The translations under genes were made by a program, and so were the position numbers. Below are positions 1 to 31,265 of a DNA stretch of 31,265 bases, in pieces (position 1 is the first letter of the stretch; every line of letters begins with the position of its first letter). Location: the IMG/VR virus record IMGVR_UViG_3300048553_000062, positions 1 through 31,265 of that record; one strand, 5' to 3'. The DNA is from a virus. Below the pieces are notes generated by a model. That model made no database searches and had not been told where the DNA came from. It saw only the letters and a list, made by a program, of their open reading frames with translations.

Positions 1-2
1 AT

Positions 3-452
3 CACGCTTCTCTTGACGAGACTCGCAAGCGACTCGATTCAATGAACTCCAAACAAGGTGACTTGACAAGGGTGGTATACTGGTTTTCGGGTGAGGGAAA
101 CGCCCTCGCCAGAGAGAGAGCAAAATTGTTGGAAACGACACCGACTCGGGTCGCCGGTTACGGCAACGACACCGAGTGGGAACTTGACCAAAATGATTCA
201 ACTTCACGAACGAAGCTGAATGTTTACAGCCCACTGGTATTCATTGAATTGTGGCACGCTAACCACTCGGGCCGCATACCCAAGATCGGGGTGGACGGTT
301 TACCGATGGATGTCGAAGCGGTGCTCCATGTCATTGACGCTTTGAACTTCGGTCATAGTGATGAATGGATCGTTGATTCCGTAGCTAACGGCTTGGGGTT
401 CCGATGCACACCGGGCCAAGTTGCGGAGATACGTTCTTGGTCCCGTAACTAA
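3..452 (+). CDS. Hypothetical protein, 5'-truncated by the window edge
   Basis: I do not recognise this protein. The frame is open from the window edge, and the 13 codons before the first ATG (42) contain no stop and read like coding sequence. No Shine-Dalgarno precedes ATG 42, so the true start is probably upstream and this is a C-terminal fragment of at least 149 residues; if ATG 42 is used the product is 136 aa. The C-terminal third is predicted helical, and its last 30 residues (around 'GLGFRCTPGQVAEIRSW') are loosely reminiscent of a helix-turn-helix, which is weak evidence. A strong hairpin terminator follows 14 bases after the stop, so this is the last gene of its transcript. Confidence 0.6.
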   Translation, partial: HASLDETRKRLDSMNSKQGDLTRVVYWFSGEGNALARERAKLLETTPTRVAGYGNDTEWELDQNDSTSRTKLNVYSPLVFIELWHANHSGRIPKIGVDGLPMDVEAVLHVIDALNFGHSDEWIVDSVANGLGFRCTPGQVAEIRSWSRN

Positions 453-465
453 ACCACCCGACAGA

Positions 466-499
466 GGACCCCCCCGGCTCAGGCTGGGGGGGGTTCTCG
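466..499 (+). terminator. GC-rich intrinsic terminator
   Basis: A hairpin of A plus seven C (468-475) pairs with seven G plus T (487-494) around a loop of about 11 nt, followed by a T-rich stretch (494-507). It lies between the stop at 452 and the next gene at 519, as expected for a rho-independent terminator of the first gene. It is one of several poly-C/poly-G hairpins in the window. Confidence 0.75.
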
Positions 500-518
500 T
501 ATTTTTGGGAAAGAGTAT

Positions 519-1307
519 TTGTGGAATGTCACACAAGCTGGTAGCGTGTATTACATGAGAGAGAACCAGCCCGAAACCGGGCCCTTTGACATCGAACGAG
601 AAGATGTAAAACAACTCGGCATATTCATAGCCACCACCGGCTTAGCGTTGTTGGTCAATGCAGAAGACACGCTAACGGCGTGCCAGATGCTAGCGGCCTC
701 ACGCCCACACGAATACGGGGGTAGCGGCCCGGTGGACGTAGTGCAGCTTCTACCAGAGTCTGAAGGTATGACATGGTTGCCCGAAGACGAATTTGAAATG
801 ATGTGCGACCAACAAGGGCTAACCGAAGAAGAACGCCCGACCAACTACCGCCTCGGTCTAGATATGTGGATAGATGACGAAGGGCTGATATTAGACAAGC
901 ACTACAACCCTTTTGCTTCCTTGCTATCCGGTCAAGATATCTACGGGGACGTAATCATCTGGGGATGCCGTCAAGGCGAAACCGTTTGCATTCCCTTCCA
1001 AGCTTTCGACCAACTTTGTACCGCTGAATGGATGACCGATGGCCAAGCCGATAACCCGTTCATCTTGCGCCACCCCATAAGCGGATGGTGGACACTTGAA
1101 GAAGCTCGGATCGTTGTCGATTCATTGAATGAAATGGGCCGAATTGAAATGTCCCCTGACATCATGGATGAGTTTGAAAGCGAAGAAGAAGCCTCGAAAG
1201 TAATAGGGGAACAACACCGCCGCAATAATGCGGCTCGGATGTTCGCCACTGTTGGGTTTGAGGCCAGCGAGTACGGCGACCTGATGAAAGCAGCCCAAGC
1301 GCTCTAA
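519..1307 (+). CDS. Hypothetical acidic protein, possible N-terminal GYF-like segment
   Basis: This 262-aa acidic protein belongs to no family I can name. Residues 10-24 ('VYYMRENQPETGPFD') resemble the start of GYF_2-type adaptor domains, which run aromatic-Tyr, a turn, then Gly-Pro-Phe; this is only a pattern resemblance. The C-terminal 90 residues are helical and charged. The start is uncertain: TTG 519 is the longest option, GTG 546 and ATG 555 are alternatives, and none has a convincing Shine-Dalgarno. Starting at 519 or 546 keeps the GYF-like strand intact. The gene is a single-gene unit bracketed by hairpin terminators at 466-499 and 1320-1349. Confidence 0.7.
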   Translation: MWNVTQAGSVYYMRENQPETGPFDIEREDVKQLGIFIATTGLALLVNAEDTLTACQMLAASRPHEYGGSGPVDVVQLLPESEGMTWLPEDEFEMMCDQQGLTEEERPTNYRLGLDMWIDDEGLILDKHYNPFASLLSGQDIYGDVIIWGCRQGETVCIPFQAFDQLCTAEWMTDGQADNPFILRHPISGWWTLEEARIVVDSLNEMGRIEMSPDIMDEFESEEEASKVIGEQHRRNNAARMFATVGFEASEYGDLMKAAQAL

Positions 1308-1319
1308 TGCTTGCGTCGG

Positions 1320-1349
1320 CCCCCCGGTCGGCTGATTACTTCCGGGGGG
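1320..1349 (+). terminator. GC-rich hairpin terminator
   Basis: A perfect 8-bp stem, CCCCCCGG (1320-1327) with CCGGGGGG (1342-1349), has a 14-nt loop and begins 12 bases after the stop at 1307. The following sequence has only two T residues, so termination may be inefficient or factor-dependent. It closely resembles the hairpin at 466-499. Confidence 0.6.
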
Positions 1350-1393
1350 TTGCCGAAACCATTAGGGGTTTCAATGAATGAACAGGAAAGAAA

Positions 1394-1585
1394 ATGAAAT
1401 ACGACGTAGACGTACAACTAACCGGCGAAGACGGCAACGCCTTCGCAATCATGGGAGCGGTAACCCGTGCCCTACGGCAAGCAGGCGCTACCCATGAGGA
1501 GATAGCTAAATACACAACCGAAGCCATGAGCGGCGATTACAACAACTTGCTCCGAGTTTCAATGGAATGGGTGAATGTCGAATGA
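1394..1585 (+). CDS. Small conserved phage-type protein
   Basis: This 63-aa soluble protein has the pattern 'LTGEDGNAFAIMGAV' near the N-terminus and 'GDYNNLL..SMEWV' at the C-terminus. Small proteins with this arrangement (Leu-Thr-Gly-x-Asp-Gly-Asn-Ala-Phe followed by a Gly-Asp-Tyr ... Trp-Val tail) recur in phages and bacteria, but I know of no established function. ATG 1394 has a good ribosome site (AGGAAAG, 1383-1389). The stop overlaps the next gene's ATG as ATGA (1582-1585), indicating translational coupling. A copy of the TTCAWTGAA word lies in its leader at 1370-1378. Confidence 0.8.
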   Translation: MKYDVDVQLTGEDGNAFAIMGAVTRALRQAGATHEEIAKYTTEAMSGDYNNLLRVSMEWVNVE

Positions 1586-1716
1586 TGGATGTTCACATTT
1601 CCCCTGACCCTCCCGATGATTTCGATGACTGGGATGTCATTGAATGGTCTGACGAGGATGAAGCTGATCGACAGATCGACGAAATGAAAGAAGAAGGGAA
1701 CTGGCCGTGGTGGTAA
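1582..1716 (+). CDS. 44-aa highly acidic peptide
   Basis: This short ORF starts at an ATG overlapping the previous stop (ATGA, 1582-1585) and ends at TAA 1714-1716. The product is strikingly acidic, with many Asp/Glu between residues 9 and 38, and ends in Trp-Pro-Trp-Trp. Its downstream end overlaps the GTG start of the next gene by 10 nt. The tight coupling on both sides and the consistent composition support a real gene. Small acidic phage peptides sometimes act as DNA mimics, but nothing here demonstrates that. Confidence 0.6.
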   Translation: MMDVHISPDPPDDFDDWDVIEWSDEDEADRQIDEMKEEGNWPWW

Positions 1717-1901
1717 ATAAGTTATTGAACTTGATCGGGTGGCGTTTACTTCCCGATTTCAATGAAACCTACCGATGGAGGCGAGTGTTTGTGTTCTCGG
1801 TTATTTGTTTACTCGTTGCCGTAACTCATTCACTTGTGACCGGAAGGTTCTGGGATGTTCACGAGTACTATTGGGGGACTCGCCCCGGTTGGGCTTGGTA
1901 A
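1707..1901 (+). CDS. Small single-pass membrane protein
   Basis: This 64-aa product starts at GTG 1707 inside the end of the acidic-peptide gene. It has a basic segment around residues 22-26 (Tyr-Arg-Trp-Arg-Arg), followed by one hydrophobic helix at about residues 27-44 ('VFVFSVICLLVAVTHSLV'). The aromatic tail is rich in Trp/Tyr. By the positive-inside rule the N-terminus would be cytoplasmic. It lies directly before a WhiB-like gene. Function is unknown; a role in superinfection exclusion or host membrane takeover is only a guess. Confidence 0.6.
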   Translation: MVVNKLLNLIGWRLLPDFNETYRWRRVFVFSVICLLVAVTHSLVTGRFWDVHEYYWGTRPGWAW

Positions 1902-1905
1902 TTCA

Positions 1906-2181
1906 ATGGACGAACATATTTGGAGAGATCAAGCAGCCTGCAAAGGAATGGAAGCTGAGGAGTTTTTCCCAGCGAGGGGAACTTACTCAACCCAAACTCT
2001 TGCGATGAGAGCTTGTGCTTCTTGCGAAGTAAAGGAACCGTGCCTCGAATTTGCATTGAAATTCAATGAGCCCGGTGTGTGGGGAGGGACTTCCTCCCGG
2101 CAACGCAGGCAAATACGAAAAGAACGGCGAGCAGAAAGAATAGAAAATGGGAAGAACAAAAGACTCATTGAACTTAAATGA
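1906..2181 (+). CDS. WhiB-like (Wbl) Fe-S transcription factor
   Basis: Wbl proteins bind a [4Fe-4S] cluster and act with the host primary sigma factor; phage copies such as WhiBTM4 can interfere with host WhiB function. From ATG 1906 the 91-aa product has all four cluster cysteines: Cys12, then Cys37-x2-Cys40-x5-Cys46. It also has the 'EEFFP' segment (residues 18-22), the diagnostic turn Gly-Val-Trp-Gly-Gly (57-61) and a basic Arg/Lys-rich C-terminus suited to DNA contact. The same frame is open to ATG 1855, which has a GGAAGG site at about 1842, but that start would overlap the upstream gene by 47 nt and add a tail atypical of the family. ATG 1906 sits inside a TTCAATG word. Confidence 0.9.
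   Translation: MDEHIWRDQAACKGMEAEEFFPARGTYSTQTLAMRACASCEVKEPCLEFALKFNEPGVWGGTSSRQRRQIRKERRAERIENGKNKRLIELK
2054..2068. repeat. 15-bp palindrome CATTGAA-A-TTCAATG inside the wbl gene
   Basis: A perfect inverted repeat of the phage-wide word, CATTGAA / TTCAATG around a single central A, lies within the first WhiB-like gene. It encodes Leu-Lys-Phe-Asn just before the Gly-Val-Trp-Gly-Gly turn, so part of it may be constrained by protein sequence. Confidence 0.6.
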
Positions 2182-2314
2182 CCCGGACGCTTTTACTGCT
2201 GAAGGAATTATCCGGGCGAGAGGCGGCGACAAGAATCAATTGAAACGATTGAAAAAGCGACGCAAGTACGATGGTCGTGAGTTGTTCCCTGAACGGCGTC
2301 CGCCTATAGAGTGA
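2147..2314 (+). CDS. Small basic hypothetical protein
   Basis: A 55-aa ORF starts at ATG 2147 within the end of the WhiB-like gene (35-nt overlap, different frame) and stops 21 bases before a strong terminator. The product has an Asp-rich N-terminal part and a very basic centre ('QLKRLKKRRKYDGR', about residues 31-44), which suggests nucleic-acid binding. The ribosome site is weak. Its position exactly between the Wbl gene and the terminator supports it as the last gene of this operon, but the length makes the call uncertain. Confidence 0.5.
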   Translation: MGRTKDSLNLNDPDAFTAEGIIRARGGDKNQLKRLKKRRKYDGRELFPERRPPIE

Positions 2315-2335
2315 CGAGACTCGCGACTCATTTCG

Positions 2336-2377
2336 CAGCCCCCTGACTGGTCGGTTAGTCGGGGGGCTGTTTCTTTT
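2336..2377 (+). terminator. Strong rho-independent terminator
   Basis: A 13-bp stem, CAGCCCCCTGACT (2336-2348) with AGTCGGGGGGCTG (2357-2369) and one G-T wobble, has an 8-nt loop and is followed at once by a T-rich run (2370-2377). It ends the left-hand accessory operon, immediately upstream of the promoter for the replication operon. Confidence 0.9.
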
Positions 2378-2405
2378 GTTACAGTTTAATGACGTAACAC
2401 ATAAT
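2376..2405 (+). promoter_or_regulatory. Putative sigma-70-type promoter of the replication operon
   Basis: TTGTTA (2376-2381) and CATAAT (2400-2405) are separated by 18 bp, close to the -35/-10 consensus, between the terminator at 2336-2377 and the first gene of a long operon. A start point near 2412 would leave a very short leader. The operator-like inverted repeat GTAACACAT (2394-2402) overlaps the -10 element. Confidence 0.55.
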
Positions 2406-2438
2406 GTGGGACGAAATGTATTACCATGTGTTACATGG
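2394..2438. promoter_or_regulatory. Inverted-repeat operator overlapping promoter and start codon
   Basis: GTAACACAT (2394-2402) and ATGTGTTAC (2426-2434) are perfect 9-bp inverted copies 23 nt apart. The right arm also sits in a local palindrome CCATGT-gtt-ACATGG (2424-2438), and another GTTAC arm lies at 2379-2383. The repeats cover the -10 element and the first codons of the 188-aa gene. This is a typical layout for repressor binding or for hairpin control of translation. Confidence 0.55.
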
Positions 2439-2992
2439 ATGAAAAAAAGAAGGCACAACACCCATCAGTTAGAGCAAGGCTAATGGGGGCAGCCGACAAG
2501 GCAGCAGCCGACATTATTGCTCAACACACAGACAACTCCTTAACGGATGAAGCAATGGAGCAGGGCTTCCAACTAATAGAAGAAGGCTACTTGCCTAATC
2601 TTGATAGCGATTGTCGAAGATGTGGCGGCCCTATCAACCCAGCCCAAGTGCTTAACGCATTGAGCCGACGAGATAACAAGACTTATGTTTGCTCTCCCTG
2701 TGGGATGAGCGAAGCATTTGAAGACTTTATTGTCGCAGGTGATTGGGAGCAGCACGGAGTACGGACGGCACGCCAAGCATGGGTGCGTCCCACTAACGCA
2801 ATGCTGATTGAGCAAATGATTATCGAGCGAGGAATGCACTACGACGTAGACCCTGAAGGCCAAGTCATTATCTTCACCAGCTACACCGACAGAGGAGACG
2901 ATGAACAGCACGACTTTGTTCCGATCATGGACACCACCCCTTTTGAAGATTGGGTTGGAGGTATCCACGAAGCATTAGGACTGGAGGACTAA
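2426..2992 (+). CDS. Zinc-finger hypothetical protein, first gene of replication operon
   Basis: This 188-aa protein has a four-cysteine zinc-binding module: Cys-Arg-Arg-Cys at about residues 63-66 and Cys-Ser-Pro-Cys at about 89-92, 22 residues apart. A helical N-terminus precedes it and an acidic C-terminal part follows. No enzymatic motif is visible. As the first gene behind the 2376-2438 promoter/operator it could be an early regulator, but this is inference from position. ATG 2426 and ATG 2435 are both possible starts; neither has a Shine-Dalgarno, and ATG 2426 lies inside the inverted repeat. The stop overlaps the next ATG (TAATG, 2990-2994). Confidence 0.75.
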   Translation: MCYMDEKKKAQHPSVRARLMGAADKAAADIIAQHTDNSLTDEAMEQGFQLIEEGYLPNLDSDCRRCGGPINPAQVLNALSRRDNKTYVCSPCGMSEAFEDFIVAGDWEQHGVRTARQAWVRPTNAMLIEQMIIERGMHYDVDPEGQVIIFTSYTDRGDDEQHDFVPIMDTTPFEDWVGGIHEALGLED

Positions 2993-3309
2993 TGGCAATC
3001 CACGCGCACGGACGCACTAAAGAATCAACTCATTCAACCCTGATGCGTGACAGGTACGACCACATAAACGTGGACGAACTCGTACCCGGCACCCTCGCTG
3101 ACGTATTCATTGAACCAATCGATCCCGAAACAGACCTCGGTAGATCTGGTGCAACCTTTAGAATTTCAATGATGAGCATTGAAGGCCCACGTTTCGGGCT
3201 GTCTCTTTGCGAAACAAGCGCCCGACGATTAGCTGAAACTTTGCATGGCTTTTTGTATAGCGCACCCATTGAAACAACTGAGGATACTTACGAGCCGCAG
3301 GATGCATAG
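2992..3309 (+). CDS. Hypothetical protein
   Basis: The product of 105 aa is not recognised. It starts at ATG 2992 overlapping the upstream TAA, with a clear ribosome site (GGAGG, 2983-2987); the longer frame from 2950 runs inside the upstream gene and lacks that signal. A basic N-terminus ('HAHGRTKES') is followed by an alternating-strand region and a C-terminal helix ('ARRLAETLHGFLY'). The 3' end overlaps the next gene by 8 nt, directly upstream of the Cas4-like nuclease. It may be a small accessory factor of the recombination module. Confidence 0.75.
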   Translation: MAIHAHGRTKESTHSTLMRDRYDHINVDELVPGTLADVFIEPIDPETDLGRSGATFRISMMSIEGPRFGLSLCETSARRLAETLHGFLYSAPIETTEDTYEPQDA

Positions 3310-4141
3310 CAGCCGCACAGCGGACGCATACAGAAAATACTTACGAGACCAGCGAGAAGCTGAAGGCCCCCGTGAAACCGCTCACGGAACATTGGGTCGA
3401 GGTTCAATGGCTGGTTCCTGCTCACGCAAAATTGGTTTGGAAATGCTTGGCGATGTAGCTGAGACTGAACCCATTGAAGACAACACGCTGGTTGCTTTTC
3501 ATACTGGTAGCCACCTCCACGATTTATTGCAGCAAGCAATGATCCTGCAATGGGGGATGCAAGTCGAAGTTGAATGCGATCTACGCCCATTGGGATACGA
3601 CATCTCTGGTCACGCCGACGGCGTTTATGGGGACATTGCTAACGGAGGCATTGAAACTGTTTGCTGGGAATTGAAAACTAAAACGGCATTCGGTTTTAAT
3701 CTTGCACGCAAGTCGTTCGAGCCCGAAGTCCACGAAGTAGCGCAAGCTGCCATGTATGCGTGGGCATTGGAATGCGATGCCGTGCATCTCGTGTATCTCG
3801 CTAAAGATTCACAGTACGGACGTAACCCTATTCGTGCCGGAGAGACAGTTGAATGGATACTCCCTATGGACCAGCCTGTCCCCGGTGATGGGCGTACCCC
3901 TAGACAAATAGCTGGGGCGGAAGCAACACGCATCAACGCCATAGCTTCTGAAGTTCGAGACGAACTATTACCTGAACGGTTCATACCTGAACACGGTTCA
4001 GTTGGTTCTGTCCCGTCACCTAATAGTAGGGACGGACATTGGCGATGCCGTTACTGCAATTTCAATTCATTGTGTAGCACATTGCCTGCACACCAAATAC
4101 CCTTAGATTCCATACTTGTACCAAGGAGAGAGAATGGATAA
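3302..4141 (+). CDS. Cas4/RecB-like PD-(D/E)XK exonuclease with Fe-S cluster
   Basis: This 279-aa nuclease of the RecB/AddB/Cas4 type would process DNA ends to give single strands for annealing. From ATG 3302 the motifs appear in family order: Cys40; a His motif ('GSHLHD', 69-74); the metal ligand in 'GHADG' (Asp106); Glu123-Leu-Lys125 (the (D/E)XK core); Gln148-x3-Tyr152; and a terminal Cys249-x2-Cys252-x5-Cys258. Cys40 plus the three terminal cysteines form the classic split [4Fe-4S] staple of Cas4 and AddB. No CRISPR array or cas1/cas2 is nearby, and the gene precedes a Rad52-like annealing protein and SSB, so recombination or replication is the likely role. The longer frame starting at 3245 overlaps the upstream gene by 65 nt and is less likely. 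Confidence 0.88.
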   Translation: MHSSRTADAYRKYLRDQREAEGPRETAHGTLGRGSMAGSCSRKIGLEMLGDVAETEPIEDNTLVAFHTGSHLHDLLQQAMILQWGMQVEVECDLRPLGYDISGHADGVYGDIANGGIETVCWELKTKTAFGFNLARKSFEPEVHEVAQAAMYAWALECDAVHLVYLAKDSQYGRNPIRAGETVEWILPMDQPVPGDGRTPRQIAGAEATRINAIASEVRDELLPERFIPEHGSVGSVPSPNSRDGHWRCRYCNFNSLCSTLPAHQIPLDSILVPRRENG

Positions 4142-4364
4142 ACCTGATAACAACGCACTGGCCCAATGGATTGTGCAAATGAATAACACTATGAAGCACA
4201 TAGAGACGTTTGGACAAACCGCAGTTGAGTCAATCGAACAAGTGGCTGTGGTCCTTCGCGACCATGAGAGCCGCATACACGCACTGGAAAAGTCTTTGTC
4301 TGGGTTAGTGGATGAAGGCAAAGAACTAATGGGCGCAATCGAGGAGTACATCAAACGACAATGA
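4134..4364 (+). CDS. Small coiled-coil protein
   Basis: From ATG 4134, behind AAGGAG (4123-4128), this encodes 76 aa of almost entirely helical sequence with heptad-like hydrophobic spacing over residues 12-74 (around 'SIEQVAVVLRDHESRIHALE'). It has no catalytic motif. It overlaps the nuclease gene by 8 nt and the annealase gene by 4 nt (ATGA), so it is translated within the recombination module. It may oligomerise or bridge its neighbours, but this is inference. Confidence 0.75.
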   Translation: MDKPDNNALAQWIVQMNNTMKHIETFGQTAVESIEQVAVVLRDHESRIHALEKSLSGLVDEGKELMGAIEEYIKRQ

Positions 4365-4795
4365 GCGACTTACTTAAACTATCCAAACCATTCCAACCAC
4401 AGTTCATTGAAGAAAAGCCGGGCAGTTTCAAAGCTTCTTATGTTCCTCACGCCACAGTCGTAGAACATTTACTTGGGATACTCGGCCCATTCAATCAAGA
4501 AGTCAAAGAGATAATCCGCAACCATGAAGGTCAAGTCGAAGGAGCTATCGTTCGGTTTACTTTCACCATTGACGGTGAAGTTGTGGTCATTGAAGAAGCT
4601 GGTGCGGTTGAGCGCAAAGCTCCAAACGCAGGCGAAGCAATGAAAGACTGCATAAGTGACGCAGTTAAACGTGCAGCTTCGCGCATAGGTCTTGGGACTC
4701 ACTTGTGGTCCGGGGAAAAATACATTCTTCACAGCGTGCTAAGTAAGCGTGAAGAACCTGCCATTGAAAAGGAGGAAGAATCCAATGAGCAGTAA
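4361..4795 (+). CDS. Rad52/Sak-type single-strand annealing protein
   Basis: Single-strand annealing proteins pair complementary strands during phage recombination and pair with an exonuclease and SSB, exactly the neighbours seen here. The product is 144 aa. Its most telling segment is residues 91-116: Gly-Glu-Ala-Met-Lys-Asp, then 'SDAVKRAASRIGLGTHLW'. This is the signature helix and turn of the Rad52/Sak and ERF families, in which a Lys-Arg-Ala helix is followed by a Gly-Leu-Gly turn and an aromatic. The N-terminal beta-rich part fits the annealing core. The acidic C-terminal tail (residues 130-144) could contact SSB. Assignment to Rad52/Sak rather than ERF is tentative. The start is coupled by an ATGA overlap at 4361-4364. 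Confidence 0.78.
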   Translation: MSDLLKLSKPFQPQFIEEKPGSFKASYVPHATVVEHLLGILGPFNQEVKEIIRNHEGQVEGAIVRFTFTIDGEVVVIEEAGAVERKAPNAGEAMKDCISDAVKRAASRIGLGTHLWSGEKYILHSVLSKREEPAIEKEEESNEQ

Positions 4796-5198
4796 CATAA
4801 CAATGGTGGGCCGACTAACAGCGCCCCCAGAACTACGCTTTGCTAAAAGCGGTACACCTTGGGCAACATTCAGTATTGCTGTTACCCGAGGACGAGATGA
4901 CGATAAAGAAACATCTTTCTTTGATTGCAAATGTTTCGGAGCGTTAGCAGAGAACATTTCGGAGATCCCTAAAGGGACGAGAGTCATTAGCGACGGTTAT
5001 CTTGTCCAAGAAAAATGGGAAACTAAAGACGGACAGAAAAGATCCAAAGCTGTCTTTATGGTCAATGATGCCGGACCTTCAATACGGTTTGAGCCGATTG
5101 TCAGCGATGGCCCTGCCGCCAAACGCACAGACAAACAAGCAGTTGAAACTGTGCAAGAAGCTTTCGACACTGAGCCCCCTGAGGAAGAACCGTTCTAG
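4785..5198 (+). CDS. ssb: Single-stranded DNA-binding protein
   Basis: This 137-aa SSB coats single-stranded DNA and recruits partners through its acidic tip. It opens with the typical OB-fold start ('MSSNITMVGRLTAPPELRF'), followed by a strand pattern like bacterial SSB ('WATFSIAVTRG', 'TSFFDCKCFG', 'GTRVISDGYLVQEKW'). It ends in Pro-Pro-Glu-Glu-Glu-Pro-Phe, the conserved acidic tail with terminal Pro-Phe. ATG 4785 has a strong ribosome site (AAAAGGAGG, 4767-4774-region) and is preferred to the upstream in-frame codon at 4749. It overlaps the annealase gene by 11 nt. Confidence 0.93.
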   Translation: MSSNITMVGRLTAPPELRFAKSGTPWATFSIAVTRGRDDDKETSFFDCKCFGALAENISEIPKGTRVISDGYLVQEKWETKDGQKRSKAVFMVNDAGPSIRFEPIVSDGPAAKRTDKQAVETVQEAFDTEPPEEEPF

Positions 5199-5200
5199 TG

Positions 5201-5353
5201 ATGGCTACCGAAAAGACAAACGACCGGCATCTTTCGATACGCCTATCGTCTATAGATGATGAGTGGCTTACTGCTTTTGCTGGCTTGCAAGGCACAAGTA
5301 AGAGCCGGATTATCCGCGAAGGAATAAAACTTTTGCGAGAAAGATACACATGA
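5201..5353 (+). CDS. Ribbon-helix-helix DNA-binding protein
   Basis: A 50-aa ORF two bases after the ssb stop. The sequence fits an Arc/CopG-type ribbon-helix-helix: a short strand 'HLSIRLSS' (residues 10-17), helix 'DDEWLTAFAGLQG' (19-31), then 'SKSRIIREGIKLLRERY' (33-49) with the Ser/Arg start of the second helix. Such proteins dimerise and bind short palindromic operators in the major groove. ATGA overlap (5350-5353) couples it to a second protein with the same apparent fold. The ribosome site is not obvious, so coupling to ssb translation is likely. Confidence 0.7.
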   Translation: MATEKTNDRHLSIRLSSIDDEWLTAFAGLQGTSKSRIIREGIKLLRERYT

Positions 5354-5646
5354 TCGGCAGAGGAGGGGGTCAGCTATATGCGGCTCCCTCCTCATGCCCT
5401 ATTATTAATGTCATGGAAGAAGAAGACGGTGTAGCTATAGCCGCAGACGTAGAAATGGTTTCTGTGGGATTACACGCAGATCTTTTACTTCGGCTTGATT
5501 GCTATTGCGATGCAATGAAACATCATCCAGCTACGCCTAACGAGATACACCAGATTCCTTTCTGGGCATTTCGTAGCAACGTCATTCAAGCAGCCGTTGG
5601 GTTCTTCCTTGACGATCCAGAACTACCACTATTTGAATCGGACTAA
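5350..5646 (+). CDS. Second ribbon-helix-helix-like protein
   Basis: This 98-aa protein contains 'VSVGLHADLLLRLDCYCDAM' (about residues 37-56) followed, after an insert, by 'RSNVIQAAVGFFL' (about 75-87). That order (strand, helix, then Arg-Ser-start helix) matches a CopG-type ribbon-helix-helix with an enlarged inter-helix loop. The first 20 residues are low in structure, and Met22 (ATG 5413) is a possible alternative start. The ATGA overlap with the upstream RHH gene favours ATG 5350. Together the two genes form a tandem pair of candidate palindrome-binding regulators. The fold assignment is by pattern only. Confidence 0.62.
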   Translation: MIGRGGGQLYAAPSSCPIINVMEEEDGVAIAADVEMVSVGLHADLLLRLDCYCDAMKHHPATPNEIHQIPFWAFRSNVIQAAVGFFLDDPELPLFESD

Positions 5647-5972
5647 TGACAAAGAACAAGCAAAGGGGGACAGCTTTCGAGACTGCTGTTGCCCGGTTCC
5701 TACAAGAGAAAACAAAGTATTGGGTTGAGCGTCGGGCACTAGCTGGCTCGCTTGACAAGGGAGATCTCATTGGAATCCCTGACTGGTGTCTTGAATTGAA
5801 AGACCACAAGTCAATCAATCTTGCTGGGTTCATGGACGAAGCTGCAAAAGAATCCGAGAACGCTGGCACCAGATGGCACGCTGCCATCATTAAACGTCGC
5901 AACCGAAATGTTAAAGACGCTTATGTTGTTATGCCATTATGGATGTGGGCAGAGTTCATTGAGAGGGAGTAA
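5646..5972 (+). CDS. PD-(D/E)XK nuclease, Holliday-junction-resolvase-like
   Basis: This compact 108-aa nuclease has the core of archaeal Hjc-type resolvases and related phage nucleases: an N-terminal helix with Glu12 ('GTAFETAVARFL'), the metal-site Asp in 'DKGDLIGIPD' (Asp40, Asp46) and Glu50-Leu-Lys52 ('LELKDH'), followed by a helix and a strand. It would be expected to resolve branched recombination intermediates before packaging. Its place behind the Cas4-like nuclease, annealase and SSB fits that job. It overlaps the upstream stop (TAATG). A general VRR-NUC-like role is the main alternative. Confidence 0.78.
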   Translation: MTKNKQRGTAFETAVARFLQEKTKYWVERRALAGSLDKGDLIGIPDWCLELKDHKSINLAGFMDEAAKESENAGTRWHAAIIKRRNRNVKDAYVVMPLWMWAEFIERE

Positions 5973-6248
5973 ATGCTCGAAAAGAGAGGGACCGAAATTG
6001 TCACTAACGAACAAGCAAACGAAACTGTTGACTTGTTCTGGGAACAAGCATTCCCTAAACCGATTGCTTCAAGACCAGTGGTGTGTGCTCTTGCTAAACG
6101 AGCCCTCAAAGCTGGATACACAACCGAACAAATCATTGAAGCATTCAATAAAACCAGAGCGTTCACAGTCGCAGCTATCGAATATCAGTTGCGCGGGCAA
6201 AGAATTAACTTCGGAGAAACGGCTGAACGAGTGATGAGACTTCAATGA
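5973..6248 (+). CDS. Hypothetical helical protein
   Basis: ATG 5973 follows the resolvase stop directly, with GAGAGGGAG as ribosome site. The 91-aa product is predicted mostly helical, with the central segment 'ALAKRALKAGYTTEQIIEAF' (about residues 39-58) resembling a small helical DNA- or protein-binding unit. No family is recognised. Its last bases overlap the second WhiB-like gene by 4 nt (ATGA). Confidence 0.75.
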   Translation: MLEKRGTEIVTNEQANETVDLFWEQAFPKPIASRPVVCALAKRALKAGYTTEQIIEAFNKTRAFTVAAIEYQLRGQRINFGETAERVMRLQ

Positions 6249-6532
6249 TTTTTCTCAATCAGCTTCCCGATTGGTACGACAAAGCTAAATGTACCGGGTT
6301 GCCCATTGAGTACATCACCATTGACTTTTGTTGGGATTGCCCAGTTCGAGCTAACTGTCTCGGTTATGCCTTGAAAGATGCTGATTGGTTTGACGGTTCG
6401 TACATGCCAAGTCATATTTGGGGGGGTTACACATCCAATGAACGCCGAAAAGTAATGAAAGAGACAGAGTACAGGCACGCAATCGCTTACGAACAACTTA
6501 TAAATGACCCAGATAGAGGAATAAACGCATGA
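6245..6532 (+). CDS. Second WhiB-like protein, compact Fe-S loop
   Basis: This 95-aa Wbl protein has Cys16, Cys29-x2-Cys32-x5-Cys38 and the turn His-Ile-Trp-Gly-Gly (57-61), followed by Arg/Lys residues (Asn-Glu-Arg-Arg-Lys, about 65-69). The spacing from the first to the second cysteine is only 12 residues, against 24 in the phage's other Wbl protein, and the usual Phe-Phe-Pro segment is absent. It probably binds a [4Fe-4S] cluster and targets host sigma factor or host Wbl function, but may have diverged. ATG 6245 overlaps the upstream stop (ATGA) and lies in a TTCAATG word (6241-6247). Confidence 0.85.
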   Translation: MIFLNQLPDWYDKAKCTGLPIEYITIDFCWDCPVRANCLGYALKDADWFDGSYMPSHIWGGYTSNERRKVMKETEYRHAIAYEQLINDPDRGINA

Positions 6533-6735
6533 AACATAGGATTACTTACTCGACTCGGACTCACGTCATTGAAATTCCATTGACTGATTTGATTGAACAC
6601 GCCAACTTGAAAGGAACCCAGTTGCCTACTTCTGATCCTTACATCCGGTGGGTAGAACTGCCTGAATGGGCTGGCGTACAAATCCGTTGGACCGAAGAAT
6701 TAAGTGAGGAGTACGATGAAATCCCGCATGACTAA
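6529..6735 (+). CDS. Small hypothetical protein
   Basis: A 68-aa product that I do not recognise. Beta-type strands ('HRITYSTRTHVIEIPLTDL', residues 3-21) are followed by a Trp-rich acidic tail. ATG 6529 overlaps the WhiB-like stop (ATGA), and the 3' end overlaps the next gene by 20 nt. Confidence 0.72.
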   Translation: MKHRITYSTRTHVIEIPLTDLIEHANLKGTQLPTSDPYIRWVELPEWAGVQIRWTEELSEEYDEIPHD

Positions 6736-7036
6736 CGAACAAGCTAAACAGCTTCTAGTTTTAATGACCCAGCTTTGGTGGAAATACACCATCCCTGATG
6801 GCACTTTGCAGTTATGGAAAAACGAACTAGAAGGCTGCGACTATGAGATAGCGGAACGTGCTTTACATGCACTCGCTGACGAAACAAACGAATGGCCTTC
6901 GTTCGCTCAATACAGGCGTCATTACAGAGCCAAAACTCCGCACCCGGAAAACCTCAACAGGTTACCTGCCCCGAAAGCATCAAAAGAAACAGCTATGCAA
7001 CACCTTGCAGAAATGCGTGCTATTCTTCGTAACTAG
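6716..7036 (+). CDS. Helicase-loader-like (G39P type) protein
   Basis: The 106-aa product from ATG 6716 (ribosome site GAGGA, 6706-6710) is helical. Its spacing resembles the N-terminal domain of phage SPP1 G39P, which loads and regulates the replicative helicase: a 'TNEQAKQLLVLMTQLWW' helix, a Trp-x6-Leu segment ending in Asp-Tyr, 'ERALHALADE', then 'WPSFAQYRRHYR'. That is the order of a helix bundle followed by the Pro-containing turn. The C-terminal 25 residues are Ala/Pro/Lys rich with a final helix, as in loaders whose tail contacts helicase. This is a pattern-level call. It is the last gene of the + strand operon. Confidence 0.6.
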   Translation: MKSRMTNEQAKQLLVLMTQLWWKYTIPDGTLQLWKNELEGCDYEIAERALHALADETNEWPSFAQYRRHYRAKTPHPENLNRLPAPKASKETAMQHLAEMRAILRN

Positions 7037-7077
7037 GCGACAAGCTGATTCTTGTTGTCTTGTTCATTCATAACCCC

Positions 7078-7120
7078 ACTTCCCCCCACGAGTTCCTCTC
7101 TCCTTGTGGGGGGAAGTTTA
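7078..7120. terminator. Terminator between convergent operons
   Basis: A perfect 12-bp stem ACTTCCCCCCAC (7078-7089) / GTGGGGGGAAGT (7106-7117) with a 16-nt loop lies in the 81-bp gap between convergent operons. TTTATTT follows on the + side. The stem ends exactly beside the stop codon of the leftward lysozyme gene, so it can stop + strand transcripts and probably leftward ones too. Confidence 0.88.
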
Positions 7121-7447
7121 TTTACGGCCACAAGTCCAGAGCTTAAAGTCTCCACTGTATTCCCAAATGTGGTAAGCCATCGCAGCGTTTGATTGAATCT
7201 CGTATCGCTTTGCCCACCATTCTTTGCCGAACACTCCGCTCCAAAAGTATTCATTGATCTGGAAGTAACCATGATCTTCGCCATTGAATGCGGTAGGCAA
7301 ATGGTACGACTCACACCATGCAATGCTTAATGCTTCGACGCAATCCCATTCATACGAGCAAGTTGTTTCAATGACTTCATCTTGTACTGGGTTGGGAGCG
7401 TTCAGCCCAGCTAAATCAATGAGCAACCATACGAGAAGAAGCCGCAC
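7118..7447 (-). CDS. Small lysozyme/transglycosylase-like protein with signal-like N-terminus
   Basis: This 109-aa protein appears to be a minimal goose-lysozyme/SLT-type muramidase. The hydrophobic N-terminus ('MRLLLVWLLIDLAG', residues 1-14) could be a signal or anchor. Then come 'LSIAWCES' with the putative catalytic Glu46, the substrate-cleft segment 'EDHGYFQIN' (57-65), an Asn-Ala-Ala-Met-Ala-Tyr helix and a final Trp-Thr-Cys. Residue order matches lytic transglycosylases (Glu-Ser, then Gly-x-Phe-Gln-Ile-Asn, then Asn-Ala). GTG 7447 directly follows the exonuclease stop. It is the last gene of the late operon and distant from the holin/amidase pair, so it may be a second lysin or a virion-associated wall hydrolase. 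Confidence 0.75.
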   Translation of the reverse strand: MRLLLVWLLIDLAGLNAPNPVQDEVIETTCSYEWDCVEALSIAWCESYHLPTAFNGEDHGYFQINEYFWSGVFGKEWWAKRYEIQSNAAMAYHIWEYSGDFKLWTCGRK

Positions 7448-8209
7448 TTACGAAACCAGATTAGGAGAAGCAGAGTTTAACCTTGTCCGTTCGCGACAGT
7501 AAGCACCACAGCTTTTGCATTGATACTGCACGTATTGGGTGGTCTTAGTGGACCTGTTGCCTCGCCTTATTAGGTCGTGATATCCGCAAGTGGGACATGA
7601 GTCAGGGCGATTGTCTAGTAACGCTCGGTTGGGATGGTTGTTCATCCAAGGACGCAATCTCTTGTATACCGCTTCCAATAAATCAACGTCTTGCTTGGCG
7701 TATTTCTTCATTGTCTGCCACGACTTCTCGTCGCCACGCATACAACCAGCCCACAATTCAAATCCCCCAGTGGCCTCTTTGTTCCCTAGTCCTAAGTGTT
7801 GGCCTAGATCCCCAAGTTTGTTGCTATTGAACATGAAGTATTTGCGGGCCACTTTCAATGTGTCAATTTGCAATGGCATTGTAGGGGGAGTTAAATCATG
7901 GAAGGCGAATCGAGCGTTAGCTTTACGCATGTCGAAACGATCACCGTTATGGCCGACCACAATGTCAGCTTCATCAAAGAGTTTCCACAAAGCCCCGGCA
8001 ACAGCGATGTCATTCTCGGGATCTTCAGCATAAACATCAGCAAAGTCTGGCAATGAAACTACTTTCGTAGTCTTTTGCCCTTCCCACTTGTAACTGAAGC
8101 ACAACAAATACCATTCACGGTACTGTTGAACAACATTCTGATCGTATTGACCCCACACATATGCCAGATTGGGCGCAGTTTCAATGTCGTAGAATAAGAT
8201 TTTAGCCAC
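7448..8209 (-). CDS. DnaQ/RNase H-fold 3'-5' exonuclease with zinc ribbon
   Basis: From GTG 8209 the 253-aa product shows the DEDD exonuclease set: Asp8-Ile-Glu10, 'GHNGDRFDM' (Asp90/Asp93) and Tyr170-x3-Asp174 ('YAKQDVD'), making it DEDDy type as in YprB-like nucleases. A C-terminal zinc ribbon follows, with Cys205-x2-Cys208 and Cys231-x2-Cys234, resembling the ribbons of IS1-type transposases. GTG 8209 is preferred to the ATG at 8266 because it follows a GGGGG-containing ribosome site and avoids overlap with the upstream stop. It would degrade or proofread DNA or RNA ends. Its place in the late operon, away from replication genes, is unusual. Confidence 0.85.
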   Translation of the reverse strand: MAKILFYDIETAPNLAYVWGQYDQNVVQQYREWYLLCFSYKWEGQKTTKVVSLPDFADVYAEDPENDIAVAGALWKLFDEADIVVGHNGDRFDMRKANARFAFHDLTPPTMPLQIDTLKVARKYFMFNSNKLGDLGQHLGLGNKEATGGFELWAGCMRGDEKSWQTMKKYAKQDVDLLEAVYKRLRPWMNNHPNRALLDNRPDSCPTCGYHDLIRRGNRSTKTTQYVQYQCKSCGAYCRERTRLNSASPNLVS

Positions 8210-8217
8210 GAGACCCC

Positions 8218-10101
8218 CTAACTCGGTACTGTAAGCAGCCTCACCATAAGAGTACCTTCCCACCACGCTTCATCGTCGGATAGGCGCTCTGCTTGCATCT
8301 CTAATCTTTCAATGGTCACGTTTTCAATGCGGTCACCTTCTTTGTAAGTAACCGTTTGACCTGATTCCATCCGTTGTCTCAATGAAGTAAAGACTTGATT
8401 GGAATTGAATGTAGCTGGAGCCCCACTGTTATGGGAAGTCAACACTTGTCGTCTCAACACAATGGGGACAAGGATTTCATCGACTCTGGCTGGTGTAGCG
8501 ATGCACGTAGTCAACCAATCTTCAATGATTGGAGCCTCTGTGGTGCTCGAAGACCGCCCTAAAGTGATAACAAACTTGTATGAAACCGACGATTCGCTAA
8601 CAAAATCAAAGTTTTGGGCGATGTTGGGGGTCAATGAAAGCGCTGAAGAAGCATTATTGTCGTTCGTCGCAGTGAATGAGATGCTCCCAAGCAATGTAGA
8701 AGTCGGGTCTCCTCGATATTCCAATGTCGCGTCTGTGTAAGGGAACGTAGGGGTGTTGTCTGTGTATTTAGTATCACCGAATGTGTACTGGTCACGGTCC
8801 TGACGGACAGTTACCGAACGCAACAGCTTCGGAGCTACCGTTGACCACGAAACTTCACCAACAGTCAAAGAACCTGACGCTACTTTCACGTCAGATCCCG
8901 ACTCGCCATACACTCCTTGACCTCGTTCAGCGAAATATGTTTTCCCATTGAATCTTGCAACTGATTGAACATTCCCAGAAGCAGCCGCAGAAACAATGTC
9001 AGGTGCCCAAGCGGGGACCAGAGTTTCAGTGAACCGAGTTAAATCAACACGATAAACCTGTCCTGACCCTCCCCCCCACCAAATGAAACGATTATCTGCA
9101 TCCAATGAATAGGCTGCACCCCCATTATCAATGACAGGTCCAATGGTTACGGCGTTTGAAGCTGTGTCAACAAGCCCTATGCGAAGTCCTGCGCTAGTTG
9201 CAGCAGCAATAATGCCATTGTAAGAAATGATTTTATTGATTGATTCTCCACGAGGAAGCTCACCAGCAATGGTTGGCGCATTCAATGTGCCGCTTGCTGT
9301 TGCTACCCCAATGTGATGTATCGACCCGGTGCCGTTAGTGTTGGCCGCAGCAAAGATACCTGACGGGCCACTAGCGAATGAAACCCATGTAGTTGCGCCA
9401 AGCGTCGCCGTGTAATCCAATGAAGATGAAGCCTTTGCTCCATTGACATCCAACTCAAAGATGTTGCCACCTAGCGCTCCAATGAAACGTCCAGATACAA
9501 TGCCGATAATTTCTGCATTAACGGCACTGCCACCCCATCCACTGTCGTAAGTGGCGTTGTTGACAGCGACTCGTCTGATAGCTGCGGTTGAACCGAACGC
9601 CGCATAAACATACGACCCATCAGACGCAAAGTCTTTAATGTCGTAGCCCATGTCAGCAGTAGAAGCTGACCAGCTAGCACCTGTCCAAGCTGATGTGTAT
9701 TTCAGGTTTTGTCCATCAGAATAGTAAGCGAATGTGTTACCTGACACATCGTCGTTGACAGCTTGAAGGTTTAGATCAGCGTCGGTAACAGAAACTTTCT
9801 GCTCAGTTGAATTTAATAAAGTTATTTGGCCTTTAGTCCACGGATCAATGCCAGCAGAAATGCTGAACCGGCGACGATCAGAGTCATCCAAATCAAAATG
9901 CGTTTGACCAGCACCATAACTCCAGTCAGTTTGAGAACGAGTCCAAGCGCCACTTGTATCTAAAGTGTTTTCGCCCGGCTCTTTACTTGTATCCCTTTGT
10001 TCACGCAAAGCAGGCACCGTTGTACGCCTATATTGGCGTGTGTCGATAAGGAACTGAGTCCCATCAATATCAACAGGCAGCGATGCAGGGTTATAACTCA
10101 C
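8218..10101 (-). CDS. Beta-propeller-like tail/nozzle structural protein
   Basis: This 627-aa protein is Ser/Thr/Gly/Ala rich with repeated strand units of the kind seen in beta-propellers: 'YDIKDFASDGSYVYAAFG', 'IIGIVSGRFIGALGG', 'INKIISYNGIIAAATSAG', and 'SLDADNRFIWWGG' with 'QSVARFNGKTYFAERGQ'. N- and C-terminal domains flank it. In podoviruses a large propeller protein forms the tail nozzle (T7 gp12, P22 gp10). It lies directly downstream of a 314-aa protein that could be the adaptor, with a 4-nt overlap. The nozzle assignment is inference from fold-like repeats and gene order; a minor tail protein is the alternative. Confidence 0.65.
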   Translation of the reverse strand: MSYNPASLPVDIDGTQFLIDTRQYRRTTVPALREQRDTSKEPGENTLDTSGAWTRSQTDWSYGAGQTHFDLDDSDRRRFSISAGIDPWTKGQITLLNSTEQKVSVTDADLNLQAVNDDVSGNTFAYYSDGQNLKYTSAWTGASWSASTADMGYDIKDFASDGSYVYAAFGSTAAIRRVAVNNATYDSGWGGSAVNAEIIGIVSGRFIGALGGNIFELDVNGAKASSSLDYTATLGATTWVSFASGPSGIFAAANTNGTGSIHHIGVATASGTLNAPTIAGELPRGESINKIISYNGIIAAATSAGLRIGLVDTASNAVTIGPVIDNGGAAYSLDADNRFIWWGGGSGQVYRVDLTRFTETLVPAWAPDIVSAAASGNVQSVARFNGKTYFAERGQGVYGESGSDVKVASGSLTVGEVSWSTVAPKLLRSVTVRQDRDQYTFGDTKYTDNTPTFPYTDATLEYRGDPTSTLLGSISFTATNDNNASSALSLTPNIAQNFDFVSESSVSYKFVITLGRSSSTTEAPIIEDWLTTCIATPARVDEILVPIVLRRQVLTSHNSGAPATFNSNQVFTSLRQRMESGQTVTYKEGDRIENVTIERLEMQAERLSDDEAWWEGTLMVRLLTVPS

Positions 10102-11042
10102 GCTTTGAACCCACTCCAGTTAGCACCCGGACGATTAGCCGAGTTTCGTTGCCACATCTGAGGGTACATTGAAGCTAACCGGGCAGCTTCAGCTTGGACA
10201 CGCTGATCTCGACGGAACCGCAGATCTCTCATTGAAGCAGATATAGCCCCCGGAGGTACTTCTTCCGCCATTCTCGAAGTTCCTTCAGCATCAAGGAACT
10301 CTCGGCGTATGGGAGCAGTTGTCATTAAAGCTAAAGCTGCGCCTAGAGGCGGTAAATCGTAAGCTGTAGATTGCAGCCCGGTAGTAGAACGAGCGGTTGC
10401 CCCATCAGCGATAGGGGTAAGTGGCGACTTGTAACTCACTGTTACTTTTTGGCCCGGCCACGCCGACGTATAAAGAATAAGCGCTAACCCACTACTGAAT
10501 GAACTTGTGTCACGGTTTCTTTTCAATCGCCACGACATCACTTCAGGTTCGCTGGCTTCTGACCCAACATCTGCGTAAGTAACTGAGTAAACAGAATTAA
10601 CTACGTTGCTCCCAGTGTCAAGGTTGTAACCGTCTACTCCCCCGTTGTAAGTAAAACTTGTTGTCAACATTTGGAACAAGCCGCTACTCGGGGTAGACAA
10701 ATCAGCTAATTCGTCATTGATTGATTGAACAATGCGATGAGTTGGGAACTTCGGGGAAACCCGAACGATTGAATCAACAGCGTGTCCCGTTGCTGAAGCA
10801 GTCGAACCACCATACCCACGGATAACATTGACTTGTGTGTCACCAGTTTTAGATGTGACGTACATAAGCTCTGAACCAATTTCAATGACAGTGCCCCTTG
10901 AAATGCCACCTGCTAAACCCTGAACATAGATAGTTGTGCTAGTCGCATCGGAAACAAGTGGCGCAATGACAAGATCAAGTTCCTCAACATACCCCGACAA
11001 AAGCATGTCCCTTGTCTGGTCAATCCATACTTGTGCAGTCAT
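10098..11042 (-). CDS. Putative head-tail adaptor / tail protein
   Basis: This 314-aa protein starts with a helical segment, then a small beta domain ('GTVIEIGSELMYVTSKTG' followed by a Gly-Tyr-Gly-Gly turn, residues 50-80) of a type found in several phage structural proteins. Helical 'RIVQSINDELADLS' follows, then a beta-sandwich region and an Arg-rich C-terminal helix (about residues 270-300). Coupling to the propeller gene (4-nt overlap) and to FmdB (ATGA) is consistent with a late structural role. Adaptor/gatekeeper function, as in T7 gp11, is inference from order and size; I see no diagnostic motif. Confidence 0.55.
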   Translation of the reverse strand: MTAQVWIDQTRDMLLSGYVEELDLVIAPLVSDATSTTIYVQGLAGGISRGTVIEIGSELMYVTSKTGDTQVNVIRGYGGSTASATGHAVDSIVRVSPKFPTHRIVQSINDELADLSTPSSGLFQMLTTSFTYNGGVDGYNLDTGSNVVNSVYSVTYADVGSEASEPEVMSWRLKRNRDTSSFSSGLALILYTSAWPGQKVTVSYKSPLTPIADGATARSTTGLQSTAYDLPPLGAALALMTTAPIRREFLDAEGTSRMAEEVPPGAISASMRDLRFRRDQRVQAEAARLASMYPQMWQRNSANRPGANWSGFKA

Positions 11043-11452
11043 TGTTTGCTCCCGAGAACGTCGTTAAGGGCTCGTTCTTTACGTTTCTTTTCCGACTTTG
11101 GTCCTTGGAGGAGCGTTCCGGCTGTGATCTCGTGCGAGGTCGAAGCGTCCCGTTCCATTTTGGCAGCGCCATCAACAGTCTTGGGCTGAATACCCTCAGA
11201 TCGGAGGCGTTTGTAGGCTGCCATATCCCTTTCTTTGTCTCTTTCTTTAGCTTTAGACCCAGACCAATCAATCGCCTTGCCATCGTGCATACCTCTTGTC
11301 GGTGTAGCTGACGCAGCGATATGCACTTCACCGAAATACTTACGAACAACTCCCCCACACGAATCGCAAATACCGTCATAGGTTTCATCAAACCCGTGAC
11401 GAATCTCATGGTTCAACCCACAGTCGAGACATCGGTAACAATAAATTGGCAC
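11039..11452 (-). CDS. FmdB-type zinc ribbon protein
   Basis: The 137-aa product opens with a classic FmdB-family zinc ribbon: 'MPIYCYRCLDCG' gives Cys-x2-Cys at about residues 8-11, and Cys-Asp-Ser-Cys-Gly at about 29-32. The sequence around the second knuckle, Gly-Gly-Val-Val-Arg-Lys, is also typical. The rest is a charged, lysine-rich helical tail with no cysteine. Bacterial FmdB proteins are presumed regulators of unclear function; phage copies among late genes are common. It overlaps both neighbours by 1-4 nt. Confidence 0.85.
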   Translation of the reverse strand: MPIYCYRCLDCGLNHEIRHGFDETYDGICDSCGGVVRKYFGEVHIAASATPTRGMHDGKAIDWSGSKAKERDKERDMAAYKRLRSEGIQPKTVDGAAKMERDASTSHEITAGTLLQGPKSEKKRKERALNDVLGSKQ

Positions 11453-12504
11453 TATTCTGGTCCTACTCTGAATGAATAACCTGCCCCAACGAGGACAGTT
11501 TCTTCTGCTTCTGTTAAATCACGAGGGCTTTCATGTCCCCCATAGATCCATCTTGTCACGGTTGAAGCGTCTGATGGAAGATGGGTTTGTACAACTGATC
11601 CATTGACAATAAAGACATTCCCACCTTTAACTCCCGGCGAGAAATGCCTCATCAATGCGTAAGCTGCTCGCGAAGGTGCATCCTCTGGGACGCCGACCCG
11701 TGAAAGCGTGTTAGAGGTTGGCATAACAAGTAATCGGTACACTTGTTTGGGCCCCATAACAGATGTGCAACTGATAGTGCTGGCGGTAAAGGTATAGTTA
11801 CCACTTGCTGCCTCCGAAGGCATAGACGCTGTAGCCGCAATAGTCGCTGGCGTAGCATCAATAGTTATGTAAAGTGAATGGCCGGGGAAAGCCGCCTGAC
11901 ACGCCACAGTAGCCGGCGTAACAGCCGCTGAGACCGTCGGGGTGGGGAGCGTAGCTGGGGCTTCAATGCCGCCCTCTACGACGATTGAGTTAGCTGTGAC
12001 TGTTGGAACAATTACTACCGGACAAGCAACGGTTGACGCATTAACTGTCGCCGGGACCGATACGCCAGCCGAGAACGTCGTCGTAACACCGATTGTGGCT
12101 GGCGTCGCAATCGCCGCCACAGTAAAGCCAGTATCAACAGGCTGAGAGTAGCCAACACCCGACTGGCTGTAATCCACCAAGATACGGTTGTCTGGTATCG
12201 AGGTGTCACGTTCTGGATAGGTGAAGCCACTCTTGTTATAGTCATAACCTGCGCTATAAGCTACGCCACCCGGACGTTTCGGTGTGTAAACATATGCAAA
12301 CGTGAGCGACAGATCTGCCGTACACCCGATTGTGGTAGCAGAAATAATCGCATCACGTTTTGCGTAAGGAAAGTTAGCTTCCCTATATTGAATGCCGCTT
12401 TCATTGTAATCGTAGCTACCCGGATATTTTGGGGCGTAGTCGAACCCCGGCTCTTGATATTCAATCTCGTCTTTGTTGTAAGGATTGACAGCGGGGAGCG
12501 GCAC
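11452..12504 (-). CDS. Repeat-rich fibre-like structural protein
   Basis: This 350-aa protein starts at GTG 12504 and is built of two repeat types. Residues 1-120 hold about four copies of a Tyr-rich unit, Tyr-Asp-Tyr-Asn-x-Ser-Gly-x-x-Tyr ('YDYNESGIQYREANF', 'YDYNKSGFTYPERD', 'VDYSQSGVGYSQP'). Residues 50-260 hold about seven copies of an Ala-Thr-x-Ala-Thr-Ile unit ('SATTIGCTADLS', 'ATPATIGVTTTF', 'DATPATIAATAS'). The C-terminal 80 residues are a globular domain with several Arg/Trp. The repeats suggest an extended fibre or spike. It lies between the holin and FmdB genes, outside the main fibre cassette. Confidence 0.6.
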   Translation of the reverse strand: MPLPAVNPYNKDEIEYQEPGFDYAPKYPGSYDYNESGIQYREANFPYAKRDAIISATTIGCTADLSLTFAYVYTPKRPGGVAYSAGYDYNKSGFTYPERDTSIPDNRILVDYSQSGVGYSQPVDTGFTVAAIATPATIGVTTTFSAGVSVPATVNASTVACPVVIVPTVTANSIVVEGGIEAPATLPTPTVSAAVTPATVACQAAFPGHSLYITIDATPATIAATASMPSEAASGNYTFTASTISCTSVMGPKQVYRLLVMPTSNTLSRVGVPEDAPSRAAYALMRHFSPGVKGGNVFIVNGSVVQTHLPSDASTVTRWIYGGHESPRDLTEAEETVLVGAGYSFRVGPE

Positions 12505-12521
12505 CGGGAAGCCTCATCTTT

Positions 12522-12725
12522 CTAGCTGGTAATTGCTGCTGTTTCTGGATCTCCCACTTTTCTGGCAGCAACAGCCTTACCAATAGATACAAGGGCCGCA
12601 ACACCGGCGACCTTCAATGAGTCAGACCAATCTGGTCCGGGCACTGCCATCGCAGCTACCCACGCCTGAGCGAAGGTAGAGATAGCACGTTCCAATGAAT
12701 CTTTAATAAAACGCTGGTTGAACAA
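12522..12725 (-). CDS. Holin, phage r1t-type
   Basis: Holins form membrane lesions that release the endolysin. The 67-aa product has the r1t-holin pattern: a short N-terminus with 'FIKDSLERAISTFAQAWVAA' (residues 6-25, first membrane helix), an Asp-Trp spacer ('PGPDWSDSLK'), then a second helix 'VAGVAALVSIGKAVAARK' and a 'VGDPETAAI' tail. The start is TTG 12725 behind a strong GGAGG. The gene overlaps the 3' end of the amidase gene by 23 nt, a typical lysis cassette in reversed order. Confidence 0.87.
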   Translation of the reverse strand: MFNQRFIKDSLERAISTFAQAWVAAMAVPGPDWSDSLKVAGVAALVSIGKAVAARKVGDPETAAITS

Positions 12726-13515
12726 CTTGGTTCCTCCGTATTTTCATTGCAGCCCAAGTCTGTGGGCCTACAATTCCGTCAGCAACAAGCGAATTAGCTC
12801 GTTGCCATTGAATAATTCTAGCTTTAGTTCTCCGTCCAAAAATACCATCTGCTACTAACCCGATGCGTTGCTGCACCAATCTTACAGCAGCGGACTTTGA
12901 ACCTTTGCGTAACGTACCCGAAAATGGAACGAGCCCGTCCTCTGGTTCTTTAGGTAGGGTAAGCGTTGGAGCTTCTACAATCATTTTTCGAGCAATCAAA
13001 GCTCTCAATTCAATCATTGAAAATGATGGATCAACCTTACGTGAGGTCCATTCCTTATGCCCGATCACAGTATTCAATGGATTCCATTGAAATCCGTCAC
13101 ACAGAAAAGCGCACAACTCTACGAGTGCGTCCATCTGAGCCTCGGGTATATCTTCACCCAACCCGTCATTAATAAGAGAAACACCTATTAAACGAGAGTT
13201 AGCGCTGATCTTACCGGGACTTGTAGCGTCCCCTACTACCGGATTGTTCTGCTGCATCCGTGTCAACACAGCTTGTAAGCCTCGGCCAGCGTGGTTAGCT
13301 TTCACGTTCTCAGCAGTCAACTTGACAATGGTGCCATCACGTTTGATGATGTAGTTGTATAGAGGTCCGGGTACCTTGTTGACTCCTCGTACACACATTG
13401 CGATCACGTTGTCGGGATCTGCGTTGCGGTTTGAGGCGGTGTGGTGGACGACTATGCCGAATGGTTTGAGTGGCCGCCCGGTGTTTACTTTGCCGGGGGC
13501 ATCAACCAGTTTCAT
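12703..13515 (-). CDS. Endolysin: N-acetylmuramoyl-L-alanine amidase with PG-binding domain
   Basis: This 270-aa endolysin cleaves the bond between muramic acid and the stem peptide at the end of infection. The amidase_2/PGRP-type zinc site is visible: His24-His25 in 'VHHTAS' (23-28), His75 in 'ANHAG' and His153 in 'IGHKEW', followed by 'SRKVDP'. After a Pro-rich linker (about residues 178-200), residues 203-258 form a PG_binding_1 domain ('VRLVQQRIG.VADGIFG...', with a repeat of Val-Ala-Asp-Gly-Ile). It overlaps the upstream gene by 14 nt and the holin by 23 nt. A 19-bp palindrome of the phage word lies inside it at 13073-13091. Confidence 0.93.
   Translation of the reverse strand: MKLVDAPGKVNTGRPLKPFGIVVHHTASNRNADPDNVIAMCVRGVNKVPGPLYNYIIKRDGTIVKLTAENVKANHAGRGLQAVLTRMQQNNPVVGDATSPGKISANSRLIGVSLINDGLGEDIPEAQMDALVELCAFLCDGFQWNPLNTVIGHKEWTSRKVDPSFSMIELRALIARKMIVEAPTLTLPKEPEDGLVPFSGTLRKGSKSAAVRLVQQRIGLVADGIFGRRTKARIIQWQRANSLVADGIVGPQTWAAMKIRRNQVVQPAFY
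13073..13091. repeat. 19-bp palindrome TTCAATGGA-T-TCCATTGAA in the endolysin gene
   Basis: Nine bases TTCAATGGA and their exact reverse complement surround one central T within the amidase coding sequence. It joins two copies of the phage-wide TTCAATG word tail to tail, so a protein binding the word would meet two adjacent symmetric sites. Confidence 0.75.
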
Positions 13516-13810
13516 CTGGGGCTTCCCAATCGAGCGTTTCTACACTCCAGCCCTGCGTCCATACACCTGATGTGGCGTTAAAGACAGGAGCTTCCCGAAC
13601 CAACTTTTGATAAGTCAATGGAGGTTTAGGGTTTTCGTCAGACGCATCTTCAGGATAAGTAACAACGGTTTCAGGGGAATCGTCAACTTCGACAGCACGC
13701 CAGCGATCTGGCAGAGGATCTCCCACATTCCAATCTGGATGAACAGCTTGGATATCTCCTGAATATCGGGGATAATTTCCTTCTATATCCATGTAAACGA
13801 TATTCAACAT
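13502..13810 (-). CDS. Small fibre-associated protein (possible assembly factor)
   Basis: The frame is open farther upstream, but ATG 13810 overlaps the stop of the 514-aa fibre gene (TAATG) and is the best start, giving 102 aa. The product is acidic, with many Pro/Trp/Asp and segments like 'VHPDWNVGDPLPDRWRAVEV' and 'PKPPLTYQKLVREAPVFN'. A small protein directly after a fibre gene is often a fibre assembly factor or tip protein; that role is inferred from position. No named family is recognised. Met at 13792 is an alternative start. Confidence 0.65.
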   Translation of the reverse strand: MLNIVYMDIEGNYPRYSGDIQAVHPDWNVGDPLPDRWRAVEVDDSPETVVTYPEDASDENPKPPLTYQKLVREAPVFNATSGVWTQGWSVETLDWEAPDETG

Positions 13811-15354
13811 TAGAAAGCACCCAATGTGATAGCACCTGTTTTTGCTGTTGTCGTTGCAGTTATGCTTTGGAATTGATTCGGTTGAATACTCCCCCAAGAA
13901 ACACCGCTTGTACTAGTTTTAACCCAATCCGAAGTTGCGCTTGTAGCATACGAAGTGTCTGAAGTTAAAACCCACGTCGTATCGTCTACAGCAGGACCAG
14001 ACCCAGTACCAAGAGTTGCTGTGCCTGTTGTCGAACCATCTGTTTTAACTGCCAATACATAAGCGCCAGTGTTTGTTGTGCCATCTGCATAAGAACCAAA
14101 CGCCATATATAATATATCTTCGCTATAGCTCAACGCTAGTTGTCGAGGGAACTGGTAGTTGTAGGCATCAGTTATGTCTGTTGCTTGTCGTAAATCGTAA
14201 CAACGATCAATCGTACCGCTACTGTTGTACCTATAAATAATAGTTCCCATTCGGTTGACAGAACCTTCAGCGTATTGGTAGGTATGGGTCTGCCAAATAT
14301 TTTCGTTTGAATCAATTACAGGTGTGGTTTGATACCCTTGTTGCCCATTTTGACCAGTTCTATATGTTTCTCGTGACCAAACAATATCGCCGCTAGATGT
14401 ACCAAACTCATTAATTTTACATAAATGCGTTGAAGAGTCACCGTTGTTCATACATACCAAGTAAAGGTAGTTTCCTTTACCAGTTAATTGGAATGATCCT
14501 GTGTTAATAGTCCCTGTGTTTGGGTAATAACAATGAGAATCTTCTGAACCGTGACCGCCCCCATAACGTCTAAAAAGTTGGGCACCACCATTTTGATAGC
14601 TGACATTGCTTGTCCCAAAATAAAAATCGTGGTCCTCCCAAATAGAACTGCTGCTGCCAGTAGCTCTCAACCAGTTTCCAGCCGTGTAAGCGTTTTGCGC
14701 CCATCCGGGGGTGTAACTCTTAGCATAAGCAATTGCGTATTCGCTACTGCTTTTGGTGAACACAGTATTGAAAACAGCGTTTTGGTAACTTTGTTGAGTC
14801 TCATAGAGACGAGAATTGCCTACAAGTATGTTGGAGTCACTAGAAGCAAGAATACCTCTTGGCTCGTTATTGTAGTTACCGCTGTTATTCCAAGGCCACG
14901 AATTTAGATACCACATGAAGCCACCGAAGGTATCGGTTTCTTCACTCAAATCTGATTTCATCGTGGCACACCATCGAGGAAATTCAGGGCTTACATTATT
15001 TACTTGTCCGCCCCACCAAATTTGGTCAGTTGAACTTCCTGCTGTTCTGGTATTAAACAAGTCTTGGTAATACCAGTTGCCTTGTTCCGTGGCATTAGCG
15101 TCAGAAACTCTGTTGATTGTAAAATCAGAGAACAACGCATCAGTTTTAATAAACCAAGCTTGGTAGCCGCCTGCTGCTTTACTTCCATATCCAGCTATAT
15201 AAACATTTTCGTCGCTATCAACTGCTATACCACTCATATTACGCTGCAAGGCAGAGCCAGAGTCTGAAGTATCTGAACGTATCTCAGCAATAAATGTGTC
15301 AGACGCCCCAGAACCTGAACCAAACAATGCTACTTTGAAAGCTCCTAACGGCAT
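13810..15354 (-). CDS. Tail fibre / receptor-binding protein with propeller-like repeats
   Basis: This 514-aa protein is rich in Ser, Thr, Gly, Asn and Tyr. It begins with 'MPLGAFKVALFGSGSG', a short N-terminus shared with the 212-aa protein at 16822-17460 and probably an attachment peptide. Residues 40-75 ('MSGIAVDSDENVYIAGYG') resemble an NHL/SBBP-type beta-propeller blade, and similar strands recur ('TTPVIDSNENIWQTHTYQ', 'QLALSYSEDILYMAFGSY'). It ends 'TGAITLGAF', echoing the N-terminal Leu-Gly-Ala-Phe. The start has an AAGGATTGTT leader. It most likely recognises the host surface. The sequence here is poor in the phage-wide word. Confidence 0.7.
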   Translation of the reverse strand: MPLGAFKVALFGSGSGASDTFIAEIRSDTSDSGSALQRNMSGIAVDSDENVYIAGYGSKAAGGYQAWFIKTDALFSDFTINRVSDANATEQGNWYYQDLFNTRTAGSSTDQIWWGGQVNNVSPEFPRWCATMKSDLSEETDTFGGFMWYLNSWPWNNSGNYNNEPRGILASSDSNILVGNSRLYETQQSYQNAVFNTVFTKSSSEYAIAYAKSYTPGWAQNAYTAGNWLRATGSSSSIWEDHDFYFGTSNVSYQNGGAQLFRRYGGGHGSEDSHCYYPNTGTINTGSFQLTGKGNYLYLVCMNNGDSSTHLCKINEFGTSSGDIVWSRETYRTGQNGQQGYQTTPVIDSNENIWQTHTYQYAEGSVNRMGTIIYRYNSSGTIDRCYDLRQATDITDAYNYQFPRQLALSYSEDILYMAFGSYADGTTNTGAYVLAVKTDGSTTGTATLGTGSGPAVDDTTWVLTSDTSYATSATSDWVKTSTSGVSWGSIQPNQFQSITATTTAKTGAITLGAF

Positions 15355-15362
15355 AACAATCC

Positions 15363-15593
15363 TTAGCTAGTGAGCGCAGCGATTTCGTCGTCAGTTAAAC
15401 CAAGGTCTTTAAGTTTCTGATTACCTGACGCTTTATCGGTAAGCATTTGTTCGTGTGCAGCTTTAGCAGCTTCTTGTTCTTCTATAGCTTTTTTGCTACT
15501 AGCTTCTGCTTCAGCAATTTCAGCAGCAGCCAACTCACGATAAGTAACTTCACCAGTTTCACAATTAATTTCTACTGTCTGTGGTCCAGCCAT
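15363..15593 (-). CDS. Small coiled-coil fibre-associated protein
   Basis: ATG 15593 follows AAGGAAG by a few bases and is preferred to the TTG one codon upstream. The 76-aa product has a short beta N-terminus ('GPQTVEINCETGEVTYREL', with a Cys-Glu-Thr-Gly-Glu turn), a long Ala/Glu/Lys-rich coiled-coil (about residues 22-58) and a small 'KDLGLTDDEIAALTS' C-terminal helix. Proteins of this shape occur between phage fibre genes; they may be assembly factors or fibre-tip trimerisation pieces. Function is not established. Confidence 0.7.
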   Translation of the reverse strand: MAGPQTVEINCETGEVTYRELAAAEIAEAEASSKKAIEEQEAAKAAHEQMLTDKASGNQKLKDLGLTDDEIAALTS

Positions 15594-15602
15594 CAATCTT
15601 CC

Positions 15603-16214
15603 TTACGTTTCAAATCCATAAATATAAATGGCAGAACCTTGCCGCCAGTTATTGTTATCAATATCAAAGGTTAGTTCTGTTACCGCAACCATATCGGACG
15701 AATACGATGTACTCCATCTGAAGCCTCCCTGCACGACACGGCCACTTTGTCTGCCCAATCCAGTAGCCCCATTTACATTTGTGGAAAACCCTCCCGAGTA
15801 ACCCAGTTGGTAATAAGTTACTTGACCGCCTTCAGCAGCTTGATCGGGCAAAGGCAAATCGATTTGCCAGCAGCCCATTGATTTATTAGTGCTGCTGTTG
15901 TAGCTCCAAGCAGAACCGTCTTGGGGAAATCCTAAACCCATATCAGAATTAAACTCGTTTTGATTGTAATTATTGGCGTAATAGTTGCCAGCATCTTTCC
16001 CCATATACCATTCACGACCACCACTTGTATTACTCCATGGATCGCTGTTGATACCCATTCTCATACGCATCGAAGCATCAGCAGAAGCCGTTCCACGTCC
16101 AGATATAAAAATACGCAACCACGAATAACCGCTTACATTCATAGACGTAAAGCTGGCTCTAGCGGTTGTGCTATTAGCAAATTCATGTTTCGTAATAAAT
16201 TTAAGACCGGCCAT
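15603..16214 (-). CDS. Fibre-tip-like protein, third tandem paralogue
   Basis: From ATG 16214, two bases after the upstream stop, this encodes 203 aa. It shares with its two upstream neighbours an N-terminal strand pattern (hydrophobic strand, 'SFTSMNVSGYSWLRIFI') and a C-terminal pattern ('ELTFDIDNNNWRQGSA' followed by Tyr-Ile-Tyr-Gly-Phe). The middle is Gly/Asn/Ser/Tyr rich and unrelated at sequence level. This fits a jelly-roll-like receptor-binding domain in which edges are conserved and loops vary. The longer frame starting at 16250 overlaps the preceding gene and is less likely. Confidence 0.68.
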   Translation of the reverse strand: MAGLKFITKHEFANSTTARASFTSMNVSGYSWLRIFISGRGTASADASMRMRMGINSDPWSNTSGGREWYMGKDAGNYYANNYNQNEFNSDMGLGFPQDGSAWSYNSSTNKSMGCWQIDLPLPDQAAEGGQVTYYQLGYSGGFSTNVNGATGLGRQSGRVVQGGFRWSTSYSSDMVAVTELTFDIDNNNWRQGSAIYIYGFET

Positions 16215-16216
16215 AA

Positions 16217-16825
16217 CTACTCCTGATAGTACCCGTAGACAGCTATCCAAGAACCAACTTTCCAGTTAGATCCATTGACAGGAGAAAAAGTTAAACTCGA
16301 AATCGAGTTGTCTGTCCGACCGGGCCAAGTAACAATCGTGTAAGTCACGTCTTTGTTATCGGTGCTACCGCCCCATCCACTACCAAAACCGGGTGTCGAT
16401 TCGCAATAAACAGTTATATCCCGTTCGTAGCTCTCAACTTCTTTGGTTGGATTATAAATAATTGCTTTGCCGGGAGTACCCGTCCAATCACTCGCATCAG
16501 AAATAAAATCTGCTATGCACATACCAATAATCTGGTTATTGGTTGTCCCATTAATAGAGTTTCCTGTTCCAACAGATGTTGTGTTGCTGGTCCCTATGCC
16601 CCAAGAAACACCGGAATTGTTTGTGCCGCCATCTCCGCTTGCACCGCCAGTACCACTACTAGGCACTAGCCGCACTCGGTCATACGCAACGCTGTCGTAA
16701 TCTGAGAATAGTTGCCAATGGATTTCTAATACTGAATAATCCGTGACGTTAAGACCGGTAAAAGAAATTGAAGCTACTGCTGAACCAGAAACTTCATGTG
16801 TTCCTAAAGATCGAAAATCTGTCAT
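16217..16825 (-). CDS. Fibre-tip-like protein, second tandem paralogue
   Basis: The 202-aa product follows the same plan: 'SISFTGLNVTDYSVLEIHW' near residues 19-37, a Gly/Ser/Asn-rich middle with a Thr/Asn/Gly repeat-like loop (about 55-95), and a final 'SSLTFSPVNGSNWKVGSW' followed by Ile-Ala-Val-Tyr-Gly-Tyr. It overlaps the first paralogue's 3' end by 4 nt (ATGA). The shared edges and divergent centre indicate duplication followed by diversification of a surface domain. Binding specificity cannot be read from the sequence. Confidence 0.68.
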   Translation of the reverse strand: MTDFRSLGTHEVSGSAVASISFTGLNVTDYSVLEIHWQLFSDYDSVAYDRVRLVPSSGTGGASGDGGTNNSGVSWGIGTSNTTSVGTGNSINGTTNNQIIGMCIADFISDASDWTGTPGKAIIYNPTKEVESYERDITVYCESTPGFGSGWGGSTDNKDVTYTIVTWPGRTDNSISSLTFSPVNGSNWKVGSWIAVYGYYQE

Positions 16826-17460
16826 GCTTTACCGGCTCTCGTAATCCCCCACAGCGTGACTTTCGCGTTAGTGTCCCAATAGTTTTGGCCTGAACCTTCT
16901 GTTATAGTCAAACTCGTAACGGCCGTAGATTCTTGGTCATATTGCATACCGTAAGCTAGCGCACCACCAATCCACGAACTTTCTTGTGCGATACTTGTGC
17001 TTCTAGTCTGAAATGGTTTGTGTTTGCTAGTGCTTGTGTACCCATATATTTGAACTTCTTGGGGACAAATAGTGTGGTCATAGCTCTGGTAGTGGTCAGT
17101 AGCGTAACCAATACCGTTGAAATAGCCGCTTGTATTACTCCGGTCACCGAATGGTGAACCTGCCGGGTTGGGATCGCCATATGCCCGCGAGATATCGTAA
17201 CGACGAGAATTAGCTCGGTCATCATTAAAGTGCATTTGCATATAGGTCATGTAAAACCCAGCCCCATCAGGCCAACGGTAAATCTCCGTACCGGAAGTAA
17301 TCCACAAATCATCATAGGTTTGAGGAATGCTGCTAAAAGTTATGGCCGCTGGATTGCCGCTAATACTTATAGTAGCAATTTTTTCTATAGCAGCTAAATC
17401 AGCGCCCCCAGCGGAACCGGCAGCACCTAAGACTGTTGCTTTAAATGCGCCTAGAGGCAT
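16822..17460 (-). CDS. Fibre-tip-like protein, first tandem paralogue, with MPLGAFK N-terminus
   Basis: This 212-aa protein starts with 'MPLGAFKATVLGAAGS', matching the 514-aa fibre protein, then 'ITFSSIPQTYDDLWI' (about residues 40-54), a variable Tyr/Gly/Asp-rich centre, and 'TSLTITEGSGQNYWDTNAKV' leading to Leu-Trp-Gly-Ile-Thr-Arg. It is thus a fusion of the common attachment N-terminus to the paralogous domain found in the two genes that follow. ATG 17460 follows AAGGATTACTG, the same ribosome-site type as the capsid and fibre genes. It is a probable receptor-binding or fibre-tip component. Confidence 0.7.
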   Translation of the reverse strand: MPLGAFKATVLGAAGSAGGADLAAIEKIATISISGNPAAITFSSIPQTYDDLWITSGTEIYRWPDGAGFYMTYMQMHFNDDRANSRRYDISRAYGDPNPAGSPFGDRSNTSGYFNGIGYATDHYQSYDHTICPQEVQIYGYTSTSKHKPFQTRSTSIAQESSWIGGALAYGMQYDQESTAVTSLTITEGSGQNYWDTNAKVTLWGITRAGKA

Positions 17461-17469
17461 CAGTAATCC

Positions 17470-18129
17470 TTATGCGAAATCTTGGCCAGCTACAAACCCA
17501 AACCAACGAGTACCACCATCAACAGTAGTAAACGCTAGAACATCAAACCGGTTAGCAGTAGTCGTCAAAGTCGGAGCAGTCGCAGCAGCCCAAGCCACTG
17601 AGCCCGGCCACGTAACTGTGCGTGAACCAGTACCGTCTTGTTTAACTATCAAAGTAAACGAGCTTGAATCACCGGTCGCTACCGGGTTATCAAAGGTTAA
17701 GGTCGCATTACCAGTCAATATGACTGAATGAACATTTCCGTTATTCAAATCGATACTAACTGTGCCTGTAACAGTGGCGTTCTCAGCGCACGTTTCCGCA
17801 TAATCCTTATGCGTAACCGCTGACATGATCTGATCTCCACCGACAACTGCACCTGAAAGAGTGGTGCCCGCAATCGTTGTCCCAGTCAATGTGTTCGACC
17901 ACGAGGTAGTACCCGGCGTGCCACCATTCATAAGAATCGAGTTGGCAGCGCCACCAGTAGCAGGAGCAGCCCCAATGCCTACCTTTGTTTCCAAAGCAAT
18001 CAAAGCAGTAGAAGCAGCACCATGCACCTGATCGTGTTCAAAACCTGACGCATCTAAGTCAGTGGAAGACGTAGGGGTAACCTGCGTAGAGGTTGTGTCC
18101 AAAGAAGTTGGGTAATTAGCTGTTGGCAT
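17470..18129 (-). CDS. Tail fibre protein
   Basis: This 219-aa protein starts 'MPTANYPTSLDTTSTQVTP', a start typical of phage fibre proteins, followed by Gly/Thr/Ala-rich repeats ('GTTIAGTTLSGAVVGG'), a helix and a C-terminal beta domain. Its 'TVTWPGSVAWAAATAPTLT' and 'FDVLAFTTVDGGTRWFGFV' segments match the common C-terminal module of fibre proteins from many marine and freshwater phages. ATG 18129 has TAGGAG upstream and lies within a TTCAATG word. It is probably the main trunk of the fibre on which the downstream proteins assemble. Confidence 0.8.
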   Translation of the reverse strand: MPTANYPTSLDTTSTQVTPTSSTDLDASGFEHDQVHGAASTALIALETKVGIGAAPATGGAANSILMNGGTPGTTSWSNTLTGTTIAGTTLSGAVVGGDQIMSAVTHKDYAETCAENATVTGTVSIDLNNGNVHSVILTGNATLTFDNPVATGDSSSFTLIVKQDGTGSRTVTWPGSVAWAAATAPTLTTTANRFDVLAFTTVDGGTRWFGFVAGQDFA

Positions 18130-18138
18130 TGAAATCTC

Positions 18139-18576
18139 CTACGGCTTCAAGTCGAGGGTAAAGATGCCAGACGCATTCCATTGAATCTGGAATGTACCTG
18201 ACGTTGTGCTGAATGATCCCCCGAAATCTATGTACGCAATCAAACGGTCGTTTGCTACCGTGTCGTCGTAAATGACTGCTCCAGTGACTGCTGTCAGCGT
18301 AGAGTTAGCCCACGACACATCGTCTGCGTCCCATTTAATTGTGCCTGTCCCGTCGGAACTGCTAGTCATAGCAACACTTGTAAGAGTTTCGCCACCGGCT
18401 GTGTACCCGGTACCTGACGCTTCGTTTGTCACATCTGACTTATTCGTGTGAGTTTCAAAGTTCGGGGAGTACCCCGTAAGCGTCAACATGCACTTAAAAG
18501 TGTCATTGTCCATATCGAGAGCAAGGTCGTTCTTTAACGCCGCCTCGAAAGTTTCTACATAAAGACCACTAGCCAT
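18139..18576 (-). CDS. Conserved phage structural protein
   Basis: The 145-aa product shows the order 'DVTNEASGTGYTAGGETL', 'VSWANSTLTAVTGAVIYDD', 'LIAYIDFGGSFS' and a final 'GTFQIQWNASGIFTLDL', a pattern I associate with a widespread phage virion protein found near capsid or tail genes. Its exact place in the virion is unclear. It sits between the capsid region and the fibre cassette, so it may belong to the neck or to the fibre base. Confidence 0.72.
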   Translation of the reverse strand: MASGLYVETFEAALKNDLALDMDNDTFKCMLTLTGYSPNFETHTNKSDVTNEASGTGYTAGGETLTSVAMTSSSDGTGTIKWDADDVSWANSTLTAVTGAVIYDDTVANDRLIAYIDFGGSFSTTSGTFQIQWNASGIFTLDLKP

Positions 18577-18620
18577 TGGTGTTACTCGTTCCTTGGATCG
18601 GCTTTGGCCTGATCGTTACA

Positions 18621-18719
18621 TCACCGTTTGGTTTTTGCATTCTTTTTCTTCCTTGCGGCGGCAGCAGCCTTTTTACCTTTAGCGGTATAAGGATACTTCT
18701 TTCCTTTAACGATAGGCAT
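18621..18719 (-). CDS. 32-aa Lys/Ala-rich basic peptide
   Basis: ATG 18719 to TGA 18621 encodes 32 residues: 'MPIVKGKKYPYTAKGKKAAA' followed by Arg, Lys and Asn residues. Short peptides opening Met-Pro-x-Val-x-x-Lys-x-Phe/Tyr-Pro-Tyr-Thr-Ala-Lys-Gly occur next to structural genes in many phages, which argues that this is real despite its length. The charge of roughly +14 suggests DNA or RNA binding, perhaps in packaged DNA or head interior. It has no clear ribosome site and lies in an otherwise gene-free 226-bp gap after the capsid terminator. Confidence 0.72.
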   Translation of the reverse strand: MPIVKGKKYPYTAKGKKAAAAARKKKNAKTKR

Positions 18720-18754
18720 GATTGAAATGATAGCAGAGAAGCGTAGGGGAGCCG

Positions 18755-18788
18755 GGAGAAGGGGGAAAACCCGACCCCCCCACTTCTC
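18755..18788 (-). terminator. Possible hairpin terminator after the capsid gene
   Basis: GAGAAGGGGG (18756-18765) can pair with CCCCC-A-CTTCTC (ending 18788) with one bulged A, just past the capsid gene stop (18803) in the leftward direction. No strong T run follows, so it may only attenuate transcription, giving more capsid than fibre mRNA. Confidence 0.5.
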
Positions 18789-18802
18789 TTAGGAACTAAC
18801 TA

Positions 18803-19741
18803 TTAGTTAGCTCCAATGCTGGAGGATGATTCCACTCGTTGCAGGCATTCCTCGCGGAAGCGGCCATAACCAACAAGGTGGTACCAACCGATTGGGTTGA
18901 ACCGACGCAGGCTGTCAACCACAGGGCCGACAACAATGCTTGGCTCAGGACCAAAGCCAGCGGCACGGCTAAATGCCTTAGCAACACCTTGACGGCCACA
19001 GATCAGAGTCTGGTAAACGTCAACGGTGCCAGCGCCGCCGTCAGCGATAAGGCCTGCACGGGGGTTTTCAATGTATTCAATGCCATTGAAAGTTCCGATT
19101 GAACCTGCACGCACGGGAGCGCCATCTTGCCGGATTTGGTATTGGATAATGTCGGTTACCGCTGTGTCTCCACGAAGATCGTAGGAAACGTCAGGGTGGA
19201 TAACCGCCATGTAGTTGCCGTTTTCCCAACCCGGAGCGTTACGTCCACGAAGCTGGGCGACGGCCTTACGGCCTTCGGCAGCGGTGTAAACGTCACCTGC
19301 GGTGATGGCACCACGGCTGGTCTGGCCGACGTGAGTTACGTTTGAGCCGCCATTGGCGACATCTGAAACGATTTTGTCAAGCGAATCAGCCATGTTGTAG
19401 CCAACAATGTTGGCCGCATCAGCGTCAACATTGAGGAATGAGGTTCCACGCACCTTGGCGGTGGTGATAACAGCGTTACCGTACTCTGCGAGAGTTACGG
19501 TTACTGCGCTATCAGTCAACGCTACAGCGGTAACGTCACTGTTTTCAGTGAGTGCCGATGTTGCTTGCGCCATGTCAGCGTAGAACGTGAATTGGACACC
19601 CGAACCGTTATGGCTCTGGGCTGTTGAACGAACGTCAGCAACCATCTCGAATAAAGGTTGCGAACGCAAAGCGAAGTGTGCAACCTGATCGAAGGCTGTT
19701 GAAACCTGATCGTTCAGCGTCGTTGTGGTTGTATATGCCAC
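18803..19741 (-). CDS. Major capsid protein, N4-gp56 type
   Basis: The HK97-fold capsid subunit, 312 aa. It matches the N4-gp56/P22-like coat group: a Thr-rich N-terminus followed by 'DQVAHFALRSQPLFEMVAD', an alternating-strand region ('VTVTLAEYGNAVITTAKVRG', residues 78-97), helix 'NMADSLDKIVSDVANGG', then 'VIHPDVSYDLRGD' and 'GSIGTFNGIEYIENPRAG', which are typical of the family. The C-terminus ends in 'GWYHLVGYGRF'. The start is GTG 19741 behind AAGGA (7-nt spacing), confirmed by the adjacent scaffold gene. Expected to be the most highly expressed late gene; a hairpin follows its stop. Confidence 0.9.
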   Translation of the reverse strand: MAYTTTTTLNDQVSTAFDQVAHFALRSQPLFEMVADVRSTAQSHNGSGVQFTFYADMAQATSALTENSDVTAVALTDSAVTVTLAEYGNAVITTAKVRGTSFLNVDADAANIVGYNMADSLDKIVSDVANGGSNVTHVGQTSRGAITAGDVYTAAEGRKAVAQLRGRNAPGWENGNYMAVIHPDVSYDLRGDTAVTDIIQYQIRQDGAPVRAGSIGTFNGIEYIENPRAGLIADGGAGTVDVYQTLICGRQGVAKAFSRAAGFGPEPSIVVGPVVDSLRRFNPIGWYHLVGYGRFREECLQRVESSSSIGAN

Positions 19742-19784
19742 TGGTAATCCTTACGGTGAGGATTCCAATGAACAAAGGGCTAAA

Positions 19785-20264
19785 TTACTGCGAAGCTCCC
19801 CACAAGTAACCCTCCGACTCCATCAAAGAACGGAGTTCATCTTCTGAAGTTGTCGCTCTGATTCGAGCGTCAAGATCAGATTGAGTTACAGGTTCTCCAC
19901 CTTCCCCGGCTGCTGTGATACGTTGCTCTGCTTGGAGTGCATTTTCAATGGCAGGGGAGGGGTTAGATGTCGGAGTATCTCCTCCAACGAACCCGGCTGC
20001 TTCCGCTTCCTGACGGATAGCTTCTGCATCCATTTCCCCATCATAAGCCTTTACAAAATACTTAACTCTAGCGTCATCAAGATCAAGTCCTGCTGACCGA
20101 AATGTATCACGACGTTCATAACCGGAAACCCGATTCTCAGCATCTGAAGCACGAGCCTCAGCTTCTTTCAATCGACTTTCCAAATCACGACGCCAGTTGG
20201 GTTTCGATTCGGATGAACTGGCAGAATCTTCGCCACTGTATCCAGTGGAATCATTTTCTGTCAT
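19785..20264 (-). CDS. Scaffolding protein
   Basis: This 159-aa acidic helical protein directly precedes the capsid gene. It has a Ser/Asp/Glu-rich N-terminus, a coiled-coil (about residues 25-55, 'ESRLKEAEARASDAENRV'), an Asp-rich middle and a C-terminal helix. Size, charge, coiled-coil and position are those of a phage scaffold, which guides capsid assembly and is lost on maturation. ATG 20264 has AGGTGAG upstream. It is the first gene after the 20363-20414 promoter region, so transcription of the head genes likely restarts here. Confidence 0.8.
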   Translation of the reverse strand: MTENDSTGYSGEDSASSSESKPNWRRDLESRLKEAEARASDAENRVSGYERRDTFRSAGLDLDDARVKYFVKAYDGEMDAEAIRQEAEAAGFVGGDTPTSNPSPAIENALQAEQRITAAGEGGEPVTQSDLDARIRATTSEDELRSLMESEGYLWGASQ

Positions 20265-20287
20265 ATGTCACTCACCTAACCTGTACG

Positions 20288-20311
20288 CATTCCAGCGGTG
20301 GTACTGGAATG
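20288..20311. repeat. Leader hairpin upstream of the scaffold gene
   Basis: CATTCCAG (20288-20295) and CTGGAATG (20304-20311) form a perfect 8-bp stem with an 8-nt loop. It lies between the leftward promoter and the scaffold start, so it would be in the 5' leader of the head-gene mRNA and could stabilise or regulate it. Confidence 0.65.
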
Positions 20312-20362
20312 GAGGGGCATTGAACGCCTCTGGACACCAATGGCGGACGATCAATGAATGAA

Positions 20363-20392
20363 ATGATACAGAAATTTCAATGAGAAAGTCAA
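20363..20392 (-). promoter_or_regulatory. Late promoter of the capsid operon
   Basis: On the - strand TTGACT (20392-20387) and TATCAT (20368-20363) are separated by 18 bp, a near-consensus primary-sigma promoter pointing at the scaffold and capsid genes. The spacer contains TCATTGAA, a copy of the phage-wide word. A start near 20356 would give a leader of about 90 nt carrying the 20288-20311 hairpin. Confidence 0.7.
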
Positions 20393-20395
20393 CAG

Positions 20396-20414
20396 TTCAT
20401 TGAATTTCAATGAA
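20396..20414. promoter_or_regulatory. 19-bp palindromic operator candidate
   Basis: TTCATTGAA-T-TTCAATGAA is a perfect palindrome around one T, made of two full copies of the 9-bp word. It is directly upstream of the -35 element, and further copies lie at 20351-20358 and inside the promoter spacer (20376-20384). The 151-bp gap 20265-20415 is the only intergenic region with this cluster. Confidence 0.75.
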
Positions 20415-20415
20415 A

Positions 20416-21756
20416 TTACCTAGCTGAACCAAGTCCTGATGCGCCTCGTTCATTGACTAAAAGCCCTGATTGGCCGCCAAATGGCACGTTTCTTTGTTGC
20501 AGTAAACGATTCAATTCAATGGAACTCTCTGAATCTAACCCGAACTCTGCTGCTGCGAGTTCCGCACCAGTCATTCCTTCAGAACCAATCAAACTGCTTG
20601 TCGTCCCACGACGTTGCCCTAACCGTTGCTGTATTTCTCTTTGTTGGATACCTGCATCAGCTAATCCTTCAGCAGTAACTTGCAAAGCATTTAGGTTCGG
20701 GGTGTCTCCAATGACATCCATTGTTGTAGCTGCAAGACCAGCGGCTTCGAGCCGTCGTCGTTCTTCAAACAAGTTGGACGATTTAACTGGGTCAAGGTAG
20801 TAGCCGACAAGATCTTGGTCGTTGATGTTGTAGAACTCGCGAAGCAATCGCTTTGTTTCGGGGTCTGCGTCTGTTACAGCAGCTTCCGCTAACGTGATGC
20901 GTGTCTGAAACTCTTGTGCCGACACATCGCCGCCAATAAGATCTCCCATTTCTTGACGATCCAAAATGCCTGCGAACCCTGATTGTCTGGATAGCGCCGT
21001 GTAGTCACGTTCGAGATCTAAATAATCTTGCTCACTGATTGCTGGTAACCCAGCTTTGAACCGTGTAGCCATTCCGGGGAATCGAGCTTTATAAGATTCA
21101 GTTTCTCTTATTAACTGGCCGATACCTATATCTGACACCCCATCAATCATGGCTTGTTCAATGGTTGTTTGAAGCGCTGGGCTTAAACCCCAACGACGCA
21201 ACAGATCCCCTAAAACAGAACTAGCGTTTTGTCTGGCTGCATCTGACTGCCATTGAGTCATTGCATCGCCCCACGCCGCCGAAGGATCTCCGCCGCCTGT
21301 GTTCTTTTTGCCGCTATTGAAATCCGGGTTCAGGGTATAAGTGGTGGCACCTTTGCGGTCTTTCCCAGTTAAATACTTCGGGTTGCCTTGGGCGTCTGAT
21401 GTTCCAAAGTCAGCAGGTTTAATTGGTGCCGTGTAATAGTCGGGGTTGTTGGACCATGACCCCGGTTGCCTACTCCCATCTGCTCTTAAAACTCGCCTGT
21501 AAAGTGGTTCGTCGTCTTCGTCGAGAGGGTTTAGCTCACCACCCGGCTCGTAAGGGTCGTCTGCGGCTAGCTGTTCGGGAGTGTCACTCCACCCACCTTC
21601 AGGCCTAAAGAAGTCCTTTTCGCCTGTCCAAATGTAACGAACACCGCCTTCAACATAAGAGCCGTCAGCAGTGTTAATTACCTTGCCTTGGCTAGTTACA
21701 TCAGGACCGGTGTAAGGATCTTTGCCAAACTCAAAATCTGGGTTATCTGTTGCCAT
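20416..21756 (-). CDS. Internal virion / ejection-type protein
   Basis: This 446-aa protein has a disordered acidic N-terminal half (Gly/Pro/Asp rich, residues 1-165) and a helical C-terminal half with 'YKARFPGMATRFKAGLPAI' and 'QDYLDLERDYTALSRQSGF' (about residues 220-265), then 'AEAAVTDADPETKRLLREFY'. I associate this helical pattern with actinophage proteins encoded between portal and capsid genes. It ends with a Gly/Arg-rich tail. It may be a minor capsid or DNA-ejection protein; no enzymatic motif is seen. Translation is coupled to the upstream gene (TAATG at 21756). Confidence 0.6.
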   Translation of the reverse strand: MATDNPDFEFGKDPYTGPDVTSQGKVINTADGSYVEGGVRYIWTGEKDFFRPEGGWSDTPEQLAADDPYEPGGELNPLDEDDEPLYRRVLRADGSRQPGSWSNNPDYYTAPIKPADFGTSDAQGNPKYLTGKDRKGATTYTLNPDFNSGKKNTGGGDPSAAWGDAMTQWQSDAARQNASSVLGDLLRRWGLSPALQTTIEQAMIDGVSDIGIGQLIRETESYKARFPGMATRFKAGLPAISEQDYLDLERDYTALSRQSGFAGILDRQEMGDLIGGDVSAQEFQTRITLAEAAVTDADPETKRLLREFYNINDQDLVGYYLDPVKSSNLFEERRRLEAAGLAATTMDVIGDTPNLNALQVTAEGLADAGIQQREIQQRLGQRRGTTSSLIGSEGMTGAELAAAEFGLDSESSIELNRLLQQRNVPFGGQSGLLVNERGASGLGSAR

Positions 21757-23786
21757 TACGCCACCGCTCCGAACATCCGACCGACCGTATCAGCCAAACT
21801 ACGAGACTTATTTGCTGCCTGAGTAGTTTCCCACCAGCCAGAACTTCTATCAGATTTAATCATGCGATCTATCTCACTAAACGTCGCTACCCGAGGAACA
21901 CCCTCACCCGAACCCGTGTAACTAATAATCTTGTCAAACAACCCATGATCCGTCCCCAAGAAATCAATCTGACGTTCCAACAAATTCTGTACCCGTTGCT
22001 TGTACGGCAAGAAATAGGTGCTTAAAGAAATGCCTTGGTCAATAATCGGAGCAAGCGTCGGGTAAAGAGCTTTCGCTTGATTAGCGAAATACGTTGACGC
22101 CATATCTATATCGTCCTGCGTACCCCCACCCTCATAGAACGATTCAATCATGTTGTTCATTGTGTCTGCATCTATATCGTCACCCAAAGAAATCATCCAC
22201 TTAGAAGCTTCCTTTTGAATGTCGTCCCGGTAAGTGCCAAGCAAACCTTCTTCTTGGCTAGCTGCCAACGCATCAAAATCAAAGCCCTCGAAGCCGTCAA
22301 GGTCCGACAAGTGTTCTCTGAGTTGGCGTCCTGTGAGTTGCAACCGAGCAGCAGACTTAGCAATGGCATTAACAACTTTGTCGTCAAGCTCAACACCAAG
22401 TTTGTTTAGTTGAGTCTTAACAGTATTAATGGTTGGTTGGATATAACCGAGTTGCGAAGTGTTAGGAACTCCGGTGCCGTCACCTAAACGATTCCATTCA
22501 AGATCGAAGGCACGCATCTGCCTGTCAGTTTCTGACCACCACTGGGTTTCCTCTAACAGTTCTTCGACTTCTTTGCCCCCCGTCAACTCCTCACCCATTA
22601 TGTATTCAAGGATGTTGACTTTCTCTTTCGTGACAGGATGAGTAATCATCATGTCGTCACGATCTAAGAAGAAGTTGGCACCGAAACCGCCGGTGATTCC
22701 TAAGGCGTCAGCTATGGCGTCGAGTTCGTCTTGGTAAGTTTCGGGGAGAGGAGTACTGTCATCTCCACCACCGCCTGTAATTGGAAATTCCCCGAACTCG
22801 GGTACAGCTTGCCGAGGATCAATTACACGATCTTGCCCGCGAGCTTGCTCTATCCGATCACGTTGTGCAGCTAACCCTTCTTCTAAACCAGTTTGCATTG
22901 GATCGGAAGTGTCGGTGATCTGATTTACTGGTGGTCCTTGCGCCCCCGGCCCAGTCCCAACCTCACCGTCTAGCCCTTCACGCACTAACTCTGAATCGCT
23001 AAGAACATCCGCTTCAGGGCGAATCGTGTCACGGCCCCCTAACTCTCCTGCTAAAGGTTGTGTTTCTGCAACCTGTTCAGCTTCGTCCAAAAGGTTTTCA
23101 ATTTGACGTTGACCGCCTTCCCGAGTAGTCAACCCAGTATCAACATCTATCCCTTCAATGGATTTTCTTGCTCTGTCAGCAAAACGCAAATCATTGCTAA
23201 AACTACGATCCCCAACCATCCAGTAAGCAACATCTTTTTCGTTAGCTGAATTAAGGTCAGGTGCGTTACTTAAACGACGTTCGAGAACTTCTCTACGATC
23301 AGCAACTTCAGCATCATTCTCATCTGCTTCTTCGCTTAAGTTGACAATGCGAAGATTTTTTTCTTCTATCTGGTTTTTGCTTGTGTCTATTTTTTTTGTG
23401 GTGCTCTTAAAAAGTTTGTTTTTAGCAGCGTCGTCTAGCCGTTCGTTTCTTTCATCTTCGCTAGTCTTTTTCCACCCCGGAAGATCTCTACCCCAAATTT
23501 CTCTATAACCTTCATTTAGGTCATTGTACGAAAAACGAGCAGTCGCTCCCGTAGAAGTTTTTTTGCTAACTTCAGCTAGCCACTCCTCAGTCTGAGCAAC
23601 TTTATCTTCTAAATCTTCTACGTTACTTTCAAGTTTGCTTGCTTCACTACGAGCTTCTTGTGCTTTAACTGACCTAATTTCACCATCAGCTATAACGCGA
23701 ACTTTCAAATCATCACTGTTAAGTTCGTTAGTTAATTCGTCAATTACTTTTTGAGCTTCTTTGAAAAGATTGTCTTTAGAAGTCAT
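21756..23786 (-). CDS. Internal virion / ejection-type protein with coiled-coil
   Basis: A 676-aa protein in three parts. Residues 1-210 are charged coiled-coil. Residues 210-350 are Pro/Gly/Asp/Gln rich and probably disordered. Residues 350-676 are helical and globular, with 'FDLEWNRLGDGTGVP', 'ALYPTLAPIIDQGISLSTYF' and a final 'SGWWETTQAANKSRSLADTV' followed by Gly-Arg-Met-Phe. A Trp-Thr-Gln-Ala ending of this sort recurs in large phage internal proteins. No enzyme signature is visible. TAATG coupling at both ends places it in a translational chain with its neighbours, suggesting fixed stoichiometry in the virion. Confidence 0.6.
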   Translation of the reverse strand: MTSKDNLFKEAQKVIDELTNELNSDDLKVRVIADGEIRSVKAQEARSEASKLESNVEDLEDKVAQTEEWLAEVSKKTSTGATARFSYNDLNEGYREIWGRDLPGWKKTSEDERNERLDDAAKNKLFKSTTKKIDTSKNQIEEKNLRIVNLSEEADENDAEVADRREVLERRLSNAPDLNSANEKDVAYWMVGDRSFSNDLRFADRARKSIEGIDVDTGLTTREGGQRQIENLLDEAEQVAETQPLAGELGGRDTIRPEADVLSDSELVREGLDGEVGTGPGAQGPPVNQITDTSDPMQTGLEEGLAAQRDRIEQARGQDRVIDPRQAVPEFGEFPITGGGGDDSTPLPETYQDELDAIADALGITGGFGANFFLDRDDMMITHPVTKEKVNILEYIMGEELTGGKEVEELLEETQWWSETDRQMRAFDLEWNRLGDGTGVPNTSQLGYIQPTINTVKTQLNKLGVELDDKVVNAIAKSAARLQLTGRQLREHLSDLDGFEGFDFDALAASQEEGLLGTYRDDIQKEASKWMISLGDDIDADTMNNMIESFYEGGGTQDDIDMASTYFANQAKALYPTLAPIIDQGISLSTYFLPYKQRVQNLLERQIDFLGTDHGLFDKIISYTGSGEGVPRVATFSEIDRMIKSDRSSGWWETTQAANKSRSLADTVGRMFGAVA

Positions 23787-24571
23787 TAGACTGTCACTCC
23801 CGGTGTAACTGAACCCGCAATACGTTTCTGATTAACAGCCCCCTGAAGCACACCTACCGCATTAGCGAACTCTCCGGCTCTAGCACGCACAGGATCAGTT
23901 GTTTCAACAAACTCCTCAGCCAGCCCCTGATAATCAACACTGGAATACTCACCAGCATCAATAGCTGCCTTCACTCCCCCATAAAACGCTGACTGCTGGC
24001 TAGGGCTCATCCGCTTGTTAATCATTCTTTCAGCAGTTTTATCTAAGATCCGATTAATCATCGTTGGAGGCGGATACTTTTTGCCCGGTTCAATGTAATC
24101 CGAAACAAGCATTTCAAGATTATCCATTGAATAATCTTCGCCTACACCCGGAATCATTGAATCGTCAGTGACAACACCAGTCGAAACAGTCGCCGCTGCA
24201 TCTCTAACCGCAGTCGCTAACGCAGCAGCAATCTGTACTGGGTCTTCCATTCGTTCTTTCATTTCATCTGTTGACTCAGCTACCCCAAAGTATCCTTCAG
24301 CAGCTAAACCCAAAATAATGCCGTTGCGTTCATTGTCTGGCATTTGAGAAAAGTTTTGGTAAAAGCCTGTAGCCGTAACCGGAGTTATTTCCGTCCAACT
24401 CTGATCCATGCCAGTAACTGCGGCTTGCATTGGATTTAGTTGACGTTCTTGTTCACGGAACCCAATGACCGTTGTGTCTGCCGCAGCCTGAGCGTAAGTA
24501 TCTTGGTACTGTTCTATCGCAATAGGGTTCAACCCACTGCCATCAGGATTTAGGAAATCTTCTGGACCCAT
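23786..24571 (-). CDS. Hypothetical structural protein of the ejection cluster
   Basis: The 261-aa product is helical and Ala-rich ('AAALATAVRDAAATVSTGVV') with a Pro-rich loop ('PGKKYPPPTMINRIL', about residues 165-180) and no recognisable catalytic motif. It sits between the 1971-aa and 676-aa proteins and is joined to both by TAATG overlaps (24571 and 23786). The most economical reading is a minor internal virion component co-packaged with those proteins. Confidence 0.58.
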   Translation of the reverse strand: MGPEDFLNPDGSGLNPIAIEQYQDTYAQAAADTTVIGFREQERQLNPMQAAVTGMDQSWTEITPVTATGFYQNFSQMPDNERNGIILGLAAEGYFGVAESTDEMKERMEDPVQIAAALATAVRDAAATVSTGVVTDDSMIPGVGEDYSMDNLEMLVSDYIEPGKKYPPPTMINRILDKTAERMINKRMSPSQQSAFYGGVKAAIDAGEYSSVDYQGLAEEFVETTDPVRARAGEFANAVGVLQGAVNQKRIAGSVTPGVTV

Positions 24572-27500
24572 TATGATTGCACCACTTCACGTTGTAGTCG
24601 TTGTAGTTCCACCGGCCATGACTCAATAGCAAGAGAATCAAACTCAACAAATTGTCGCAGATTTGCTGTCACCGGCGCTAATAAAAATTCTTCTTTATAA
24701 TCATCCCACATTGAAAGCAGCCATTCATTAGAACGAGAGAACAACGAAGACGAACCGCCTTCTCTGTCTAAGGTAAACAGTTGTTCAGCGAATGCGTCCC
24801 GAGTTCTGACATACTCTGCGAGTTTCTGTATGTCGCTACGTTGACCAATTACTGGGTCAGCAATAAGTTTGCGGAACACAGACATGTTTTCGGCTTGGTT
24901 TACTGCCGAGTCACGCAACCTGTAATCCTCAAACCAAAGCTTATTGCTTTGGCCTAACTCAAATATGTAATCGCCTTTAAGTTCACGAAGCCATTTACAT
25001 GCTGGGTCATTGATTGAAACACAACCAGCTTTAGAAACTTCAATGGCTACCATGTCCATAAAGTTACGGTATTCCTGCCAACCGTTAGCTATCTCAACTT
25101 CTTGAGCCGTTTCTTTCAAGCCTAAGCGTTCACGGAACATGATGTCTGAGCCCGGAGCAACTTCTGTTGTTTGTTGAATCCGGTAAGCAGCATTAGAAAA
25201 CTCTGAGCTTCCCCCTGCTTCTGCCCCAATGATTAAACGTCCGTATCGTGGATGTGCAGCTATGAGATCAGCGTGTCGTTTGCTTGACTCGTATCCTTCT
25301 ATGGTCGCCGGGATACCTGTGTTGTTGCGAGTAAACCGGGCAGTTAGATAGAAGAACTCGTCGCCTTCTTCTTCGAGGAAGATTTCGTCAGCGGAACTGA
25401 TTTCGCCTTTACCGTTAATCAAAGACTCAGGGTCAGCTAGTTGGAGTTTGCGGTATTTGTCTATTTGTGCTTGGAATGGAGAGCTAGGCAGCGGTTGGAT
25501 AGGAGCAACTAACGCCGCAACCCCTCGAACAATCCAAATGTTTGTAGCTTTTTCTTCGATTTCTTTCAATAGTTCATTGACATCTTCAGGGTCATTGAAA
25601 TCAAATTCATCATTGCGTAACTCCATTTGTTGCAATGTGTCTCGCAAAATCATTTGTTGCATTGAAAGATAAGACTCATCTTCAGACAAGTAAGACTTCA
25701 ATCGTCTTGCCCATGCTGGAGACATTGCTCCAAAGCCACGCCAAATAGCGCTTTCACCTGATTGAACTCCAAACGGAAGAACAATTTTCATTGCATCTTC
25801 AAGGTCAGGGCGTTTCATTAACATTTCATTGACTGGAATACCAACAAGCGGCCCGAAACCGGGAAGCCCTTGGGAAAGCATGTTCGCTGAAGATTTAGAG
25901 AATCTCAATGGAACTCCAGCTAAATCTTGAATGGCTCCTCCATTGAAAATCTTGCCAAGCAACCCATCTCGCAAACTTTCTGGTGGGGTAAATACCCAGT
26001 ATTCGTTGTCGTCGTCGTCTTTGTAAGTGCTAACAATGCCATCTTCGCCTGATCCTGCACGACGGTATCCTCGCAACACTCGTAAAGTGTGCGCTGGATT
26101 TTCGACTGTTATGCCTACCCAACGACTAATTACTTCTTGCCAAGCACCGTAGAACGGCATGAAGTTAGCTACGATTTCTCCGAACCTAGTGTTTTCAGCT
26201 AGATCGTAAAGCAGTTCTCGGGTTTCTTTGAGAGCCTGAGTCCGAGCAGCGTCTTGCATTGCATTAATTTGTTCGCCGGTCATTCGTAAATCACCGGTTT
26301 CTAAATCAATTTGTGATTGAACTCGACGCCTAAAGGCAACTTCGTAACGGGCACGGAAAAACGGGTTACGAACAAGATTGTCAGTTGGCAATCCACCTAT
26401 TGAAGCAAACGCTCTTTCAACAAATTGGCTGAGGCTTTTCGATTGAAACCCAAAGAAATCAGAAACAGTTTCCCAAAGAGTGCCATTAACTGCTCTAACG
26501 TCCTTTTCTGTGATTTTCTCCATTAAGTCTTCGATTTCGGCTCTACGTTCAGGATCTAAACTGTCTAGCCTTCGAGCAACATCTCGCTGATAACTAACTT
26601 GGTTTCCTTCTCCTATTGATCTACGCAAATCAACAAGTTCAGGTTGATCTGGCAACAACTTGTTAATTGTTCCTCGCATTGTGACAATGTTTTCTCTGTT
26701 TGCCATCCACGGAAGATTGTCTCTAAGAGGAGCCGCTTCTTGCGAGTTAATCCAATCAAGCAAATCGTCAACAATTTGATCTTCTGTACGTGCTGGAGGC
26801 CCAAACATTCCGGGGCTCTCTGAAGCTGGTTCCCAAATTTGGCGAGTCCATTCATTATGAGCAACAACAACTTCAGTTGTTACATCATCAACTTCAATGC
26901 CAAGTCTTTCCGCCACCATTGCTTTTTCTTCAGCAGTACGAATACTGCGCCCCGGCCCGAAACCGCTTAATTGTCGATTTACAAATTTGTCCCAAAGACC
27001 CGGATTAGACCCAGCCATCGTTGACGCTTCTTCTAACTCAGCCCATTTCGTTTCCATTGATTTGTGGGTAAAGCCCATAAGGTTTGCCGTAGCTCGGGAA
27101 GCTGAAGCTGCTTTAGTGTTTATTTCCCGCAACGCACCATTAGTTCCAAAAGCTGAATCAATCGCTCTGTTCCCAACTCGGATATGACCAGCTTTTAGAT
27201 CATGCAACTGAGTTGCAACACGATCTTGCAACGTCAAAGCTTCATCAACTTTGTCAGTCAGATTCAACCCAAGTTCATTCCGAACTTTGTCAATGTCTTT
27301 ATATTGGGTAAGAATGTCATCGCTAGCTTGACGTAACTGTCTTGCCACATCAGGACTAGCTTCTGCTGCTTCAGCTAACAAATTGTCTGCTAAACGAAGC
27401 ATGTCTGACCCGTAAGCATCAACAAACTGTTTTTGGGCAAGTCGTTGCGCTGTCTTGTACCCCATACGGCTATAAAGGCCTGCGCTAACAGCGCCACCCA

Positions 27501-30486
27501 TCGGCCCCAAAAGAATTGACGCTCCAAGCCCAACCATTGTTGGTCTTAGAGTACGCTTTGCTCTGCCAAACGTGCGGGTTTTGTCTTCGCTCACAATAGA
27601 GCGAGTCATCATTTTGTTTATTTCTTTTTGATCTAACTTACGGTTGGCTTCTGCAACAATTTCTAGCGCTGTTGCTTCTCTACCCAAACTTTCAATGTAC
27701 GGCTTCACTAAAGGATGTTCAGCCATTTGTTCAATGGTGCCCGGTAAAGAATCAATGCCTTTCATGTGGCTCATTAAACCGACACGCATATCAGACATTC
27801 CTCTAGCAACACCTCCAGCGACACCAAGAAGTCCGACTACCGACATTGCTCGCAGCATTTCATCTGGCAGAACTCGCATCGCCCACGCAGGACGCAACAA
27901 AGCTGAAGCTCGCCAATGTTTCATTATTTGAGCCATGAGTTTATCGGCAGTGTCAATAGTCGCTGACACTGTTTGCCGTGTAGTGGATCTCATGCCGGGG
28001 GCGTATTTGTTGATTTCATTGACAAGCAAATCGAACCGTGGCATTAAAGCTACGTTTTTCATTTGCTGTTGCGTATACGGCAAGATTGAACCGACAACAG
28101 AACCATTTTCATAATCTCGGGCACTAATAATTACTACATCGCCGTCTTTAGTTTTGAAGTTAGTGGTTTTATCTTTAACTTCCGTCAAAGCGTTCTGCGT
28201 CGTCTTTATACGCTCCATAACTAGTTGAGCTTGTTCGTCTTTAATGCCTGCTCGTTTAAGAATTTCTTCGTACGCTCTCATAGCGGTACGATCAAATAAA
28301 GCGGCTCGACCAACTTTGTCAGATGTTTGGAACTGCAAACGCAAAGCTGCACGTTGATCTTCAGTTAAAAGAGCATCAAGATCGCCGGGGAGTTTTTCGT
28401 GGAGGCGCGTAATTTGACGCAACATCCTGTCAAACTGATCTGTTGCTGAAGCATCTTCAGCAAAGTTGATCCACCGTTGAGGCAGAAACTCTTTGAACAA
28501 ACGAACTGGTTTACCAAAAGCAGTCATTACTGTTTCGGCTCTACCGGGTTGACCAGCTTTCATTAAAGTTTGGATTTGCCTATCCATTTTAGGAAGAACA
28601 AATCGGTCAAGAGCATCCACTCCGCCCATGCGATAAGAAATGTCTGGACCATCAGCAATTATTTCTGGCAATACTTTTTGTTGCGCTACCACCATTTCAC
28701 GAGCGCCTTGTTCAATGAGCGCCACCAACGACATTTGATTTACGTCGCCTACGCCATCAACAACTGCTTGCCCATTGAAAAGCTCGTCTTGCTTATACGG
28801 GTCGAGACGGAACCCTGATTCAAGTAAAGACCCGTCTTCACCTATCATCCCTCGTCGGGCACGGAAATTGAAATCAGCCATAGCCGCAACAAGGAACCCA
28901 GCGTCGGCTGCTTCAGCGGAAGCTCTTGCTCCACGACGCACCATGTCTCGCTCGTTTTTAACAGCTTCTTTAGTTAGTTTTTCAATGCGATCAACTAACC
29001 GCACTTTTGCTGTCGCAACTTTACGTGCGTTTGTCCATTGAACGCCCGGATCAAGAAATACTCTGTCTCCTTCTTTAACAGCTTTTCGTTTCCCCCCAAT
29101 AAGGAATGTCGGAGGATCATTTGCTTGGACAACATAAACATCACCTGTTTTAGAAGTCCCAATGTTTTCCCAACCCAAACCTTCAGTGGGCCCATTCAGT
29201 TGAGCTTTTAATTCGTCGGCTTGTGTCCGAGCAGTTTTAGCTGCACGTCGAGAAGCTCCATATGCTGTTTCCTCTCCAAGAGACGCTTTATATGTTCGGT
29301 ACGCTTTGGAAGCTGCATCCCATGTCGGAGCGTGCCCCCACAGTTCCATAAGTAAAACATTTTCCAATGTTTCTCTGGAGTTAGCGAAAGCAACTTTCTC
29401 TGCCAACCGGTCTGTGTCAGCGCCACGACGTTTCGGTATTTCTTTTTCTAAAGCCTTTTTAATAACTTCAGTCCGTCGGGCAATAGCGGCAACATCATCA
29501 GAGTTGTCCATTACGCCAGTTGTTTTGAAACCTTCAGACATCCCTGTGCCGAACGCACCGTCAGTGTCTTCTAACACTTGGTAAAGGTCATCAACAAATT
29601 TAATGTATTTCGCTGACCCACCCGTTCGCATACCGGTAGTCGGATCGACTTCGCCTATGACGTTGTTGATTCGGTTTGTTCTGACCTGAGCTTTTTCAAG
29701 ATCATTGAGTTTGCCAAATAGTTTGGGAACTCGTCCGTCGCCATAGGTCAAAACAGCACGTCTAGCTTCTAACGCAGCTTTCCCACCTTTTTGACCTCTA
29801 AGAATCCCTGTCCCCATGTCTATTACATCGTCGCCTTTAGCAACTAACGCAAGTTTGCCAGCACGCGAAGCTAACCCGACTTTGCCCACTATTAAGTCTG
29901 CTGGGTCAAGCCAGATGTTAGCCATCGCATCAAAGGTGCCACTGATTAGTTGGCCCCATTCAGAGTGGATGTATTCGTGTGCCTGTTCAGGGTCGGTCAT
30001 GTCAAGCCACGGGTTGAGTAGCACTGCCCATGCTTGGCCGGCAGATCGGCTTTTCCCTACTTCCCATGCCCAACTGAAATCGTCAAGGTCAAGTAACCCA
30101 CCAATGTCACCATCAAGGAACCGTTGCCCTTTGATTCGTGCCATTGTGAAAGATGTAGATAAAGCTCGGTCGGTTACGTTGTCATATGTCCAGTCGAGTA
30201 CGTCAAGAACTGGGTCAACTGCCCGGCGAATAGGTTTACGATATTCTTCAGGTACTGCACCAAACGCTGCGCCAAGACCCCTATCAGGTCCAAATGCTCC
30301 ACCGATTGCCTGCCCGAACCGGTCCATACCGGCACCTACAAGAGTGCCAGCGATTCCGTCATATTCGTCTTCTCGGACAGGGGCTAACAAAAGATCCATT
30401 GTTAGTTGGATCGGGGCTTCTACTACATCAATGAAGCCCCCACTAATTCTTCCTAAGCGATTTAAGGCTCCGCCGATGTCTACCAT
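24571..30486 (-). CDS. Giant internal virion / DNA-ejection protein, 1971 aa
   Basis: The largest gene of the window (19% of it). The N-terminus has Gly-rich amphipathic segments ('GAGMDRFGQAIGGAFGPDRG'). A central section reads 'HWRASALLRPAWAMRVLPDE', then hydrophobic stretches 'MSVVGLLGVAGGVARG' and 'GLGASILLGPMGGAVSAGL', which could insert into a membrane. A later section, 'RFGEIVANFMPFYGAWQEVI', resembles a motif I associate with actinophage inner virion proteins (aromatic-Pro-Phe followed by Trp). No lysozyme motif is obvious. Size, position between portal and capsid, and membrane-active stretches suggest a protein ejected with the DNA that builds a trans-envelope channel, as T7 gp15/gp16 or N4 vRNAP-like giants do. 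There is no polymerase motif, so this is inference. Confidence 0.68.
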   Translation of the reverse strand: MVDIGGALNRLGRISGGFIDVVEAPIQLTMDLLLAPVREDEYDGIAGTLVGAGMDRFGQAIGGAFGPDRGLGAAFGAVPEEYRKPIRRAVDPVLDVLDWTYDNVTDRALSTSFTMARIKGQRFLDGDIGGLLDLDDFSWAWEVGKSRSAGQAWAVLLNPWLDMTDPEQAHEYIHSEWGQLISGTFDAMANIWLDPADLIVGKVGLASRAGKLALVAKGDDVIDMGTGILRGQKGGKAALEARRAVLTYGDGRVPKLFGKLNDLEKAQVRTNRINNVIGEVDPTTGMRTGGSAKYIKFVDDLYQVLEDTDGAFGTGMSEGFKTTGVMDNSDDVAAIARRTEVIKKALEKEIPKRRGADTDRLAEKVAFANSRETLENVLLMELWGHAPTWDAASKAYRTYKASLGEETAYGASRRAAKTARTQADELKAQLNGPTEGLGWENIGTSKTGDVYVVQANDPPTFLIGGKRKAVKEGDRVFLDPGVQWTNARKVATAKVRLVDRIEKLTKEAVKNERDMVRRGARASAEAADAGFLVAAMADFNFRARRGMIGEDGSLLESGFRLDPYKQDELFNGQAVVDGVGDVNQMSLVALIEQGAREMVVAQQKVLPEIIADGPDISYRMGGVDALDRFVLPKMDRQIQTLMKAGQPGRAETVMTAFGKPVRLFKEFLPQRWINFAEDASATDQFDRMLRQITRLHEKLPGDLDALLTEDQRAALRLQFQTSDKVGRAALFDRTAMRAYEEILKRAGIKDEQAQLVMERIKTTQNALTEVKDKTTNFKTKDGDVVIISARDYENGSVVGSILPYTQQQMKNVALMPRFDLLVNEINKYAPGMRSTTRQTVSATIDTADKLMAQIMKHWRASALLRPAWAMRVLPDEMLRAMSVVGLLGVAGGVARGMSDMRVGLMSHMKGIDSLPGTIEQMAEHPLVKPYIESLGREATALEIVAEANRKLDQKEINKMMTRSIVSEDKTRTFGRAKRTLRPTMVGLGASILLGPMGGAVSAGLYSRMGYKTAQRLAQKQFVDAYGSDMLRLADNLLAEAAEASPDVARQLRQASDDILTQYKDIDKVRNELGLNLTDKVDEALTLQDRVATQLHDLKAGHIRVGNRAIDSAFGTNGALREINTKAASASRATANLMGFTHKSMETKWAELEEASTMAGSNPGLWDKFVNRQLSGFGPGRSIRTAEEKAMVAERLGIEVDDVTTEVVVAHNEWTRQIWEPASESPGMFGPPARTEDQIVDDLLDWINSQEAAPLRDNLPWMANRENIVTMRGTINKLLPDQPELVDLRRSIGEGNQVSYQRDVARRLDSLDPERRAEIEDLMEKITEKDVRAVNGTLWETVSDFFGFQSKSLSQFVERAFASIGGLPTDNLVRNPFFRARYEVAFRRRVQSQIDLETGDLRMTGEQINAMQDAARTQALKETRELLYDLAENTRFGEIVANFMPFYGAWQEVISRWVGITVENPAHTLRVLRGYRRAGSGEDGIVSTYKDDDDNEYWVFTPPESLRDGLLGKIFNGGAIQDLAGVPLRFSKSSANMLSQGLPGFGPLVGIPVNEMLMKRPDLEDAMKIVLPFGVQSGESAIWRGFGAMSPAWARRLKSYLSEDESYLSMQQMILRDTLQQMELRNDEFDFNDPEDVNELLKEIEEKATNIWIVRGVAALVAPIQPLPSSPFQAQIDKYRKLQLADPESLINGKGEISSADEIFLEEEGDEFFYLTARFTRNNTGIPATIEGYESSKRHADLIAAHPRYGRLIIGAEAGGSSEFSNAAYRIQQTTEVAPGSDIMFRERLGLKETAQEVEIANGWQEYRNFMDMVAIEVSKAGCVSINDPACKWLRELKGDYIFELGQSNKLWFEDYRLRDSAVNQAENMSVFRKLIADPVIGQRSDIQKLAEYVRTRDAFAEQLFTLDREGGSSSLFSRSNEWLLSMWDDYKEEFLLAPVTANLRQFVEFDSLAIESWPVELQRLQREVVQS

Positions 30487-30851
30487 TAGTTCCTCTTGTT
30501 TGCGTTGATCGCAAGACGCAAACGCTTGGCGAACATAATCATGTCTCGACTTGCCCCATTGACTGAAGCAAGTTCTTCAATCGCTGGTAAATATTGTTCA
30601 TATTTGCTGTAATCAATTTCTTCGCTTGGCAGCATTGAAGGCTGGTTTGGGTTCACCGGCGTCATAATGTTTTCGCCCGGCAAAGACGTAGACCGTAAAG
30701 GACTGCCAGCTTCTCCCGGCATTGCCCGAGGAGGAGGTTCTGGTTGGTCGTAACCTTCGTCAGCCATTGGAACAGCAGCCATTGATTGTTCTGCCGCTTG
30801 TTTCTGGCCGTAAGGAAGTCCTTTAAGTTCTGCCCGTCGCGCCCTAGCCAT
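30486..30851 (-). CDS. Small Pro-rich structural-cluster protein
   Basis: This 121-aa protein has a basic N-terminus ('MARARRAELKGLPYGQKQAA'), a Pro/Gly/Ser-rich disordered middle (residues 25-75) and a helical C-terminus ('SRDMIMFAKRLRLAINAN'). It is coupled by TAATG to the portal-like gene upstream and to the giant protein downstream. It could be a head-completion or portal-associated factor; no family is recognised. Confidence 0.65.
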   Translation of the reverse strand: MARARRAELKGLPYGQKQAAEQSMAAVPMADEGYDQPEPPPRAMPGEAGSPLRSTSLPGENIMTPVNPNQPSMLPSEEIDYSKYEQYLPAIEELASVNGASRDMIMFAKRLRLAINANKRN

Positions 30852-31265
30852 TATAAAGCTCCTAGAAGTTCAGCTAATGGAGGTGCTTGTTGCGGTCCTC
30901 CGCCCGGTGCTGGCATTGCTTCAGCCCCCATGCCCGGCAATGCCAATCCCGGTTGCGCTTCAGGAGACATTGGGTCAACTTCTGTTGCCTGACGCTCTTG
31001 CGCTTCTTTCTGAACTTTGTCTACTGCTTCAGCAAGTTCCATTTGGTCATTAGCGACTAGCTCCATAATTCGAGCAAGATCCGCTGGAGGAATAATTCCT
31101 TCCGAAGCTTGTTGCTGTATTGAAGCAAGTAACGCTTGTTCTAGTTGTTCCGCTATGACAGCATCATGCTCAAACTCTGGGTCATCGACTAACGGGTCTA
31201 TTGTCATAAACGACCGTTTCGACATGGTGCCCATACCAACTCGTTGTCCGCCCCCTATGACAAGG
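30851..31265 (-). CDS. C-terminus of the portal-like protein, 5'-truncated
   Basis: The frame is open to the right edge of the window: the ten codons upstream of Met 31234 read Leu-Val-Ile-Gly-Gly-Gly-Gln-Arg-Val-Gly with no stop, so the true start is outside. The visible 137 residues include 'LVDDPEFEHDAVIAEQLEQA', a helical Gln/Ala-rich stretch, 'MELAEAVDKVQKEAQERQA' and a Gly/Pro-rich tail. An acidic, helix-then-disordered C-terminus at the head of the structural operon, followed by small and giant virion genes, fits the tail of a podovirus portal protein. The identity is inference; the N-terminal portal core is not in the window. Confidence 0.6.
   Translation of the reverse strand, partial: LVIGGGQRVGMGTMSKRSFMTIDPLVDDPEFEHDAVIAEQLEQALLASIQQQASEGIIPPADLARIMELVANDQMELAEAVDKVQKEAQERQATEVDPMSPEAQPGLALPGMGAEAMPAPGGGPQQAPPLAELLGAL

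Follow-up and report, generated by a model that had tools for sequence, protein, structure and literature searches.

The predicted promoter of the scaffold and major capsid genes in a tailed phage carries copies of a palindromic word, TTCAWTGAA. The word is enriched in a single lineage, its conservation exceeds expectation, its strongest copies lie between genes, and at this head promoter it keeps fixed offsets. The evidence leans modestly towards an operator set on the scaffold/capsid promoter, within a lineage-specific genome-wide TTCAWTGAA system, which would be bound by a small phage protein, most likely a 50-aa ribbon-helix-helix (RHH) product, and would be repressing. We infer all three of these: protein binding, the RHH product as binder, and repression.

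The window, that is, the whole 31,265-nucleotide stretch analysed, is a fragment of the phage genome. It is probably from an actinobacterial phage, since it has two WhiB-like genes and its capsid protein shares about 40% identity with Streptomyces phage capsid proteins. A host search for capsid relatives in GTDB genomes returned distant Firmicutes prophages only. A close relative, G001 (IMGVR_UViG_3300020370_000015, 38.8 kb), has the same genes as the window plus about 8 kb. It includes an AAA-type ATPase gene at 37692-38561 (L084 18292-19161, minus strand) matching phrog_249, which is annotated 'porphyrin biosynthesis'.

Table 1. Features of the window, with coordinates
Feature	Position	Strand	Details
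Sigma-70-like promoter, scaffold/major capsid operon	20363..20392	-	-35 TTGACT 20392-20387, 18-bp spacer, -10 TATCAT 20368-20363
Site O0, TTCAATGAA, perfect	20406..20414		Outer arm of the inverted repeat (19 bp); upstream of O1 by one helical turn
Site O1, TTCATTGAA, perfect TTCAWTGAA	20396..20404		Inner arm of 19-bp inverted repeat, directly upstream of -35
Site O2, TTCAATGAG, score 10.2	20376..20384		Within -35/-10 spacer, two helical turns from O1
Site O3, ATCAATGAA, score 10.4	20350..20358		Covers expected transcription start
Further site TTCATTGAC, score 10.8	20449..20457		3' end of upstream gene
Perfect site TTCAATGAA	1370..1378		Intergenic, upstream of gene at 1394
Perfect site TTCAATGAA	1758..1766		Intergenic, upstream of WhiB-like gene at 1855
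Scaffold-gene 5' leader, covarying hairpin beside ribosome-binding site	20265..20350	-	Alignment A4
Candidate binder, 50-aa RHH-like protein, MATEKTNDRHLSIRLSS...	5201..5353 (gene 5198-5353)	+	Pfam, phrog_876, lineage distribution
98-aa protein, downstream of RHH gene	5350..5646	+	Positional homologue of ~90-aa protein in word-less relatives (alignment A3)

The word and its motif

The word TCATTGAA occurs 27 times in the window against 2.1 expected, a count that none of 100 shuffles reaches. Its core, CATTGAA, has 71 copies where a second-order Markov model predicts 9.3; the two strands carry 36 and 35 of them, so there is no strand bias. A 9-bp palindrome, TTCAWTGAA, describes the motif better than the 8-letter word that it includes, and 25 perfect copies of it are found where 0.7 are expected. 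The excess of CAWTG over the relatives grows with the number of matching flank positions, from none to all four, as 1.25, 1.35, 3.7, 8.9 and 33.8-fold. Sites of score >=8 number about 145 and 156 in the two word-bearing genomes vs. 28 per 31 kb in relatives, these scores being partly circular because the motif weights were fitted to the window and G001 themselves; the flank and intergenic comparisons are less dependent on the fitted weights. A Chi-like recombination signal, asymmetric and orientation-dependent, was considered and set aside, the enrichment being palindromic and free of strand bias.

Sites of the strongest class lie between genes 16 times vs. 2.9 expected (5.5-fold), and 13 of the 25 perfect sites are intergenic. 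Most sites fall within genes, in both orientations and several frames, and about half of the in-gene words read NNC-ATT-GAA. Preferred spacing or helical phasing was looked for genome-wide and none was found. Clusters occur at the head promoter, at G001 539-656 (five sites, between divergent operons) and at G001 36475-36711 (four or more). The preliminary description had presented the head promoter as the first functional context for the word; it is not the sole one, since G001 has clusters also between divergent operons and in a third intergenic region. The intergenic region between the divergent operons (G001 456-1202, also L083) spans ~750 bp, contains five strong sites and G-rich tracts, lies beyond the part of the genome that the window covers, and is likely an early/late control region or origin.

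The word is confined to one branch of its family. CATTGAA counts are 71 in the window, 82 in G001 and 5-14 each in 14 sister phages with capsid proteins 69-93% identical, and dinucleotide composition is similar in the word-bearing and word-less groups. A scan of IMG/VR for TCATTGAANTTCAATGA returned 17 stretches, two of them contigs of the window's lineage and the others without a comparable word excess. The distinct near-complete genomes with the word are two only, the window and G001. Between these, 47 of 66 alignable words are intact in G001 vs. 36.2 +/- 4.0 for matched 7-mers, and 11 of 2000 draws reach 47. Words are missing at 14-18 kb of the window, where its tail-fibre block lies (13.5-17.5 kb); parts of this block match a word-less relative at 99% identity, and the lack of words is as would be expected if the block had been exchanged recently. 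In another contig, L009 (IMGVR_UViG_3300046749_000009), a tail region that bears the word and is 99-100% identical to the window is joined to a capsid region that lacks it and resembles that of L008; the contig is either a natural recombinant or a chimeric assembly.

Synonymous change was also considered as evidence of selection. In genes shared with word-less relatives, 105 comparisons keep the same amino acids over the word and the DNA differs in 76 of them. This line was dropped, since control 7-mers in the same genes differ at a similar rate (64%); it shows only that words can arise via synonymous change, with no excess of such change.

The promoter ahead of the head genes

The minus-strand promoter TTGACT-18-TATCAT is present as first described. 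Promoter matches of this kind number 2 in the window vs. 3.3 expected in shuffles, so the match alone is unexceptional, and the call is supported because the promoter is kept in related phages rather than by match quality. Across 49 non-redundant leaders from capsid relatives, the window and G001 among them, an equivalent promoter stands 121-151 nt (mostly 121-133) ahead of the start-codon end. The best match averages 9.9/12 over these leaders vs. 8.2 in mononucleotide shuffles, and most of the relatives have TTGACA with a TATAAT-like partner. Judged from this set, the head-gene promoter is conserved across relatives. It is flanked on one side by the gene of a 446-aa protein and on the other by a 159-aa gene, taken from its position to encode the scaffold protein, and then by the major capsid gene.

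The promoter gap (151 bp) had been called the only sizeable one in the operon, which is not correct: the gap at 18577-18802, downstream of the capsid gene, is larger (226 bp). This latter gap has a strong hairpin 3' of the capsid gene (minus strand, z = -3.2) and may hold a 32-aa lysine-rich ORF on the same strand.

The scaffold/capsid leader has a structure of its own, kept in about 40 relatives, with two hairpins in which 9 of 11 pairs are changed on both sides. In alignment A4, 96.6% of cells are paired vs. 87.9% in shuffles. The invariant loop CCACCG might pair with the ribosome-binding site, AGGTGAG. In the lineage of the window, hairpin 1 has a changed form. No Rfam match was found in the five sources searched; the leader is possibly a new regulatory RNA.

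Sites at the head promoter

The sites overlap promoter elements, namely the spacer and the expected start, in both word-bearing genomes, and three of them keep their offset from the start-codon end. At -143 the window has O1 and G001/L047 also has a perfect site; at -123 the window has O2 and G001 a perfect site; at -97 the window has O3 and G001 also has a site. Strong word sites are absent from the remaining 47 of the 49 leaders. The 151-bp gap holds 4 sites of score >=10 vs. about 0.3 expected (Poisson P about 3e-4). The density is less telling taken over the genome, since for three CATTGAA within 38 bp anywhere a Poisson estimate gives about 0.26 expected at the given word density, which is not rare.

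The details first reported for this region stand in part. The 19-bp inverted repeat TTCATTGAA-T-TTCAATGAA at 20396-20414 was confirmed, with perfect 9-bp arms, as was the spacer copy TCATTGAA at 20376-20383. A further copy downstream is less exact than was proposed, the nearest (ATCAATGAA, O3) having one mismatch and the next, GGCATTGAA, lying at 20316-20324. The 19-bp palindrome as a whole is not conserved: O0, at offset -153, occurs in the window only and completes the palindrome there, and G001 has none at that offset, hence one site where the window has two. The centre-to-centre distances are 10 bp for O0-O1 and 20 bp for O1-O2, and the 10-bp pair is missing from G001. The reading of the layout as an operator is well supported by the conserved promoter, the lineage-specific sites and the three shared offsets. 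Between the repressor and activator initially offered, the repressor is favoured because the sites adjoin the -35 element, fill the spacer and cover the start site.

Candidate binding protein

Two RHH proteins had been proposed at 5201-5646. The first gene product is RHH-like on weak but concordant signals, and the second has no Pfam or predicted-fold support. The 50-aa protein matches Pfam RHH_1 with E=0.035, which falls short of the Pfam cut-off, and phrog_876 'transcriptional repressor' with E=3.7e-4. Its predicted model has helices at residues 20-28 and 35-50 at moderate confidence (mean pLDDT 68.7). Fold searches with the models of both small proteins (5201-5353 and 5350-5646) gave no match at E below 0.001, the 50-aa model had no match in the PDB, and sequence searches of solved structures with both proteins found none. 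Homologues of the RHH protein in phage records are weak matches only (E of 0.7 or higher), and many of them carry annotations as Leuconostoc phage repressors. In IMG/VR, the sole homologue was L131, which is an almost identical fragment of this phage. L153, a 37% relative of one early protein, has a GC content of 68% and lacks the word.

The gene was found in word-bearing phages only. Between SSB and RusA, a single ~90-aa ORF is present in each of 11 word-less relatives, and the window and G001 have the 50-aa RHH-like gene in addition. From position 8 on, the 50-aa protein differs between the two by one change (I19T), amid many synonymous differences. Many other lineage-specific genes co-occur with the word because only two distinct near-complete genomes carry it. 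The 50-aa protein is the best candidate binder of the word, but we treat this assignment as a working proposal, with chances approaching even, because its RHH-class support is modest and the lineage has further genes that no other phage compared shares. Sites are not dense around the RHH gene, and any autoregulation would therefore need to work through the promoter of its operon.

Proposed mechanism and alternative readings

We propose that a small protein encoded by the phage, most likely the 50-aa RHH product, would bind each TTCAWTGAA palindrome as a dimer. At the head promoter, dimers would sit beside the -35 element at O1 (plus O0 in the window), in the spacer at O2 and over the start site at O3, and would exclude RNA polymerase until late in infection. 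The weaker in-gene copies may add roadblock or DNA-coating effects at high protein level, and suggest stoperator-like or DNA-coating roles. Against an operator reading as such, most sites lie in genes, without fixed spacing, and are more than operators alone need. A wider proposal, which we hold to be rather unlikely, is that the 50-aa protein uses the palindrome at well over 100 places, coding sequence included, both as operators and as a genome-wide coat marking or organising DNA, the whole having been gained in one branch of a word-less family.

Slightly less probable again is that the word mainly binds a nucleoid-like phage protein that coats, bridges or shields DNA, the head-promoter cluster being a dense spot. 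The 145-156 sites of score >=8 per genome vs. 28 per 31 kb in relatives would suit such a protein, as would their placement mostly within genes, in both orientations and several frames, and the words in conserved genes where word-less relatives use other codons. However, the strongest sites are concentrated in intergenic DNA and at promoters, and those at the head promoter keep their offsets.

Selection of the word by the host, through a host protein, a recombination signal or a DNA-modification system acting on any phage of that host, is much less probable. Against it, G004 has tail-fibre genes 99% identical to those of the window, hence probably a similar host range, and lacks the word. Moreover, asymmetry is the norm for a Chi-like signal, and a modification system recognising a CAWTG core would have no need of the TT/AA on either side.

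Marginally behind stands an activator that recruits RNA polymerase from upstream of the -35 element for late transcription. The centres of O0 and O1 lie roughly 54 and 44 bp before the expected start, and the -10 element (TATCAT or TATTCT) is weaker than in many relatives, both of which would fit such an activator. The polymerase would be obstructed by the conserved spacer and start-site copies, however, and word-less relatives have the same promoter position without any site. That base composition and common codons produced the word, with an accidental position at the promoter, is very improbable: the in-gene reading NNC-ATT-GAA and the ease of finding a dense cluster somewhere agree with it, but the full palindrome is 33.8-fold over close relatives of similar composition, and the by-product reading is already contradicted by that comparison, with the excess between genes and excess conservation also against it.

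An orphan word is now tied to a promoter whose downstream genes are known, and to a 50-aa candidate protein that can be tested. The sister phages lack the word while their capsid genes and promoter are almost the same, and so offer a natural before/after comparison for the gain of a genome-wide operator system.

Comparison with known systems

The Arc repressor of phage P22 is a phage-encoded protein of about 53 aa whose dimers bind short palindromes about one turn apart, at an operator between the -35 and -10 elements. The head promoter would resemble the systems of Arc, Mnt and other small RHH repressors in its candidate small phage protein, short palindromic sites and putative operator over the promoter. 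Arc acts at a single promoter, whereas the phage word has >100 sites over the genome; the sequence relation of the 50-aa candidate to Arc is at fold-family level only, and its binding is predicted. Arc-like spacings of 10 and 20 bp are seen at the head promoter, but genome-wide no spacing is preferred and the 10-bp pair is absent in G001. MatP is an RHH protein that binds many dispersed palindromes, the matS sites, and organises DNA. It differs in its 13-bp site, its confinement to the chromosomal terminus region of enterobacteria and its larger size.

Viral RHH proteins have been reported to repress via promoter occlusion and by spreading outwards from strong sites onto degenerate ones; for SvtR, the repressed target is a structural gene of SIRV1 (PMC5569661). 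This Sulfolobus virus protein is likewise a small viral RHH repressor of a virion gene with proposed strong-to-degenerate spreading (PMC5569661), but acts at archaeal promoters, with four known sites in the viral genome and a different motif. Viral RHH factors of this kind (PMC5569661) form the nearest functional precedent.

The stoperators of cluster A mycobacteriophages (L5, TipsytheTRex) are copies of a phage-specific word dispersed over the genome, some at promoters (PMC9283540, PMC6550527), a distribution that the present word shares. They are asymmetric, 13-14 bp long, 20-30 per genome, oriented with transcription and bound by a monomeric two-domain repressor, whereas the phage word is a 9-bp palindrome with many more sites, no orientation and a mostly in-gene location. 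A stoperator system proper was rejected on asymmetry, the word being a 9-bp palindrome, and on orientation (36/35 on the two strands). The SPBRE/MrpR system of SP-beta also has a dispersed phage-specific motif and a master repressor at several promoters (PMC10516654), but with a 15-bp motif, about ten promoters and, in a temperate phage, a recombinase-like repressor. Cluster A stoperators likewise belong to temperate phages, with a site-specific HTH immunity repressor; in the window, the proteins scanned, a subset of the ORFs of an incomplete genome, gave no match to an integrase or immunity repressor. Our findings would add a marine actinophage group, so far without signs of a temperate life style, to the dispersed-operator systems of temperate mycobacteriophages and SP-beta. 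In general, the head-promoter system would work like Arc at the promoter and like stoperators or SPBRE in its dispersal.
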